A stretch of 64,000 nt of DNA from contig NZ_BLIN01000005.1 of the NCBI RefSeq assembly GCF_009811555.1, positions 2,923,501 through 2,987,500 of the forward strand, in the 5' to 3' direction. This stretch comes from Streptomyces caniferus. Its GTDB lineage: Bacteria; Actinomycetota; Actinomycetes; Streptomycetales; Streptomycetaceae. The translations under genes were made by a program, and so were the position numbers. Below are positions 1 through 64,000 of the stretch, in pieces (position 1 is the first letter of the stretch; each line of letters starts with the position of its first letter). The notes under the pieces are model-generated. The model worked only from the letters and a program-made list of their open reading frames with translations, was not told the DNA's origin and did no database searches.

Positions 1-496
1 CGCCCGACCACTGCGCGGCCTGCGCCTCGGCGGCCGTGGTGACCGTGACGACGGTGTACGTACCGACCTTGGCGAAGGCGTCGAGGACGGCGCGCGAGGG
101 GCAGCCGAAGGTGAAGGACACCACCGGCACCGGGTCGTCCCGCAGGATCGCGAGCTTGGCCTCGTAGCCGTCGTCGATGGGCCCGTCGGTGTCACCGAGC
201 TCGGTCTCGTACCAGGTGGCCTCGCCCGCGAGCTGCTCGCGGTAGACCTCGACGACGGAGCCGTCGGCCAGCGACGGCTGCGGCATGAAGAGGTTGACGC
301 CGAAGGGCCGGTCGGTCAGCGACCGCAGCTGTTTGATCTCCTGGTACATGCCGTCGGCGGTTTTGTAGCCGGCGGCGAGGAAGCCGAGACCGCCGGCGCC
401 GCAGACAGCGGCGGCCAGCTCGGGTCCTGAGCCGCCTCCCGCCATCGGGGCCTGCACGATCGGGTAGCGGCAGAGATCGGTCAGCGCGGTGGGCAT
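1..496 (-). CDS. Nitronate monooxygenase family protein (partial, 3' end outside window)
   Basis: The translation from the ATG at 496 begins MPTALTDLCRYPIVQAPMAG, the usual opening of the FMN-dependent nitronate monooxygenase / 2-nitropropane dioxygenase TIM-barrel family, followed by a glycine-rich stretch (GGSGPELAAAVCGAGGLGFL) that in this family builds part of the flavin site. Later segments read FGVNLFMPQP and PVPVVSFTFGCP, also typical. About 165 residues are present and the C-terminal half lies beyond the left edge. Members oxidise alkyl nitronates to carbonyl compounds and nitrite; the physiological substrate here cannot be told. The gene runs in the same direction as dnaJ2, 96 bases downstream of it. 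Confidence 0.88.
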   Translation of the reverse strand, partial: MPTALTDLCRYPIVQAPMAGGGSGPELAAAVCGAGGLGFLAAGYKTADGMYQEIKQLRSLTDRPFGVNLFMPQPSLADGSVVEVYREQLAGEATWYETELGDTDGPIDDGYEAKLAILRDDPVPVVSFTFGCPSRAVLDAFAKVGTYTVVTVTTAAEAQAAQWSG

Positions 497-592
497 GAGC
501 ACATCGTGTCACGCCCACCGCCCCGTTCCGAACCGGGGCCGCGGGCGCCGCAGCGGCCCGGAGAACGGCAGCGCCCCCGGGCCCACCTGGGG

Positions 593-1726
593 CTATCGCC
601 CGTTGAACGCATCCTTCAGACGCGAGAACAAGCCCTGCTGCCCCGGCTGGAACTGCCCCGTGGGCCGCTCCTCGCCGCGGAGCTTGGCCAGCCGCCGCAG
701 CAGCTCTTCCTGGTCGGGGTCGAGCTTGGACGGCGTCATCACCTCGACGTGGACGATCAGATCGCCCCGGCCGCCGCCGCGCAGATGGGTCACCCCGCGC
801 TGGTGCAGCGGGATCGACTGGCCGGACTGGGTGCCGGGCCGGACATCGATCTCCTCCACCCCGTCCAGCGTCTCCAGCGGGCACTTGGTGCCCAGCGCCG
901 CCGCCGTCATCGGGATGGTGACCGTGCAGTGCAGATCGTCGCCGCGCCGCTGGAAGACCTGGTGCGCGACCTCGTGGATCTCCACATAGAGATCACCGGC
1001 CGGGCCGCCGCCGGGGCCGACCTCGCCCTCGCCCGCGAGCTGGATGCGGGTGCCGTTGTCGACACCGGCCGGGATCTTGACGGTCAGCGTGCGGCGGGAG
1101 CGGATCCGGCCGTCGCCGGCGCACTCGGGGCACGGGGTCGGCACGACCGTGCCGAAGCCCTGGCACTGCGGGCACGGCCTGGACGTCATGACCTGGCCCA
1201 GGAAGGACCGGGTGACCTGCGAGACCTCACCGCGGCCGCGGCACATGTCACAGGTCTGCGCCGAGGTGCCGGGCGCCGCGCCCTCGCCCGTGCAGGTCGT
1301 ACAGACGACGGCGGTGTCGACCTGGATGTCCTTGGTCGTGCCGAAGGCCGCTTCGTTCAGCTCGATGTCGAGCCGGATCATGGCGTCCTGCCCGCGGCGG
1401 GTGCGCGAGCGCGGCCCGCGCTGCGACGCGGTGCCGAAGAAGGCGTCCATGATGTCGGAGAAGTTGCCGAAGCCCGCGCCGAAGCCCGCGCCCTGGCCGC
1501 CGTTGGCCTGCGAGAGCGGGTCGCCGCCGAGGTCGTAGACCTGCTTCTTCTGCGGGTCCGACAGCACCTCGTAAGCGGCGTTGATCTCCTTGAACCGCTC
1601 CTGGGTCTTCGGATCCGGGTTCACATCCGGGTGCAGCTCGCGCGCCAGGCGACGGAAGGCTTTCTTGATCTGGTCCTGCGAGGCGTCGCGGCCGACGCCG
1701 AGGACCGAGTAGTAGTCCGTGGCCAC
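593..1726 (-). CDS. dnaJ2: Type I J-domain chaperone DnaJ2
   Basis: A complete 377-residue type I DnaJ co-chaperone, which delivers unfolded proteins to DnaK and stimulates its ATPase in the cytoplasm. The J domain occupies residues 1-70 with HPD at 32-34, followed by a Gly/Phe-rich linker. The four-repeat zinc-binding region has CTTCTGEG, CDMCRGRG, CPQCQGFG and CPECAGDG, and then comes the C-terminal substrate-binding domain. The start is GTG at 1726, directly abutting the hrcA stop (TAA then GTG), so translation is probably coupled. Its position behind hrcA marks it as the second Streptomyces dnaJ, distinct from the copy in the dnaK operon. Expression should follow HrcA through the CIRCE element upstream of hrcA. 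Confidence 0.97.
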   Translation of the reverse strand: MATDYYSVLGVGRDASQDQIKKAFRRLARELHPDVNPDPKTQERFKEINAAYEVLSDPQKKQVYDLGGDPLSQANGGQGAGFGAGFGNFSDIMDAFFGTASQRGPRSRTRRGQDAMIRLDIELNEAAFGTTKDIQVDTAVVCTTCTGEGAAPGTSAQTCDMCRGRGEVSQVTRSFLGQVMTSRPCPQCQGFGTVVPTPCPECAGDGRIRSRRTLTVKIPAGVDNGTRIQLAGEGEVGPGGGPAGDLYVEIHEVAHQVFQRRGDDLHCTVTIPMTAAALGTKCPLETLDGVEEIDVRPGTQSGQSIPLHQRGVTHLRGGGRGDLIVHVEVMTPSKLDPDQEELLRRLAKLRGEERPTGQFQPGQQGLFSRLKDAFNGR

Positions 1727-2743
1727 TTACGACTCCGCGAGGATTTGTCCGACGTAACGTGCCACTGCGCGTACCGCTCCCATCGTTCCGGGGTAGTCCA
1801 TGCGGGTCGGTCCGACCACGCCGAGTTTGGCGACTGCCTCGTCGCCCGAACCGTAGCCGACCGTGACGACCGATGTGGACGCCAGGCCTTCATGGGCATT
1901 CTCATGCCCGATGCGTACGGTCATGCCCGAGTCCTTGGCCTCGCCGAGCAGCTTGAGCATCACCACATGCTCCTCGAGGGCCTCCAGCACCGGCCGGATG
2001 GTCAGGGGGAAATCGTGCCCGAAGCGGGTGAGATTGGCGGTGCCGCCGATCATCAGCCGTTCCTCGGTCTCTTCCACCAGAGTTTCCAGCAACACCGACA
2101 GCACTGTCGAGACCGTGCCGCGGTCGTCCTGCTCGAAGGACTCCGGGAGATCCTGCACCAACTGCGGCACATCCGCGAACCGGCGGCCGACGACCCTGCT
2201 GTTGAGCCGCGCCCGCAGATCCGCCAGGGACGTCTCGCCGAACGGCGCCTGGCAGTCGATGAGCCGCTGTTCGACCCGGCCGGTGTCCGTGATCAGGACG
2301 AGCATCAGCCGGGCCGGGGCCAGGGCCAGCAGCTCGACGTGCCGGACCGTGGACCGGGTCAGCGACGGATACTGCACGACGGCGACCTGCCGGGTCAGCT
2401 GCGCCAGCAGCCGGACCGTGCGGCCCACCACGTCGTCGAGGTCGACGGCGCCGTCCAGGAAATTCTGGATCGCCCGCCGTTCCGGGCTGGAGAGCGGCTT
2501 GACGCCGGCCAGCTTGTCGACGAACAGGCGGTAGCCCTTGTCGGTCGGGATCCGCCCGGCGCTGGTGTGCGGCTGGGCGATGAACCCCTCGTCCTCCAGG
2601 GCCGCCATGTCGTTGCGGACGGTGGCCGGGGAGACCCCGAGCCGGTGGCGTTCGGTGAGCGCCTTGGAGCCGACCGGCTCCTCCGTCCCGACGTAGTCCT
2701 GGACGATGGCGCGCAGCACCTCCAGCCTGCGTTCACTGAGCAT
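1727..2743 (-). CDS. hrcA: Heat-inducible transcription repressor HrcA
   Basis: HrcA is a winged-helix repressor that binds CIRCE operators and is titrated away on heat shock. The protein starting [18 protein letters not shown] has 338 residues. The helix-turn-helix includes [20 protein letters not shown], followed by the conserved [13 protein letters not shown] wing. A longer reading from an ATG at 2791 is open, but that codon lies inside the CIRCE operator. The ATG at 2743 has a good Shine-Dalgarno sequence (GGAGGT about eight bases upstream), so it is preferred. It forms a two-gene operon with dnaJ2 and is presumably autoregulated. Confidence 0.97.
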
Positions 2744-2784
2744 CCCGCGCACCTCCAGTCCGGCCGTCCGCCGTCTCGTCTCTC

Positions 2785-2811
2785 CTGGCACTCACCCGGG
2801 CCGAGTGCCAG
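2785..2811 (-). promoter_or_regulatory. CIRCE operator of hrcA-dnaJ2
   Basis: A perfect inverted repeat CTGGCACTC-N9-GAGTGCCAG lies 42 bases upstream of the hrcA start. Arm length, the nine-base spacer and the GCACTC/GAGTGC cores match CIRCE, the HrcA binding site. The outer bases are GC-shifted compared with the TTAGCACTC form of low-GC bacteria. This is the only CIRCE-like element I noticed in the window. Confidence 0.95.
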
Positions 2812-2907
2812 ACCTTGAGCCAGTGTACGGCCGGGTAGCACGGGCGCGGCAAGGGCGGCCGCGCGGAGTACTCACCCGATGACCGTGTTCGGTCGATCTG
2901 TCGGGCA

Positions 2908-2931
2908 ACGCTATCGCGATGGCGCTAGCGT
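2908..2931 (+). promoter_or_regulatory. Palindromic -10 region of the metallo-hydrolase gene, probably leaderless
   Basis: ACGCTATCGC and GCGCTAGCGT form ten-base arms around GATG with a single mismatch. The right arm contains TAGCGT, a good -10 hexamer (TANNNT), ending six bases before the ATG at 2938. No Shine-Dalgarno sequence is present, so transcription probably starts at the ATG. The palindrome overlaps the promoter and could be an operator; no clear -35 is seen. Confidence 0.5.
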
Positions 2932-2937
2932 CTCGGT

Positions 2938-3672
2938 ATGCGCACTACTTGGGAAGAGGCCGGTTGGGAACGACTCGGTGACGGTGTCGCCAGGCGCCGG
3001 ATGCCGGGCTGGGACGAGACGATCGGGGTGATCGCGGGGAGCACCGGGGTCATGATCGTCGACACCGGTGCGACCCTGCGCGACGGTGCGGATCTGCGTC
3101 GCGCGATCCGCGGTGTGCTGGGCCGGGAAGTGACGCATGTCGCGCTCACCCATCCGCATTTCGATCATGTCCTGGGCACGGCCGTCTTCTCCGGCGTCGA
3201 GGTGTTCGGCGCGGCCGGCCTGGGTGAGCTGCTCCGGCGCGACAAGGACGAGCTGCGGCGGTCCGCGGTGCGCCACGGCGTCGGCGCGGACGCCGCGGCG
3301 GAGGCCGCCGATCTGCTCGTCGCCCCGCACCACCACGTGCACGGCCAGCTGACCGTCGAGCTCGGCGACCGGCAGGTGCTGCTCGCCAACGTCGGCCCGG
3401 GGCACACCGCCCACGATCTGGCCGTCCTGGTGCCGGGCCGGCACGGGGAACCGGAGATCGTCTTCTGCGGCGATCTGGTCGAGGAGTCCGGCGAGCCCCA
3501 GGCGGGCCACGACGCGCTCCCCCAGCAGTGGCCCGGCGCGCTGGACCGGCTGCTGGCCCTCGGCGGCGAGGACGCGCGGTACGTTCCCGGGCATGGCGCC
3601 GTGGTGGACGCCGGCTTCGTACGGGCCCAACGCGAGGCCCTGGCCGCCCGTTTCGGCGTCGCCCCCGCCTGA
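2938..3672 (+). CDS. MBL-fold metallo-hydrolase
   Basis: A 244-residue protein of the metallo-beta-lactamase superfamily. The zinc-binding signature THPHFDHVLG lies near residues 66-75, a later GPGHTAHDLAVL supplies the next histidine, FCGDLVEESG the bridging aspartate, and PGHG near the C-terminus the last ligand, so the metal site looks complete. Such proteins hydrolyse thioesters, lactones or phosphodiesters; the substrate cannot be predicted. The gene is divergent from hrcA, with 194 bases between the starts. Its start is inferred from a -10 box six bases upstream rather than from a ribosome-binding site. A 32-bp tandem duplication covers its last codons and stop. Confidence 0.9.
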   Translation: MRTTWEEAGWERLGDGVARRRMPGWDETIGVIAGSTGVMIVDTGATLRDGADLRRAIRGVLGREVTHVALTHPHFDHVLGTAVFSGVEVFGAAGLGELLRRDKDELRRSAVRHGVGADAAAEAADLLVAPHHHVHGQLTVELGDRQVLLANVGPGHTAHDLAVLVPGRHGEPEIVFCGDLVEESGEPQAGHDALPQQWPGALDRLLALGGEDARYVPGHGAVVDAGFVRAQREALAARFGVAPA

Positions 3673-3714
3673 TCACCGCCCACTTCGGCGTCGTCCCCTC
3701 CTGACCACCGCCCG
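3651..3714 (+). repeat. 32-bp tandem duplication over the 3' end of the metallo-hydrolase gene
   Basis: The 32 bases at 3651-3682, which contain the final codons and TGA stop, are repeated with a few substitutions at 3683-3714. Both copies share TTCGGCGTCG, then CCTGA and CACCGCCC. The second copy retains an in-register TGA but is not translated. It looks like local slippage or a duplicated gene end. Confidence 0.8.
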
Positions 3715-3737
3715 CCCTCCCCGACGGAACAGGCCCC

Positions 3738-4571
3738 ATGCAGAGCAAGCGCTACAGCCCCGACCTCACCCCCTCCTGGAAGAAGCAGCGGCCCGCTCCC
3801 GAGGTGCCCGCCGATCCCGATCTGGTCGTCGAGGAGGTCACCTCGGGCTTCTGCGGCGCCGTGATCCGCTGCGAGAAGACGGCGCAGGGCCCGACGGTCA
3901 CCCTGGAGGACCGCTTCGGCAAGCACCGGGTCTTCCCCATGGAGCCGCGCGGCTTCCTCCTGGAGGGGCGGGTGGTCACGCTCGTACGCCCCCAGGGCAG
4001 GCCGGCGGCCACCGTTCCGGCGCGTACGGCATCGGGATCACTCGCCGTGCCCGGCGCCCGCGCACGGGTCGCCCGCGCCGGGCGCATCTATGTGGAGGGC
4101 CGGCACGACGCCGAGCTGGTCGAGCGGGTGTGGGGCGACGACCTGCGCATCGAGGGCGTGGTCGTGGAGTACCTGGAGGGCATCGACGACCTGCCCGCGA
4201 TCGTCCGCGGCTTCGCCCCGGGGCCGGACGCCCGTCTCGGCGTCCTCGTCGACCATCTCGTCCCCGGCTCGAAGGAGTCGCGGATCGCGGCCGGGGTGAC
4301 CGGGGAACATGCGCTGGTGGTGGGCCACCCCTACATCGACATCTGGGAGGCGGTGAAGCCGTCCTCGGTCGGGATCGCGGCCTGGCCGTCCGTCCCGCAC
4401 GGCCAGGACTGGAAGACGGGGGTGTGCCGGGCGCTGGGCTGGCCGGAGAACACCGGCGCCGCCTGGCAGCGGATCCTGTCCTGTGTGCGCTCCTACAAGG
4501 ACCTGGAACCGGCGCTGCTGGGGCGGGTGGAGGAGCTGATCGACTTCGTCACGGCCGGCGGTGCGGCCTGA
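3738..4571 (+). CDS. DUF3097 family protein
   Basis: A 277-residue protein recognisable as the actinobacterial DUF3097 family. The N-terminus reads MQSKRYSPDLTPSWKKQRP, a small beta-domain covers about residues 30-85, and a Toprim-like segment follows with IYVEGRHDAELVERVWG at about 115-131, then VEYLEGIDDL and GVLVDHLVPGSKES. The EGxxD...DH pattern resembles the metal-binding core of Toprim folds, which suggests a nucleic-acid enzyme, but no activity is established. It sits 65 bases after the metallo-hydrolase on the same strand. Its last 23 bases overlap the 3' end of the convergent Uma2 gene. Confidence 0.88.
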   Translation: MQSKRYSPDLTPSWKKQRPAPEVPADPDLVVEEVTSGFCGAVIRCEKTAQGPTVTLEDRFGKHRVFPMEPRGFLLEGRVVTLVRPQGRPAATVPARTASGSLAVPGARARVARAGRIYVEGRHDAELVERVWGDDLRIEGVVVEYLEGIDDLPAIVRGFAPGPDARLGVLVDHLVPGSKESRIAAGVTGEHALVVGHPYIDIWEAVKPSSVGIAAWPSVPHGQDWKTGVCRALGWPENTGAAWQRILSCVRSYKDLEPALLGRVEELIDFVTAGGAA

Positions 4572-5166
4572 CGTTGGGGAGGGTGCCGAATTCGCTGGTG
4601 TCCAAGTCGACGTCGAGCAGCGCCAACGGCACGGATTCGCCGAATTTACCGATCCGCTGAGCCCGGTAGTCAGCCTCCTCACCGCTGCCGACAGGCTCGG
4701 TGAACAGGACACATTGAGCCATGATGGGGTCGACTACGAGGTAGGCGGGAATCCCTCCCGCCGCGTAGATCGAGCGCTTTACGCCGTAATCACGGTCGAC
4801 GCTGTTCTTGGAGACGACCTCGACCAGCATCGTGATCAACTGAGCCGGCAGCAGCCGACCCGATTCCGGCCCCGCATCGCGCTCCAACACGACGAGGTCA
4901 GGCTGGGGCTCACTGGTCTCGCACAGCAGATCGATGTCCTGGGTCTGGAGACAGTCCCAGTTCTGGTCCGGGATCTGACGCAGAACCCTCAACACGATCC
5001 GGTTGTGGACCAAATCTGGCCCCGCCATCATCACGATTTCCCCCCGCAGAAGCTCCACCTTGAAGTCCTCGGGAACCTCCAGGCTCTCGAAGAACTTCAC
5101 CATGTTGCTCGTGGTCGGCTCGATATCCACGTTGCCCGTGGTCGGTCGGTCATCCACAGCGGTCAT
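4549..5166 (-). CDS. Uma2 family endonuclease-fold protein
   Basis: A 205-residue protein of the Uma2 (DUF820) family with a restriction-endonuclease-like fold. The nuclease core is visible as VELLRGEIVMMAG, then PQPDLVVLE and MLVEVVSKNSVDRDYGVKR, giving the PD-...-ExV pattern with a downstream lysine. IPAYLVVDP follows. The ATG at 5166 is chosen because GGAGG lies nine bases upstream; an upstream ATG at 5184 would place that sequence inside the gene. AT content is visibly higher than in the neighbours, consistent with horizontal acquisition, and these genes are highly multiplied in Streptomyces. Real substrates are unknown. Its stop lies within the convergent DUF3097 gene. Confidence 0.88.
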   Translation of the reverse strand: MTAVDDRPTTGNVDIEPTTSNMVKFFESLEVPEDFKVELLRGEIVMMAGPDLVHNRIVLRVLRQIPDQNWDCLQTQDIDLLCETSEPQPDLVVLERDAGPESGRLLPAQLITMLVEVVSKNSVDRDYGVKRSIYAAGGIPAYLVVDPIMAQCVLFTEPVGSGEEADYRAQRIGKFGESVPLALLDVDLDTSEFGTLPNVRPHRRP

Positions 5167-5266
5167 CTCCGTGGTCCTCCACATCACGCCGCGTGCATTT
5201 GGCAGCAGCCTAGGGAGAGCGTAGGCAGGCGGGCACCGGACCCGCATCGGTTCACTCGTTCGAGCA

Positions 5267-6499
5267 TCAGTCCACCAGATCCCGCACCACCGCGTCCGCC
5301 AGCAGCCGCCCCCGGAGCGTCAGCACGGCGCGCCCCGCCTCGTACGGCCCGGCCTCCAGCAGCCCGTCGGCCAGTGCTCGGGAGGCCGCCCGCGCCCCCG
5401 CCGGGGCGAGGATGTCCAGCGGGCAGCCGTCCGAGAGCCGCAGTTCCAGCAGGATGCGTTCGACGCGGCGGTCCTCGTCCGAGAGGAGTTCGCGGCCGGC
5501 GCCCGGGGAGCGGCCTTCGGTGAGGGCCTGGGCGTAGGCGCCGGGGTGTTTGACGTTCCACCAGCGGACGCCGCCGACGTGGCTGTGGGCGCCGGGGCCC
5601 GCGCCCCACCAGTCGGCGCCGGTCCAGTACAGCTCGTTGTGGCGGCAGCGGGCGGCGTCGGTGGTGGCCCAGTTGGAGACCTCGTACCAGGTGAAACCGG
5701 CAGCGGCGAGGCGTTCGTCGGCGATGAGGTAGCGGTCGGCGTGCACATCGTCGTCGGTCATCGGGACCTCGCCGCGGCGGATCCGGCGGGCCAGCTGCGT
5801 GCCCTCCTCGACGATCAGGGCGTAGGCGGAGACGTGGTCGGGGCCGGCCCCGATCGCGGCGTCCAGGGAGGCGCGCCAGTCGTCGTCGGTCTCGCCCGGG
5901 GTGCCGTAGATCAGATCGAGGTTGACGTGCGCGAAGCCGGCCGCGCGGGCCTCGGCGACACAGGCCTCGGGGCGGCCGGGGGTGTGCGTACGGTCGAGGA
6001 TCTTCAGGACGTGCTGCCGGGCGCTCTGCATGCCGAAGGAGACCCGGTTGAAGCCGCCCGCCAGCAGCTCGTCGAGGTAGCGGGGGTCGACGGACTCCGG
6101 GTTCGCCTCGGTGGTGATCTCGGCGCCGGGCGCCAGGCCGAACTCCTCGCGGATCGCCGCCAGCATCCGGGCGAGGTCGGCGGCGGGCAGCAGGGTCGGG
6201 GTGCCGCCGCCGACGAAGACCGTCTCGACCGGGCGGGGGTCGTCGCCCAGCACCTTGCGGGCCAGCCGGATCTCGTCCACGACGGTGTCGGCGTAGTTGT
6301 CGCGGGAGGCCAGGGCGCCACCGGAACCGCGCAGCTCGCTCGCGGTGTAGGTGTTGAAGTCGCAGTAGCCGCAGCGGGTCGCGCAGTACGGCACATGCAG
6401 ATAGAAGCCGAGGGGCCGGCCGGCGGCACCGGCCGGTGTATGACCGGGCAGCGCCCCGTCCTCGGGCATCGGCTCACCATCGGGCAGTGCGGAAGGCAT
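5267..6499 (-). CDS. hemW: Radical SAM heme chaperone HemW
   Basis: About 410 residues, formerly annotated as oxygen-independent coproporphyrinogen oxidase HemN. The radical SAM cluster motif is CATRCGYC with cysteines near residues 39, 43 and 46. It is followed by VFVGGGTPTLL and ITTEANPESV, both typical for the HemN/HemW group, and by the HemN C-terminal domain. The short N-terminal extension before the first cysteine fits HemW, which binds heme and inserts it into respiratory proteins. An ATG nine bases further upstream (6508) is also possible. It lies 53 bases downstream of the SpoIIE-type gene on the same strand. Confidence 0.92.
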   Translation of the reverse strand: MPSALPDGEPMPEDGALPGHTPAGAAGRPLGFYLHVPYCATRCGYCDFNTYTASELRGSGGALASRDNYADTVVDEIRLARKVLGDDPRPVETVFVGGGTPTLLPAADLARMLAAIREEFGLAPGAEITTEANPESVDPRYLDELLAGGFNRVSFGMQSARQHVLKILDRTHTPGRPEACVAEARAAGFAHVNLDLIYGTPGETDDDWRASLDAAIGAGPDHVSAYALIVEEGTQLARRIRRGEVPMTDDDVHADRYLIADERLAAAGFTWYEVSNWATTDAARCRHNELYWTGADWWGAGPGAHSHVGGVRWWNVKHPGAYAQALTEGRSPGAGRELLSDEDRRVERILLELRLSDGCPLDILAPAGARAASRALADGLLEAGPYEAGRAVLTLRGRLLADAVVRDLVD

Positions 6500-6551
6500 G
6501 GGAACCATTGTCCGTCATGGCGGGGCGGTGCCGGTCCGGCCGCGGTGTGCC

Positions 6552-8651
6552 CTACGGCACCCCGGGCCCGGCCGCCTGGAGGACCAGCAGGGCCAGGTCG
6601 TCGTCGGGCGGGATCGGGCCGAAGGCGTGGACGGTGTTGCGGATGTGGTCGGCGAGGTCGGTGGCGCACAGGCCGACGCCCGCGGCGAGGGTGGTGGCCA
6701 GGCCGTCCTCGTCGTCGAAGAGCCGCCGTCCCGAGCGCCGCTCGGTCACCCCGTCGGTGACGCACAGAAGCGTTTCCCCGGGGCAGAGGTCGAACGATTC
6801 GCTGACGTACGCCGCGTCCTCCACCACTCCCAGCAGCATCTGCGGCGCCGCGACGACCCGGACCGTGCCATCGGCGCCCAGGACCAGCGGCAGGGGGTGG
6901 CCGGCGCTGGCGAGGGTGCAGCGGGCGCCACCGGAGCCGCCGGGGTACGGGACGATCTCGCCGTAGAGCAGGGACAGGAAGCGGGCCTGTTCGCCCTCCT
7001 CGCGGATCTCGACCGGGGCCTCCGCCCCCGCACCGGCCGCCGCGACCGCCGCCGCGACCGCGGCCACCGAGTCGGCCGCCTCCCGCGCCATGGTCTTGTT
7101 GAGCCGGTCGAGCACCGCGGCCACCCCGAAGCCGTCCCGGGCCAGCAGCCGCAGCACCGGGCGGGCCAGCCCCGTCACCGCGGCCGCCTCGGGCCCGCTG
7201 CCGCAGACATCGCCGAGGGCGAAGCACCAGCGGCCGTCCCCGGCGTCGAAGAGGTCCCAGAAGTCGCCGCCCGCCCAGGCACCCTCACGCGGCTCGTAGA
7301 CCACCGCCGACTCCACGCCGGGCACCTGCGCCCGCCCGCGCGGCAGCAGCCTGCGCTGCAGGACCTGGCTGATGCGCTCCTGGCGGCTGTAGGCGCGGGC
7401 GGTGGCGACGGCGCGGGCGACCCGGCGGCCCAGGTCCTCGATCAGGCCGACCACCTCGTCGGGGAAGCGCAGCAGTCCGCCCCGGCCGAGCAGCAGGGTG
7501 CCGAGCCGGCGGCCGCCGGCAACCAGGGGGCAGGCGAGTGCGGCGCCCCCCGGCCCGTAACCGCCCGGCTCGTACGGCCAGGGCCAGGGGACCGCGCCGG
7601 GCGCACCGCTGGGCGAGCCGCCGGCCGGGGTGTCCGGCGGCTGCTTCTCCAGGGCCGTGCGCAGTGCGTCGATCCGGCTCTCGGAGGTGTGCCAGACGCG
7701 GGCGAGCCGCTGTTCCTCGCCGTCCGGCGCGATGCCCCGGCCGGGCGCGCCGCTGTCGCCGTCGTAGAGCCACACCGCGCACCATTCGGCGAGCCGCGGC
7801 ACGATCAACTGGGCGGCGAGCGCGGCGACCTGATCGGCGTCGAGCTGGCCGGAGAGCAGGTCGGAGGCCTCGGCGAGGAAGGAGAGGGCGCCATTGGCGG
7901 CCCGGTCGGCCTCGTGGTCCGGCGGGCCGGACCGGCGCGGCGCCGGGGCGAGGAGCTCGGCGGCCCGCAGTCCGCGCTGCAGCAACGGGCCGTCGAAGGC
8001 AGGCTCCGTATCGGGCCCGGTGCCGTCCCGGGCGCCCAGGGGCAGCCGGAACCAGACGGTCTTCATGGCCCGGCGGTAGGTGACGCCCCAGGATTCGGCG
8101 ACGGCGCTGATCAACTGGAGCCCGTGGCCGCCGTTCTCGGAGGCGGCGCTGTCCTCGTGGGCGCGGACCGGCTGGGTGGGGTGGTGGTCGGAGACCTCGA
8201 CGACCAGGCCGGGGCCGGGGGCGGCGTCGAGGCCCGCGCCGGGGGCGTGCGCGGACGGCGCCGGGTACGACTCCCCGCTCCGGCCCTCGCAGGACTCCGC
8301 GCCCGGCTCGCGCTCCGGCTCCAGCCGGCAGCGCAGCTCGACGGTGGTGCCCGCATGCACCACCGCGTTCGTCACCAACTCGCTGACCAGCAGCACCGCT
8401 TCGTCCGCGACCCGGCCGGCCAGGCTCTCCGCGCCGGGCAGCGCCTGGTCGGCCCAGTCGGCGAAAGCGGCCCGGACGAACCGTCGGGCGGCGGCAGCGG
8501 CCTGCGGATCACCGGGCAGGCTGGCCCGGCGGGAACGGGCCGCGACCCCCTCGGCAGGCCCGGCCGCGGGTCCGCCACGGGACCCTCCCGGCCTCGGCAT
8601 GCGCGTCGCCATGACGTCGTCGTCCCGTGGAGACGAGGTGGTCGTCCGCAT
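6552..8651 (-). CDS. SpoIIE/PP2C-type serine phosphatase with anti-sigma ATPase-like and GAF domains
   Basis: A 699-residue signalling protein. The start at 8651 is preceded by GGGAG about seven bases upstream; the longer open frame to 8738 lacks this. Residues about 45-200 form an HATPase_c domain of the RsbW/SpoIIAB type with N-box SELVTNAVVH and GGHGLQLI as the second ATP loop. Residues about 225-395 look GAF-like. Residues about 450-697 form a PP2C domain with GGDFWDLF, ALGDVCGSG and CVTDGVTERR carrying the metal-binding aspartates. Such proteins both phosphorylate and dephosphorylate anti-anti-sigma factors to control alternative sigma factors; the partner is not encoded nearby. It probably forms a transcription unit with hemW downstream. 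Confidence 0.9.
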   Translation of the reverse strand: MRTTTSSPRDDDVMATRMPRPGGSRGGPAAGPAEGVAARSRRASLPGDPQAAAAARRFVRAAFADWADQALPGAESLAGRVADEAVLLVSELVTNAVVHAGTTVELRCRLEPEREPGAESCEGRSGESYPAPSAHAPGAGLDAAPGPGLVVEVSDHHPTQPVRAHEDSAASENGGHGLQLISAVAESWGVTYRRAMKTVWFRLPLGARDGTGPDTEPAFDGPLLQRGLRAAELLAPAPRRSGPPDHEADRAANGALSFLAEASDLLSGQLDADQVAALAAQLIVPRLAEWCAVWLYDGDSGAPGRGIAPDGEEQRLARVWHTSESRIDALRTALEKQPPDTPAGGSPSGAPGAVPWPWPYEPGGYGPGGAALACPLVAGGRRLGTLLLGRGGLLRFPDEVVGLIEDLGRRVARAVATARAYSRQERISQVLQRRLLPRGRAQVPGVESAVVYEPREGAWAGGDFWDLFDAGDGRWCFALGDVCGSGPEAAAVTGLARPVLRLLARDGFGVAAVLDRLNKTMAREAADSVAAVAAAVAAAGAGAEAPVEIREEGEQARFLSLLYGEIVPYPGGSGGARCTLASAGHPLPLVLGADGTVRVVAAPQMLLGVVEDAAYVSESFDLCPGETLLCVTDGVTERRSGRRLFDDEDGLATTLAAGVGLCATDLADHIRNTVHAFGPIPPDDDLALLVLQAAGPGVP

Positions 8652-8881
8652 TGAGCAACTCCCGAGCAGCTCCGCTACAGCGCCGGATGCGCCAACGACA
8701 GAGTGACAGAACGAGCGCAGACATAAGCACTGAGTCACAGAAGTGCGTGGTCACAGCGGCCAATTCGGCTGACGCGCCGCGGGAGTTGGCCGATGCGTGC
8801 CAAGCGCTGCCCAGGGGCCCCGTACGGACACTTTCCGGTGCGGCCGCGGTTCCGTCCGGCGGCCGCCGCCACCCGTACGGG

Positions 8882-8928
8882 CGCGGCGGTACGGGGCGCG
8901 CCGATCCGGCCCGCCCCGTACCGCCGCG
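8882..8928 (-). terminator. Hairpin terminator of the acyl-CoA ligase gene
   Basis: A perfect 17-bp inverted repeat (8882-8898 with 8912-8928, 13-base loop) begins nine bases after the ligase stop codon. No U-tract follows, as is usual for Streptomyces terminators. Confidence 0.8.
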
Positions 8929-8937
8929 TTCGTGCGG

Positions 8938-10827
<1,890 letters not shown>

Positions 10828-10856
10828 GGCGTCCTCCGGGGCCCGCTTCGATGCTG

Positions 10857-10872
10857 GTGACTCGCGAGTAAC
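10857..10872 (-). promoter_or_regulatory. Palindromic operator candidate upstream of the acyl-CoA ligase gene
   Basis: The 16 bases GTGACTCGCGAGTAAC are a near-perfect palindrome: a ten-base core ACTCGCGAGT with GTG/AAC flanks. It lies 30 bases upstream of the GTG start, where a repressor would overlap the promoter or early transcript. Size and symmetry suit a TetR-type regulator; none is encoded next to the gene. Confidence 0.5.
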
Positions 10873-11190
10873 CTTTGAGCAGTGATCAGACTAGAGCGCG
10901 ATGCGCCCACACGTAAGGGGCTACGGCCGACTGGTTAAGGATGTGACCAGTGCGATAGGTGTACGTAGCACACGCTATGCCCGATAGGGGGCCGCCGCCG
11001 ATCGCCCGCGCTGGACCGCACCTGGCCGCACGGGGCCCGACCACAGGGGACCGCGGCCCGTCCGTACGGACCGCGGCCGGATCGCGCCGGCTCGCACCGG
11101 ACCGGCCCGAGTGGGCGGGATCACACCGCCGACCTGCCGCCCCGGGCGTCGCGCTCCGCACGCACCCCCCGGTTGAGCTGGGACAAACCG

Positions 11191-11232
11191 GCAGGGCGCC
11201 GCCCCCCCCCTGTCCGGGGACCGGCGCCCTGC
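11191..11232 (-). terminator. Hairpin downstream of lepA
   Basis: GCAGGGCGCCG (11191-11201) and CGGCGCCCTGC (11222-11232) form a perfect 11-bp stem with a 20-base loop, 113 bases past the lepA stop. It is a plausible terminator that stops lepA transcripts before the ligase promoter. Confidence 0.6.
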
Positions 11233-11345
11233 GCCTGTCGGGCGGCCGCTCCGGCCCGGCGGCTGCCGAGCGCTGCGGGCGGCTTCCGGGGGCGGCCTCC
11301 GCGGACGGCTCCCGCGGGCGACGCGCCCCTTCTCCCTGCTGCGTC

Positions 11346-13214
11346 CTATTTCTTTTTCGCGTCGCCGTCGTCCGAGGACAGCACCGCGATGAAGGCCTCC
11401 TGCGGGACCTCCACGCTGCCGACCATCTTCATCCGCTTCTTGCCTTCCTTCTGCTTCTCCAGCAGCTTCCGCTTACGGGAGATGTCACCGCCGTAGCACT
11501 TGGCGAGGACGTCCTTGCGGATGGCGCGGACCGTCTCTCGGGCGATGACCCGGCTGCCGATGGCGGCCTGGATCGGCACCTCGAAGCTCTGCCGCGGAAT
11601 CAGCTCGCGCAGCTTGGCGACCAGCCGCACGCCGTACGCGTACGCCTTGTCCTTGTGGCAGATCGCGGAGAACGCGTCGACCTTGTCGCCGTGCAGCAGG
11701 ATGTCGACCTTCACCAGGTCGGCGACCTGCTCGCCGGTGGGCTCGTAGTCCAGCGAGGCGTAGCCACGGGTCTTGGACTTGAGCTGGTCGAAGAAGTCGA
11801 AGACGACCTCGGCGAGCGGCAGCGTGTAGCGGATCTCGACGCGGTCCTCGGAGAGGTAGTCCATGCCGAGGAGGTTGCCGCGGCGGGTCTGGCACAGCTC
11901 CATGATCGCGCCGATGAACTCGCTCGGCGCCAGGATCGTGGCCCGGACGACCGGCTCGTGCACCCTGTCGATCTTGCCCGTCGGGAACTCGCTCGGGTTG
12001 GTGACCTCGTGCTCGGCCCCGTCCTCCATGTCGACGCGGTAGACCACGTTCGGCGCGGTGGCGATCAGTTCGAGGCCGAACTCGCGCTCCAGGCGCTCGC
12101 GGATGACCTCCAGGTGGAGCAGGCCCAGGAAGCCGACGCGGAAGCCGAAGCCCAGGGCCGCGGAGGTCTCGGGCTCGTAGACGAGCGCGGCATCGTTGAG
12201 CTGCAGCTTGTCGAGGGCTTCGCGCAGCTCGGGGTAGTCGGAGCCGTCCAGCGGATACAGCCCCGAGAACACCATCGGCTTGGGGTCCTTGTAGCCGCCC
12301 AGCGGCACATCGGCACCCTTGGTGAGCTGGGTGATCGTGTCACCCACCTTGGACTGGCGGACATCCTTCACGCCGGTGATCAGGTAGCCCACCTCGCCGA
12401 CGGACAGTCCGTCGGACGCCTTCATCTCCGGGGAGTTCGTGCCGATCTCCAGGAGCTCGTGAGCGGCGCCGGTCGACATCATCCTGATGCGCTCGCGCTT
12501 GCTGAGCGTGCCGTCGACGACCTTCACGTAGGTCACGACACCGCGGTAGGCGTCGTAGACCGAGTCGAAGATCATCGCGCGGGCGGGGGCGTCCTTGACA
12601 CCGACCGGGGCCGGCACCTCACGGACGACCTTGTCCAGCAGCTCGGCCACGCCGACGCCGGTCTTGGCGGAGACCCGCAGCACGTCCTCGGGCTCGCAGC
12701 CGACCAGATTGGCCAGCTCGGCGGCGAACTTCTCGGGCTGGGCGGCCGGCAGGTCGATCTTGTTGAGGACGGGGATGATCGTGAGGTCGTGCTCCATCGC
12801 CAGGTACAGGTTGGCGAGGGTCTGGGCCTCGATGCCCTGAGCGGCGTCGACGAGGAGGATGCAGCCCTCGCACGCGGCGAGCGAGCGCGAGACCTCGTAG
12901 GTGAAGTCGACGTGGCCCGGGGTGTCGATCATGTTCAGGATGTGGGTCGTGCCACTTCCTTCTTCACCCTCGGTGGGGTCCCAGGGCAGCCGGACCGCCT
13001 GGGACTTGATCGTGATGCCGCGCTCGCGCTCGATGTCCATGCGGTCGAGGTACTGCGCGCGCATCTGCCGCTGGTCGACGACACCGGTGAGCTGGAGCAT
13101 CCGGTCGGCGAGCGTCGACTTGCCGTGGTCGATGTGCGCGATGATGCAGAAGTTACGGAGGAGGGCCGGATCGGTACGGCTCGGCTCCGGCACGTTCGTA
13201 GGGGTCGCGGGCAC
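11346..13214 (-). CDS. lepA: Elongation factor 4 (LepA), ribosomal back-translocase
   Basis: A 622-residue translational GTPase that acts on ribosomes and can drive back-translocation or assist initiation. The G motifs are visible: AHIDHGKST (G1), ERGITIKS (G2), DTPGHVDF (G3) and NKIDLP (G4). The LepA-specific C-terminal domain follows with [10 protein letters not shown] and [18 protein letters not shown]. The open frame continues upstream to 13652, but that part is Pro/Arg-rich and non-conserved. The GTG at 13214 gives the family length and the N-terminus [20 protein letters not shown]. It is divergently placed from rpsT, as in other Streptomyces. Confidence 0.96.
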
Positions 13215-13611
13215 GCAGGGTCCATTCAGTGAACGCGGGTAGGCGGGACTCGGGTATGTGACGTCTCCCCCATCGTCCCATGAGCGAGGGGCTCGGTCCG
13301 GTTTGGGCGGGGCGAGGTGGGGTTCGGGGGCTTCGGGCGGGGCGCTGCGGGGGTCGGAGACGGGCTGGGGGCGGGGCCGGGGGCGGGGGCTGGTCCGGAC
13401 GAGGGCCCGGGCGCGGCCGGGCCGTGGATCCGGCGGTGAGCGGGCAGGGGGCCGGGGCGCGGCCGGGCAGTGGCCGCAAGGGCGGCCGGGCGGTGGTCCG
13501 GTCCGGTTTGGGAGGCCGTAGACCCTGCTGGTAGCCTGGTCCACTGCGCTTCGTGCCCTCTCTAGTGCGCGGCGCAACTCGAAACTCCAACGAACCTGAA
13601 AAGGCTCTTTC
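13215..13611. other. Divergent intergenic region between lepA and rpsT
   Basis: The 397 bases hold the lepA and rpsT promoters. On the plus strand about 13315-13470 is a run of G-rich tracts; 13367-13389 has four runs of four or five G separated by one or two bases, a possible G-quadruplex. Open frames through here are low-complexity and not supported as genes. Confidence 0.5.
13508..13537 (+). promoter_or_regulatory. Candidate rpsT promoter
   Basis: TTGGGA at 13508-13513 and TAGCCT at 13532-13537 are separated by 18 bases, approximating a housekeeping sigma promoter. They lie about 75 bases before the rpsT start. The -35 match is only partial. Confidence 0.35.
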
Positions 13612-13878
13612 GTGGCGAACATCAAGTCCCAGATGAAGCGGATCAAGACCAACGAGAAGGCTCGTCAGCGCAACAAGGCTGTCAAGTCCACTCTGAAGAC
13701 CGCGATCCGTCGCACCCGCGAGGCCGTGGAGGCCGGTGACCTGCAGAAGGCCACCACCGCCCAGGCCGAGGCTGCCAAGAAGCTCGACAAGGCAGTCAGC
13801 AAGGGTGTCATCCACAAGAACGCCGCCGCCAACAAGAAGTCGGCGCTGGCCAAGAAGGTCTCGGCCCTCAAGGCCTGA
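13612..13878 (+). CDS. rpsT: 30S ribosomal protein S20
   Basis: An 88-residue basic protein beginning [20 protein letters not shown], the hallmark of S20, which binds 16S rRNA early in small-subunit assembly. The start codon is GTG. The sequence is rich in Lys/Arg/Ala and nearly all helical, as expected. The gene is monocistronic, divergent from lepA, with a strong hairpin terminator 215 bases downstream. Codon use is the most biased in the area, as expected for high expression. Confidence 0.97.
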
Positions 13879-14093
13879 CCTTCCTCCCGGAGCGGATCAT
13901 CGCCTGACCAGGCCTGATCCTCACTCCACCGCAAGACCTGCAGTACCTCCGTCGACAGGGATCCAGCGGCCCCTCTCTCCGCTCCCTGATCGGTGCACCA
14001 CCGCGCCGCACACGGCCTGCGTTCGCCACGCGGGTGCGGCGCACCCGGCCCACTCGGCGTTCACCGCCGACCAAGCCACAACAGCTTGATACG

Positions 14094-14136
14094 AAGGCCC
14101 CGCTTCCCCCCTTCCCCAGGGGCGAAGCGGGGCCTT
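14094..14136 (+). terminator. rpsT terminator
   Basis: AAGGCCCCGCTTC (14094-14106) and GAAGCGGGGCCTT (14124-14136) form a perfect 13-bp stem with a 17-base loop, followed by CTTT. It is the first strong hairpin after rpsT. Confidence 0.85.
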
Positions 14137-14155
14137 CTTTCGTGGGCGGGCGGAG

Positions 14156-14199
14156 GCTGCGGGTGGGGGTGGCGGGCGCTGCGGGTGGGGGTGGCGGGG
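14156..14199 (+). repeat. 22-bp direct repeat, two copies
   Basis: GCTGCGGGTGGGGGTGGCGG starts at 14156 and again at 14178. The strongly G-rich units lie directly after the rpsT terminator and before the 13-bp array. Confidence 0.75.
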
Positions 14200-14207
14200 G
14201 TTGCTTC

Positions 14208-14425
14208 GTGGCCTTCCGCCGTGGGCCTTCGCTGTGGGCTTTCACCGTGCGTTTTCACTGCGTGATTCGGTGCGCGATTCGCTGTGGTGATTCGGTGTGG
14301 TGATTCCTTACGGAGATTCGGTGCGGTGACTCGTTGCGGTGGTGTGTGGCCGTGATTCGTTGTGGGTGGCTTTGCGTGGGGCTTTGGGGGCGAGGGCTTT
14401 TGCAGGGGCCTTTGTGATGCGGTGA
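14208..14425 (+). repeat. Degenerate 13-bp tandem array, about 17 units
   Basis: The sequence can be cut into consecutive units of 13 bases (two of 12, one of 14). The first units look like GTGGGCCTTCGCT, the central ones like GTGGTGATTCGGT, and the last ones like CGTGGGGCTTTGG. In the centre GATTC or GACTC starts at 14276, 14289, 14302, 14315, 14328 and 14354, always in 13-base register. Units are G/T-rich on the plus strand with less C than the surroundings. No stop-free conserved frame runs through it. Confidence 0.8.
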
Positions 14426-14680
14426 CGTGTGTAGTCCTATGGGAATTCAGGGCGGCTCTGTTGCGGAGAAGGCCCGTGGGGGATTCCGTTGCCACGGCGT
14501 TCCGTTGTCGCGCATTCGATTGAGCGACTTCTGGGCTCTGGCATGGGGCAGAGGCCACGTGGAGCCATGGGGCAGAGGTCGCGTGGGCTTGTGGATGGGG
14601 CAGGTGGGGGCCGTACCACGGTCTGCTCGCCGTCGGAAAATTCGGTCCGCAGAGCCGGGTTCGCTTTCCGCGCGGTCCGC

Positions 14681-14686
14681 TACGCT
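14681..14686 (+). promoter_or_regulatory. -10 box for a probably leaderless transcript
   Basis: TACGCT ends six bases before the ATG at 14693, and no Shine-Dalgarno sequence precedes that ATG. The spacing places the transcription start at the start codon. No convincing -35 is seen. Confidence 0.4.
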
Positions 14687-14692
14687 GCGGCC

Positions 14693-15598
14693 ATGTCACA
14701 TTCGGGGGACCAAAACAATCCGTACGCCCAGCCGCAGCCCAACCCATACGGCCCGGTGCCCGCACAGCAGAATCCGGCACTCCCACAGCAGAATCCCTAC
14801 GCACAACAGCCCATTCCGCAGGGGCAGGCCGGGGGATACGGCTATCCGGCATCCGGCGTACCCGCCCCTCCCCCTGGGCCACCCGCCGGGGCACCCCTAT
14901 CGGCACCCGGTGGCGCGAGCCGTGGGATGTCCGGCTGGCTCTGGGCCCTCGGCGGCGTGGTCGCCGCGTCCGCGATCTGGGGCTCGGTGTTGTTCGCCAC
15001 GGGGGGCTTCTCCTCCGAGCCCAGCCCCGACCTCGCGGGCTACGCCTACACCGGCGATCTGTGCGCGGACACCTCGATGACGCCCTTCGAGAACGCCCAC
15101 TTCAAGGCCAAGGCGAACACCGGAACCGCCTCGAAGGACGCCAACCCGCAGCACAGCGGCGCCCAGCTCACCTCCCTGGACACGATGACGTGCAACGTCT
15201 CGTTCGAGCAGGACGGCGCAAGCAGCTCCGCCTACTCCTCGACCTGGCTCTACAACACCGCCACGCTGCACCGGAAGACCGACCCGGCTCCGGAGTTCGC
15301 CGACGGCTACCGCTCGTACGAGAAGCAGGACACCTCCGTCGGCTACCGGGTCGAGGCCGTGCCGGGACTCGGCGACGAGGCCTATCTGGTGACCCGCAAG
15401 GACGAGGGCGGCACGAGCAGCGGCTCGTATGTGATCCTCGGCGTCCGGGACGGCTGGATGACCTACCAGTCGACGTGGTCGAGCTATGCGTCGAGCAGCG
15501 GCAGCAGCAAGCAGCCCACGGCCACCGAGGTGGCCACGATGCTGAAGACCAGCGCCACCGAAACACTCAAACGACTGCAGAACTCACGGTCCCGGTGA
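14693..15598 (+). CDS. Pro/Gln-rich single-pass membrane protein, unknown function
   Basis: A 301-residue protein I do not recognise by name. Residues 1-75 are cytoplasmic low-complexity with repeated NPYAQ/NPYG and Pro/Gln motifs, a layout common in Streptomyces membrane proteins. One transmembrane helix follows (about 80-105, GWLWALGGVVAASAIWGSVL). The remaining 190 residues would be extracellular. That domain contains two cysteines (CADTS and TMTCNVSF) that could form a disulfide, and ends FLQ-free with TLKRLQNSRSR. The start at 14693 is chosen because codon bias begins there and a -10 box sits just upstream; the frame is open further back through repeats. Tandem repeats of different types lie on both sides of the gene. 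Confidence 0.75.
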   Translation: MSHSGDQNNPYAQPQPNPYGPVPAQQNPALPQQNPYAQQPIPQGQAGGYGYPASGVPAPPPGPPAGAPLSAPGGASRGMSGWLWALGGVVAASAIWGSVLFATGGFSSEPSPDLAGYAYTGDLCADTSMTPFENAHFKAKANTGTASKDANPQHSGAQLTSLDTMTCNVSFEQDGASSSAYSSTWLYNTATLHRKTDPAPEFADGYRSYEKQDTSVGYRVEAVPGLGDEAYLVTRKDEGGTSSGSYVILGVRDGWMTYQSTWSSYASSSGSSKQPTATEVATMLKTSATETLKRLQNSRSR

Positions 15599-16064
15599 GG
15601 CCGGCTGCCCGGCCCGGGGTAGCGGCGGACCTCAGGGAAAGGTGTGCCGCACCGACGGTCGGCCTTCGTGGCCGGTGTCCGTCGTAAGGGGTTGGAGGTG
15701 GAGGCGGTTGGCCTTCGTGCCCGGTGACTGCTGTATGGGTCGGCCGTGGAGGCGGGGGCCCGGAGGCGGTTGGCCTTCGTGACCCGGTAACTGCCGTACG
15801 GGTCGGCCGTGGAGGCGGGAGCCCGGAGGCGATTGGCCTTCGTGACGGCAGCCGTCCGTCTGTCATGACGGTCGGGCCGCCGCCACGGATCGCCCACCCG
15901 TCCGCCTGGGGCGCCCGTGCCGGTTGGCCGGCGTGACGGCCGGCCATCCTGCCCGTTGGCCGTCATCACGGGCCGACTGTCCTGCCCCTTGTTCGCTTCG
16001 ACAGCGGCGCTGGATGACGGCTGAACCCACCGTCCGAGCCCAGGCGGCCCGCCGAGCTACCGCT
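15599..16064. other. 466-base repeat-containing region between the membrane protein gene and holA
   Basis: Convergent intergenic DNA. It holds the roughly 62-bp tandem repeat (15700-15846) and more decayed copies of the same TTGGCCTTCGTG core on both sides, at about 15657 and 15930. No gene is supported; the minus-strand frame through the repeats encodes only a repeat-derived peptide. Confidence 0.6.
15700..15846 (+). repeat. 62/63-bp tandem repeat, two full copies and a partial third
   Basis: Unit 1 is 15700-15761 (62 bases), unit 2 is 15762-15824 (63 bases), and a third copy is partial from 15825. All start GGAGGCGGTTGGCCTTCGTG (one change in the third), and the two full units end TCGGCCGTGGAGGCGG and a variable GGGCCC/GAGCCC. 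The copies are about 92 percent alike, so the expansion is recent. Confidence 0.85.
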
Positions 16065-17048
16065 TCACCGGGAGCGAGCCGCCCGGGCAATCGCCACGAC
16101 GGCCTTCTCCAGGGCATACCCAGGATCGTCCCCGCCGCCCTTCACCCCCGCGTCGGCCGCCGCGACCGCGCGCAGCGCCGTGGCCACGCCGTCCGCCGAC
16201 CAACCGCGCATCTGCTGGCGTACCCGGTCGATCTTCCAGGGCGGCATACCCAGATCGCGGGCGAGGTCGCCAGGGCGGGCGCCGCGCGGGGCGGAGGCCA
16301 GTTTGCCGATGGCGCGGACGCCTTGGGCGAGTGCACTCGTGATCATGACGGGGGCGACACCGGTGGCGATCGCCCAGCGCAGAGCCTCCAGCGCCTCGGC
16401 GGCCCGGCCCTCGACGGCACGGTCCGCGACGGTGAAGCTGGACGCCTCGGCCCGGCCCGTGTAGTAGCGCGCGACGACGGCCTCGTCGATGGTGCCTTCG
16501 ACATCGGCGGCGAGCTGCGAACAGGCCGAGGCCAGCTCACGCAGATCGCTGCCGATCGCATCGACCAGCGACTGACAGGCCTCGGGCGTCGCCGAACGCC
16601 CGGTCGCACGGAATTCGCCCCGCACAAAGGCCAGCCGGTCGGCCGGCTTGGTCATCTTGGGGCAGGCCACTTCCCGCGCCCCGGCCTTACGGGCGGCGTC
16701 CAGCAGGCCCTTCCCCTTGGCGCCGCCGGCGTGCAGCAGCACCAGCGTGATCTCCTCGGCGGGCGAGCCGAGATACGCCTTGACGTCCTTGATGGTGTCC
16801 GCGGAGAGATCGTGGGCGGCGCGCACCACGACGACCTTGCGCTCGGCGAAGAGCGAGGGGCTGGTCAGCTCAGCCAAGGTGCCGGGCTGGAGCTGTTCGG
16901 GAGTGAGGTCGCGCACATCGGTGTCCGCGTCCGCCGCCCGGGCAGCCGCCACCACCTGCTGCACCGCACGGTCCAGCAGCAGGTCTTCCTGGCCCACCGC
17001 GATCGTGACGGGGGCGAGCGGATCGTCTTGAGCTGTCTTCCTGGCCAT
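16065..17048 (-). CDS. holA: DNA polymerase III subunit delta
   Basis: About 327 residues of the clamp-loader delta subunit, which opens the sliding clamp during DNA replication. The N-terminal segment has VTIAVGQEDLLLDRAVQQVV, typical of HolA, and the central part reads LVLLHAGGAKGKGLLDAARK. The C-terminal collar region (AIATGVAPVMITSALAQGVR) matches the family. The delta subunit needs no intact Walker motif and none is seen. Two nearby ATGs are possible (17048 and 17060); neither has a strong ribosome-binding site. The open frame further upstream is not conserved. Divergent from the small acidic protein at 17166. Confidence 0.92.
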   Translation of the reverse strand: MARKTAQDDPLAPVTIAVGQEDLLLDRAVQQVVAAARAADADTDVRDLTPEQLQPGTLAELTSPSLFAERKVVVVRAAHDLSADTIKDVKAYLGSPAEEITLVLLHAGGAKGKGLLDAARKAGAREVACPKMTKPADRLAFVRGEFRATGRSATPEACQSLVDAIGSDLRELASACSQLAADVEGTIDEAVVARYYTGRAEASSFTVADRAVEGRAAEALEALRWAIATGVAPVMITSALAQGVRAIGKLASAPRGARPGDLARDLGMPPWKIDRVRQQMRGWSADGVATALRAVAAADAGVKGGGDDPGYALEKAVVAIARAARSR

Positions 17049-17165
17049 CGCGTCCAGCATCCCACGCCCCACTGACAGCCCGGCCCGGCCCGCACGGGCC
17101 CTGCCGGACCGGAACACCCTCCCCCTGCCGGACCGGAGCCCTCTCCTCTGTCGGACAATGGCCGG

Positions 17166-17432
17166 GTGAACGACGCTGCCCCACACCCACCACACGTACG
17201 GCATGTACTGGTACTGCCCGACCGCGACGCCGCGGAGGAGGTGGCCGAGGCCCTGACCGAACGCTTCGGTGTCGCCGAGGAGCCCCAGCTCGTACGGGAC
17301 GCCCTGGCCGGTGAGGACGACGCCGAGGACGCCCAGTGGCTCGTGGTGGTCGAAGACCCGGACGCCGCCCACGACCCGGCGCGGCTGCACGACCTCGCGG
17401 CGGAGCACGAGGGCTGGCGCGAGGCGGAGTAG
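17166..17432 (+). CDS. Small acidic protein, unknown function
   Basis: An 88-residue protein starting at GTG (VNDAAPHPPHVRHVLVLPDR). It has an alternating beta-alpha pattern: HVLVLPDRDAAEEVAEALTERF, then a second strand-like WLVVVEDP and a helix. That could be a small ferredoxin-like or BON-like fold, but I do not recognise the family. It is very acidic. Codon bias is typical of real Streptomyces genes. It stands opposite holA with a 117-base gap. The last codons (GWREAE) are duplicated just after the stop. Confidence 0.72.
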   Translation: MNDAAPHPPHVRHVLVLPDRDAAEEVAEALTERFGVAEEPQLVRDALAGEDDAEDAQWLVVVEDPDAAHDPARLHDLAAEHEGWREAE

Positions 17433-17523
17433 CGACCGGCCCCGGGCTGGCGCGAGGCCTAGTGACAACGGACCGGGCCGAGCGACAACGGACCGCGCCG
17501 AGTGACGACGAACCGCGGATGCC
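17411..17523 (+). repeat. Duplicated gene end and 20-bp tandem repeat
   Basis: GGGCTGGCGCGAGGC occurs at 17411-17425 inside the 88-residue gene and again at 17444-17458, after its stop. Directly following are three 20-bp units (17464-17483, 17484-17503, and a decayed 17504-17523) of the form GACAACGGACCGNGCCGAGY. Confidence 0.8.
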
Positions 17524-17539
17524 GCGGTCCTCGACGCCG

Positions 17540-18334
17540 CTACCGGGTGCCCGTACCCCGCCCCGCCTCGCCGACCTCGGGCTCCCGCTGCAGAACAATC
17601 CCGAAGTGCTCCCGATAGACGGCGAGAACCTCGTCCTCACCCACCTGACGCTCATCCCGTGCACCATCCGCCCCGGTGGTCACGAGCGTACGTCCGGAGA
17701 GCGTGACCCGACCTTTCCCGGTCAGCCGTGAGCAGACCAGGGACTGGGTGAAGGGCGACTTGGGTGACGTCTGGTGCCACCAGCACCCGACCTCGAAGTC
17801 CGCATGGGCACGCGGACGTTGTTCGAGCCGGTACTGCGGTTCGCCGTCCCTCAGGATGTCGAGGTCGCCCTCACTCGTCTGCTCGATCCGGAACACCCCG
17901 CTGGGGTCGGCCTGCTCCTCACGGCTGTCCCAGCGCAGCGGATAGTGGCTGTTCCTGCCGAAGCCGACGTCCGCGAGCCATGGTCCGTTCGGCGTCTGCA
18001 CGCGCAGTGCGAGGTGGTCGTACGGAATCCCCAGCCCGTCGGGGCCGAACACGCGGGCCGAGAGCAGCTCGACCTCGTAGCCAAGCGCCCTCAGGAGCAG
18101 GGCGAAAGCGCCGTTGAGCTCGTAACAGAAGCCGCCCCGCCGGGCGCGCACGATCTTGTCCAGCAGCGGCTGTTCCGCGAGCACGATCTCTTCGCCGAGA
18201 TGGATGGAGAGGTTCTCGAAGGGGACGGAGTGCAGATGGCTGAGGTGCAGCCCACGCAGCGCCTCGGCGTCGGGAGACGCAGGGCGGGCGGCACCGATCC
18301 GGGCGAGGTAGGCGTCAGCGGCAGTGGCGTCCAT
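17540..18334 (-). CDS. Arylamine N-acetyltransferase
   Basis: A 264-residue enzyme that transfers acetyl groups from acetyl-CoA to arylamines and hydrazines, or acts in aromatic metabolite synthesis. The Cys-His-Asp catalytic triad is complete: RRGGFCYELN (Cys), PYDHLAL (His) and WLADVGFG (Asp). The N-terminal helices and HSVPFENLSIHLGE are typical of the family. The ATG shares one base with the TGA of the Rrf2 gene (TGATG), so both form an operon and the regulator probably controls the enzyme. It may detoxify aromatic amines. Confidence 0.93.
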   Translation of the reverse strand: MDATAADAYLARIGAARPASPDAEALRGLHLSHLHSVPFENLSIHLGEEIVLAEQPLLDKIVRARRGGFCYELNGAFALLLRALGYEVELLSARVFGPDGLGIPYDHLALRVQTPNGPWLADVGFGRNSHYPLRWDSREEQADPSGVFRIEQTSEGDLDILRDGEPQYRLEQRPRAHADFEVGCWWHQTSPKSPFTQSLVCSRLTGKGRVTLSGRTLVTTGADGARDERQVGEDEVLAVYREHFGIVLQREPEVGEAGRGTGTR

Positions 18335-18819
18335 CAGGCGGAGGTCCTTTCCGAGGAGAACCAGCGGCGGGTCCGTTCCACCGCTGAGGCGGGCGTGGCG
18401 GCGATCACGTCGGCAATGGTCTGGGCGGCCAGCTCACGCCGCCAGGCCAGCTCGGCCCTGCGCATCGCCGTGGAGATGCCGCACGGACGTCCGTACTCCC
18501 TCCCGGAGGCCTCGGCGCCGGCTCCCCGCTGCCGGATCTCCGCACACCGAAAGGCGTCCTCGGTGCCCTCGATCGCGGCGACGACGTCCATGAGGGTGAT
18601 CCGTTCCGGCGGCCGCGCCAACTGGAATCCGCCCCGCGCGCCAGGGGTGGAGCTCAGGATCCCGGCCCGGACCAGCGCCTGCAGCCGCTTGTTCAAGTAG
18701 GCCGCAGGCAACTCGAACGAAGCCGCCAGCCGAGCGGTCGACACCGGCCCTTCCCCATCGAGCCAGGCCAGCGTCACACAGCAGTGCAAGCCCCACTCGA
18801 CCCCTTCACTCATCCTCAT
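18334..18819 (-). CDS. Rrf2 family transcriptional regulator
   Basis: A 161-residue winged-helix regulator. The N-terminal fold reads EGVEWGLHCCVTLAWLDGEG, then LAASFELPAAYLNKRLQALVRAG, followed by the Rrf2 signature SSTPGARGGFQLARPPERITLMDVVAAIEG. Cysteines occur in the sensor region (FRCAEI and RPCGI), but the three-cysteine cluster spacing of IscR/NsrR is not complete, so an iron-sulfur cluster is doubtful. It is cotranscribed with the acetyltransferase. The start at 18819 is supported by a -10 box seven bases upstream and no ribosome-binding site, so the message appears leaderless. A second ATG lies at 18813. Confidence 0.9.
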   Translation of the reverse strand: MRMSEGVEWGLHCCVTLAWLDGEGPVSTARLAASFELPAAYLNKRLQALVRAGILSSTPGARGGFQLARPPERITLMDVVAAIEGTEDAFRCAEIRQRGAGAEASGREYGRPCGISTAMRRAELAWRRELAAQTIADVIAATPASAVERTRRWFSSERTSA

Positions 18820-18820
18820 A

Positions 18821-18837
18821 ATCTGGAGTCTACAGAT
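18821..18837 (-). promoter_or_regulatory. Promoter/operator of the Rrf2-acetyltransferase operon
   Basis: ATCTG-N7-CAGAT (17 bases) directly precedes the Rrf2 start codon. On the coding strand the -10 box TAGACT (18827-18832) lies inside it, seven bases before the ATG. This suggests a leaderless transcript whose promoter is covered by an autoregulatory operator. Confidence 0.5.
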
Positions 18838-18989
18838 CCCGGTTTAAGCGAGCTTCCGTACGGTGCCCAGCCTGACCGGCCTTGCCTGCGCGAACGATCA
18901 GCCCTCCTCCACGGCACCACTCTGCCCCTCTCCTCCCGTCCGCTGAGCCGTTCGACGTCGACGAGTCCACACGGTCCGTCGTTCACCGC

Positions 18990-20333
18990 CTATGTGGCTT
19001 CTCCGGCGCGTTCCGGAAGGCTCGCGGAAGGGGCGAGGCCCGGCTCAGGTTGCGGCTCCTGCCCCGTTGCGGCGCCTGGAAGGGTGCGTATTCGAGGGAC
19101 GGGCGAGGGCAGCAGCCAGAGGAGGCAGAGGGTCGCACCGGCGGTGGCGATCCAGAGGGTAGGGCGCAGCCCCAGAACCGTGCCGAGCGCACCACCGGCC
19201 ATGGCCCCCAGGGGGCGGAAGCCGTAGTTCAGGGTGCGGGACGCACCGGCTACGCGGGAGCGCAAGGCGTCCGGTATCAGCGCCGCGAGCAGCGAGCCGG
19301 AGGAGATGTCGACGAGCATCACGCCGACGCTGGACAGGAATTCGGCGAGGAAGAGCAGCGCGACGACGAGCGGAGTGGCGCCGCCGGCAAGCGGAACGAG
19401 CAGGAGCGGCACGGTGAATCCGGCATAGCCGAGGAGGATGGCTGGGCCGATACCGATACCGCGCACCACACGGCCCGCGGTCGCCGCGCCAATGAGACCG
19501 CCGATCGCGCCGCTTCCCAGAACCACACCCAACAATGCCGGCTGCAGGCCGAGTTCGGTGGTGGCGTAGAACACGAAGAGGGTGTGGAACATGAGGTTGA
19601 AGAACTGCACCGTGCCGGAGGCGGCGCACATGACGCGCACGGTGGGATGCCGTAGCGCCCAGCGCACCCCCTCGGTGAGATAGCCCTTGGCCGATGGCGC
19701 GGACGGTGGTTCGACCGGCGCGATGCGCGCCAGCAGCGCGGCGGAGTACAGAAAGGTCAGCGCATCGGCGAGCAGCGCCAGGGGCACGGCGAGCACCTGG
19801 ACGAGCAGGCCACCCGCGCCGGGCCCGCTGACGAAGGCCATCGCTCGACTGCCGTTGAGCAGGGAATTCCCCGCGACAAAGCGGCTCTTGGGGACGAGTG
19901 AGACGAAGAGCGTCGCATTGCAGATGTCGAAGACGACGGCGCACGCGCCGACCGCGAAGGCGACGGCGTAGAGCTGGGCGAGGGTGAGCACACCCACGAC
20001 GTAGGCGACGGGCAGAGAAACGATCAGCAACGCGCGCAGCAGATCGGCAGCGATCATGATCCGGCGTCGTCGGGACCGCCGGTCGATCCAGGCGCCTGCG
20101 GGCAGACTCAGCAGCAGGGCGGGGAGCAGTTCCGCGGTCTTGAGAAGGCCCATCTCTGCGGCGTCGGCCCCCAGGACGATCACGGCGACGAGCGGGATGG
20201 CGATCAGGGAGATCTGATCGCCGATGAGGGAGACGACCTGAGCCGACCAGTAGCGGCGGAACGCGCTCTCCCGTAAGAGGACGGGAATCCGGGCCCGTAA
20301 GAGGATGGGAATCCGGGCCGTCGGCGGACTCAT
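18990..20333 (-). CDS. MFS transporter with two TTA codons
   Basis: A 447-residue major facilitator protein with about twelve hydrophobic helices. It shows the MFS loop motif AGAWIDRRSRRRR between helices 2 and 3 and the layout of the enterobactin-exporter/macrolide-efflux-like (MFS_3) group. It probably exports a toxic compound. The ATG overlaps the regulator stop (ATGA), so the two genes are one operon. The N-terminus contains an in-frame 24-bp duplication (IPILLRAR / IPVLLRE). Codons 12 and 20 are TTA, the rare leucine codon read only by the bldA tRNA, so translation is likely limited to late growth. Confidence 0.9.
   Translation of the reverse strand: MSPPTARIPILLRARIPVLLRESAFRRYWSAQVVSLIGDQISLIAIPLVAVIVLGADAAEMGLLKTAELLPALLLSLPAGAWIDRRSRRRRIMIAADLLRALLIVSLPVAYVVGVLTLAQLYAVAFAVGACAVVFDICNATLFVSLVPKSRFVAGNSLLNGSRAMAFVSGPGAGGLLVQVLAVPLALLADALTFLYSAALLARIAPVEPPSAPSAKGYLTEGVRWALRHPTVRVMCAASGTVQFFNLMFHTLFVFYATTELGLQPALLGVVLGSGAIGGLIGAATAGRVVRGIGIGPAILLGYAGFTVPLLLVPLAGGATPLVVALLFLAEFLSSVGVMLVDISSGSLLAALIPDALRSRVAGASRTLNYGFRPLGAMAGGALGTVLGLRPTLWIATAGATLCLLWLLPSPVPRIRTLPGAATGQEPQPEPGLAPSASLPERAGEAT
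20272..20319 (-). repeat. In-frame 24-bp tandem duplication at the start of the transporter gene
   Basis: Two 24-base copies (20272-20295 and 20296-20319) differ at one position. Each encodes RIP-I/V-LLRA/E and each contains one TTA leucine codon (20274-20276 and 20298-20300). Confidence 0.9.
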
Positions 20334-21148
20334 GAGGTCCCGCCGTCGGCCGGGGTGGGGGCCTCGGTCACAGCTACGTCGTTGGCGGAGGAGCCGCCCG
20401 CGGTCGCAGCACCATCTCCCGCCGCAGGTCTGCCTCCGATGGAGCCCGCGCCGCGCCCCGTACCTTTGCCCCCGGCGCCAGATCCGCTGCCGCTCCGCGC
20501 CTCGGTGTGACGGACGAAGGCGACCCGCAGGAAGCTCACCAGCCGTGCATCGGTAGGCCGGGACCCCGGGTCCTGCAGCCGCGCCGTATACGGACTGAGC
20601 AACTCCGTCAGCTGTTCGCTGATTTCGGTGAGTTCGTCAGCGGTGAGATAGAGCGAGACGTCGCCGTACTGCTCCGCCTGCTGCCATGCGCGGGGCAGGG
20701 AGGGCCGTTGCTCCAAGGCGTGCGTCATCTTGGCGAAGTAGTTCTCGGCGAGCGCGATGTTCAGGGCCGCGGAGGCCTCGGCGACCTCGGGATCGTCCGA
20801 GTACTCCGGCCAGCCCGTGAACTGCGCGGTCGCCCGCCACGGCTTCTCCCGCCCCCGCCCGCCCTCGGCCACCTCCACCAGGTCGTACTTGGCGAGCATC
20901 CGCAGGTGGTACGAGCAACTGGCGACCGACTCCCCCGTCAGCTCGGCCGCGCGGGTAGCGGTGAGCGGACCTTCACGGCGCAGCAGCCCGACCAGCTCCA
21001 TGCGGGTGGGATGGGCATAGGCCCGCAGCGCACGCGGATCGGAGAGCTGCGTGCAGTCGGCGAACGGATTCGACTGCGGCTGCAGTTCGCCGACCGCGTC
21101 GGGCCGCTCCGGCTCGGACTGCTGGGACCGTTCCGACCTCTTGGACAT
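20330..21148 (-). CDS. ArsR-type winged-helix regulator (HTH_20)
   Basis: A 272-residue regulator. The winged helix covers about residues 38-110 with LRAYAHPTRMELVGLLRREG, then ATRAAELTGESVASCSYHLR as recognition helix and YDLVEVAEGG as wing. No metal-binding cysteine pair is present, so it senses something other than metal. The rest is a helical domain and a Gly/Ala/Ser-rich C-terminal tail of about 60 residues. It overlaps the transporter gene by four bases and presumably represses the operon. The start codon is four bases from an AT-rich palindromic promoter, which fits leaderless expression. Its first 176 bases are also covered by the run-on frame of comEC. Confidence 0.88.
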   Translation of the reverse strand: MSKRSERSQQSEPERPDAVGELQPQSNPFADCTQLSDPRALRAYAHPTRMELVGLLRREGPLTATRAAELTGESVASCSYHLRMLAKYDLVEVAEGGRGREKPWRATAQFTGWPEYSDDPEVAEASAALNIALAENYFAKMTHALEQRPSLPRAWQQAEQYGDVSLYLTADELTEISEQLTELLSPYTARLQDPGSRPTDARLVSFLRVAFVRHTEARSGSGSGAGGKGTGRGAGSIGGRPAAGDGAATAGGSSANDVAVTEAPTPADGGTS

Positions 21149-24113
21149 GAAGTAAAGATAACTTTAGAAAGATTCCTTTACAAGAGTCGGGACGGTGCCG
21201 TTGGGGGCGGAGGCGACGTCCGATCCGGTGGTTGACGGCAGGGAGGCCACGGGTATCGATCCGTGCGCGTCGGCGGCCGGGCCTGCGCAGTGCAGGTCGG
21301 CGGGCAGGAGCTCGACGACTGCCGGCGAGACGGCGGCCGGTTGGACGGCGGCCTGCTGGGCGGGGCCGGGTTCGTCGGTCGTTGGACGGGCGGGTCTTGG
21401 TCCGGTGGCCGTTGACCGTTGCCGAGAGTCTGGCCGTGGTGCCCAGGACCGCGATGGCTCCGTCGGTGTCCGTTCGCAGTACCCGGGCGCCCTGGGCACG
21501 CAGCGCCGCGATGGTGCGGGGTGCCGGATGGCCGTACGGGTTGTCGGTGCCGCAGGAGATCAACGCGAGGCGCGGCGCCAGCCGATGCAGGAGGGGCGGG
21601 TCCTGGTAGGCGGAGCCGTGGTGCGCCACTTTCAGGACATCGACGCCGCCCAGCTCCGGGTGCGCCGCCAACAGTGCGCGCTGTGCGGGTGGTTCGAGGT
21701 CCCCCAGCAGCAGGAGGGTCAACCCGCCCGTGTGGACGAGCAAGGTCACGCTGGCGTCGTTGGGGCCGTCCAGGGCATCGGCAGTGATCGGTGGGCTGCC
21801 GGGGACGGCGGGGATGTCGGAGTCGGCGGGGATGTCGGGGCCGGGGAGGGTGGGCGGAGCCGGCGGCCAGAGGACCTCCCAGGTGAGGGGGCCCAGGTGG
21901 CGCCGCTCCCCCGGTACGGCGCGGACGACCGGCACGCGCGCAGCCGCAGCCGTACTGCGTACGAACTGGGCCTGGCCCGGGGGATCTTGCAGGGTCGTGG
22001 TCTCGATCGCACCGATCGCACGGCCGCGGAGCGCCCCCGGGAGCCCGTCCACATGGTCCGCGTGGAAGTGCGTCAGGACCAGGAGCGGGATACGGCGGAT
22101 CCCCAGGTCGGTGAGGCAGCGGTCGATGGCGTGGGGCTCGGGCCCGGTGTCCACCACCAGCGCCGTACCGTCCCCGGCTGCCAGCACCAGACCGTCGCCC
22201 TGCCCCACGTCGCAGACCACGGCCCGCCACCCCGGCGGCGGCCAGCCGGTGAGGACCCGTGTGAACGGGGCGGGGCGCCATACCGCCAGGATCACGGCCA
22301 GCACACACAGCACGCACAGCCAGGGGCGGCGGATCACCCTGCGGACGACCGGTACCAAGGCCGCCATGGCGGCCGCCAGCATCAGCCCTCCGGTCCAGCC
22401 GTCCGGCCACTCGAACTCCGCCCCCGGCAGCGCCGCCCCCGTACGGGCGACGCCGGCGATCCACTCGGCCGGCCAGCCCGCGCACCACGCCAGCACCTGG
22501 GCGACCGGCAACGCGACCGGGGCGGCGGCGAGGGCCGCGAAGCCCAGCACCGTCGCGGGGGCCACGGCCACCTCGGCCAGCAGGTTGCAGGGCACCGCGA
22601 CCAGGCCCACCCGGGCCGCCAGCACGGCGACCACCGGCGCACAGACCGCCTGGGCGGCGGCCGCGGCGGCGATCACCTCGGCGATCCGGGGCGGCACCCG
22701 GCGCCGTTGGAGTGCGGCGCTCCAGCGTGGCGCGAGGAGCAGCAGGGCGCCGGTCGCCAGGACGGACAGCAGGAAGCCATAGCTACGGGCGAGCCAAGGG
22801 TCGTAGAGCACCAGCAGCAGGACCGCGGCGGCGAGCGCGGGGAGCAGCGAGCGACGGCGGCCGGTCCCGATCGCCAGCAGTGTGATCAGGCCGCAGGCGG
22901 CGGCCCGCAGCACGCTCGGGTCCGGGCGGCACACCACGATGAAGGCGAGGGCAAGCGCGCCGCCGATGAGGGCCGTGCCGCGCAAGGACAGGCCCAGGCG
23001 CGGCGCCAGCCCCCGGCGCTCGGCACGCGTCGCGAGATAGGGCGGTCCGATCAGCAGGGCGAGCACAATTGTCAGATTGCTGCCGGAAACGGCCAGCAGA
23101 TGCGTCAGATCGGTGGCCCGAAAGGCGTCGTCGAGATCCGGCGGCACGCGTGAGGTGTCCCCCACCACGAGTCCGGGCAACAGCGCACGGGCATCGGGAC
23201 GCAGCCCGTCGGTGGCCTCCCGCAACCCGGCACGCAGGTGTCCCGCCAGCCGCTGGAGGGGGGACGGAGCGCCGACCTCGGCCGGCGGCGCGTCGGCGGT
23301 GACCCGGAGCACGGCGGCAATCTGATCCGCCGACGACAGTGGCGGTGCGGCGCGCGCCACCACCCGGATACGCGTCGACGGCAGCAGCGCGCGCCAGGCC
23401 CGCGAGAGGTTCTCACGAGCTTCGGTGCCACGAGCTTTGGAGCCACGCCCCTCGGGGCCGCTTCCCTTGGGGCCACGCTCTTCGCCTCCCCCTCCGCGCT
23501 GCTGCACGATCACCAGCACCGGGGTGCGTACGGCGGTGACCACTCCGTCCGGCTCCGCGACCCGGACGGCATCAGCCGTGAACACCAGTACTGGGGGCGT
23601 CCGTTGCGACCCCCGCACCTTGGGCCGGGTCAGTCGTGGATCGCCGCTCACCACCAGCTCCGCCGTGACCCCCGCCGCATAGTGCTCCGCCAGGGCCGGC
23701 AGCGGTCCGCGCCGTACGTCCGACGCATGCAGCGCCGCCGACGCGGCTCCCGCCACGGCACACAGCAGCACCGCGGCCAAGGCCAGGAAGGCGCCTGCGG
23801 ACCAGCGGCGGGGAGCGCGGGGGCGGGGCGGCTCCCGTCGGGCGGCGCCGGTCCGCTCCTCCCCTTCCGGAGCACGCTGCTCCGCCCGACGTCGGACCAC
23901 AGCCGTCCGCCACGCGGCCAGCGCGAGCGCTACGGCCACGCCGCAGACCACCGCCACTCTTCCGCCGGGGGCGCCCAGGCTGATCACCGCGCCCGCCCAG
24001 GCGGCCAGCGCGGGCGCGACCAGCCGCAGGTCGGCCGGGCCCTCTTGGTGCGGGTCCGAGGCACCGTGGGGCGACGCCGCCGTGGCGTGCACGGTGGAGC
24101 GGGCCTCGGTCAT
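20973..24113 (-). CDS. comEC: ComEC/Rec2 family DNA-uptake protein with run-on C-terminus
   Basis: The open frame encodes 1046 residues of ComEC, the membrane channel and nuclease-like protein of DNA uptake. N-terminal helices and a DUF4131-like region are followed by the Competence domain (HLLAVSGSNLTIVLALLIG) with about ten helices. Then comes a metallo-beta-lactamase domain: CDVGQGDG, LTHFHADHVDG, LLLGDLEPPAQ and LKVAHHGSAYQ, with an intact metal site. Conservation ends near residue 892. The last 150 residues are Arg/Pro-rich and cross the promoter and first codons of the regulator gene on the same strand, so the natural stop seems to have been lost. It overlaps comEA by four bases (ATGA). 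Confidence 0.9.
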   Translation of the reverse strand: MTEARSTVHATAASPHGASDPHQEGPADLRLVAPALAAWAGAVISLGAPGGRVAVVCGVAVALALAAWRTAVVRRRAEQRAPEGEERTGAARREPPRPRAPRRWSAGAFLALAAVLLCAVAGAASAALHASDVRRGPLPALAEHYAAGVTAELVVSGDPRLTRPKVRGSQRTPPVLVFTADAVRVAEPDGVVTAVRTPVLVIVQQRGGGGEERGPKGSGPEGRGSKARGTEARENLSRAWRALLPSTRIRVVARAAPPLSSADQIAAVLRVTADAPPAEVGAPSPLQRLAGHLRAGLREATDGLRPDARALLPGLVVGDTSRVPPDLDDAFRATDLTHLLAVSGSNLTIVLALLIGPPYLATRAERRGLAPRLGLSLRGTALIGGALALAFIVVCRPDPSVLRAAACGLITLLAIGTGRRRSLLPALAAAVLLLVLYDPWLARSYGFLLSVLATGALLLLAPRWSAALQRRRVPPRIAEVIAAAAAAQAVCAPVVAVLAARVGLVAVPCNLLAEVAVAPATVLGFAALAAAPVALPVAQVLAWCAGWPAEWIAGVARTGAALPGAEFEWPDGWTGGLMLAAAMAALVPVVRRVIRRPWLCVLCVLAVILAVWRPAPFTRVLTGWPPPGWRAVVCDVGQGDGLVLAAGDGTALVVDTGPEPHAIDRCLTDLGIRRIPLLVLTHFHADHVDGLPGALRGRAIGAIETTTLQDPPGQAQFVRSTAAAARVPVVRAVPGERRHLGPLTWEVLWPPAPPTLPGPDIPADSDIPAVPGSPPITADALDGPNDASVTLLVHTGGLTLLLLGDLEPPAQRALLAAHPELGGVDVLKVAHHGSAYQDPPLLHRLAPRLALISCGTDNPYGHPAPRTIAALRAQGARVLRTDTDGAIAVLGTTARLSATVNGHRTKTRPSNDRRTRPRPAGRRPTGRRLAGSRRAPARRPALRRPGRRRARIDTRGLPAVNHRIGRRLRPQRHRPDSCKGIFLKLSLLHVQEVGTVPAVRAGAARRGRRTAAAVESVRRLHAALRSACAAGLCPSHPHGAGRAAAP
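21152..21183 (-). promoter_or_regulatory. Leaderless promoter with double palindromic operator
   Basis: On the minus strand TTGTAA, 17 bases, TATCTT and six bases lead directly to the ATG at 21148, an excellent promoter with transcription starting at the start codon. The same DNA holds two 12-base palindromes, AAAGATAACTTT (21154-21165) and AAAGATTCCTTT (21168-21179), inside an outer GTAAAG...CTTTAC pair. The AT-rich island is exceptional in this window. A dimeric ArsR-type repressor bound here would block the polymerase. Confidence 0.75.
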
Positions 24114-25414
24114 GGCTGCACCAGGGGGCGCAGGTCGGCGAAGCGGCGGTCACCGATGCCGGTCACCTGGCGGAGCTGGTCCACCGAGGTGAACCCGCCG
24201 TGCTGGGTGCGGAATTCGATGATGTGACGGGCCAGGACGGGCCCCACCCCGGGGAGGGAGTCGAGCTGCTGCTCGGTCGCCGTGCTGAGACTGACCGGAC
24301 CGGCCGGGCCGCCTCCGGCACCCGGTGGCCCGCTTCCCGACCCGCCGGCCCCCGCGCCAGCAGGACCGGCAGCTCCCCCGCTGCCGGACGCGCCCCCGGC
24401 CCCGGCCCCGGCTCCTGCCCCGCCGACCACGATCTGTTCGCCGTCGGTCAGCAGGCGTGCCCGGTTCAGCCCACTGGTGCTCGCTCCGCGCAGCACCCCG
24501 CCCGCGGCCTGCAGGGCATCGATCACCCGCGACCCTGGCGGCATCCGGTGAATTCCCGGGTCCCGGACCTTGCCGGTGACGTCGACGACCAGCTGCCGCC
24601 CCGCACCGCCCGGTGGACCGTGCGCCGTTGCGGCGGCGGAGGACGAGGGCAGTGACGGTGAGCGTGGCGCACGGTCGGCCGCCGCCGCGGACCGTTCGGC
24701 CGCCGGTGCCCGTACCGGCTCGGGCCGACCGGACCAGAAGTGCTGCACGGCGAATCCCACAGCCAGCACGAGCACCAGGACCAGGGCGGCGAGCGCCTTC
24801 GGGTCGGTGCCGCACCGTAACTGCACCCAGAGCGGCAGCCGTTCGCGCACCGCGAACCACATCCGCTCCCGTCGACGCGGCCCCGGCGGATCGTGTCCCG
24901 GGGGCAGCGGACCGCCCCCGGCCGCGGCCACCGCACCCGCACCCGCACCCGCACCCGCACCCGCACCCGCGTCACCGAAGATCGCCGCCACCCGATCCCG
25001 CACCCGCTCGCGCTCCCACTCCCGCCGCTCCGCCCCACCGGCTGGAGCCACGGCCCCAGAGGAATCCGAGGGCCGAGAGAAACCAGGGGAACCAGAGGGC
25101 CCAGTGCGGCCCAAGAGACCCGGCGAAGCAGAAGGACCGGACAGATCGGAGTGAGCAGCGGAACCGGCATGGCCAGAGCGACCGGACAGCGCCGACCCCA
25201 CCCCCGAGCCCGACGCCCCAGAAGCCACCCCCGACCCCGAGTCCCCAGAGGCCTCAGAAGCCGCCAAGCCAAAGGAGCCCCCCGGAGACGTCAGCGCCGG
25301 CAGCCCCGATGAAGCCAACGGGACGGAAGGAGCCGACACAGCCGGAGGGGCCGAAGAAGCCCAAGAGCCCGGATAAGCCGAAGAAGACACCCACGCAGAT
25401 CGAGAAGAGTTCAT
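24110..25414 (-). CDS. comEA: ComEA family helix-hairpin-helix DNA-binding protein
   Basis: About 434 residues from the ATG at 25414; an upstream TTG would be a poor start. The first 200 residues are a low-complexity Ser/Gly/Pro region, including an Ala-Gly run encoded by a hexanucleotide repeat. One transmembrane helix follows (near 209-227, ALAALVLVLVLAVGFAVQHF). An SLBB-like segment reads VDVTGKVRDPGIHRMPPGSR. After a Gly-rich linker the C-terminal helix-hairpin-helix domain contains LDSLPGVGPVLARHIIEFR and LRQVTGIGDRRFADLRPLV, which binds DNA. It works with ComEC, to which it is coupled by a four-base overlap. One TTA codon (24818-24820) makes it a candidate bldA target. Confidence 0.9.
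   Translation of the reverse strand: MNSSRSAWVSSSAYPGSWASSAPPAVSAPSVPLASSGLPALTSPGGSFGLAASEASGDSGSGVASGASGSGVGSALSGRSGHAGSAAHSDLSGPSASPGLLGRTGPSGSPGFSRPSDSSGAVAPAGGAERREWERERVRDRVAAIFGDAGAGAGAGAGAGAVAAAGGGPLPPGHDPPGPRRRERMWFAVRERLPLWVQLRCGTDPKALAALVLVLVLAVGFAVQHFWSGRPEPVRAPAAERSAAAADRAPRSPSLPSSSAAATAHGPPGGAGRQLVVDVTGKVRDPGIHRMPPGSRVIDALQAAGGVLRGASTSGLNRARLLTDGEQIVVGGAGAGAGAGGASGSGGAAGPAGAGAGGSGSGPPGAGGGPAGPVSLSTATEQQLDSLPGVGPVLARHIIEFRTQHGGFTSVDQLRQVTGIGDRRFADLRPLVQP
24931..24970 (-). repeat. Hexanucleotide microsatellite in comEA
   Basis: Six and two-thirds copies of CCGCAC on the plus strand, read in frame as alternating Gly-Ala codons in comEA. Being six bases long, expansion or loss would keep the frame. 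Confidence 0.9.
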
Positions 25415-25526
25415 ACCGATCGACGCTAGGCACCTCGCGCAGATCCCGCCGATCGGCCGCAATTCCGGTGGATGGATCCCCAGTTGTGGATAACTCCGTC
25501 ACCCACAGGGCACCCCACCGCCCCTC

Positions 25527-26372
25527 TCACCGCGACGAAATCACGACCCCCAACAGCCCCGGACCCGTATGCGCCCCGATCACCGCGCCCACCTCGCTCA
25601 CCAGTAGCTCGTGGAGCCCCGGCACCCGCTCCCGGAGCCGCTGGGCCAGGGCATCCGCGCGCTCCGCCGCGTCGAGATGGTGGACCGCGATATCGACCTG
25701 GCTCTCGCCCGCCCGCTCCGCGGCGATCTCCTCGAGCCGTGCGATGGCTTTGGACGCCGTACGGACCTTCTCCAGCAGTTCGATCCGCCCGTCGGCCAGT
25801 TGGAGGAGCGGTTTGACGGCGAGCGCGGAGCCGAGCAGCGCCTGGGCCGCGCCGATCCGTCCGCCCCGGCGCAGATAGTCGAGGGTGTCGACGTAGAAGT
25901 AGGCGGAGGTGGCCGCGGCACGCTTCTCCGCGGCGGCCACGGCTTCGTCGATGGTCCCGCCCGCCTCCGCCGTCTCCGCGGCGGCGAGGGCGCAGAAGCC
26001 GAGGGCCATGGCGACCATCCCGGTGTCCACGACGTGTACGGGTACCGGCGCCTCCCGGGCCGCCAGCACTGCCGCGTCGTACGTACCGGAGATCTCCGAG
26101 GACAGGTGGAGCGAGACGATGCCGGTCGCACCGGCCGCCGCGACCTTGCGGTACGTGTCCGCGAACATCGTGGGGCTGGGCCGGGAGGTCGTCACGGGCC
26201 GGCGCTTCTGAAGCGCCTGGGCGACGGATCTCGCGGAGATCTCGGTGCCCTCTTCCAGGGCCTGGTCCCCCAGGACGACGGTCAGCGGAACGGCCGTGAT
26301 GCGGTGACGCTCGACGGCCGACCGCGGCAAGTAGGCCGTGGAATCGGTGACGATCGCGACATGGCGGGACAT
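25527..26372 (-). CDS. DegV family fatty-acid-binding protein
   Basis: A 281-residue DegV protein; the family binds fatty acids and, in Firmicutes, feeds fatty-acid kinase FakA as FakB. The N-terminus is MSRHVAIVTDSTAYLPRSAV with the usual TDSTA. Then come PVTTSRPSPTMFADTYRKV, VSLHLSSEISGTYDAA, VVDTGMVAMALGF and DTLDYLRRGGRIG, all conserved fatty-acid-pocket elements. The ATG at 26372 has no obvious ribosome-binding site; the open frame further upstream is low-complexity. No FakA-like gene is next to it. It precedes comEA on the same strand with a 112-base gap. Confidence 0.93.
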   Translation of the reverse strand: MSRHVAIVTDSTAYLPRSAVERHRITAVPLTVVLGDQALEEGTEISARSVAQALQKRRPVTTSRPSPTMFADTYRKVAAAGATGIVSLHLSSEISGTYDAAVLAAREAPVPVHVVDTGMVAMALGFCALAAAETAEAGGTIDEAVAAAEKRAAATSAYFYVDTLDYLRRGGRIGAAQALLGSALAVKPLLQLADGRIELLEKVRTASKAIARLEEIAAERAGESQVDIAVHHLDAAERADALAQRLRERVPGLHELLVSEVGAVIGAHTGPGLLGVVISSR

Positions 26373-26543
26373 GACTGGGAGGTTATCCGGGGATCCGGAT
26401 GCCGCACAGTGCGGGCCCCTCCCCAAGATCTTCCAGGTTTCCCCAAGCCTCTGCCAAGAGGGCATCGGAGGGCGCCGCCCCTGCTCCTGGACACGCGCGG
26501 CATCACCACGCGCCCGGCTCGGCGTTCCTGCTTCTCCCGGGGG

Positions 26544-26599
26544 CCCCGCCCCGCCCCCCACCACCCCTCCCCCTCCCCCTCGAACCTCCTTCGAGGTTC
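26544..26599 (-). other. G-quadruplex-type tract and small hairpin between two minus-strand genes
   Basis: On the minus strand 26544-26579 contains successive G runs of 5, 5, 4, 2, 6, 4 and 4 separated by one or two bases. Just before it in transcription order, 26582-26599 forms GAACCTC-CTTC-GAGGTTC, a seven-base-pair hairpin 36 bases past the stop of the gene at 26635. Together they may terminate transcription, or the G tract may fold as a quadruplex. Confidence 0.5.
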
Positions 26600-26634
26600 T
26601 ACGGGCGAGGTTCTTCGGCCGACGCTCTACGGCC

Positions 26635-27426
26635 TCACGTAGGTGTGCCCTCCGTCCGGCGGGGTGCCTTCTGCCACGGGTAGGACGGCTGGGTGTGCGG
26701 GTCACGGGCGGTGATCGCCGGCGGGTCCTCCGGAGCCGGGGCTCCGGAGCGGCCGCCCTCGGCCGTAGAACGGCCCGCCGGGGCGCCGGCGGCGTCCTGG
26801 GCGCCACCGGCGGCGCGCGCCCGTGACGGCGCGTCCGCGGGCGGCTGTACGGGCTCCCGCAGCGGGTCCGTGGCGTCGTCGACCCGGGTCCAGTGGCGCA
26901 GCGCCCCGGCCTCGACGTCGATCTGGTCGCTCAGCGACGCCAGATCGACGTCCGCGAACTTGCGGGCGCGGTCGCGGGCGGCCCAGCGCAGCGACTCCGC
27001 GGAGTGCGTGATCTGTTCCAAGCGCTCCCGGAGCTCGGGGAGGCGGGTGGCGATGGTGGCCCGGTCGGGCTCCCGTTCGAGCCGCCTGAGCTCGTCGTCG
27101 AGCTCATGGCCGTGGGCGCTCAGCCGCTCGAAGAGCCCGATCGCCTCGCTGAGGGACGCGTCGTCGGAGGAAGCGCCGTAGAGCGCTTCCTGGGTGGCGC
27201 GCATGGACGTACGCAGCGAGAGCCGCAGCTGTGCGAGTTCGCCGACCACGCCGGGCTGGGCGAACTGCCGGGCGCGGAGGCTGGTGTCCTCGACGGTTCG
27301 GCGGGCCTGGGCGACCGTACGGTCGACGCCGCGCTTGGCCGCCTTCACCGCCTTGACCGTGACGAACACCCCTGCCAGGACGAACAGCACAAACAGCAGC
27401 CCGAGGATGGCGACAGCAGCTTCCAT
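26635..27426 (-). CDS. Single-pass membrane protein with coiled-coil region, unknown function
   Basis: A 263-residue protein starting MEAAVAILGLLFVLFVLAGV, where the ATG at 27426 has GGGGAG six bases upstream. Residues 3-25 form one N-terminal transmembrane helix and the rest is cytoplasmic. Residues about 30-185 are helical and charged with heptad-like spacing (LRRLEREPDRATIATRLPEL, LRERLEQITHSAESLRWAA), suggesting a coiled coil. The tail is Pro/Ala-rich. I do not recognise the family beyond a conserved Streptomyces position between degV and leuS. A structured hairpin lies in its upstream region. Confidence 0.82.
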   Translation of the reverse strand: MEAAVAILGLLFVLFVLAGVFVTVKAVKAAKRGVDRTVAQARRTVEDTSLRARQFAQPGVVGELAQLRLSLRTSMRATQEALYGASSDDASLSEAIGLFERLSAHGHELDDELRRLEREPDRATIATRLPELRERLEQITHSAESLRWAARDRARKFADVDLASLSDQIDVEAGALRHWTRVDDATDPLREPVQPPADAPSRARAAGGAQDAAGAPAGRSTAEGGRSGAPAPEDPPAITARDPHTQPSYPWQKAPRRTEGTPT

Positions 27427-27495
27427 GGGCTCTCCCCAACGTGTCGGCGGCGCCGGTTGTCCGCCCGCGCCCTGTACCTCCACGGTAAACGGCTC

Positions 27496-27534
27496 GGGCA
27501 GGTCACGGGTTCCTGACGAACCCCCAACCTGCCC
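27496..27534 (-). other. Two-part hairpin upstream of the coiled-coil protein gene
   Basis: An outer stem GGGCAGGT/ACCTGCCC (eight pairs) encloses an inner stem GGGTTC/GAACCC with a five-base loop, separated by a three-by-three internal loop. It lies 70 bases before the ATG at 27426. It may be a leader structure or a second barrier to read-through from leuS. Confidence 0.45.
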
Positions 27535-27757
27535 TTAAGGGAAACCACCCATGGCCCTCACCCAGGCAAACGGCCCACGCCACCGACGAGGCTCCGGCCC
27601 GCCGCCCGACACCGGCATCCCGCACCGCGCGTCAGGCGTCACCCGGGCCCGAAGCCCGTGGCCAGGCGCCCAGGAACGGCCCGGCGCCCCCGCAGCGAGC
27701 CCGCCGCCGATGCCGAGGAGCCCCAGCCCGGAAACGCCCCCGCCGCCCGGGCTCCGC

Positions 27758-27787
27758 GCGGCGCCCGGGAACAGTCCCGAGCGCCGC
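27758..27787 (-). terminator. leuS terminator
   Basis: Thirteen base pairs (27758-27770 with 27775-27787, four-base loop), with a single G-U pair in the minus-strand transcript, begin ten bases after the leuS stop. Confidence 0.8.
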
Positions 27788-27797
27788 CGCGGGCTCC

Positions 27798-30719
27798 CTA
27801 CGCCGGAACGATGTTCACCAGCTTCGGCGCCCGGACGATGACCTTCCGGATGCCCGCGCCGTTCAGCGCCGCGACCACGGCCGGCTCCGCCAGGGCCGTC
27901 GCCTCCAGGTCCGCGTCGGAGATCGACGGGGCGACCTCCAGGCGGGCCTTGACCTTGCCCTTGATCTGCACGACGCAGGTCACGGTCTCGTCGACGACAT
28001 ACGCCGGGTCGGCCACCGGGAAGTCCGCGTGCACCACGGTGTCCGTGTGGCCCAGCTTGCGCCACAGCTCCTCGGCGATGTGCGGCGCCAGCGGGGCGAT
28101 CAGCAGCACCAGCCGCTCGGCGACCGTGCGCGGGACGGCGCCGCCCGCCTTGGTCAGGTGGTTGTTCAGCTCGGTCACCTTGGCGATGGCGGTGTTGAAG
28201 CGCAGGTTCGCCATGTCCTGGGTGACGCCGTCGATCGCCTTGTGCAGGGCCCGCAGGGTGGCCTCGTCGGGCTCGGTGTCGACGACGGTGACCTCGCCGG
28301 TCGCCTCGTCGACGACATTGCGCCACAGGCGCTGCAGCAGGCGGTACTGGCCGACGACGGCCCGGGTGTCCCACGGCCGCGAGACGTCCAGCGGCCCCAT
28401 CGCCATCTCGTACAGGCGCAGGGTGTCCGCGCCGTACTCCACGCAGATCTCGTCGGGGGTGACGGCGTTCTTCAGGGACTTGCCCATCTTGCCCAGGACA
28501 CGGCTGACCTTCTCGCCCTGGTAGTAGTAGCCGCCGTCGCGCTCCTCGACCTCGGCGGCCGGGACGGCGATGCCGCGGCTGTCCCGGTAGACGAAGGCCT
28601 GGATCATGCCCTGGTTGTACAGCTTGTGGAACGGCTCGGAGGACGCGACGTGTCCCAGGTCGTGCAGCACCTTGGACCAGAAGCGCGCGTACAGCAGGTG
28701 CAGCACGGCGTGCTCCGCGCCGCCCACGTACAGGTCGACGCCGCCGGCCGGCTGACCGTCGCGCGGCCCCATCCAGTACTGCTCGATGTCCGGGGCGACC
28801 AGCGCGTCGGCGTTGCCGGGGTCCAGGTAGCGCATCTCGTACCAGCACGAACCCGCCCAGTTGGGCATGGTGTTGGTCTCGCGGCGGTAGCGCTTGATGC
28901 CGTTGCCGTCGCCCAGGTCCAGGTCGACATGGACCCAGTCCTCGTTGCGGGACAGCGGGGTCTCCGGCTGGGTGTCGGCGTCGTCCGGGTCGAAGGTGCG
29001 CGGGGAGTAGTCCTCGACCTCGGGCAGCTCCAGCGGCAGCATCGACTCGGGCAGCGCGTGCGCCACGCCGTCCTCGTCGTAGACGATCGGGAACGGCTCG
29101 CCCCAGTAGCGCTGCCGGCTGAACAGCCAGTCGCGCAGCCGGAAGTTGACGGTGCCCTCGCCGATGCCCTCGGCGGCCAGCCAGTCGGTGATCTTCGCCT
29201 TGCCCTCGGTCACCCCCAGGCCGTCCAGCGAGATGGCGGCGCTCGACGAGTTCACGATCTTCGCGTCGTACGAGGCGAAGGCGTCGTCCCAGGTCGACGG
29301 GTCGGTGCCGCGGTCGTCCGACGGCTCGACGACGCAGCGCATCGGCAGCTCGAAGGCGCGGGCGAAGGCGAAGTCACGGCTGTCGTGCGCGGGCACGGCC
29401 ATGATCGCGCCGGTGCCGTAGCCCATCAGGACGTAGTCGGCGATGAAGACCGGGACCGGCTCGCCGCTGACCGGGTTGGTCGCGAAGGCGCCGGTGAACA
29501 CGCCCGTCTTGTCCTTGGCCTCGGCCTGCCGCTCGACGTCCGACTTGGAGGCGGCCTGCTTGCGGTAGGCGGCGACGGCGTCGGCCGGGGTGGCGTGCCC
29601 GCCGGTCCAGACGTCGTGGGTGCCCTCGGGCCAGGCGTCGGGGACGATCGGTCCGGTGCCGTTCTCGGCGCCGGCGACCAGCGGGTGCTCGGGCGCCAGC
29701 ACCATGTACGTGGCGCCGAACAGGGTGTCCTGACGGGTGGTGAAGACGGTGATCTTCTCGTCGCCCACCGGGAAGTCGACCCGGGCGCCCTCGGAGCGGC
29801 CGATCCAGTTGCGCTGCTGCAGCTTGATGGCCTCCGGCCAGTCCAGCGCGTCCAGGTCGTTCAGCAGCCGGTCGGCGTAGGCGGTGATGCGCATGTTCCA
29901 CTGGCGCAGCTTGGCCTTGAAGACCGGGTAGTTGCCGCGCTCGGAGCGGCCGTCGGCGGTGACCTCCTCGTTGGCCAGCACCGTGCCCAGCCCGGGGCAC
30001 CAGTTGACCGGCGAGTCGGAGGCGTACGCCAGGCGGTACTCGCCCAGGATGTTGGCCCGCTCGATGGGGCTCAGCGCGGCCCAGGGGCGGCCGTCGGGGG
30101 TCTGCCGGGTGCCGGCCTCGAACTGGGCGACCAGGGTGTCGACCGGGCGGGCCGCGTCCGCCTCCGGGTCGTACCAGGAGTTGAAGATCTGCAGGAAGAT
30201 CCACTGGGTCCACTTGTAGTACGCCGGGTCGATCGTCTCGACCGAGCGGCGCTGGTCGTGGCCCAGGCCCAGGCGGCGCAGCTGACGCCGCATGTTCACG
30301 ATGTTGGCCTCGGTGGAGACCCGCGGGTGCGTGCCGGTCTGCACCGCGTACTGCTCGGCGGGCAGGCCGAAGGCGTCGAAGCCCAGGGTGTGCAGGACGT
30401 TGTGGCCCGTCATGCGCTGGTGGCGGGCGTAGACGTCGGTGGCGATGAAGCCCAGCGGATGGCCGACGTGCAGGCCGGCACCCGACGGGTAGGGGAACAT
30501 GTCCATGATGAACTTCTTGGGGCGGGCCACCAGCGCGGCGTCGCCGGCCAGCTCCCCGCTGGGGTTCGGGGCCTCATAGGTCCCGTCGGTCTCCCAGAAG
30601 TCCTGCCAGCGGGCCTCGATGTCGGCGGCCAGCGCTGCCGTGTAGCGGTGCGGCGCTGCCGTCTCGGCGGGGGCACCTCCCGCGCTTTCGGCAGCGGGGG
30701 AGGGGGTCGTCTCGCTCAT
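27798..30719 (-). CDS. leuS: Leucyl-tRNA synthetase
   Basis: A 973-residue class I aminoacyl-tRNA synthetase charging tRNA-Leu. The HIGH-type motif appears in [17 protein letters not shown]. The editing domain includes [19 protein letters not shown], and the KMSKS loop reads [15 protein letters not shown], with Gly for the first Ser. The C-terminal anticodon-binding domain completes the protein. The ATG at 30719 has GGAG eight bases upstream; a longer frame to 30776 lacks this and crosses leader sequences. A leader peptide with three consecutive leucine codons and a U-tailed terminator hairpin lies upstream, implying attenuation by leucyl-tRNA supply. The gene is monocistronic. Confidence 0.97.
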
Positions 30720-30785
30720 CCTCAAAGCTCCATCGATCGTCTCTGCCTGCGGAAACGCGCCAAGAATCCCCGGCACGCCGGAAAC

Positions 30786-30810
30786 AAAAAGACCCCTCGC
30801 ACAGGAGGGG
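30786..30810 (-). terminator. Attenuator terminator in the leuS leader
   Basis: On the minus strand CCCCTC-CTGTGC-GAGGGG is followed by TCTTTTTG, a true intrinsic terminator with U-tract. It lies between the leader peptide stop (30855) and the leuS start (30719). U-tailed hairpins are otherwise rare in this window. Confidence 0.8.
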
Positions 30811-30824
30811 ACGCCGCGCCGATT

Positions 30825-30848
30825 CCGACCGGATCTGTGATCCGTCGG
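30825..30848 (-). promoter_or_regulatory. Leader hairpin preceding the leuS attenuator
   Basis: CCGACGGATC, loop ACA, then GATCCGGTCGG on the minus strand form ten base pairs with one bulged G. It lies seven bases after the leader-peptide stop codon and 14 bases before the terminator stem, the position of a pause or competing hairpin in attenuators. Confidence 0.6.
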
Positions 30849-30854
30849 TACTGA

Positions 30855-30893
30855 TCAGCGCGGCCCGCTAAGCAGAAGGCGTACGGCACGCAT
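30855..30893 (-). CDS. leuS leader peptide
   Basis: A 12-codon frame encoding MRAVRLLLSGPR then TGA. The three consecutive leucine codons are CTT CTG CTT; CTT is rare in Streptomyces, so the ribosome should stall when charged tRNA-Leu is short. There is no Shine-Dalgarno sequence. TACCCT lies six bases before the ATG, so the message may start at the ATG. The frame is followed by a hairpin and a U-tailed terminator before leuS, the classical arrangement of amino-acid attenuators. It is too short for automatic gene finders. No T-box consensus is seen. Confidence 0.7.
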   Translation of the reverse strand: MRAVRLLLSGPR

Positions 30894-30981
30894 GGCGTCA
30901 GGGTACCGCAGGGCGTACGAGGCCCGCGCCGAGGATTCCCCCGACGCGGGCCCCGCCCCCCGTTGCCCCTTGGCTCCTGCC

Positions 30982-31011
30982 GCCGCCCCACCGGGTCACG
31001 GGCGGGGCGGC
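30982..31011 (-). terminator. Candidate terminator of the S53 peptidase gene
   Basis: GCCGCCCC (30982-30989) and GGGGCGGC (31004-31011) pair across a 14-base loop, starting 21 bases after the peptidase stop. A second eight-base-pair repeat (30921-30928 with 30945-30952) follows further on. Confidence 0.5.
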
Positions 31012-31032
31012 AAGGCGGTGCCGCGCCCCGCG

Positions 31033-32991
31033 TCAGGGACGGTAGGAGCTCACATATCCGGCGCCCGGCGAGCCCACGCCCGTGACGTCGTCGTAGCCGA
31101 CGCCCGCGTGCAGCGAGCTGTCCTTGCCCAGGCTGCGCAGCGAGGTCGTGGTGCCCTTGCCGGCGTCGGCGCCGTTGACGTAGTCGACGCGGACGACGGC
31201 CAGGTCACGGCCGGCACCCAGCGGGTGGTCGGTGACGTCGTGGTACGCGGCGGTGCCGTAGCGCTGGTAGATGCCGGGGTTGGCGAAGCCGATGGCGACG
31301 CCGTGCCGGGCCTGCTGGGCGAGCGCCTGGACGCCCGCGATCACCGGCGCGGCCAGCGAGGTGCCGCCGATGCGGTACTCGTCATAGCCCAGCTTGCCGT
31401 CCGGCAGGGTCTGGGTCTGGCCGACGAGGAAGCCGGTGTTGGGGTCGGCGACCGCGGCGATGTCCGGGACGGTGCGCATCACGCCGCCGCCGTTCGCCTT
31501 CGCGAGCCCGTCCGGCACGATGCCGCGCTGGTAGAAGGGCTGCGCGACGGTCTTGCTGGTGCCGCCGCCGGCGCCGCCGTTGAAGGCACCGGGGAATCCG
31601 GTCCAGTCGTTGCCGTCCTTGGAGAGCCCCGCCTTCAGGGTGCCCCAGCCGGTCTCCCACTGGTAGGAGTCGTGCTTGCCGACGGCCAGGGAGGTCCCGC
31701 CGACCGCGGTCACCCAGGCGGAGTTCGCCGGGGTGTCGACCTGCTTGGTGCCGGTGTTGGCGACCTCGTCGCCGTTGTCGCCCGAGGAGAAGTAGAAGCC
31801 GATGCCCTGCACCGCGCCCTGCTGGAAGAGCTGGTCGTAGGCGGCGGCCACGTCCGGGGTCTCGTTGGCCTCGATGTCGCCCCAGGAGTTGGAGACGATG
31901 TCGGCGAGGTGCCCGTCGACGACCTTGCCCAGCGAGTCGAGCAGGTCGTCGTCCATGCAGGAGGCGCCGCCGACGTAGACGATGTCGGAGTCGGGGGCGA
32001 CCGCGTGGACGGCCTCGACGTCGAGGGTCTCCTCGCCGTACCAGCCGGCCGCGCCGCAGTCCTCGATGTGCGTGTAGTCCTTGGGCAGCACCTGGGAGAG
32101 CTGACCGCGGCGGTAGCGGGGGTCCCCGTTACGGGCCGCGTAGGTGTCCGCGTCCTTGGCGATGGTCGGCGAGGCGTACGCGTCGGTGATCGCGACGGTG
32201 ACGTGCTTGCCGGTCCACTTCTTCGCCCCGTAGGCGGCACGCAGCTGCTTGCCGGTGTAGCCCTTGATCGCGTACGGCGCCTTGGCTCCGTAGGCGGACG
32301 GCAGCTTCTTGTCGGTCCTGGAGCCGTAGTACGACGAGAACGGTCCGGAGTTGCGGAAGACGCCCTCCGGCGGCGGCAGTTCGCTGGAGTGGTGCTTGGC
32401 GAACCGCGGCGCGTTGTTCAGGCCGGTGACCGTCAGCACCGCGTCGGCCAGCGTGGCGGGCGCGGAGGCGGTGGTCGACGGGGCGTGGTAAACGTGACCG
32501 CTCTTGCGGTAGTTGTGCAGGTCGGTGGCGAAGGCGCGCTCGGCGGCGGCCACGTCGCCCTTGACCGTCACATACCGGTTGGTGGTGCCGGTGACCGTCA
32601 GGCCGGACTTCTTCAGCCAGTCGGTCACCTTGGCTATCTGGTCGTGCGTGGCGCCGTAACGGGCCCGCACCTGGGCGGGGCTCAGGTACTTCCCGTACGC
32701 CGCGGAGTGCGGGTCGGACACGGCCCTGGCGTAGTCCGCGAGCCCCTTGGCGTCACGGCCGGCCAGGTAGACGCGGGCATTGACGGCCGCAGAAGCGGAG
32801 GTGTCGCCCTGGTCGGCCTGCCGGGTGGCCCACAGGGGCTTGGTGCCCTGCAGCGCGTGCCGTCCGCCGTCGTGGCCCGCGGCGTCGGCGGCGGGTGCGC
32901 CGAGCGCGAGCGCACCGGCGACCAGCGGCAGCGTCGCTGCCCAGGCCAGACCGGCGCGGGCGCGCAGTGATCTGGTGCGGCTTGATCTCAT
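31033..32991 (-). CDS. Secreted S53 (sedolisin/kumamolisin-type) serine-carboxyl peptidase
   Basis: A 652-residue secreted protease. The ATG at 32991 has GGGGG four bases upstream. It is followed by a signal peptide (MRSSRTRSLRARAGLAWAAT, hydrophobic core, then ADA as cleavage site near residue 37). A Pro-kumamolisin activation domain covers about residues 45-195. The catalytic domain shows GEETLDVEAV near 320, supplying the Glu and Asp of the triad. The oxyanion Asp is in FYFSSGDNGDEV near 405. The nucleophile Ser lies in RIGGTSLAAPV near 543; the family consensus SGTS is GGTS here. The terminal residues contain the calcium-site Asp (HDVTDH, YDDVTGVGSP). Such enzymes work at acid pH outside the cell. 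Confidence 0.95.
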   Translation of the reverse strand: MRSSRTRSLRARAGLAWAATLPLVAGALALGAPAADAAGHDGGRHALQGTKPLWATRQADQGDTSASAAVNARVYLAGRDAKGLADYARAVSDPHSAAYGKYLSPAQVRARYGATHDQIAKVTDWLKKSGLTVTGTTNRYVTVKGDVAAAERAFATDLHNYRKSGHVYHAPSTTASAPATLADAVLTVTGLNNAPRFAKHHSSELPPPEGVFRNSGPFSSYYGSRTDKKLPSAYGAKAPYAIKGYTGKQLRAAYGAKKWTGKHVTVAITDAYASPTIAKDADTYAARNGDPRYRRGQLSQVLPKDYTHIEDCGAAGWYGEETLDVEAVHAVAPDSDIVYVGGASCMDDDLLDSLGKVVDGHLADIVSNSWGDIEANETPDVAAAYDQLFQQGAVQGIGFYFSSGDNGDEVANTGTKQVDTPANSAWVTAVGGTSLAVGKHDSYQWETGWGTLKAGLSKDGNDWTGFPGAFNGGAGGGTSKTVAQPFYQRGIVPDGLAKANGGGVMRTVPDIAAVADPNTGFLVGQTQTLPDGKLGYDEYRIGGTSLAAPVIAGVQALAQQARHGVAIGFANPGIYQRYGTAAYHDVTDHPLGAGRDLAVVRVDYVNGADAGKGTTTSLRSLGKDSSLHAGVGYDDVTGVGSPGAGYVSSYRP

Positions 32992-33322
32992 GTAACCCCC
33001 TGCTGTGGCGATGCGGGGTGCCGCGCTGCGCCGGTGCGCACGTGCACGGCACCGCACAAGCGGTGAATGCGCGGGATGTGACGTTCACGCGATGCGCCAC
33101 TCTTTCGGTGAACCGTTCATGTCAGGGGCATGCGATCACCAAGAAGAGCCCAAGGAATGGCAAGGACTGACCAGGAATGGACAGGGAGCGAACACTCAAC
33201 TCGCCATAACGGACGGCCCACTGACCGGATATCAGAGCAATCCGGGAGGAAGCGCCCGCCGGGTCCGGAGCGCCGGGACACCCGGTCCCGGACCCGCACG
33301 CGCGCCGTGCCGGACCCACACG

Positions 33323-33359
33323 ACAGAGCGGGCCGTCCGTATCGGACGACCCGCTCTGT
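33323..33359 (-). terminator. Terminator of the first tRNA-Ala gene
   Basis: A 17-bp stem (33323-33339 with 33343-33359, three-base loop) with one G-U pair in the transcript begins seven bases past the tRNA 3' end. Confidence 0.8.
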
Positions 33360-33365
33360 TCTCTG

Positions 33366-33438
33366 TGGAGCTAAGGAGAATTGAACTCCTGACCTCCTGC
33401 ATGCCATGCAGGCGCTCTACCAACTGAGCTATAGCCCC
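33366..33438 (-). tRNA. tRNA-Ala (anticodon GGC), copy 1
   Basis: A 73-base cloverleaf without encoded CCA. The acceptor stem GGGGCTA/TAGCTCC contains the G3-U70 pair that defines tRNA-Ala. The D-arm reads GCTCAGTTGGTAGAGC. The anticodon stem CCTGC/GCAGG encloses ATGGCAT with anticodon GGC, and the T-loop is TTCAATT. It reads GCC and GCT codons, the first being the main alanine codon in high-GC genomes. An identical copy lies at 36003. Confidence 0.97.
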
Positions 33439-33479
33439 GTATTCTGTTGCCCGCCCGGTTCCCCGCTGCGGCATCGCCT

Positions 33480-33510
33480 ACATTACACGGACCTCCCCGG
33501 CTTCTGCCAA
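33480..33510 (-). promoter_or_regulatory. Candidate promoter of tRNA-Ala copy 1
   Basis: On the minus strand TTGGCA and TAATGT are separated by 19 bases, with TAATGT 41 bases before the tRNA. Spacing is slightly long. Confidence 0.35.
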
Positions 33511-33591
33511 ATCGTTCTGCCCGGGCCCCTCGGCGTGACGCACGGTACTGTCGGCAAGCCGTGCCCGATTCGTCCTGGGGAGCCCTACGCC

Positions 33592-34959
33592 GTGACCGCG
33601 CTGGAGCTGGACGCGCCCACCGACCCCCGCGGCCCCCACCCCGGCAGGGGCATCATCCGGCGGCACCCGACCCGCGCGGCGGCGCTCGCCTGTCTGGTCT
33701 CGTTCACGGCCTTCTGGATCGTGCAGCGCCTCGCGCACGTGACCATGCTCGACCTCATGGTCTACCGCGCCGAGGGCCTCACCGTCCGCAACGGCGGCGC
33801 CCTCTACGACATGGTGGCGACCTCGGCGCACCTGCCCAACACCTACCCGCCCTTCGCCGCGCTGCTGTTCACCCCGCTCACCCTCCTCGACGTGCCGGCG
33901 ATGCGCGCCCTCGCCACCGCCGGCAACCTCCTGCTGCTGCTCGCCGTCGTCCACCTCTCGCTGCGCCTGGTCGGCCGGCCCCGGCACCTCCCCGGACCGG
34001 CCGCGACGCTGGCGGTCTCGGCACTGCTGGTGTGGTGCGAGCCGGTGTGGACCACGCTGCGGTACGGCCAGATCAACCTGTTGCTCGCCGCGCTGGTGCT
34101 GTGGGACCTGACCCGCAAGGACACCCAGCGGCTCGCGGGCATCGGCATCGGTGTCGCGGCCGGCCTCAAGCTCACCCCGGCGCTGTTCGCCGTGTTTCTC
34201 GCGCTGGCCGGCGCCGTCCGTGCCGGGCAGCTGCTCCGCTCCGGCGCGGGCGGGCGCGGCGCCTGGAACGTCTGGCTGCGGCAGGCCTCCGTCGCCACCG
34301 CCGCCTTCCTGGGCAGCGCCCTGCTCTCCGCGCTCGTGCTGCCGCGCGACTCGCACCGCTTCTGGACCGAGATCGTGTTCGCCGCCGACCGGGTCGGCGA
34401 GGTGGAGATCACCGCGAACCAGTCGCTGCGCGGCGCCCTCGCCCGGCTGCTGCACACCCACGATCCGGACATCACCTGGATCGTGGTCGCCGGCCTGACC
34501 GCGGCCCTCGGTCTGACGCTGGCGGTGCGGTCGCTGCTGCGCGGGCGGCGCGCCTGGGCGGCCATGGCCTGCGCGGCCACCGCTCTCCTGGTCAGCCCGG
34601 TCTCCTGGTCCCACCACTGGGTCTGGTGCGTACCGATGGTGATCCTGCTGGGCTCCGAGGCGCTGCGCCGGACCGGCACCGCCGCCCGCCGCTGGTGGGC
34701 CGCGACCCTCGCCCTGGGCCTGCTGTTCGGCTCCTTCGCGCTGTGGTGGGTGCCGCACCGCTGGCACCAGCACGAGGAACTGCAGCAGAACGGCGTCCAG
34801 ATGCTGCTCTCCGACGTCTATCCGATCGCCGGTCTGGCGCTGCTGGCACTGACCGGCGCCCGGCTGCGGCGGTCCGGCGGACGGCCGGGCCGGGACAGCG
34901 CGCCCGGACGGCCGATGCCGGCAGTGGTGGGTGAACCGCCCGCCCGCGCCGCGGACTGA
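33592..34959 (+). CDS. GT87-type polyprenol-dependent glycosyltransferase (DUF2029)
   Basis: A 455-residue integral membrane protein with about ten hydrophobic helices. The catalytic loop segment LMVYRAEGLTVRNGGALYDM and the following LPNTYPPFAALLFTPL match GT87/PimE-like mannosyltransferases, which use polyprenol-phosphate sugars outside the membrane. A second landmark is LRYGQINLLLAALVLWDL, and GLKLTPALF follows. GTG at 33592 is preferred because GGGGAG lies nine bases upstream; the frame is open back into the tRNA gene, which cannot be coding. It is divergent from tRNA copy 1. The target glycan (for example lipomannan-like or wall-linked) is unknown. Confidence 0.88.
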   Translation: MTALELDAPTDPRGPHPGRGIIRRHPTRAAALACLVSFTAFWIVQRLAHVTMLDLMVYRAEGLTVRNGGALYDMVATSAHLPNTYPPFAALLFTPLTLLDVPAMRALATAGNLLLLLAVVHLSLRLVGRPRHLPGPAATLAVSALLVWCEPVWTTLRYGQINLLLAALVLWDLTRKDTQRLAGIGIGVAAGLKLTPALFAVFLALAGAVRAGQLLRSGAGGRGAWNVWLRQASVATAAFLGSALLSALVLPRDSHRFWTEIVFAADRVGEVEITANQSLRGALARLLHTHDPDITWIVVAGLTAALGLTLAVRSLLRGRRAWAAMACAATALLVSPVSWSHHWVWCVPMVILLGSEALRRTGTAARRWWAATLALGLLFGSFALWWVPHRWHQHEELQQNGVQMLLSDVYPIAGLALLALTGARLRRSGGRPGRDSAPGRPMPAVVGEPPARAAD

Positions 34960-35045
34960 CGTGGGGACCGTCGCGCCGCCGGCCCAACGGCACCCGCGGG
35001 ATCGACAGTTCCGCCTGCCGCCGCCGTCGCCGGGGTGGCGCCCGC

Positions 35046-35279
35046 TCAGGCCGTCGCGAACGAGTAGAACCGCTTCAGTGTGCAGTGCTCTTCCAGCAGC
35101 CGCCCGTAGATCGGCTCCCCGTCGAGTTCCCGGTAGGTCTCGATGGGGTCGCCCTTGATGACGAGGGCGCGGGCGCATTCCTCGCACCAGTACTGGTAGT
35201 CGGTGTTGACCGGTTCCATGTCGCGGACAATCGGCGTACCGCTGCCGCACCAGTCACATTTCCTGCTGTGGGCGCCCAT
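35046..35279 (-). CDS. Small zinc-ribbon protein
   Basis: A 77-residue protein starting MGAHSRKCDWCGSGTPIVRD. Two CxxC pairs (CDWC and CEEC, 22 residues apart) should bind one zinc ion. The C-terminal half (IETYRELDGEPIYGRLLEEH) is charged and probably helical. No enzyme motif is seen. It starts three bases after the stop of the next zinc-ribbon gene, so the two are cotranscribed. It is conserved in Streptomyces as far as I recall, without a known role. Confidence 0.82.
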   Translation of the reverse strand: MGAHSRKCDWCGSGTPIVRDMEPVNTDYQYWCEECARALVIKGDPIETYRELDGEPIYGRLLEEHCTLKRFYSFATA

Positions 35280-35282
35280 CCA

Positions 35283-35531
35283 TCAGCTCCAACTGTGGCC
35301 GCAGGCCGTACAAACGAAGGAAATGCCCCCGTTGTCACCCAGCACCTGGGCCACATGGGAGGAGCCGCAGGACGGGCACTGCAGCGCGGGACCATCGTCG
35401 GCATCGGCTGCGGGAAGGGGAGCATCAACGGGGCAGGTGAAGCGGAGCACATATTCCGGCAGCCAGTCATAACCTTGCGCCTCGGCCACTTCGAGCAGGT
35501 CGTTGACCTCCTCGAGGATGCTCGTGGGCAT
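35283..35531 (-). CDS. Small zinc-ribbon protein
   Basis: An 82-residue protein beginning MPTSILEEVNDLLEVAEAQG, chosen because AGGAG lies eight bases before the ATG at 35531. The N-terminus is helical. The C-terminal half carries CPSCGSSHVAQVLGDNGGIS and CTACGHSW, a classic zinc ribbon of two CxxC knuckles, plus an extra cysteine (FTCPVD). Zinc ribbons of this size often contact nucleic acid or act as adaptors. It lies upstream of the second zinc-ribbon gene in one operon. Confidence 0.82.
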   Translation of the reverse strand: MPTSILEEVNDLLEVAEAQGYDWLPEYVLRFTCPVDAPLPAADADDGPALQCPSCGSSHVAQVLGDNGGISFVCTACGHSWS

Positions 35532-36002
35532 CGCGATCTCTCCTCCCCTGCCGGCGCCGTCCGATTCTGCCACGGACCACGGACCGGGTCAGGCCCGCCT
35601 TCTCGCCATCCAGGCGAACCCGCCCTCGTCGCCGCGCCGTCCGGAGCGGGGCCACTGCCCCATACTGCCCGCTCCGCCGCGCCGGCCCGGCCTGCGCAGG
35701 CCACTTGCGGCCGCCAACGGGCCTTCTCCTCCGTGGTGTTGGCACGCGGCCCGGCCGGCCGGCTGCCGTGAGCGTGTGCGTCCGCGGCCCCGGGCCCGCG
35801 CGCACGGGAGCGGAAAGAGGAGCGGGAGCACTGCGGCAGCGCGCACGCGGAGCCGTGAGCGTGCGGCGCGGCACCGGCCGCCCGGAGGTCACGCACCGCT
35901 CGGAGAAGAGAGACCCCAAAGGACGCGGGGAGCGCACACGGCACGAAGAAGCGCACAACGCAGAGATCCCGCCTCCGTCTGGAGGCGGGATCTTCCGGGC
36001 TG
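35532..36002. other. 471-base region between the zinc-ribbon operon and tRNA-Ala copy 2
   Basis: It contains the tRNA terminator (35964-35993). CTGACC-N17-CAGAAT lies on the minus strand near 35570-35600 and could be a weak promoter for the zinc-ribbon operon. A 12-base direct repeat GCCGTGAGCGTG occurs near 35765 and 35850. No further gene is supported. Confidence 0.5.
35964..35993 (-). terminator. Terminator of the second tRNA-Ala gene
   Basis: AGATCCCGCCTCC and GGAGGCGGGATCT form a perfect 13-bp stem with a four-base loop, ten bases after the tRNA 3' end. Confidence 0.85.
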
Positions 36003-36075
36003 TGGAGCTAAGGAGAATTGAACTCCTGACCTCCTGCATGCCATGCAGGCGCTCTACCAACTGAGCTATAGCCCC
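36003..36075 (-). tRNA. tRNA-Ala (anticodon GGC), copy 2
   Basis: All 73 bases are identical to the copy at 33366-33438, including the G3-U70 pair and anticodon GGC, and CCA is not encoded. The flanking sequences differ, including unrelated terminator hairpins. Confidence 0.97.
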
Positions 36076-36187
36076 GGGTCTTGTTCCGCTCCCCCGGGTT
36101 TCCCCCGGCGGCGCCGCGAACAAGAAGAACTTTAGCCTGCGACCTGCCCAGATGTGAAATCCGGTCGGCCGGGGCCGCCCGGCGGGG

Positions 36188-36841
36188 TCAGTCGTCGTCG
36201 CCGAGCACCGGCTCCGGGAGGGTGCCGGCGTTGTGCTCCAGCAGGCGCCAGCCCCGCGCGCCCTCGCCCAGTACGGACCAGCAGCAGTTCGACAGACCGC
36301 CCAGGCCCTCCCAGTGGTGGGCTTCCAGGCCGAGCAGCCGCCCGATGGTGGTGCGGATCGTGCCGCCGTGGCTGACGACGACCAGGGTGCCGTCGTCGGG
36401 CAGCTTGTCGGCGTGGCCGAGCACGACGGGGGCGGCCCGGTCGGCGACCTCGGTCTCCAGTTCGCCGCCGCCGCGCCGCACCGGCTCACCGCGCTTCCAG
36501 GCGGTGTACTGCTCGCCGTACTGCGCGAGGATCTCGTCGTGCGTCAGTCCCTGCCAGGAGCCCGCGTAGGTCTCCCTCAGGGCCGCGTCATGCGTGATCT
36601 CGAGCCGGGTGAGGGCGGCCAGCTCGCTCGCGGTCGTCGCGGCCCGTTGCAGGTCGGAGGCGATGATGGCGTCCGGTCGCAGGGCGGCGAGCAGCCGGGC
36701 GGCGCGGCGCGCCTGGCCGAGGCCCTCCTCGGTCAGCTCGATGTCCGTCGACCCCTGGAAGCGGCGTTCCAGATTCCAGGCCGTCTGGCCGTGGCGCCAG
36801 AGGACGATGCGGCGGCCCCGGCCGCCCTTGGTGCCGTTCAG
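36188..36841 (-). CDS. Histidine phosphatase (phosphoglycerate mutase-like) with probable CTG start
   Basis: About 217 residues of the branch-1 histidine phosphatase fold. The catalytic motif is LWRHGQTAWNLERRFQGSTD, the general acid lies in LRETYAGSWQGLTHDEI, and the second histidine is in VVSHGGTIR. It resembles cobalamin/alpha-ribazole phosphatases and other small-molecule phosphatases; the substrate is not known. The gene follows rsfS. The only ATG (36949) lies 111 bases inside rsfS. A CTG at 36841 overlaps the rsfS TGA as CTGA, the pattern normally seen as ATGA, and GGAGAG sits five bases upstream, so CTG is the likely start. Confidence 0.85.
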   Translation of the reverse strand: MNGTKGGRGRRIVLWRHGQTAWNLERRFQGSTDIELTEEGLGQARRAARLLAALRPDAIIASDLQRAATTASELAALTRLEITHDAALRETYAGSWQGLTHDEILAQYGEQYTAWKRGEPVRRGGGELETEVADRAAPVVLGHADKLPDDGTLVVVSHGGTIRTTIGRLLGLEAHHWEGLGGLSNCCWSVLGEGARGWRLLEHNAGTLPEPVLGDDD

Positions 36842-37272
36842 AGCAGCTCTCCGTCCTGCTCGCCCGCCGTGGCCTCGGCGTGCTCCGCGGCCTTGCCGCG
36901 GGTGGCCTTGGCCTCCTCGGGGAGGTCGATCTCGGGGCAGTCCTTCCACAGGCGCTCGAGCGCGTAGAAGACCCGCTCCTCGCTGTGCTGGACGTGCACC
37001 ACGATGTCGACGTAGTCGAGCAGGACCCAGCGGGCCTCGCGGTCGCCCTCACGGCGGACCGGCTTGGCGCCGAGTTCCTTGTTGAGGCGCTCCTCGATCT
37101 CGTCGACGATCGACTTGACCTGGCGGTCGCTGGGGGCCGAGGCCAGCAGGAAGGCGTCGGTGATCGAGAGGACGTCGCTGACGTCGTACGCGATGATGTC
37201 GTGCGCGAGCTTGTCGGCCGCGGCCTGGGCGGCGGCGTTGATGAGCTCGAGGGAACGGTCCGTGGCGGTCAC
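36838..37272 (-). CDS. rsfS: Ribosomal silencing factor RsfS
   Basis: A 144-residue RsfS (Iojap) protein that binds L14 on the large subunit and blocks subunit joining in starvation. The core reads LAHDIIAYDVSDVLSITDAFLLAS, then DRQVKSIVDEIEE and WVLLDYVDIVVHVQ, followed by EERVFYALERLW, all diagnostic. The start codon is GTG. The C-terminus carries a short Ala/Glu-rich extension. It is translationally coupled to the downstream phosphatase gene. It belongs to the nadD-LCP-rsfS neighbourhood typical of bacteria. Confidence 0.95.
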   Translation of the reverse strand: MTATDRSLELINAAAQAAADKLAHDIIAYDVSDVLSITDAFLLASAPSDRQVKSIVDEIEERLNKELGAKPVRREGDREARWVLLDYVDIVVHVQHSEERVFYALERLWKDCPEIDLPEEAKATRGKAAEHAEATAGEQDGELL

Positions 37273-37490
37273 AAGCGGCTTTCCGGGTCGAGGGGCAGCC
37301 TCTCCGGCCGGGCAGGGGCAGCTGAGCGCACCGCTGAGCCGCGGCGCGCGCCGCAGTCCCCGTGGGCGACCGGATCGGCGGTCAAGTACCCCTCAAGGGT
37401 CTCACGGACCACCGACACTCCCGACTGGGTTTTCGAACCAGTGGGTCGGTTTCGGTCTCCGGGCTGGTCAGCGCGGTGGTCGGGGCCCTC

Positions 37491-37520
37491 GGTGCCCGCC
37501 GGTGGAGACCGACGGGCACC
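37491..37520 (-). terminator. Hairpin after the LCP gene
   Basis: GGTGCCCGCCGGT and ACCGACGGGCACC pair with one mismatch around GGAG, beginning 16 bases past the LCP stop. It separates the LCP gene from rsfS. Confidence 0.65.
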
Positions 37521-37536
37521 GGGCGCGTCCTACCCG

Positions 37537-39390
37537 TCAGCCCTTGTAGTCCTGTCCCAGGACCACGGTGATGTCGGCGTTCGAGGCGCCCTTGCCCTGC
37601 CTGACCACGCCCGCCGACAGGCCCAGGGTCTTGGCGACCTCCGCGGCCCTGGCCTTCTGGGCGGCGTCCTCGTAGGTGATCCGGGACGTGGCGGCCGCGG
37701 CGGTCGTGCCCGCGTCGACGAAGCTGTAGCCGCCGTTGAGCAGCGAGACCTGCGCCTTGTTGGTGGCGCCCCTGTTGCCCGTGGCATTGCGGACGGCGAC
37801 CCGGGCGGTCGCGTCGGGGGCGGTCTTCTTGACCGTGCCGCCGAGCACGTCCTTGACCACACCGGTCGCGGCGGCCTGGCTGAGCGTGCCGTTCGCCTGT
37901 ACGGGCAGCAGGGCCGTGCGGTACGCACCGGTCTTCGCCAGCTCCGCCCGCTGCGCCAGCGAGCTGCCCAGCTGGCCCTCGGTGAGCGGCGGGTCGAGCA
38001 CCTGCAGCAGCGACTTCACGGTGGCCGTGGCGCCGTCGGCGTCGCTGGAGACCTTCTTCAGGGTCGCCTGCATGACCTGGCCGAACCGCTGCAGCTGCCG
38101 GGTCTGGGGCTCGCCCGGCGCCTGGTAGGTGGCGTAGGCGACGGCGGCCTGGCCGCCCAGGTCCTGGGCCCTGCCCTGCTTGACGACCGGGGAGGCGCCC
38201 TTCTTGGCGCCGGGCACGGTGGCGTCGGTGTCGAGCGTGATCCCGCCGACCGTCTCGACGAGGTTCTCCAGATACGGGGTGTCCAGCCGCCAGCTGGCCT
38301 TGAGGTCGGCGCCGAGGAGGCTGTTGAGGGAGTCCCGGGTCGGCTCGGTGCCGTCGTCCTTGACCGACTTGCCGAGCGTCGTGGAACTGCCGTCGTCCTT
38401 CGAGACGACGAGGCTGTTGGGCAGGAGGACGGTGGTGCCCTTGTGGGTGGTCTCGTTGTCCACCAGCAGCGCCGTCGAACTGCTCCCCGTCTTGGTGTCC
38501 CGCAGATGGACGACGAGGACGTCGCGCTTCTGCCCGCCTGCCGCGGCCGCCGGTCCGGAGCCGGAGCCCGCCAGGCCGGGCAGTTTGCCCGCCCACCACA
38601 GATAGCCGGCGCCGCCGGCGACCAGCAGGGCCAGCACGACGGACAGCGCGACGATCCGGCTGCGCCCGCGGCGCTTGGCCTCCTCGCGCCGTTCGGTGCG
38701 GCTCTCGGTGAACTTCAGCCAGTCGATGACGTCTTCGGAGTCCTCGTCCGGCTCCTCGATGAAGGAGAACTGCTCGGTGCGGTACTCCGGGTCCTCGTCG
38801 GCAGAACCGGCGGAACCGGGCGGGCCGCCCGCGGCGGCCGGCTCCGCGCTCTCCTCCGCCGGGGCGCGGCGCTGGGCCGGCGGCCGGGGCTGCTGGTCCT
38901 GGCGCTGCGGAGCGGGCTCGTCGTAGCGGGGCTGGTCCGCGTAGGCGACCTGCTCGTACGGCGACTGCTGGGCCTGCTGCGGGATCCACTCCTGCTGGTG
39001 CGGCTGCTGCTGAGGGGGCTGTTGCTGCTGGGGCTGGGCGTACGGGTCGTACTGCTGGGGGTAGCCATGGCGGTCCTGCACCTGCGGACGGCCGTACGCG
39101 TCGTAGCCGTACTCCGTCTGCCCCTGGTAGGTCCCGTGCCCGTGCTGTCCCTGCGCGGCCTGGCCGCCGCCCTGCTGGCCGCCGTAGGGGTCGTAGCCCT
39201 CGTACGCGGACGGGGCGGTCTGCTGCCCGTAGGCGTCGTAGTGCTGCTCGTACGACGGCTGTGCGGCGTCGCGGTACACCGGCTGCCCGTAGGCGTCGTA
39301 GGTGTAGCTCGTCTGCCCCTGCTGCTCCTGGGCATAGGGGTCGTGGGCATACGGGTCCTGCGGCCCGTACGGATCGTGTCGGTCGCTCAC
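37537..39390 (-). CDS. LCP (LytR-CpsA-Psr) family protein with LytR_C domain and Tyr/Gln-rich N-terminus
   Basis: A 617-residue membrane protein. Residues 1-240 are an unusual cytoplasmic region rich in Tyr, Gln, Gly and Asp with repeated YDAYG and DPYA motifs. A transmembrane helix lies near 245-270 (IVALSVVLALLVAGGAGYLW). A divergent LCP domain follows (DVLVVHLRDTKTGSSSTALL, NSLLGADLKASWRLDTPYLE, VETVGGITLDTD). The C-terminal LytR_C domain (VAVRNATGNRGATNKAQVSL) ends the protein. LCP enzymes attach anionic polymers to peptidoglycan. From memory, the orthologous position in S. coelicolor belongs to the spore-wall polymer machinery. It lies 24 bases after nadD. GTG start. Confidence 0.88.
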   Translation of the reverse strand: MSDRHDPYGPQDPYAHDPYAQEQQGQTSYTYDAYGQPVYRDAAQPSYEQHYDAYGQQTAPSAYEGYDPYGGQQGGGQAAQGQHGHGTYQGQTEYGYDAYGRPQVQDRHGYPQQYDPYAQPQQQQPPQQQPHQQEWIPQQAQQSPYEQVAYADQPRYDEPAPQRQDQQPRPPAQRRAPAEESAEPAAAGGPPGSAGSADEDPEYRTEQFSFIEEPDEDSEDVIDWLKFTESRTERREEAKRRGRSRIVALSVVLALLVAGGAGYLWWAGKLPGLAGSGSGPAAAAGGQKRDVLVVHLRDTKTGSSSTALLVDNETTHKGTTVLLPNSLVVSKDDGSSTTLGKSVKDDGTEPTRDSLNSLLGADLKASWRLDTPYLENLVETVGGITLDTDATVPGAKKGASPVVKQGRAQDLGGQAAVAYATYQAPGEPQTRQLQRFGQVMQATLKKVSSDADGATATVKSLLQVLDPPLTEGQLGSSLAQRAELAKTGAYRTALLPVQANGTLSQAAATGVVKDVLGGTVKKTAPDATARVAVRNATGNRGATNKAQVSLLNGGYSFVDAGTTAAAATSRITYEDAAQKARAAEVAKTLGLSAGVVRQGKGASNADITVVLGQDYKG

Positions 39391-39414
39391 CGGTGCCCCT
39401 TTCCGTCAGCCCCG

Positions 39415-40026
39415 TCAGCGGTCGTTGCGGTACAGCTGTTTTTTGTCGATGTAGCGCACCACACCGTCCGGCACCAGGTACCAGACCGGATCCCCCTGGG
39501 CGACGCGCGCCCGGCAGTCGGTCGAGGAGATGGACAGCGCCGGCACCTCGACCAGGGACACCGCCCCCGCGGGCAGCCCGGGGTCCGCGAGGACATGGCC
39601 GGGCCGGGTCACCCCGATGAAGTGGGCGAGCGAAACCAGCTCCGCGGCATCGTGCCAGGTCAGGATCTGGCTGAGCGCATCGGCGCCGGTGATGAAGAAC
39701 AGATCCGCGTCACGGTGCTCCGCGCGCAGGTCACGCAGCGTGTCTATCGTGTAGGTCTTGCCGCCGCGGTCGATGTCGATCCGGCTGACGGAGAACTGCG
39801 GATTCGACGCGGTCGCGATGACCGTCATCAGATACCGGTCCTCGGCCGGGGACACCTTCTTGTGGCTCTTCTGCCACGGCTGTCCCGTCGGTACGAAGAC
39901 GACCTCGTCGAGGTGGAACTGGCTGGCCACCTCGCTGGCGGCGACCAGGTGTCCGTGATGGATCGGGTCGAACGTCCCGCCCATCACTCCGAGCCGCCGC
40001 TTCACGGGCCCTGTGTGCTCTCCCAT
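39415..40026 (-). CDS. nadD: Nicotinate-nucleotide adenylyltransferase
   Basis: A 203-residue enzyme that adenylates nicotinate mononucleotide in NAD synthesis. The nucleotidyltransferase signature [20 protein letters not shown] lies at the N-terminus. The substrate-binding and C-terminal motifs are [20 protein letters not shown] and [14 protein letters not shown] (the ISSTxxR motif). The ATG at 40026 is preferred over a longer non-conserved frame. It is upstream of the LCP gene on the same strand and separated by only 24 bases, indicating cotranscription. Confidence 0.96.
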
Positions 40027-40078
40027 GCGTGCAGACCCTACTGGGCGCCGCGCGATGCCGGGGTCCGGGTGCCGCGGC

Positions 40079-40240
40079 TCAGCGGTCCCGGTTGAAACGG
40101 GTCGTGATCCAGAGCAGGAGGAGCAGGACAATCAGGGCGCCGCCGCCGGTCACGAAGGGGCTGAGGCTGGCGTGACCGCCCTCGTGTCCGGGCTCGGCGG
40201 CGAGGGAAACCAGGGAGTGTGCGGTGGTGTGCAGGCTCAT
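40079..40240 (-). CDS. Very small membrane protein
   Basis: A 53-residue protein starting [20 protein letters not shown] and ending with one transmembrane helix and a basic tail (ITTRFNRDR). I recall a similar tail, TTRFNRDR, in small conserved actinobacterial proteins, which supports it despite a weak ribosome-binding site. No function is known. It lies between nadD and a second small membrane protein on the same strand. Confidence 0.6.
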
Positions 40241-40356
40241 CGTCAGCAGGACCAATCCGGGCTGGGGCGGGCAGAGACTTCCACCACATCGTAAGCGCCA
40301 CCTCACCGCGGGCTCACGCCGACTCCGTCCCGAGGACTCCGGCGGGCCCCGCGGGG

Positions 40357-40506
40357 TCAGTCCTGGCCGTAGCCGCGCAGCAGGAACCAGGCGAGCAGGC
40401 CGGCGCCCACGAAGCCGACGATGATCACGGCGCGCAGGATCCATCCGGGTCCGCCGTCCCTGGCGGTCTCCTGGGCTGCGGCGAGCAGCACGCTCGGATA
40501 CGGCAT
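40357..40506 (-). CDS. Very small membrane protein
   Basis: A 49-residue protein, MPYPSVLLAAAQETARDGGP then one transmembrane helix (WILRAVIIVGFVGAGLLAWF) and a short RGYGQD end. The ATG at 40506 has GGGAG nine bases upstream. It is divergent from the M48 peptidase gene. The amphipathic start plus single helix is the layout of small membrane regulators, but no role can be given. Confidence 0.62.
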   Translation of the reverse strand: MPYPSVLLAAAQETARDGGPGWILRAVIIVGFVGAGLLAWFLLRGYGQD

Positions 40507-40657
40507 GACGGTGCGCTCCCTCGGGTCCGGCCGCGCGGTGATGTGCGGGCCTGTGCGGTCTTTTGGTGCGATCGCCAGCGTACGCCCGAGCATCCAATCT
40601 CCTGTCGGTGGCGTCCTCTAGTCTGAATCACACGCAGTCGAACAGGGGGAGGCCCCA

Positions 40658-41761
40658 ATGACGGAGAGCCCAGGCGGCAGCGCGAACGTTCCGAGCCGGG
40701 ACCGGCGGCGATTCCCCGGAATCTCGTCGCGGTCGTACGAACACCCGGCGGACCGCTCGGCGCTGGTGGCGTTGCGCAAGCTGAGCGGGTTCGACACCGT
40801 CTTCAAGACGCTCAGCGGCTTGTTGCCGGAGCGCAGCCTGCGGCTGCTGTTCCTGTCGGACTCGGTGCGGGTGGGCGAGCAGCAGTTCGCGCACCTCAAC
40901 GACATGCTGCGCGACGCCTGCTACATCCTGGACCTGGAGAAGGTCCCGCCGATGTACGTCAATCAGGACCCGCAGCCCAATGCCATGTGCATCGGTCTGG
41001 ACGAGCCGATCATCGTGGTGACGACCGGTCTGGTCGAGCTGCTCGACGAGGAGGAGATGCGCGCGGTCGTCGGCCACGAGGTCGGGCACGCACTGTCCGG
41101 GCACGCCGTTTACCGCACGATCCTGCTGTTCCTGACGAACCTGGCGATGAAGGTCGCCTGGATCCCGCTGGGCAATGTCGCGATCATGGCGATCGTGACG
41201 GCACTGCGCGAGTGGTTCCGCAAGTCGGAGCTGTCCGCGGACCGCGCCGGGCTGCTGGTCGGGCAGGATCTGCAGGCCTCGATGCGCGGACTGATGAAGC
41301 TGGCCGGCGGCAATCACCTGCACGAGATGAATGTCGACGCCTTCCTCGCGCAGGCGGACGAGTACGAGTCGGGCGGCGATCTGCGCGACTCCGTGCTGAA
41401 GATCCTCAACCTGCTGCCGCGCAGCCACCCGTTCACGACCGTGCGGGCGGCCGAGCTGAAGAAGTGGGCGGCCAGCCGCGACTACCAGCGGATCATGGAC
41501 GGCCACTACCCGCGCCGGGACGAGGACAAGGACACCTCGGTCTCCGACTCGTTCCGGGACTCCGCGGCGCACTACGCCGACTCGGTGCGCAACAGCAAGG
41601 ACCCGCTGATGGGCCTGGTGCGCGACATCGCGGGCGGTGCGGGCGATCTGGGCGGCAAGCTGCGCGACACGGTCTTCCGTGGCGGCGGGCGCCCCGACGG
41701 CTCGGGCGGCGCCAACGGCAGCAACGGCACGGGCGGCGCCGACCGTCCGGAGGGCTCCTAA
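40658..41761 (+). CDS. M48 family zinc metallopeptidase
   Basis: A 367-residue HtpX/Ste24-type protease. The zinc motif HEVGHALSGHAV lies near residue 130. The third ligand follows in REWFRKSELSADRAGLL, and a hydrophobic segment (ILLFLTNLAMKVAWIPLGNV) between them may enter the membrane. PHP-type residues follow as LLPRSHPFTTVRAAELKKW. The C-terminal 90 residues are charged and then Gly/Ser-rich. GGGGGAGG precedes the ATG by five bases. TAGTCT about 35 bases upstream is a good -10. Membrane-quality control is the usual role. The stop overlaps the convergent neighbour by four bases (CTAA). Confidence 0.92.
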   Translation: MTESPGGSANVPSRDRRRFPGISSRSYEHPADRSALVALRKLSGFDTVFKTLSGLLPERSLRLLFLSDSVRVGEQQFAHLNDMLRDACYILDLEKVPPMYVNQDPQPNAMCIGLDEPIIVVTTGLVELLDEEEMRAVVGHEVGHALSGHAVYRTILLFLTNLAMKVAWIPLGNVAIMAIVTALREWFRKSELSADRAGLLVGQDLQASMRGLMKLAGGNHLHEMNVDAFLAQADEYESGGDLRDSVLKILNLLPRSHPFTTVRAAELKKWAASRDYQRIMDGHYPRRDEDKDTSVSDSFRDSAAHYADSVRNSKDPLMGLVRDIAGGAGDLGGKLRDTVFRGGGRPDGSGGANGSNGTGGADRPEGS

Positions 41762-42882
41762 CGCAGCGGGCGGCTCGGCTTCGGCTGGGCGGCGGGCGCC
41801 AGCTCACCGCAGAGCGAGGGGTTGGCGCGGTCCCTGGCGTAGGGGTCGGTGCCGGTGGGCCGGTCCTGGCCGGCGTGCTGTCCCGCGAACAGCGGGCGCA
41901 GCGCGTCGGCAGGCCGCGAGGAGCAGGCCAGCGGCCCGGCCTGCAGGCTGCTCTGCACGACCTCCAGGCGGTGGTCGTTGAGGTTCTCCCGGCTCAGCCG
42001 GAAGTGCACCTCGCGCCGGACGGTGACCAGCGACGCGGCGCCCGGGGTGGGCTTGCCGATGCCCTGGCCCGGGCCGGTGTGGGGCGCGCCGGGGGCCGGC
42101 CGGACCGCGTAGACGAAGGTGTAGTCGGCGGTGACCTCGAGCGCGTCCGGGCTCAACTCGGAAGCGGCGAGCGTGCCGTTGACCCGCACGTTGCGGTCGG
42201 CGAGCCGGGTCTGCCGCGGGTCGAAGCGGACCAGCCACCCGGTCGCCGCGTCGTGGCCGTTGTCGTCGGGGCGGGCCAGGCTGCGGTCGAACTGGTCGAG
42301 TTGGCCGGTGTCGAGCAGCAGCCGGACCGGCCGTACGGACCCGCCGGTGAGGGTCCTCGGGTCCAGCGAGGACCGCACGACGTAGTCCTTCGCGACGGTC
42401 AGGGCGGAGACGATCTGGCCGTCGGAGAAGTGCTCGGTGCGCAGGACGGCGGGCAGATTGACGCCCGCGGCGCCGATTCGGTAGTGGGCCGCGGGGCTGT
42501 GCGCGAAGAGGTCCGCCGGCGTCGCGCCGGGCACCTCCCCGGACGGCGCGAGCGGCACCACCGCGGACCGCAACGGCTGCGCCCGGACGGTCTCCGGGGT
42601 CTTGTACGGGTGGCGGATGCCCATGTAGACGGCGGTGCCGAAGGCGAGAACGATCAGCAGCACCAGCAGGACGGCCTGCCGGGAGCCGCCCAGCCGCATC
42701 CAGGCGTGCCGGGTCTTGACGGCCGGCGAATGGTGCTCGCCCAACCGCTCGTCCGCGGAGAATTCCTGCAGTCGCGCAGCCCGAACAAACGATTCGTCGA
42801 AGACGACGGATCGGTATTCGTCCTCACCGCCTCCCGGGGCGCCGTTGGGCGTCCCTTCGGGAGGGTCACCAGGCCCGGTCAT
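41758..42882 (-). CDS. Single-pass membrane protein with SVVFDExFVR motif (spore-wall complex type)
   Basis: A 374-residue protein. The cytoplasmic N-terminus carries EYRSVVFDESFVRAARLQEF, also found in the next gene. A transmembrane helix spans about residues 70-90 (AVLLVLLIVLAFGTAVYMGI). The large extracellular part contains two late cysteines (ACSSR and LCGEL) that may pair. By order, just after an M48 peptidase gene and before proA, it corresponds to one of the S. coelicolor proteins SCO2583/SCO2584, which I recall as partners of the spore-wall synthesising complex; this comes from synteny and memory, not from a domain match. No enzymatic motif is seen. Confidence 0.75.
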   Translation of the reverse strand: MTGPGDPPEGTPNGAPGGGEDEYRSVVFDESFVRAARLQEFSADERLGEHHSPAVKTRHAWMRLGGSRQAVLLVLLIVLAFGTAVYMGIRHPYKTPETVRAQPLRSAVVPLAPSGEVPGATPADLFAHSPAAHYRIGAAGVNLPAVLRTEHFSDGQIVSALTVAKDYVVRSSLDPRTLTGGSVRPVRLLLDTGQLDQFDRSLARPDDNGHDAATGWLVRFDPRQTRLADRNVRVNGTLAASELSPDALEVTADYTFVYAVRPAPGAPHTGPGQGIGKPTPGAASLVTVRREVHFRLSRENLNDHRLEVVQSSLQAGPLACSSRPADALRPLFAGQHAGQDRPTGTDPYARDRANPSLCGELAPAAQPKPSRPLR

Positions 42883-42989
42883 ACAACAAGAGTAGGTCGG
42901 CCGGGGCGAACGTAAACGCCGGGGCGCCGGGCAACTTTGCCGGATGATTCCGTTTCGAAAACGCGTTTTGCGGGCACGGCGCCACGCCG

Positions 42990-43649
42990 TCAGTGCGGTC
43001 TGGGCACCGCCGAGAACGACGGGCTCAGGCGCTCGGCCGACGGCAGCGACGGGAGACCGGGGCGCGCGGTACGGACGCTGTCCGCCCCGCTCGTGGTGGA
43101 GGCGTCCACCCCGCTGGACGTGGGCGCCGGCGCCGGGGACTGGTTCCGCCCCGAGGAGCCCCGGTAGACGGCGCTGAAGGCCAGCGCGACCAGCCCGATG
43201 CCCATCACCACGGCCAGCACCCAGGCGACCGGCCGGTGCCAGCGGGTGCTGCTGCGGTAAGGGCGCAGAGCGCCGCCATAGGGGCCGTACGGGCCGTAGG
43301 GCGGGTAGTCGTCGTACTCGCCGTCGTCCCCGTACTCGGCGTAGTCGGTGTACCCGTCGTAGTCGTCCCCCCGGACGCGGCGGGGCCCGCGGGGGCCGGG
43401 CTCGTCCGGGTCGTCGCCCTCGGCTCCGAAGCCGGCTCCGGAGCGGGCCGCCTCGGCCTCGGCGCGTGCCTCCGCGGCGGCCAGCATGCGCTCGACCGCC
43501 GAGGGTTCGTGAATCCGCGCGGACCGGACGAATTCCTCGTCGAAGACCACGGAGGCGAATTCTTCGTCCGCTTTTCCGTGGCTCCCGTGGTGGTGCTCGT
43601 CGGGCTCTTCACCGTCCGGGAACGGCTTGCCCCCCACGTCGTCCGGCAC
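42990..43649 (-). CDS. Single-pass membrane protein with SVVFDExFVR motif, related to its neighbour
   Basis: A 219-residue protein. Residues about 31-53 read ASVVFDEEFVRSARIHEPSA, closely matching the N-terminus of the gene downstream. Next comes an acidic Asp/Tyr/Gly-rich stretch (GDDYDGYTDYAEYGDDGEYD), then PPYGPYGPYGG, a transmembrane helix near 145-165 (VAWVLAVVMGIGLVALAFSA) and a short Ser/Pro-rich exterior. The shared motif implies that both proteins contact the same cytoplasmic partner. The intergenic gap to the neighbour is 107 bases on the same strand. Confidence 0.75.
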   Translation of the reverse strand: MPDDVGGKPFPDGEEPDEHHHGSHGKADEEFASVVFDEEFVRSARIHEPSAVERMLAAAEARAEAEAARSGAGFGAEGDDPDEPGPRGPRRVRGDDYDGYTDYAEYGDDGEYDDYPPYGPYGPYGGALRPYRSSTRWHRPVAWVLAVVMGIGLVALAFSAVYRGSSGRNQSPAPAPTSSGVDASTTSGADSVRTARPGLPSLPSAERLSPSFSAVPRPH

Positions 43650-43711
43650 CCGTCCAGGTTAGCCCCGGGCGGTCGTTTTGGGCAGGGAGAACGGGGAATC
43701 CGGGGGACGCT

Positions 43712-44980
43712 TCAGCGGGTGTGGCCGTCGCCCGTGAGGATGTACTTGGTGGACGTCAGCTCGGGCAATCCCATCGGGCCACGGGCGTGCAGCTTCTGCG
43801 TCGAGATGCCGATCTCCGCGCCGAAGCCGAATTCGCCGCCGTCGGTGAAACGGGTCGAGGCATTGACCGCGACGGTGGTGGAATCCACCAACTGGGTGAA
43901 GCGCCGGGCGGCGGCCTGCGACGTGGTGACGATCGCCTCGGTGTGGCCGGAGGTCCAGCGCCGGATGTGCGCCACCGCCGCGTCCATGTCGGGCACCACG
44001 GCGGCCGCGATGTCGTACGAGAGGTACTCCGTCGCCCAGTCCTCGTCGGTGGCGGGGGCGACCAGCCCGGGGCCGGCCTGCTGCCAGGCGGCGTCGCCGT
44101 GCACGATCACGCCGGCCTGGGTCAGCGCCTCCAGGGCGCGCGGCAGGAACTTCTCGGCGATGCCGGCGTGCACCAGCACCGTCTCGGCGGCGTTGCAGAC
44201 GCTGGGCCGCTGGGCCTTGGAATTGACCAGAATGTCGACGGCCATGTCGAGGTCGGCGGCCTCGTCGACGTAGACGTGGCAGTTGCCGGTGCCGGTCTCG
44301 ATCACCGGGACCGTGGACTCCTCGACGACCGTACGGATGAGGGACGCGCCGCCGCGCGGGATCAGCACGTCGACCAGGCCGCGGGCGCGCATCAGCTCGC
44401 GCACCGAGTCGCGGCTCTCGCCGGGCACCAGCTGCACCGCGTCGGCGGGCAGCCCGGCGCTCTGGACGGCGTCCCGCAGCACGTCCACGAGGGCGCTGTT
44501 GGAGGCGTAGGCGGAGGACGAACCGCGCAGCAGCACCGCGTTGCCGGACTTCAGGCACAGCGCCGCGGCGTCCACCGTCACATTGGGCCGGGCCTCGTAG
44601 ATGATGCCGATCACACCGAGCGGGACCCTGACCTGCCGCAGATCGAGGCCGTTGGGCAGGGTCGAGCCGCGCACGACCTCGCCCACCGGGTCGGGCAGCG
44701 CCACGACCTGGCGGACGTCCGCGGCGATGGCCGCGATCCGCTCGGGGGTGAGGGTGAGCCGGTCCACGATCGACTCGGCGGTGCCCGCGGCCCGCGCCTT
44801 GGCGATGTCCTCGGCGTTGGCGGCGACGATCGCCTCGGTCCGCTCCACCAGGGCGTCGGCGATGGCGAGCAGCGCTGCGTCACGGGCCGTACGCGGCAGC
44901 GGCGCCAGGACGGCGGCGGCCTCCCGCGCGCGGCGGGCGGTCTCGAGGACGGGCGAGGTGTGCGATGCGCTGCTGGTCAT
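43712..44980 (-). CDS. proA: Gamma-glutamyl phosphate reductase
   Basis: A 422-residue NADPH-dependent reductase, second step of proline synthesis. The catalytic cysteine is in [19 protein letters not shown]. Other landmarks are [38 protein letters not shown] and [12 protein letters not shown]. The ATG at 44980 gives the family length. The substrate comes from ProB, encoded 0.8 kb upstream on the same strand with one small gene between, so proB, the small gene and proA may be cotranscribed. Confidence 0.97.
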
Positions 44981-45053
44981 GACCTGCAGCCTAGCGGGGC
45001 GGCAGGCCGCGGCCACGCCGTATCTCACAGCGCGGGACGCGGACGACCGCGGG

Positions 45054-45548
45054 TCAGAAGGGGTGGACGCCGACCGGGGAGGCCGGGGGCGGGCCGTAAC
45101 CCTCCGCGACGCGTTGGTGATAGGTCTCGCGGTCGATGACCTCCAGGCCGACGATCTCCCACGGCGGCAGCTTGGCCGTCGAGCGGTGCTCGCCCCACAG
45201 CCGCAGCGCGACCGCCGCGGCGTCGTGCAGGTCCCGCGCCTCCTCCCAGTAGCGGATCTCGGCGTGGTCGTTGGCGTAGCGGCTGGTCAGCAGGAAGGGA
45301 TGGTCGTGGGCGAGCTGTTCCAGCGCCCGCCGGACCTCCTTCAGCGGGGCCTCGGCGCCGGAGACGCTGAGGGTGATGTGCCACAGCCGGGAGGTCTCGC
45401 GGCGGCCGCCCTCCGGGCCGTGCCGCGTCGCCCCGTCCCGCTGGGCACCCCGGTCGTCCGGCCGGCCGGAGTCCTCGCCGGTGCCGACGCTGGTCAGTGC
45501 GCGCTCCGCCGTCCCTCGGGGCGGCGCCCCTGGGAGCCCTCGTCTCAC
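45054..45548 (-). CDS. Conserved protein of unknown function between proB and proA
   Basis: A 164-residue protein from the GTG at 45548, which has AGGAGG six bases upstream; an upstream GTG at 45635 is open but poorly spaced. The first 50 residues are low-complexity. The C-terminal 110 residues form a compact conserved-looking domain: [56 protein letters not shown]. The beta-alpha-beta pattern suggests an ACT- or ferredoxin-like fold, which would suit a regulator in proline synthesis, but this is only an inference from layout. Confidence 0.78.
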
Positions 45549-45647
45549 CGGCGGCCTCCTGTGATGCGAATCGCTCCGCCCTCGGGGGTGCGGAGCCGTC
45601 GTACGTCGGCGGGTGCGCTCGCGCGCTGCGGGCACCGCTCCCCACGG

Positions 45648-45693
45648 CGCCCCCGCAACAAAGTTGACCAGCCCGCGGCCCGTCGCGGGGGCG
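45648..45693. terminator. Hairpin between proB and the small conserved gene
   Basis: CGCCCCCGC (45648-45656) and GCGGGGGCG (45685-45693) form a nine-base-pair stem with a 28-base loop, followed by TTTT on the plus strand. On the minus strand, where the genes run, no U-tract follows, so its effect on proB transcripts is uncertain. Confidence 0.35.
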
Positions 45694-45785
45694 TTTTCAC
45701 CAAGGTCTGTACGGAAAGGCTGGTCTCCGCACCGCGCGGTGGGGGGTGTTCACGGACCGTGACGACGGCTGGCCGGCGGGCGGCC

Positions 45786-46910
45786 TCAGGGGTGCAGCAG
45801 CACGAGATCGTCGCGGTGCACGACCTCCCGCTCGTAGGCGGGGCCCAGCTCGCGGGCGAGATCGCGGGTCGAACGGCCCATCAATCGGGGGATTTCCCTG
45901 GCGTCGAAATTGACGAGTCCGCGGGCGACCGCGCGGCCGTCCCCGTCCCGCAGCTCGACCGGGTCCCCGGCGGAGAACTCGCCGTCCACGGAGGCGATGC
46001 CGGCCGGCAGCAGGGAGGAGCGGCGTTCGACGACCGCCCGTACGGCTCCGTCGTCCAGGACCAGGGCGCCGCGCGGCGTGGAGGCGTGCGCGAGCCACAG
46101 CAGCCGGTCGGCGGAGCGGCGGCCGGTGCGCAGGAAGTGGGTGCCGGTCGAGCCGCCGGCGAGCGCCTCGGCGGCGTGCACGGCGGAGGTCAGGACGACG
46201 GGGATGCCGGCCGCGGCCGCGATCCGGGCCGCCTCGACCTTGGTGACCATGCCGCCGGTGCCGACACCGGCCTTGCCCGCGCTGCCGATGGAGACGCCCT
46301 CCAGGTCCCCGGGCCCGCGCACCTCCGCTATCCGGGAGGTGCCGGGGGTGGCCGGATCGCCGTCGTAGAGGCCGTCGACGTCCGAGAGCAGGATCAGCAG
46401 GTCGGCGCGGACGAGATGGGCGACCAGGGCCGCCAGCCGGTCGTTGTCGCCGAAGCGGATCTCGTCGGTGGCGACGGTGTCGTTCTCGTTGACGATCGGC
46501 ACGGCGCCCATGGCCAGCAGCTGGTCGAGGGTCCGGTAGGCGTTGCGGTAGTGGGCCCGGCGGCTGGTGTCGTCGGAGGTCAGCAGGACCTGGCCGACCC
46601 GGCGGCCGTAGCGGGCGAAGGACGCGGTGTAGCGGGCGACCAGCAGGCCCTGGCCGACACTGGCGGCGGCCTGCTGACGGGCCAGGTCACGGGGCCGCTT
46701 GTCGAGTCCCAGGGGTGCCAGCCCGGCCGCGATGGCCCCGGAGGAGACCAGCACGATCTCCTTGTCCTGGTGCTTGGCCAGCACGTTCACCAACGCGTCC
46801 ACGCGGTCCGCGTCCAGTCCCCCGGCGGCCGTGGTCAGCGAGGACGAGCCGACCTTCACCACGATCCGGCGAGCGTCCTTCACGTCCTGCCTTGCGCCTG
46901 CCACCTGCAT
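45786..46910 (-). CDS. proB: Glutamate 5-kinase with PUA domain
   Basis: A 374-residue kinase catalysing the first step of proline synthesis. The amino-acid kinase domain shows RIVVKVGSSSLTTAAGGLDA, VLVSSGAIAAGLAPLGL, VPIVNENDTVATDEIRFGDN and LILLSDVDGLY. The C-terminal PUA domain covers about residues 285-370 (RGALVLDDGAVRAVVERRSS). Proline feedback inhibition is usual for this family. It lies upstream of proA with one gene between, and is divergent from the polymer transferase gene at 47352. Confidence 0.97.
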   Translation of the reverse strand: MQVAGARQDVKDARRIVVKVGSSSLTTAAGGLDADRVDALVNVLAKHQDKEIVLVSSGAIAAGLAPLGLDKRPRDLARQQAAASVGQGLLVARYTASFARYGRRVGQVLLTSDDTSRRAHYRNAYRTLDQLLAMGAVPIVNENDTVATDEIRFGDNDRLAALVAHLVRADLLILLSDVDGLYDGDPATPGTSRIAEVRGPGDLEGVSIGSAGKAGVGTGGMVTKVEAARIAAAAGIPVVLTSAVHAAEALAGGSTGTHFLRTGRRSADRLLWLAHASTPRGALVLDDGAVRAVVERRSSLLPAGIASVDGEFSAGDPVELRDGDGRAVARGLVNFDAREIPRLMGRSTRDLARELGPAYEREVVHRDDLVLLHP

Positions 46911-47351
46911 ACCCCTGTGCTCGCCGATCCCACCGCCGTACGGGGGATTGCTGCCCGACCCGCACTACGGCCCTACGGGCGCAATCTACGGCAGGGCGGC
47001 CCGCGGGCGCTTCGCGATATCGCCTGGCGGACGCCCTGCAAGGACCTGAAGGGGACCAGGACCCCCATGATCCGGCGCGCGGAACAGTGCGCAGAATAGG
47101 GGCCGGAGTTCCTGGCTTTTTCGGACCTCTGCGGTTTTCCTTAAGACGGAAGCCGAGGCCAAGCGGTTGCGTTCGATTGGTCCGCTTTCGCGGTGATGAG
47201 AGCCACAGCAGATTGTCACCAAGGCCAACAAGGTCATACGGTCGGGTGTCCATCGGTCCCGTTTCGCCGCTCCGGCGGTGTCGCAGCGCGGGACCCGGCC
47301 GCCCCCCTCGGCCTCCCCTTTGACCTTTCGTGCTGCCAGGAGCCCTCCCCC
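46911..47351. other. 441-base divergent region between proB and the polymer transferase gene
   Basis: It holds both promoters. A plus-strand candidate TTGTCA-N18-TACGGT is at 47213-47242. The DNA at about 47100-47240 is less GC-rich than average, as expected for a promoter region. Open frames through it are not supported. Confidence 0.5.
47213..47242 (+). promoter_or_regulatory. Candidate promoter of the polymer transferase gene
   Basis: TTGTCA (47213-47218) and TACGGT (47237-47242) with 18 bases between fit a housekeeping-type promoter, about 105 bases upstream of the GTG start at 47352. Confidence 0.45.
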
Positions 47352-49439
47352 GTGCCTTCCGCCGGAATCGCCCCCCGCCGAGCCGTCCAGCTCGCGGCAC
47401 TCCTTGCGATGATGGTCGCGTTCACCGCCCAGTTGGTCGGTGCACTGCTGCCCGTCATCCCACTGTTCATCGCCGCATCCGTGGTCAACCTCGGCCTCGA
47501 TCTGGTCCTCCAGCACAAGCAGCCCGGCCTGCTCGCGGTGCTCGGCCGGATCCGGTTCGACGTCACGGTGCGCCAGTTGCTGCGCGACATGCTGATACTG
47601 GTCGGCCTGCTGCACATCGACGGCATCAACCCGCTCGAGGAGCAGGCGCCGCTCACCATCACGCTGCTCCTCTTCTACGGCACCCACTTCGTGTGCCAGG
47701 CGGTCGCCGTGCTGGTCCGCAGGACCCGCAGCATGCCGTTCGTCACCCGCAACATCGACGCGAGCGAGCTGCGGCTGTGCGACGCGCCGCCGCGCATCCT
47801 CTCCCGCCAGACCGGGCGCCGCCTGCTGCGTTTCTCCGTGCCCACCACGGTCGGCATGATGCTCACCTCGATCACCACGGACGCGTACTGGGGCGGCATC
47901 GGCCTGGCCGTCTCCCTGACCCTGTCCGCCGGCGGCACCCTCTACCTGGGCACCTGGCTGCTGCCCAAGAAGCGGGTGGCCGGCGAGAAGCAGGCTCTGG
48001 AGTGGCTGGACAACTGGCTGGCCGAGTACCGGCCCACGGTCGGCATGTACTTCTCCGGCGGCTCCTCCTCCGCCTACCAGGCCAACATGTGGCTGAGCAC
48101 CCTGGCCGCCCTGGACGGCAACCCGATCATCGTGCTCCGCGAGCGCTTCATGGTGCAGAAGATCGAGGCCACGGACGTGCCGATCGTCTGCATCCCCAAG
48201 GTCGCCAACCTGATGCGGCTGGAGCACTCCACGCTCAAGGTCCTGCTGCACCCGGCGAACTCCGGCAAGACCTCGCAGATCCTGCGCATCCCCTCCATCA
48301 AGCACGCCTTCACCAACCACGGCGAGAGCGACAAGCTGTCCTCCTGCAACCCGTACGCGAAGGCGTACGACGAGGTATGGGTGGCGGGCCCGGCGGCCCG
48401 CGACCGCTACCAGCTCGCCGACATCGGCGTCGAGGACAAGGACGTCGTCGAGGTCGGCCGCCCCCAGCTGGCCCCGATCCAGCCGTACGCGGGCGCCCCG
48501 GCCGACCGGATGACGACCGTGCTGTACGCCCCCACCTGGGAGGGCTGGGACGGCAACCCGGGCAACACCTCGGTGATCCTGGCGGGCGAGAACATCGTCC
48601 GCGAGCTGCTCGCCGACGAGAACGTGCAGCTGCTCTACAAGCCGCACCCGATGACCGGTTCCGTGGACCCGCGCGCGGGCGCCGCCAACACCCGCATCCA
48701 GGCGATGATCACGGAGGCGAACACCCGGCGCAGCGGGGCGCAGCCCGGCCCGGAGGCCGCCGCCGAGCTGACCCGCCGCACCGAGGAGCTGAACGCGCTG
48801 ACCACCTCCGCGTTCCGCAAGAGCGCGGACGAGCTGGAGCGGATGCGGCTGCAGGGCACCCCGGACGAGGGCCGCGCGGCCGCCGTGGACGCGGCCGTCA
48901 CCGCCTGGGAGGCGGCGTACTGGAACTCCTTCCCCCGGTGGGAGCACCGCATCATCACCACCGCCCGCCCCGGCATCTTCAGCTGCTTCAACCAGGCCGA
49001 CGTGCTGATCAGCGACGTCTCCAGCGTCGTCTCCGACTACCTGAGCAGCGAGAAGCCGTACGCGGTCGCCAACACCTCCGGGATGAGCGAGGACGACTTC
49101 CGGGCGAACTTCCCGACGGTGCGGGCGGCGACGATCCTCTCGCCCGAGGCGGACGAGGTGGCCGGTCTGCTGGACGCGGTCCGCAACCCGGAGAAGGACA
49201 CCCTGGCCGCCGAGCGGGCCGAGCTCAAGGAGCACCTGCTGGGCCCGTCGGACCCGCCGTCGTCGGTCCGCTTCAACCAGGCCGCGCTGGATCTGGCCGC
49301 GAAGGCCGACGAGCGGCGCGTCCGGATGGAGAACCGGCTGTCCGGTATCCCCGGTCAGCGCTCCCAGGAGGACGTGGACGCCTCCGAGACGGCCGGGCAC
49401 GAGGCCAACGGCGCCTCGGACACCACGGCCGCCGTCTAG
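47352..49439 (+). CDS. CDP-glycerol glycerophosphotransferase-like polymer synthase (PdtA-like)
   Basis: A 695-residue protein with N-terminal membrane helices (AVQLALLAMMVAFTAQLVG-like region, then further helices to about residue 200). A GT-B type polymer transferase domain follows. The C-terminal half carries VLYAPTWEGWDG, LLYKPHPMTGSVDP and DVLISDVSSVVSDYLSSEKP, the core of the TagF/glycerophosphotransferase family. Such enzymes build teichoic-acid-type phosphodiester polymers. By position it matches, from memory, S. coelicolor pdtA (SCO2590), linked to poly(diglycosyl phosphate). GTG at 47352 has AGGAG nine bases upstream. Its last 100 residues are charged. It probably makes the polymer that the LCP protein transfers to the wall. 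Confidence 0.82.
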   Translation: MPSAGIAPRRAVQLAALLAMMVAFTAQLVGALLPVIPLFIAASVVNLGLDLVLQHKQPGLLAVLGRIRFDVTVRQLLRDMLILVGLLHIDGINPLEEQAPLTITLLLFYGTHFVCQAVAVLVRRTRSMPFVTRNIDASELRLCDAPPRILSRQTGRRLLRFSVPTTVGMMLTSITTDAYWGGIGLAVSLTLSAGGTLYLGTWLLPKKRVAGEKQALEWLDNWLAEYRPTVGMYFSGGSSSAYQANMWLSTLAALDGNPIIVLRERFMVQKIEATDVPIVCIPKVANLMRLEHSTLKVLLHPANSGKTSQILRIPSIKHAFTNHGESDKLSSCNPYAKAYDEVWVAGPAARDRYQLADIGVEDKDVVEVGRPQLAPIQPYAGAPADRMTTVLYAPTWEGWDGNPGNTSVILAGENIVRELLADENVQLLYKPHPMTGSVDPRAGAANTRIQAMITEANTRRSGAQPGPEAAAELTRRTEELNALTTSAFRKSADELERMRLQGTPDEGRAAAVDAAVTAWEAAYWNSFPRWEHRIITTARPGIFSCFNQADVLISDVSSVVSDYLSSEKPYAVANTSGMSEDDFRANFPTVRAATILSPEADEVAGLLDAVRNPEKDTLAAERAELKEHLLGPSDPPSSVRFNQAALDLAAKADERRVRMENRLSGIPGQRSQEDVDASETAGHEANGASDTTAAV

Positions 49440-49485
49440 GCCGCAGCGGGCCGCTCACGGCTCCGCTCCGGGACCACGGAGCGGT

Positions 49486-49542
49486 ACGGCAACGGGGAAG
49501 GCCCCCGGGAGTTCTCCTCCCGGGGGCCTTCCCCGTTGCCGT
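49486..49542. terminator. 26-bp perfect hairpin, bidirectional terminator
   Basis: Arms 49486-49511 and 49517-49542 are perfectly complementary over 26 bases with loop TTCTC. It lies between the convergent polymer transferase gene and obg, 47 and 41 bases from their stops, and can terminate both. Confidence 0.92.
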
Positions 49543-49582
49543 GTGTGCCCTGGACCGCCGGGCGGCCGCGGCGGGCGGACCG

Positions 49583-51019
49583 TCAGAAGGGCCGGAAGCC
49601 GTCGTACTCCTGGTCGGCCTCGTCCCGTGCCACGTCCCGGTCCTTGCGGCGCTGCGCGGCCGGCCGGGGCGCCTCCATGCGGTGGTCCTCGCCACGCCGT
49701 CCCAGCATCTCCGCGCCGGCCGCCATCATCGGCTCCCAGTCGAAGACGACCGCGTTGTCCTCGGGGCCGATGGCGATGCCGTCGCCCGCGTGCGCGCCCG
49801 CCTTGCGCAACTGGTCCTCGACACCGAGGCGGTTGAGGCGGTCGGCGAGGTAGCCGACGGCCTCGTCGTTGTTGAAGTCGGTCTGGCGGACCCAGCGCTC
49901 GGGCTTCTCGCCGCGCACGCGGAAGAAGTTCTCGCCCTCTTCCGTGACCGTGAAGCCGGCGTCGTCGACGGCCTTGGGCCGGATGACGATACGGGTGGCT
50001 TCCTGCACGGGCTTGGCGGCGCGGGCCTTGGCGACGACGTCGGCGAGCGCGAAGGACAGCTCCTTCAGGCCCATGTGGGCGACCGCGGAGACCTCGAACA
50101 CGCGGTAGCCGCGCGCCTCCAGGTCGGGGCGGATCATGTCGGCGAGGTCCTTGCCGTCCGGGACGTCGATCTTGTTGAGGACGACGATCCGGGGCCGGTT
50201 CTCCAGGCCGCCGTACTGCTGGAGCTCCTCCTCGATGACGTCGAGGTCGGAGACCGGGTCACGGTCGGCCTCCAGGGTCGCGGTGTCGAGGACGTGCACG
50301 AGCACCTCGCAGCGCTCGACGTGCCGCAGGAACTCCAGGCCCAGGCCCTTGCCCTGGCTCGCGCCGGGGATCAGACCGGGGACGTCCGCGATCGTGTAGA
50401 CGGTCGAACCGGCCGTCACCACGCCGAGGTTGGGCACCAGGGTGGTGAAGGGGTAGTCGGCGATCTTGGGCTTCGCGGCGGAGAGCACCGAGATCAACGA
50501 GGACTTGCCGGCGCTCGGGTAGCCGACCAGCGCGACATCCGCGACGGTCTTGAGCTCCAGCACGATGTCGCGGGCCTCGCCGGGCTCGCCGAGCAGCGCG
50601 AAACCGGGGGCCTTGCGGCGGGCGGAGGCCAGCGCGGCGTTGCCGAGACCGCCGCGGCCGCCCTGGCCGGCGACGAAGGTGGTGCCCTGGCCGACGAGGT
50701 CGGCGAGCACATTGCCCGCGCGGTCCAGGACGACCGTGCCGTCGGGGACCGGCAGGACCAGATCCTGGCCGTTCTTGCCGGAACGGTTGTCGCCCGCGCC
50801 CGGCTGGCCGTTGGTGGCCTTGCGGTGCGGGTGGTGGTGGTATTCGAGAAGTGTCGTGACGTCCTGGTCGACGACCAGGGTCACATCGCCGCCGCGGCCG
50901 CCGTTGCCGCCGTCCGGGCCGCCCAGCGGCTTGAACTTCTCCCGCATCACGGAGGCCACGCCGTGGCCTCCGTTACCCGCGGCGACGTGCAGCTCGACGC
51001 GGTCCACGAAGGTGGTCAT
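49583..51019 (-). CDS. obg: GTPase Obg (ribosome assembly, differentiation)
   Basis: A 478-residue GTPase. The glycine-rich Obg fold comprises residues 1-160 ([33 protein letters not shown]). The G domain has [20 protein letters not shown] (G1), [10 protein letters not shown] (G3) and VLNKIDVPD (G4). The OCT domain near 350-425 and an Asp/Arg-rich tail complete it. Obg assists 50S assembly and senses GTP; in Streptomyces it is essential and affects aerial growth (Obg studies in S. coelicolor, from memory). It follows rplU-rpmA, the standard order, but a strong hairpin separates it from rpmA. Confidence 0.97.
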
Positions 51020-51090
51020 GGTGGGGGTGCCTCCAGGTAACTACGGGTATGACGCTGTACTTGCGCGCATGTCTCTGTACTAACACGCAA

Positions 51091-51135
51091 GGGCGGACCG
51101 GCCTTCCCGCTGTCGCGGGAGAAGGCGGTCCGCCC
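51091..51135 (-). terminator. Hairpin between rpmA and obg
   Basis: GGGCGGACCG pairs with CGGTCCGCCC, extended inward by an imperfect CCTTCCCGC/GCGGGAGAAGG with a four-base loop. It begins 43 bases after the rpmA stop and 72 bases before obg, so obg expression is probably partly uncoupled from the ribosomal protein genes. Confidence 0.75.
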
Positions 51136-51178
51136 CTGAGTGGTGCTGATGCTGAGCTATCGCTCGGTCAGGCCGGAA

Positions 51179-51436
51179 TTACTCGGCGACCGGAACGATG
51201 TTCACGACCTTGCGGCCACGGTGGGTGCCGAACTGCACCGCGCCGGACGCAAGGGCGAACAGGGTGTCGTCGCCGCCACGGCCGACGCCCGTGCCGGGGT
51301 GGAAGTGGGTGCCACGCTGGCGGACCAGGATCTCACCGGCGAGGACGGCCTGACCGCCGAAGCGCTTCACGCCGAGCCGCTGAGCATTGGAATCGCGACC
51401 GTTCCGAGTGGACGATGCGCCCTTCTTATGTGCCAT
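51179..51436 (-). CDS. rpmA: 50S ribosomal protein L27
   Basis: An 85-residue protein starting [21 protein letters not shown]27's N-terminus reaches the peptidyl transferase centre. It starts directly with MAHKKG, without the cleavable extension found in Firmicutes. It follows rplU by 14 bases in the same operon. Confidence 0.98.
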
Positions 51437-51450
51437 GTCTCCTCAGTCCC

Positions 51451-51771
51451 TTACTTCGCCGGAGCGTCGATGCCGGTGATCTTCAGCGCCGTGTGGAGCT
51501 GGCGGTGGCCGATCCGCTTCTTGTAACCGGTCTTGTTCTTGTACTTCTGGATCCGGATCTTGTCGCCCTTGTGGTGGTCGACGACCTCGCCCTGGACCTT
51601 CACGCCGGCCAGGACCCACGGGTCGCTGGTGACCGCGTCACCATCGACGACCAGCAGCGTGGAGAGCTCGACGGTGTCGCCGACCTTGCTGGTGGAAATG
51701 CGGTCTACCTCGATGACGTCGCCAACAGCAACCTTCTGCTGGCGTCCGCCGGTGCGCACGATCGCGTACAC
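51451..51771 (-). CDS. rplU: 50S ribosomal protein L21
   Basis: A 106-residue protein starting at GTG ([20 protein letters not shown]) and ending [19 protein letters not shown], the standard L21 sequence. It binds 23S rRNA next to L20. It is the first gene of the rplU-rpmA operon. A strong promoter lies about 150 bases upstream, leaving a structured leader that may carry autoregulation. Confidence 0.98.
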
Positions 51772-51819
51772 GCGGAACTCTCTTTCGCTAGAAACGGATC
51801 CTCTGATGCCAGCCGCTCA

Positions 51820-51843
51820 CACGGGCTCGGGATAGGGCCCGTG
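51820..51843 (-). promoter_or_regulatory. Hairpin in the rplU leader
   Basis: CACGGGC and GCCCGTG pair across a ten-base loop, about 50 bases before the rplU start and inside the long leader. Other short repeats (GTGTCTGTGACAC, and CCTCGGCGGACCGAGAGG on the plus strand) also fall in the leader. Confidence 0.5.
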
Positions 51844-51925
51844 AAATCCGAGTGGACGAGCGGCCTCCCTCGGCGGACCGAGAGGTGTGTGCTCAGGGGT
51901 TTGGTGTCACAGACACCGACGGTCA

Positions 51926-51954
51926 AGGTTACGGGGCCTTGACCAGGGGGTCAA
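51926..51954 (-). promoter_or_regulatory. rplU-rpmA promoter
   Basis: On the minus strand TTGACC, 17 bases and TAACCT match the vegetative Streptomyces consensus very well. Transcription should start near 51918, giving a leader of roughly 148 bases before rplU. Confidence 0.75.
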
Positions 51955-52005
51955 ACCGGCCCCGGACCGACGGCCCGGGACACGGTTCTGCTGCTCGGGA
52001 CTCCC

Positions 52006-52033
52006 CGGGAGCCGGTGCGAGGACCGGCTCCCG
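52006..52033 (-). terminator. rne terminator
   Basis: CGGGAGCCGGT and ACCGGCTCCCG form a perfect 11-bp stem with a six-base loop, starting eight bases after the RNase stop codon. Confidence 0.85.
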
Positions 52034-52041
52034 AGGACGGC

Positions 52042-55000
52042 TTACGCCGCGCCCTCCGCCTGTGCCACCGACGACTCCTCGGCAGCAGCGGTCTTCTTGG
52101 CCGCCGCCTTCTTGGTCGTCGCCTTCTTGGTGGTGGTCTTCTTCGCCGTGGCCTTCTTGGCGGTGGTGGTCTTCTTCGCCGCCGTCTTCTTGGCCGTGGT
52201 CTTCTTCGCCGCGGTCTTCTTGGTGGCGGCCTTCTTGGCCGTCGCCTTCTTCGCGGTCTTCTTCGCCGCGGGCTCCGCCTCCGCCTCGGCACCCTCGACG
52301 GGCTCCGTGACCTCGGCCGGCTCCGGCTCGGTGACCGGCTCGGCCGCAGGCGCCGGCTCGGCGGCCACCACGATCTCGGCGGCCTCCTCGGCGGCCTTGG
52401 GGGCACCCGCCGGAGCGGTCGCCTTACGGGTCGCCCGGCGGCGCGGACGGGCCGGTGCGGGCTCCGCGGCCGGCGCCTCGGCGACCGGCTCCGGGGCCGT
52501 CTCCGGCTCGGCTGCCGGGGCCGGCTCGGCCGGCACCACGATCTCGGCGGCCTCCTCGGCGGCCTTGGGAGCGCCCGCCGGAGCGGACACCTTCCGGCTC
52601 GCCCGACGGCGGCCACGGCCGCGCCCGGCAGCCGCCTCGGCCTCGGCCGGGCTGCTGAACCATTCGTCGGTCCCGTCCACCGCGGGCTGCAGCTCGGCCT
52701 CCGTCACGGCGGCGGGCTCCAGCTCGGGGGCGCCACCGTCCGGCGTCGGCTCGGCGGCCTCGACCTCGTGGACGTGCGGCTCGGCCTGGGCGCCCTTGCC
52801 CTTCTTCTTGCGCTTGCCACCGCCGCCGGCCGTCGTCGGCTGGTCCATGTGGACGATGACGCCGCGGCCGTTGCAGTGCACACACGACTCGGAGAAGGAC
52901 TCCAGCAGCCCCTGGCCGACCCGCTTACGGGTCATCTGGACCAGGCCGAGCGAGGTGACCTCGGCGACCTGGTGCTTCGTCCGGTCCCGGCCCAGGCACT
53001 CCAGCATCCGCCGCAGCACCAGGTCCCGGTTGGACTCCAGCACCATGTCGATGAAGTCGATGACGACGATGCCGCCGAGGTCGCGCAGCCGCAGCTGACG
53101 CACGATCTCCTCGGCCGCCTCCAGGTTGTTCCTGGTGACGGTCTCCTCGAGATTGCCGCCCTGACCGGTGAACTTCCCGGTGTTGACGTCGATCACGATC
53201 ATCGCTTCGGTCTTGTCGATCACCAGCGAACCGCCGCTGGGCAGCCAGACCTTGCGGTCCAGCGCCTTCATCAGCTGCTCGTCGATGCGGTACGTGGCGA
53301 AGACGTCGACGTCCGAAGTCCACTTCTGCAGCCGGTCGGTGAGGTCCGGCGCGACGTGCGCGACATAGCCGTGGATGGTCTGCCACGCCTCGTCACCGCT
53401 GACGATGACCTTGGAGAAGTCCTCGTTGAAGATGTCGCGGACGACCCGGACGGTCATGTCCGGCTCGCCGTAGAGCAGCGACGGGGAGCTGGTCGAAGCG
53501 GCCTTGGCCTTCTTCTGGATCTCCTCCCACTGCGCCTGCAGCCGCTGGACGTCGCGCGCCAGCTCGTCCTCGCTCGCGCCCTCGGCGGCGGTACGCACGA
53601 TGACGCCCGCGTCCTCGGGAACGATCTTCTTGAGGATCTGCTTCAGCCGCGCCCGCTCGGTGTCGGGGAGCTTGCGGCTGATACCGGTCATCGAGCCCTC
53701 GGGCACGTAGACCAGGTAGCGGCCGGGGAGCGAGACCTGGCTGGTGAGCCGGGCGCCCTTGTGGCCGATCGGGTCCTTGGTGACCTGCACCAGCACGGAC
53801 TGGCCGGACTTCAGCGCGGTCTCGATGCGGCGCGGACCGTTGGACATGCCCAGCGCCTCGAAGTTGACCTCGCCGGCGTACAGCACGGCGTTGCGGCCCT
53901 TGCCGATGTCGACGAAGGCGGCCTCCATCGACGGCAGGACGTTCTGCACCTTGCCGAGGTAGACATTGCCGACGTACGAGGTCGCCTGCTCCTTGTTGAC
54001 GAAGTGCTCGACGAGCACGTTGTCCTCGAGGACGCCGATCTGCGTGCGCTCGCCGCTCTGGCGGACGACCATCACCCGCTCGACGGCCTCGCGGCGGGCG
54101 AGGAACTCCGCCTCGGTGATGATCGGCACCCGGCGGCGGCCCTGCTCGCGACCTTCGCGGCGGCGCTGCTTCTTGGCCTCCAGGCGCGTCGACCCCTTGA
54201 TCGACTGCACCTCGTCGGCGCTGGTGCTCTCGTCCTTCTTACGGGGCTCGCGGACCTTGACGACCGTGCGCTCCGGGTCGTCGGTGCCGTTGGCCTCGGG
54301 CTCGCCGGCGTCACCGGTGCGACGGCGGCGGCGACGGCGCCGGCGGCTGCTGCTGGAGCCGCCGCCCGACTGGTCCTCGGCTTCCTCCTCCGCCTCGGGC
54401 TGCTCGTCGGCGTCCTCGGGCTCGGCCTGCGCGCTCTCCCGCTCCTCGGCACCGTGGCCCTCGGCGGGCTGCTCGTCGGCACCCTCGGCGGACTCACCAC
54501 GACGGCGGCGACGGCCACCACGGCGGCGGCGGCGCGAGGGGCGGTCGCCGGACTCGTCCTCGCCCTGGCCGCTCTCGGCCTGCTCGGTCTCCGGCTCGGC
54601 CACTGCTTCGGCTTCTTCTGCCTCCGGCTCCTCCACGGGGGCGGCGGACACCTGCTCGGGCTCGGCCGGGGCGCCACGGCGGCGACGGCGGCGTGCACCG
54701 GCGGCGGGCTGCTCCTCCACGGCCGGCTCGGCCGCGGTCTCCTCCTGGCGGGCCGCGGCGTGGGCGGCGGCCGCGGTCTCCGGCGTCTGGAACATCGGCT
54801 CGGTGAAGACCGGCGCCTGGAAGACGGCGGTCGGGGGCCGCTGCGCCCGGCGGCGGCCGCGCTGCGGCGCCTCCTTGGCGGGCTCCTCCTCGGCGCGGGG
54901 CGCCTCGGCGACGGGCTCGGCGGCACGCTCACCACGGCGGCGCGCCCGGCGGCGGGGGGCCTCGGCGGTCTCGGTCTCGGCGGCCGGGGCCTGCTCGGGC

Positions 55001-55851
55001 TCCGCCTCCGTGACCTCCTCGGCGGCCTCCGGGGCGCCCGAGGGCGCGGTGGCCTTACGGGTGGCACGGCGGCGCGCCCGGGCCGGCTTGGCGTCCTCGG
55101 CGGGGGCCGGGGCCTCCTCGGCGACGGGGGCCGGGGCCTCCTCGGCGACGGGGGCCGGGGCCTCCTCGGCGACGGGTGCGGCGGGCTCGACGCTCTCGGC
55201 GGCGGCCGCGTCGGCGTCGCTCGCCTGCGGGGTGCCGGCCGGAGCGGTGACCTTGCGGGTCGCCCGGCGGCGGGTACGGCGCGGTGCGGCGTCCTCGGTC
55301 TCCTCGGCGGCGGCCGGGGCGGCAGCGGGCTGCGCGGCGGGCGCGGTCTCCTCGACGGCGGCCGGTTCCTGAACCGCCTCGGCGGGGGCCTCGGCCTGCG
55401 GGGAGCCGGCGGGGGCAGTGACCTTGCGGGTGGCCCGGCGGCGGCCGCGGCGCGGCGCGGCGTCCTCGGCCTGCGGCGTCTCGGTGGCGGCCGCGGGGGT
55501 TTCGGCGGCGGGTTCGGCGGGTGCCTCGGCCGGCTCGCCGTCGGCCGGCTGCGGGGCCCCGGCCGGGGAGGTGACCTTGCGGGTCGCGCGGCGGCGAGAG
55601 CGGGCGGGCTTGGCCTCGTCCCCGGTGGTGACCGCGGAGGCGGTGGTCTCCTCGTCGAGGGCCGGATCGGCCACGGGCGCGGTGGCCTCGGTGCTCACCA
55701 CCTCGGCCTCGACGGCGCCCTCGGCCACCGGAGGACCGGCCGGCCGGGAAGCCGCACGGCGCCTGCGGCGCGGCGGCAGTGTGTCGCTGGGTGAGTGATT
55801 GTCGTCGGCGCCACGGTCCTGGGACTGCGTGGGCTCAATGGGCTCGAGCAT
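52042..55851 (-). CDS. rne: Ribonuclease E/G family protein (RNase ES)
   Basis: A 1269-residue endoribonuclease for mRNA decay and rRNA/tRNA processing. The catalytic core lies near residues 585-1000: an S1 domain (ATSYVGNVYLGKVQNVLPSM), the 5' sensor and RNase H-like part, the active-site aspartates in MIVIDVNTGKF and GGIVVIDFIDM, and the zinc-link ESCVHCNGRG. Unlike E. coli RNase E, long low-complexity arms lie on both sides. The N-terminal arm has four RRRATRKVTAPAG-type boxes (near residues 86, 137, 194, 260), three tandem VAEEAPAP units and Arg tracts. The C-terminal arm has two more boxes and a 70-residue Lys/Ala/Thr tail. The arms may hold RNA or partner-binding sites. Confidence 0.95.
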   Translation of the reverse strand: MLEPIEPTQSQDRGADDNHSPSDTLPPRRRRRAASRPAGPPVAEGAVEAEVVSTEATAPVADPALDEETTASAVTTGDEAKPARSRRRATRKVTSPAGAPQPADGEPAEAPAEPAAETPAAATETPQAEDAAPRRGRRRATRKVTAPAGSPQAEAPAEAVQEPAAVEETAPAAQPAAAPAAAEETEDAAPRRTRRRATRKVTAPAGTPQASDADAAAAESVEPAAPVAEEAPAPVAEEAPAPVAEEAPAPAEDAKPARARRRATRKATAPSGAPEAAEEVTEAEPEQAPAAETETAEAPRRRARRRGERAAEPVAEAPRAEEEPAKEAPQRGRRRAQRPPTAVFQAPVFTEPMFQTPETAAAAHAAARQEETAAEPAVEEQPAAGARRRRRRGAPAEPEQVSAAPVEEPEAEEAEAVAEPETEQAESGQGEDESGDRPSRRRRRGGRRRRRGESAEGADEQPAEGHGAEERESAQAEPEDADEQPEAEEEAEDQSGGGSSSSRRRRRRRRRTGDAGEPEANGTDDPERTVVKVREPRKKDESTSADEVQSIKGSTRLEAKKQRRREGREQGRRRVPIITEAEFLARREAVERVMVVRQSGERTQIGVLEDNVLVEHFVNKEQATSYVGNVYLGKVQNVLPSMEAAFVDIGKGRNAVLYAGEVNFEALGMSNGPRRIETALKSGQSVLVQVTKDPIGHKGARLTSQVSLPGRYLVYVPEGSMTGISRKLPDTERARLKQILKKIVPEDAGVIVRTAAEGASEDELARDVQRLQAQWEEIQKKAKAASTSSPSLLYGEPDMTVRVVRDIFNEDFSKVIVSGDEAWQTIHGYVAHVAPDLTDRLQKWTSDVDVFATYRIDEQLMKALDRKVWLPSGGSLVIDKTEAMIVIDVNTGKFTGQGGNLEETVTRNNLEAAEEIVRQLRLRDLGGIVVIDFIDMVLESNRDLVLRRMLECLGRDRTKHQVAEVTSLGLVQMTRKRVGQGLLESFSESCVHCNGRGVIVHMDQPTTAGGGGKRKKKGKGAQAEPHVHEVEAAEPTPDGGAPELEPAAVTEAELQPAVDGTDEWFSSPAEAEAAAGRGRGRRRASRKVSAPAGAPKAAEEAAEIVVPAEPAPAAEPETAPEPVAEAPAAEPAPARPRRRATRKATAPAGAPKAAEEAAEIVVAAEPAPAAEPVTEPEPAEVTEPVEGAEAEAEPAAKKTAKKATAKKAATKKTAAKKTTAKKTAAKKTTTAKKATAKKTTTKKATTKKAAAKKTAAAEESSVAQAEGAA
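52366..52700 (-). repeat. 168-bp in-frame direct repeat in the rne C-terminal arm
   Basis: The segment encoding GAPKAAEEAAEIVV and the preceding Arg-rich box occurs twice, offset by 168 bases (56 codons). CACCACGATCTCGGCGGCCT begins near 52366 and again near 52534. Confidence 0.75.
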
Positions 55852-56071
55852 GCGGGCGGTTCTCCCGTCACGCTCCCGGGCGCCGCGCCTGATTCCGGCG
55901 GCGGTCCGCGTGATGAGCGCGGGCCCGCTGTCCGGGGCGTGGGCGCCGCACGGGAGCTGTCGTCTCGCTCGCCGGTCCCCGTAGGGCAGGGACCGGCGAA
56001 AGTCTCCTGGTCAGTGCGTCTGCCGGACCGGGGTGGCTCCCTGGCTGATCGGCGACGCGACGACGGCGGTC

Positions 56072-56872
56072 CTACGCAGTACCTTCCCCGGCTGCCGGGG
56101 AGGCCCCACTCGTCGCCTTCGCGGCACTCAGCCCGGCGGCCGTGGGTGGGGCGGCCGTGGCAGCGTCGCGGTCGGGCGCTAGCGGGTCAGTCACCGCGCC
56201 GGTCTCCTCATCGAGCAGCCCCTGCGCCAGCCTGGTCACCGCTGCGGGGACCGGCGGCGCCAGGTCGGCCGTAGCTCGGAGGCCGGACAGGACGTCGTCG
56301 GGTCGAACGGCAGGTGTCAGATGCCGAACAACCAGCCGCAGTATCGCACAGGCTTTGCCGTCGGGCCTATCGCTGTCGTGGCCGGCGGCCTCCAGACGCG
56401 CCACAGCGGCTCGCGCGTCGAAGGTCCGGATGCCGTTTTTCGTACGCCGCTCGACCTGCACCTCGTCCGCGGCGAGGAACGCCTCGACGGCGCGCTCGGC
56501 CGTCTGCGCCTCGACCCCGTCGAGCCGGATCTCCCAGACCGAGGCCTGGAGCCGGTCGGCCAGGCCGCTGGTGCGGGCCTCGACCGCGTCGGTCACATCG
56601 AGTCCGTCCGGCAGCGACTCGTCGAGGAGGGCGCGCAGGGTTTCCGGATCGCGGTGCGCGGCGAGCTGGATCTCCAGATACTCGGCCTCGCTGCCCGTAC
56701 CGGTCGGGGCGGCGTTGGCGTACGACACCTTGGGGTGCGGGGTGAAGCCCGCGGAATAGGCCATGGGGACCTCGGCGCGGCGCAGCGCCCGCTCGAAAGC
56801 GCGCTGGAAGTCGCGGTGGCTGGTGAACCGGAGGCGGCCGCGCTTGGTGTAGCGCAGTCGGATGCGCTGCAC
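56072..56872 (-). CDS. TIGR03936 family radical-SAM-associated protein (DUF2344)
   Basis: At least 266 residues from the GTG at 56872, reading VQRIRLRYTKRGRLRFTSHR, the DUF2344 opening. It continues GFTPHPKVSYANAAPTGTGS, the most conserved block of the family. Such proteins accompany TIGR03960 radical SAM enzymes and in some bacteria are fused to them; the reaction is unknown. The GTG has no ribosome-binding site. A CTG 14 codons upstream (56914) has AAGGA ten bases before it and would add LGKRQPEGPPPAPA, so the true start may be CTG. It follows the Trp-rich gene closely, and rne lies downstream. Confidence 0.9.
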   Translation of the reverse strand: MQRIRLRYTKRGRLRFTSHRDFQRAFERALRRAEVPMAYSAGFTPHPKVSYANAAPTGTGSEAEYLEIQLAAHRDPETLRALLDESLPDGLDVTDAVEARTSGLADRLQASVWEIRLDGVEAQTAERAVEAFLAADEVQVERRTKNGIRTFDARAAVARLEAAGHDSDRPDGKACAILRLVVRHLTPAVRPDDVLSGLRATADLAPPVPAAVTRLAQGLLDEETGAVTDPLAPDRDAATAAPPTAAGLSAAKATSGASPAAGEGTA

Positions 56873-56920
56873 CGCCGGTGCGGGCGGCGGGCCTTCGGGC
56901 TGTCGCTTGCCCAGTGTCGT

Positions 56921-58105
56921 TCAGTCCTTCGTGAGTGCGGTCGTACTGCTACCTAGAGTACGTGTCCCGGGAGCGCCCGGTTCCCGCCGGGGCTGCGCAG
57001 CGACCGCCCGCCGGGACTTCGCGGGGGCGCCGAACAGCGCCCGCCGGATCTCCCTGCGGGTCTGCCGCACGGTCTCGCGGGCGGTGCGCAGCGCCTGCCG
57101 GACCGGCCGCCAGATGCCGTCCCGGAGGCCGTGCCCGAGGGGGGTGAGCACGCTGCGGTAGGCCCAGCGCAGCGGTTCGACCAGGAGCCACCGCAGGACC
57201 GTGGCGAGGAACCGGCCGAGGGCCCGCGAGACGATCCCGGCGGCCCGCCAGCAGTGCCCGAGCGCCGACCCGGCCTCGCGCACCACCACCGTCACCACCG
57301 CGGCCAGCAGCCGTCCGACGGGCACCAGCACATACCGCCACAGGGTGACCAGCGGGACGACCACGAGCCACCGGACCAGGGTGGCGAGAACGGTGCCGAT
57401 GCCGCGCACCAGCCAGGCGATGCCCCGTCCGACGGGCGTCAGCACATAGGCGTACAGCCACTGGGCGGGGGCCACGACGAGATGGCGGACCAGCCACACC
57501 AGGGCCGCGCCGATCGCCCGGCCCGCGGGTGCCAGCACATACCGCCACAGGGTCACCCACGGCCACACGAACACCGCGCGACCCAGCCACAGCAGGGCCG
57601 CGCCCAGTCCGCGCAGCAGCCAGGCGATGCCGCGCCCCACCGGCGTCAGCACCTGGGCGTACAGCCACTGCGCGGGGAGCACGAGCAGATACCGCACCAG
57701 CCAGGCCACCGCCCTGCCGGCCCCCCGGCCTGCCGGGGCGAGGACGGCGCGCCACAGCCACACCAGCGGGGCGACGACCAGCGTGCGCCAGATCCACCCG
57801 AGCGGGAGCACGACCAGGGTGCGCCAGGTCCAGGCGACGGGGACCACCACGAGGGTGCGCCAGGCCCAGGCCACGGGGCGGACCACGACGGTGTGCCAGA
57901 GCCGGGCGAGGCCGCGGCCGAGGGGGCGCAGCACGCTCCGGTCGACGGCCCGGCCGGCGGCGGTCAGCGCGTCCCACACCAGGCGCACGGGTATCACGAG
58001 CACCAGCACCACGATCCGCACCGGGATGCGGACCACTTGGGTCACACAGCCCTCACCCGGCTCGTAGCGGGCGGGCGCCCGCCGGTCCGTCTCCATGGGC
58101 TCCAT
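56921..58105 (-). CDS. Trp/Arg/Val-rich internally repeated protein, unknown function
   Basis: A 394-residue protein with GGGGGAGG five bases before the ATG. Residues 23-325 are built from related units of about 12 residues with a Pro, then Trp, then Trp-Arg: VVRPVAWAWRTLV, VVPVAWTWRTLV, VLPLGWIWRTLV, VAPLVWLWRAVL. Longer ones contain PAQWLYAYVLTPVGRGIAWL. A block of about 69 residues starting at 143 is repeated from 212. The units are hydrophobic with regular Arg, so they could be amphipathic or re-entrant membrane helices rather than plain transmembrane spans. The C-terminus is a basic helix (RETVRQTRREIRRALFG) and a polar tail. I do not recognise a family. It sits inside the TIGR03960-TIGR03936 cluster. 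Confidence 0.8.
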   Translation of the reverse strand: MEPMETDRRAPARYEPGEGCVTQVVRIPVRIVVLVLVIPVRLVWDALTAAGRAVDRSVLRPLGRGLARLWHTVVVRPVAWAWRTLVVVPVAWTWRTLVVLPLGWIWRTLVVAPLVWLWRAVLAPAGRGAGRAVAWLVRYLLVLPAQWLYAQVLTPVGRGIAWLLRGLGAALLWLGRAVFVWPWVTLWRYVLAPAGRAIGAALVWLVRHLVVAPAQWLYAYVLTPVGRGIAWLVRGIGTVLATLVRWLVVVPLVTLWRYVLVPVGRLLAAVVTVVVREAGSALGHCWRAAGIVSRALGRFLATVLRWLLVEPLRWAYRSVLTPLGHGLRDGIWRPVRQALRTARETVRQTRREIRRALFGAPAKSRRAVAAQPRREPGAPGTRTLGSSTTALTKD

Positions 58106-58217
58106 CGGGCCCTCCCCCTTGGTGTTCTTGTCCGGCCGGCTCGTGCGGCCGGTTCGTCCTGCCGGCCCGGTGCCCGCGCGTCCCGTGGCGGTCCGGGGCG
58201 TGCCCCGTGGCGCCCCG

Positions 58218-58251
58218 GACGTGCCGGTGCGGCTGACGTGCCGGTGCGGCT
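58218..58251. repeat. Exact 17-bp tandem duplication
   Basis: GACGTGCCGGTGCGGCT occurs at 58218-58234 and 58235-58251. The second copy reaches into the stop codon of the GNAT gene. Confidence 0.9.
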
Positions 58252-58804
58252 ACTGTCCGGTGGCGGTCGCGGGGGCGTGGATCCAGTAGCGCAGCCGCTC
58301 GCCCCGCTGGTCCTCGAAGATCCCGCCGCAGGCCTCGATGACCCTACGCGAGCCGGTGTTGGTGTGGTCGCAGGTGACCAGCACCGGGTCGATGCCCAGT
58401 TCGTGACGGGCGATCGGCAGTGCGGCGCGCAGCATGGCGGTGGCATGGCCGCGGCGGCGGGCGCCGGGGCGCACGGCGTAGCCGATATGGCCGCCGTAGT
58501 GGAGGAGTTCGTCGGTGAGGCGGTGCCGGAACGTGACCCGCCCCAGGTAGCTGCCGTCCGCCACCCACCACCGGGTGGTCCTGGGGACCACGCCGTCGGG
58601 GCGTTCCTCGTCCGGTGTGCCGCCGACCATGTCGACGTACTCGGCGAATCCCGCCGCGGTCGGCCAACGGGTGGCCCAAGTGCTCAGCTCGCGGGCGAGG
58701 TTGGAGTAAGGAACCTGCTCCGCGCCATCGGCACGGAACTCCTCCATCGCGGCGAGGAACGAGTCATGGACGGCAACGGTGGGGGCGATGAGCTGCGGCG
58801 ACAT
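58250..58804 (-). CDS. GNAT family N-acetyltransferase
   Basis: A 184-residue acetyltransferase. The acetyl-CoA-binding loop is IGYAVRPGARRRGHATAMLR (the R-x-x-G-x-A motif). WVADGSYLGRVTFRHRLTDE precedes it, and VTCDHTNTGSRRVIEACGGI follows, as in GNATs of the RimJ/YjdJ type. The substrate is unknown. It lies between the TIGR03960 gene (78 bases upstream) and the Trp-rich gene, all on one strand. Confidence 0.9.
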   Translation of the reverse strand: MSPQLIAPTVAVHDSFLAAMEEFRADGAEQVPYSNLARELSTWATRWPTAAGFAEYVDMVGGTPDEERPDGVVPRTTRWWVADGSYLGRVTFRHRLTDELLHYGGHIGYAVRPGARRRGHATAMLRAALPIARHELGIDPVLVTCDHTNTGSRRVIEACGGIFEDQRGERLRYWIHAPATATGQ

Positions 58805-58882
58805 CGGCTCATTGTGCGGGAGTACGCCACGGCCCGGCCACCGCGGGGTGCGGGGCCGGGCCGAAGAGGCTTACCGGGAGCG

Positions 58883-60808
58883 CTACTTGACGACGGTCAG
58901 GGGCAGCAGCTTCTTGCCGGTGGGGCCGATCTGGATCTCGGTGTCCATCTGCGGGCAGACGCCGCAGTCGAAGCACGGGGTCCAGCGGCAGTCCTCGACC
59001 TCGGTCTCGTCGAGCGAGTCCTGCCAGTCCTCCCAGAGCCAGTCCTTGTCGAGACCGGAGTCCAGGTGGTCCCAGGGCAGGACCTCCTCGTACTCCCGCT
59101 CGCGGGTGGTGTACCAGGCGACGTCCACGCCGAACGCGGGCAGCGTCTCCTCGGCGGCCTTCATCCAGCGGTCGTAGGAGAAGTGCTCGCGCCAGCCGTC
59201 GAAGCGGCCGCCGCCCTCGTAGACGGCGCGGATGACCGAGCCGACGCGGCGGTCGCCGCGCGAGAGCAGGCCCTCGACGATGCCGGGCTTGCCGTCGTGG
59301 TAGCGGAAGCCGATGGAGCGGCCGTACTTCTTGTCGCCGCGGATCTTGTCCCGGAGCTTTTCGAGACGGGCGTCCGTCTCCTCCGCCGACAGCTGCGGCG
59401 CCCACTGGAAGGGGGTGTGCGGCTTGGGGACGAAGCCGCCGATGGAGACCGTGCAGCGGATGTCGTTCTGCCCGGAGGCCTTGCGGCCCTCGGCGATGAC
59501 CTTGACCGCCATGTCACCGATCTGGAGCACGTCCTCGTCGGTCTCGGTCGGCAGACCGCACATGAAGTAGAGCTTCACCTGCCGCCAGCCGTTGCCGTAG
59601 GCCGTCGAGACGGTCCTGATCAGGTCCTCTTCGGAGACCATCTTGTTGATGACCTTGCGCATCCGCTCCGAGCCGCCCTCGGGCGCGAAGGTCAGACCGG
59701 AGCGACGGCCGTTGCGCGTCAGCTCGTTGGCAAGATCGACGTTGAAGGCGTCGACGCGGGTCGACGGGAGCGACAGACCGATCTTGTCTTCCTCGTACCG
59801 GTCGGCGAGCCCCTTGGCGATGTCGCCGATCTCGGTGTGGTCCGCGGAGGACAGCGACAACAGGCCGACCTCCTCGAATCCCGTGGCCTTCAGCCCCTTG
59901 TCCACCATGTCGCCGATGCCGGTGATGCTTCGCTCCCGTACAGGGCGCGTGATCATGCCGGCCTGGCAGAAACGGCAGCCGCGGGTGCAGCCACGGAAGA
60001 TCTCGACCGACATCCGCTCGTGGACGGTCTCGGCCAGGGGGACGAGCGGCTGCTTGGGGTAGGGCCACTCGTCCAGGTCCATGACGGTGTGCTTGGACAC
60101 CCGCCACGGGACGCCGGAGCGGTTCGGCACGACGCGGGAGATCCGCCCGTCGGCCAGGTACTCGACGTCGTAGAACTTGGGGACGTACACGCTGCCGGTC
60201 TTCGCGAGGCGGAACAGCAGCTCGTCGCGGCCGCCGGGCCGGTCCTCGGCCTTCCAGGCGCGGATGATCTCGGTGATCTCCAGCACCGCCTGCTCGCCGT
60301 CGCCCACGACCGCGCAGTCCAGGAAGTCCGCGATCGGCTCGGGGTTGAAGGCCGCGTGGCCGCCCGCGAGGACGATTGGGTGGTCCTCCGTGCGGTCCTT
60401 GGACTCCATCGGGATACCCGAGAGGTCCAGGGCCGTGAGGAGGTTGGTGTACCCCAGCTCGGTCGAGAAGGAGACGCCGAGCACGTCGAACGCGCCGACG
60501 GGACGGTGCCCGTCGACCGTGAACTGCGGGACGTGGTGCTCGCGCATCAGCGCTTCGAGGTCCGGCCACACGCTGTACGTACGCTCGGCGAGCACGCCCT
60601 CGCGTTCGTTGAGGACCTCGTAGAGGATCATGACGCCCTGGTTGGGCAGACCGACCTCGTAGGCGTCCGGATACATGAGCGACCACCGCACGTCACAGGA
60701 GTCCCAGTCCTTGACGGTGGAGTTCAGCTCACCGCCGACGTACTGAATGGGCTTCTGCACATGCGGGAGCAGGGCCTCGAGCTGCGGGAAGACCGACTCG
60801 GCAGACAT
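58883..60808 (-). CDS. TIGR03960 family B12-binding radical SAM protein
   Basis: A 641-residue protein. The N-terminal cobalamin-binding-like domain is followed by the radical SAM domain with the cluster motif RGCTRGCRFCQAGMI near residue 275. Then come FAPEGGSERMRKVINK and LYFMCGLPTETDED. Near the C-terminus a second Cys group, CFDCGVCPQMD, could bind another cluster. The reaction is unknown; partner TIGR03936 is encoded two genes downstream. The distance from rne suggests that the group may act on RNA or ribosomes, a guess from context only. Confidence 0.93.
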   Translation of the reverse strand: MSAESVFPQLEALLPHVQKPIQYVGGELNSTVKDWDSCDVRWSLMYPDAYEVGLPNQGVMILYEVLNEREGVLAERTYSVWPDLEALMREHHVPQFTVDGHRPVGAFDVLGVSFSTELGYTNLLTALDLSGIPMESKDRTEDHPIVLAGGHAAFNPEPIADFLDCAVVGDGEQAVLEITEIIRAWKAEDRPGGRDELLFRLAKTGSVYVPKFYDVEYLADGRISRVVPNRSGVPWRVSKHTVMDLDEWPYPKQPLVPLAETVHERMSVEIFRGCTRGCRFCQAGMITRPVRERSITGIGDMVDKGLKATGFEEVGLLSLSSADHTEIGDIAKGLADRYEEDKIGLSLPSTRVDAFNVDLANELTRNGRRSGLTFAPEGGSERMRKVINKMVSEEDLIRTVSTAYGNGWRQVKLYFMCGLPTETDEDVLQIGDMAVKVIAEGRKASGQNDIRCTVSIGGFVPKPHTPFQWAPQLSAEETDARLEKLRDKIRGDKKYGRSIGFRYHDGKPGIVEGLLSRGDRRVGSVIRAVYEGGGRFDGWREHFSYDRWMKAAEETLPAFGVDVAWYTTREREYEEVLPWDHLDSGLDKDWLWEDWQDSLDETEVEDCRWTPCFDCGVCPQMDTEIQIGPTGKKLLPLTVVK

Positions 60809-60989
60809 CTCGAACCTTCGTGAGCTGGCGGGGGGCGACTCTCAAGCGTAACCGCTCGGAGCGGGCCCCTCGTACGGCGGCCGGACGGCCCGCGACGACG
60901 GCGGACCGGGGCCCGCGCACTGCGCTCCCGGCCGGGGCGGGTCGCCGCCGCGTCGTCGGGGCCGGGGCCGGCGGCCCGACGGCCGGCCG

Positions 60990-62645
60990 TCACGGCCGGA
61001 GCGCGGCCCGGTGCTTGCGCCGCGAGACCTTCTTCCACAGGCGCGGCAGCTCCCGCTCCCGGTCCGCCGCGCGGGCCTCCTCGCGGCCGTGGAGCAGACC
61101 GAAGGTGAAACCGCCCTCACCGGCCTTGTGCGCCTGGGTGGCGAGCTCGCGCAGCGCGCCGCGCGCCACCACGCTGTCCTGGTGGTCGCCCAGCAGCTGC
61201 TGCACCCTCTTGATCCGTCGGGCGAACTTCTTCGCCGGCCGGCCGAGCGCCGGACGGGCGGCCTCCGCCGCGTACCGCGTCCGCTTGGCGGCCTTGCGGG
61301 CGCCGTGCAGCGCCTCGTCCCGCTTCCGCCCGGCCGGTGCCGCCAGCGCGGCCTCCACCCGGCGGGCCAGCCGCCGGTAGTCCTTGAGCACGGCCGCGCC
61401 CACGATCTCCGGCGCCGGCCGGTCGGCTCCCGGGCGCAGCGGCGGCGCCTCCAGGAGGGCGTCCAGGCTCTTCAGCAGCGACAGATAGCGGGGCCCGTCC
61501 AATACGGAGAGCACCTCCCTGCGCGAGCCGGCCCGGCGCCGCTCGGACCAGATGCGCAGCCGGGCAGCCACCGGGCCGAGCCGCAGCGTCCGGGGCACCT
61601 CGGCCAGCGCGCTCTGGAGCCGCGCGGCCAGCACCTCGCGGTCCCGGTCCACCCCCAATTCCGCCGCCAGCCACTTGAGTTCCAGGCCGATGGGCAGGGT
61701 GACGGCGCGGTCGAGCACCTTCGTGTACGAACGGAAGACGCTGCGCAGCCGACGGGTGGCGACCCGCATCCGGTGCACCGAGTCGGGCAGGTCGCGGCGC
61801 ACCGCCGGATCCAGCTCGATGATCACCCGCACCTGCTCATGGACGTACCGGAGCACCACGTCCCCGGCGGTGGGCGCCTGCTTCTTCCCCGCGCCCTTGG
61901 CCTTGCTCTTGCTCTTGGCCTTGCTCTTGGCCTTGGCCTTGCCGTTCCCCCTGCCGCCACGCCGGCCGGAGCTCCGGGGGCGCGGCGCGTCCGGCCCCGC
62001 GCCGGGGGGTGCGGGCCGGTCGCGGTCCAGGCCCGTCTCGGCCAGCGCCCGCGCCAGCTTCGACTCCGCCGCTGCGGGGCGCGCGCCCGCCGCGACCAGC
62101 GCCCTGCCGACCTCGTCCAGCACTGCCGGGTCGCCGTCCCCGAGCAGCTCCACCTCGATCTCGCGCCACCGGGCCCCGGCCGGCCCCGCGCCCGCCGTTG
62201 CGGACTCCCCCGCCCGTTGCGCACGCACCTCGTCCACCGCCAGCTCCGCGAGCGGGGTGCCCGCGGCGTCCCGCAGCACCCGGACCATGCGGCGCGTCCG
62301 CAGCCGTACGAGGGGGACCGGCTCCCGGTCCAGCACCCGCGACCGGACGAGGGCGGTCAGCTCCGGGGGCGGCGCGTCGGACAGCGGTGCCCGCACCTCG
62401 TCGCGTACACCCGGCGCGACCGGCAGCTTGAGGTGCCAGCCCGCGTCCTTGCCGCCGGTGCGCCTGCGCAGCGTGATGTGGTCGGCGGCGAGCCGTTGGT
62501 CAGGGGTGTCGTAGTAGAGGGCGTCCAGGTCCTCGGTGACCGCCTGTCCCACGGTGGCGACCCGGCCGGCGCCTGCCAGATCCGGGAGCTGCGCGTCGTC
62601 GTCGACCTCGTACTTCCGTTCGATTTCCCGCACGGTGTCCGCCAT
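60990..62645 (-). CDS. CYTH-CHAD domain protein
   Basis: A 551-residue protein with an N-terminal CYTH triphosphate-tunnel domain (REIERKYEVDDDAQLPDLAG with the ExExK motif, then LYYDTPDQRLAADHITLRRR) to about residue 200. A Lys/Ala/Ser-rich linker and a helical CHAD domain near 275-550 follow (DSVHRMRVATRRLRSVFRSY, with conserved His and Arg, LGDHQDSVVARGAL). CYTH domains hydrolyse triphosphates such as tripolyphosphate and CHAD domains bind polyphosphate, so a role in polyphosphate metabolism is likely. It is divergent from the ATPase-fold gene. Confidence 0.95.
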   Translation of the reverse strand: MADTVREIERKYEVDDDAQLPDLAGAGRVATVGQAVTEDLDALYYDTPDQRLAADHITLRRRTGGKDAGWHLKLPVAPGVRDEVRAPLSDAPPPELTALVRSRVLDREPVPLVRLRTRRMVRVLRDAAGTPLAELAVDEVRAQRAGESATAGAGPAGARWREIEVELLGDGDPAVLDEVGRALVAAGARPAAAESKLARALAETGLDRDRPAPPGAGPDAPRPRSSGRRGGRGNGKAKAKSKAKSKSKAKGAGKKQAPTAGDVVLRYVHEQVRVIIELDPAVRRDLPDSVHRMRVATRRLRSVFRSYTKVLDRAVTLPIGLELKWLAAELGVDRDREVLAARLQSALAEVPRTLRLGPVAARLRIWSERRRAGSRREVLSVLDGPRYLSLLKSLDALLEAPPLRPGADRPAPEIVGAAVLKDYRRLARRVEAALAAPAGRKRDEALHGARKAAKRTRYAAEAARPALGRPAKKFARRIKRVQQLLGDHQDSVVARGALRELATQAHKAGEGGFTFGLLHGREEARAADRERELPRLWKKVSRRKHRAALRP

Positions 62646-62823
62646 GCATCGAGGCTAGCCACCCGCCTCCACCGGGGCCACCCACCCGACCCGGGAAGCT
62701 CCTCACGACGGGAAACGGAGAGCGGGTAGCACTCACCACGCGGCATGACTTACGCTGAGTGACGGAATGGATACACAGAGTGCAACTCGGCGCTCACTCG
62801 ACCCCTCGGGGAGGGAGACACCC

Positions 62824-63270
62824 GTGCACCCCTCAACCGCACCCGTCACCCGGACACCCATCCGCGTCGCGGCAGGCGCCCGCCCGTACGTACTGACCGC
62901 ACCGAACACTCCCACCGCCCCGAAGGCCGCGCGCGATTTCGTCCACGCCGTCCTCCGTCGCACCGCGCTCTCCCCGCTCCTCGACACCGCCGTGCTGCTC
63001 ACCTCGGAGGCGGTGACCCGCGCCCATCTGCACACCCCGCGGACCGCGGACATCCTGCTGCGGATGCTGACCGCCGGGCACGGCCTGCGGATCAGCGTCC
63101 ACGACGTCACGCCGGCCCGGATCCCGTGGCCCGCACCGGCGGCCGGCGGGCAGCCGGACGACTACGGGCTGCTGCTGGCCGACCGGCTCGCCGACGACTG
63201 GGGCACGGCCCCGTCCGAGGAAGTGCCACGGTCCACCTCACTGTGGTTCGAGCTGCACCTCGATCGGTGA
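62824..63270 (+). CDS. Degenerate anti-sigma-type ATPase-fold protein
   Basis: About 148 residues. GTG at 62824 is chosen because AGGGAG sits six bases upstream; an ATG at 62767 lacks a ribosome-binding site. The fold follows the HATPase_c_2 pattern of RsbW-like anti-sigma factors (TAPKAARDFVHAVLRRTALS as first helix, LLTSEAVTRAHLHTPRTADI at the N-box). The essential Asn of the N-box (normally ELVTNA) is replaced by Arg, and the Asp-x-Gly loop is absent (VHDVTPARIP), so ATP binding is doubtful. It could act as a binding partner without kinase activity. It is convergent with rodA. Confidence 0.78.
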   Translation: MHPSTAPVTRTPIRVAAGARPYVLTAPNTPTAPKAARDFVHAVLRRTALSPLLDTAVLLTSEAVTRAHLHTPRTADILLRMLTAGHGLRISVHDVTPARIPWPAPAAGGQPDDYGLLLADRLADDWGTAPSEEVPRSTSLWFELHLDR

Positions 63271-63343
63271 TCCCGATCGGTGAGCCCGAGCAGGGACCCC
63301 CAGCCGCGAACCCGGGCAGGTCGTCCCGGACAGGGGCACGGCG

Positions 63344-64000
63344 TCAGCGCGAGGCCGACAGTGGGCGCTGCACGCGGATCGACTGGAGCAGCCCGATCGC
63401 GATCCACACCGCGAACATGGAGGTGCCGCCGTAGGAGACGAACGGCAGGGGCAGGCCGGTGACGGGCATGATGCCGAGGGTCATACCGACGTTCTCGAAG
63501 GCCTGGAAGGCGAACCACGCGATGATGCCGGAGGCGACGATCGTGCCGTAGAGCTCGGTGGACTCCCGCGCGATCCGGCAGGCGCGCCACAGCACCACAC
63601 CGAGCAGCACGATGATCAGGCCCGCGCCCAGGAAGCCGAGCTCCTCACCGGCGACGGTGAAGATGAAGTCCGTCTGCTGTTCGGGGACGAACTGGCCGGT
63701 GGTCTGGCTGCCGTGGAAGAGACCGGAGCCGGTCAGTCCGCCGCCGCCGATCGCGATCCGGGCCTGGTTGGTGTTGTAGCCGACGCCGGCCGGGTCGAGG
63801 CTCGGGTTGGCGAACGCGGCGAAGCGGGCGATCTGATAGGCGTCCAGCAGGCCGAGCTGCCAGATCGCGACACAGCCCACGACGCCGGTGCCGGCCAGCC
63901 CGAGGATCCAGCGGTTGGAGGCGCCGGAGGAGAGCAGTACGCCCAGGATGACGGCTCCGAGCACCATGACCGAGCCGAGGTCCGGCATCAGCATGATCAC
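63344..64000 (-). CDS. rodA: FtsW/RodA/SpoVE family protein (partial, 5' end outside window)
   Basis: The C-terminal 218 residues of a SEDS peptidoglycan glycosyltransferase, multi-pass in the membrane. Visible signatures are LMPDLGSVMVLGAVIL, a segment rich in conserved residues (GYNTNQARIAIGGGGLTGSG, then FVPEQQTDFIFTVAGEELGF) and PVTGLPLPFVSYGGTSM near the end. By order it is the S. coelicolor sfr type next to the mre cluster, from memory, which would start just outside the window. It works with PBP2 in lateral or spore wall synthesis. Confidence 0.94.
   Translation of the reverse strand: MIMLMPDLGSVMVLGAVILGVLLSSGASNRWILGLAGTGVVGCVAIWQLGLLDAYQIARFAAFANPSLDPAGVGYNTNQARIAIGGGGLTGSGLFHGSQTTGQFVPEQQTDFIFTVAGEELGFLGAGLIIVLLGVVLWRACRIARESTELYGTIVASGIIAWFAFQAFENVGMTLGIMPVTGLPLPFVSYGGTSMFAVWIAIGLLQSIRVQRPLSASR

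Follow-up and report, generated by a model that had tools for sequence, protein, structure and literature searches.

How is leuS, the gene for leucine--tRNA ligase, controlled in Streptomyces caniferus? In the 64,000-nucleotide stretch that we analyzed (hereafter the window), leuS is preceded by a small open reading frame with consecutive leucine codons, by hairpins and by a U-tailed terminator, which a first-pass annotation took for classical attenuation. Related proposals exist. The available portion of PMC1262725 predicts classical candidate attenuators with an antiterminator before leuS of S. coelicolor and S. avermitilis, and an excerpt of PMC8079986 places leuL2 (MRAVRLLLSEPR) upstream of leuS in S. 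lividans TK24, where it is annotated as leaderless, with a hairpin and a uridine stretch after it. The core claim of a leuS attenuator is already in print for these three Streptomyces species. A search of open-licence papers returned no further work that we recognized as testing leuS control, and the leuS leader goes unmentioned in the accessible parts of PMC4833913 and PMC9413887. New here are the breadth of the element, the covariation of its main stem (P1), the lack of a conserved antiterminator overlapping the terminator, the occurrence before other branched-chain genes, and the leuS/leuA codon contrast.

A conserved leader and terminator upstream of leuS

The leader frame with CTT CTG CTT, the hairpins and the U-tailed terminator of the annotation are all present at 30786-30893. 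The order on the minus strand is an extended -10 element, a 12-codon ORF, the P2 hairpin, the terminator with its T run, and leuS. The arms of P1 flank P2:

30900..30910, minus strand: extended -10 element TGCGGTACCCT; last T 7 nt 5' of the leader ATG, a leaderless-type spacing
30855..30893, minus strand: leader ORF MRAVRLLLSGPR*, 12 codons; present in 119/119 same-genus loci
30870..30878, minus strand: control codons CTT CTG CTT; the third is CTT in 118/119 same-genus loci
30854..30864, minus strand: P1 5' arm GCCGCGCTGAT, from the last base of codon 10 to the first base past the stop; compensatory changes
30825..30848, minus strand: P2 accessory hairpin, between the P1 arms; covariation in the genus, missing in several relatives
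30813..30823, minus strand: P1 3' arm ATCGGCGCGGC; compensatory changes
30793..30810, minus strand: P3 terminator hairpin, from a terminator scan; stem in 119/119 same-genus loci
30783..30792, minus strand: U-rich tail TCTTTTTGTT, from the terminator scan and genus comparison
27798..30719, minus strand: leuS, leucine--tRNA ligase (TIGR00396); 74 Leu codons, all CTG

The leader reads ATG CGT GCC GTA CGC CTT CTG CTT AGC GGG CCG CGC TGA (30893-30855). P2 begins at the seventh base past its stop and has ten pairs with one bulged G (30848-30825), and P3 is CCCCTC-CTGTGC-GAGGGG (30810-30793). A terminator scan over 1.5 kb found 2 sites, compared with 0.2 in shuffles; the second is weak and lies within the leader. 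The downstream gene scores 881 bits against TIGR00396 (cut-off 548) and starts with the ATG at 30719. There was no Rfam T-box match in the window, where the gathering score was reached solely by two tRNAs. These two tRNA genes lie on the minus strand at 33366-33438 and 36003-36075, and both score 70 bits in Rfam.

We searched 121 same-genus genomes with the LeuS N-terminus and examined 119 upstream regions, omitting G001 and G045, in which the LeuS start was unusable. This alignment, which the annotation had proposed as a check, recovered the leader in 119/119 loci, always ending CCG CGC TGA, and the terminator stem in every one. The Leu codons are CTT CTG CTT in 107 loci, CTC CTG CTT in 10 and other combinations in 2. 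The -10 element TA...T, with T at -12, A at -11 and T at -7 from the ATG, is kept in 116 of the 119. Retention of leader, stem and terminator in all 119 loci goes far beyond chance. The locus thus combines a conserved ORF with Leu codons and predicted translation, an intrinsic terminator between leader and leuS, and a P1 5' arm that spans the ORF end and stop, so that its pairing could be gated by a ribosome. It also shares the gene, a near-identical leader peptide and the terminator with the published Streptomyces leuS attenuators. The S. lividans leuL2 peptide differs from that of the window by one residue and is its orthologue; it too is leaderless, and a hairpin and U stretch separate it from leuS. 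The excerpted text of PMC8079986 describes the hairpin without stem analysis. A transcription start downstream of 30855, which the annotation regarded as fatal to its reading, is contradicted for this leaderless orthologue by the same excerpt.

The leader extends well beyond the genus. It occurs in all 67 loci of a family set, which includes 12 same-genus loci (5 from genus-set genomes) and for which 55/66 other-genus genomes were examined. Variants are few: LVL in L152, two Leu codons in L180 and L185, and a PH* ending in L144, L145 and L148. Family and class loci were gathered by an exact match to GCCGCGCTGA, and the three PH* loci were added to the pair-type count below. The constancy of this arm in the family and class loci therefore follows from how the collection was built; in the genus set it was not a collection criterion, yet it is present in 119/119. 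A covariance model, R1, was made from 55 loci, some of them from genomes that it later matches (L115 was left out). R1 matches 60/60 genomes of the order and, at E up to 0.01, 146/325 genomes of the class, which belong to 26 families and 66/121 genera. Among 59 matching non-genus genomes (handles to G330, inspected by eye), the match lies within about 1 kb upstream of LeuS in 50 and before cimA in 3, and 6 are unplaced.

A pattern scan of named class genomes yielded 33 loci, including Jiangella, Actinopolymorpha, Kineosporia, Amycolatopsis, Goodfellowiella, Actinocrinis, Serinicoccus and Lapillicoccus. A LeuS motif lies no more than 700 nt downstream in 30 of them; L229 and L243 end before the motif, and the LeuS match of L245 is farther downstream (G213). 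Actinopolymorpha pittospori (L239) has two tandem leuS genes of different type (702-3209 and 3529-5832), each with its own leader, P1 and terminator. The LeuS reading frame of L216 contains one internal TGA. R1 found no additional match at E < 1 in the window's own genome. A second match in G185 (L298, E 0.005) is a terminator after a tRNA and was attributed to chance.

Stem P1 and the search for an antiterminator

P1 is an 11-pair stem between nt 30-40 of the leader and a segment that ends 0-2 nt ahead of the terminator stem. The annotation had suggested that GCCGCGC in the leader could pair with GCGCGGC. That pairing is real and forms the best conserved helix of the element, and the accompanying reservation about its position was apt: the conserved stem adjoins the terminator without overlapping it. 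The 0-2 nt spacing between P1 and P3 holds in 119 genus, 64 family and 41 class loci (the misplaced L115 among them, and L229, at a contig end, excluded).

We then compared pair types in P1, leaving out L155 and L156, whose stem is bulged. At nt 35, G-C is replaced by A-T in three loci, where CGC in the leader became CAC (PR* to PH*) and C in the other arm became T. The non-coding position nt 40 forms standard pairs in 92/119 genus, 61/65 family and 34/41 class loci; TA is found mainly in the genus, CG mainly in the family and class, and GC in ten loci. Across 55 diverse sequences, 95.8% of the cells pair; shifting the partner by 1-3 columns lowers this to 40-53%. Column shuffles gave 94.3%, and 95.8% was reached in 0 of 500. 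P1 is a covarying stem with compensatory changes. Its retention merely for a peptide ending PR* is unlikely, given the matching change in the other arm of the three PH* loci, and an extension of P1 through codon 10 into the terminator was ruled out by the lack of covariation in codon 10 and the linker. The ten-pair hairpin of the annotation (P2) exists where it was placed and covaries within the genus, but several relatives lack it and it is not part of the core.

Antiterminators were sought as helices in 85-90% of 224 loci, by folding with ribosome-masked segments, and against shuffles. P1 was the sole conserved long-range helix of more than four pairs in the 224 loci. No antiterminator overlapping the terminator was conserved beyond the genus in the family and class scans, which use fixed registers, are blind to shifting pairing and also miss P3 where its loop or gap varies. 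Within the genus alone, short segments are complementary to P3: six pairs between GCGCGG and CTGTGC (about -6.5 kcal/mol) and five between CCTTC and GAGGG. Neither was retained when the family and the class were scanned. The P1 3' arm pairs no more strongly with the P3 5' half and loop than with shuffled loops, and against shuffled arms the mean z of the leuS sets lay between -0.4 and +0.9 (L115 left out). In genus folding, the mean P3 probability was 0.87 without a ribosome, 0.88 with a ribosome at the first Leu codon, 0.87 at the third and 0.81 at the stop; in the last state it fell below 0.5 in 12/119 loci. Folding gave no sign of mutual exclusion between P1 and P3.

The E. coli trp-type attenuator combines leader codons, a stem that the ribosome can mask and a terminator. 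All three are also present at leuS, but E. coli uses a 2:3 antiterminator, whereas at leuS the stem adjoins the terminator and we found no conserved antiterminator sharing a strand with it, the one candidate being weak and confined to the genus. With P1 lying clear of the terminator and no antiterminator found to be shared outside the genus, the textbook 2:3/3:4 scheme is unsupported and, as far as these tests reach, the leuS attenuator is not textbook attenuation. The elements that the available text of PMC1262725 reports are alike in gene, genus, leader peptide, stem and terminator, but are termed classical with an antiterminator, in contrast to the non-overlapping stem conserved here. Attenuation by a leucine leader is the part of the annotation that is well supported, by conservation, promoter, covariation, elements before other genes and two papers; the word classical is not, since P1 only abuts the terminator and the search turned up no competing helix that relatives outside the genus share. 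For actinobacterial leuA, the same portion of PMC1262725 describes a LEU element, a pseudoknot in which the Shine-Dalgarno box of leuA takes part; compared by description, it has the leucine leader peptide and the actinobacterial setting in common with leuS but differs in that pseudoknot.

Other branched-chain genes and leucine codon usage

R1 also matches before other genes. Ten loci from another family of the class lie before citramalate synthase (cimA) and have Ile codons in leaders of the VLIIVRRAG* type (L281-L286, L289, L294, L296 and L297). L281 is a citramalate synthase by TIGR00977 (635 bits, cut-off 450), eight further loci share its N-terminus, and L286 is read in another frame. P1 has different arms in these elements, with compensatory C-G to T-A changes in 4/10. 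A leuS leader from the family of the cimA loci, L290, has different P1 arms and a different terminator. Single matches precede 2-isopropylmalate synthase (L292; LeuA at 1106-2644, minus strand; leader MKHLLLIESARH*) and a threonine ammonia-lyase-like (ilvA-like) gene (L295; ORF 1423-2349, minus strand; leader MPQHIMIIS*), the latter with TIGR01127 as its best hit at 306 bits, below the cut-off of 379. The leaders before cimA, leuA and the ilvA-like gene thus carry Ile or Leu codons that fit the gene. A literature search on the cimA leader matched work on Methanothermobacter.

The annotation had called CTT rare, and it accounts for 7 of the 1334 Leu codons (0.5%) in 32 window ORFs, compared with two of three in the leader. 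leuS uses CTG for 74/74 Leu codons; its Val codons are mostly GTC. The window and 40 stretches of this genome, each 20 kb long, supplied 474 predicted genes in which CTC and CTG together number 15 or more, for a test that was prompted by leuS and for which leuA, ilv/leu and ribosomal stretches were selected for content. The most CTC-poor gene was leuS (0 CTC:74 CTG, binomial 4e-15), followed by leuA (1:36, 1e-6). The leuA gene lies at 12697-14472 of L309, minus strand, and its leader MRFGLLLLSCRGEGL uses CTT CTC CTT. Over 30 Streptomyces, the first part of leuS contains 45 CTC, 1260 CTG and 0 CTT. Their leuA genes have 133 CTC and 979 CTG, compared with 777 and 924 in 87 ORFs that neighbour leuA, and the leaders before leuA in the same 30 use CTT and CTC.

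High expression is unsupported as a cause of the CTC depletion in this genome, where EF-Tu (15 CTC:11 CTG) and EF-G (21:25; both identified by eye at the N-terminus) use both codons. Nor is depletion general to branched-chain genes, as judged from leuB (17:19), cimA (20:29), leuD (3:16) and leuC (5:15, a short ORF). In the wider class, leuS has 0-2 CTC codons in five named loci (Jiangella, Amycolatopsis, Goodfellowiella, Actinocrinis and one Kineosporia locus), 11-22 despite a leader in Serinicoccus, Lapillicoccus and Actinopolymorpha, and 10-41 in eight class loci without a detected leader. Compared without a tree, a class-wide tie of CTC depletion to the leader is only suggestive.

One tRNA, with anticodon GAG, reads both CUC and CUU. 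We saw no tRNA-Leu in the 40 genome stretches scanned. Selective charging of tRNA isoacceptors has reportedly been described by Elf et al. in 2003. The accessible part of PMC1183508, worked out for E. coli, uses it to explain synonymous codon choice in leaders; it would likewise explain codon choice here, where a CTT leader faces a CTG-only leuS and a CTG-rich leuA.

Models for the control of leuS

The leader and terminator probably form a leucine-sensing switch before leuS, judging from sequence comparison. Our preferred reading, which we hold with slightly better than even confidence, is a ribosome-gated transcription attenuator in which P1 opposes P3. Transcription would begin at the leader ATG, a start site read here from the promoter spacing, and a ribosome would load onto the 5' end. 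With ample charged tRNA-Leu, the ribosome would reach the UGA and cover the P1 5' arm, P3 would form and leuS would be off. When the tRNA reading CUU and CUC is uncharged, the ribosome would stall on the leader. A ribosome footprint extends about 15 nt from the P site. Stalled on the first Leu codon, the ribosome would cover the ORF to about nt 28, leaving P1 (nt 30-40) free to form. P1 against the terminator foot would then block closure of P3 in the RNA polymerase exit channel, and leuS would be transcribed. This direction of control would suit a synthetase, which is expected to be induced by starvation, so that P1 should oppose the terminator; the leuS mRNA would remain translatable when the CUC/CUU-reading tRNA is uncharged because leuS has no CUC or CUU codons. 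The constant contact of P1 with the terminator foot suggests the steric block, a step that we put at somewhat below even chances. Three observations run against the preferred model. The P3 shift with a ribosome at the stop (0.81 vs 0.87) is small and opposite to its prediction, about half of the P1 5' arm would be hidden beneath a ribosome at the last CUU, and other complementary segments touch P3 within the genus.

Some of these observations would suit the same attenuator with P1 acting in the other sense, aiding termination in the manner of trp 1:2 or a pause hairpin, so that a stall at the last CUU would mask the start of P1 and termination would fail. Conservation of the sensor codons is indeed highest at the last Leu codon, which lies 5 nt from P1; the gap is similarly short in the cimA elements (4 nt), and P3 is slightly weaker with P1 fully masked. 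A pyrimidine-G step lies 9-12 nt past P1 in 51 of 52 distinct sequences (L002-L250 terminator loops, a count without a chance control). Such a step at such a spacing is as found for pause hairpins. However, P1 would also be hidden by a ribosome at the stop, leaving little difference between the two states unless release were fast, and we reason that a helix at the terminator foot in the exit channel is more apt to hinder than to help. We consider an aiding role for P1 rather unlikely, if the strongest competitor among those weighed here. Textbook attenuation, with the freed P1 3' arm pairing with the 5' part of the terminator as antiterminator, is how the available text of PMC1262725 presents leuS, and the GCGCGG/CTGTGC pairing could form in the genus at about -6.5 kcal/mol. 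That pairing was not conserved in the family and class scan, whose fixed registers would miss a shifting one, and it is no stronger than with shuffled loops or arms, which makes this scheme improbable.

The leader could also be a bystander, with a partial terminator past a small ORF that is constitutive or otherwise controlled and senses no leucine. Leucine control at leuS itself is deduced from sequence features, and in the portion of PMC1262725 available, changing codons of the ilvB leader in S. coelicolor was without effect. Retention of the control codons across families and the gene-fitting codons of the elements before other genes speak against such a terminator, and we regard it as very improbable.

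Together, these results are consistent with a tentative wider picture, in which a non-textbook attenuator of actinomycetes, whose ribosome-gated helix adjoins the terminator without pairing with it, serves leuS, leuA, cimA and ilvA-type genes and, in Streptomyces, is coupled to removal of CTC and CTT from leuS and leuA. If so, sensor and targets would rely on different tRNA-Leu species. The leuS attenuator becomes part of a switch design that spans 26 families of the class and whose P1 stem is ill-suited to the usual antiterminator scheme, and the CTT leader before a CTG-only leuS offers a simple test case for tRNA-isoacceptor sensing in actinomycetes.
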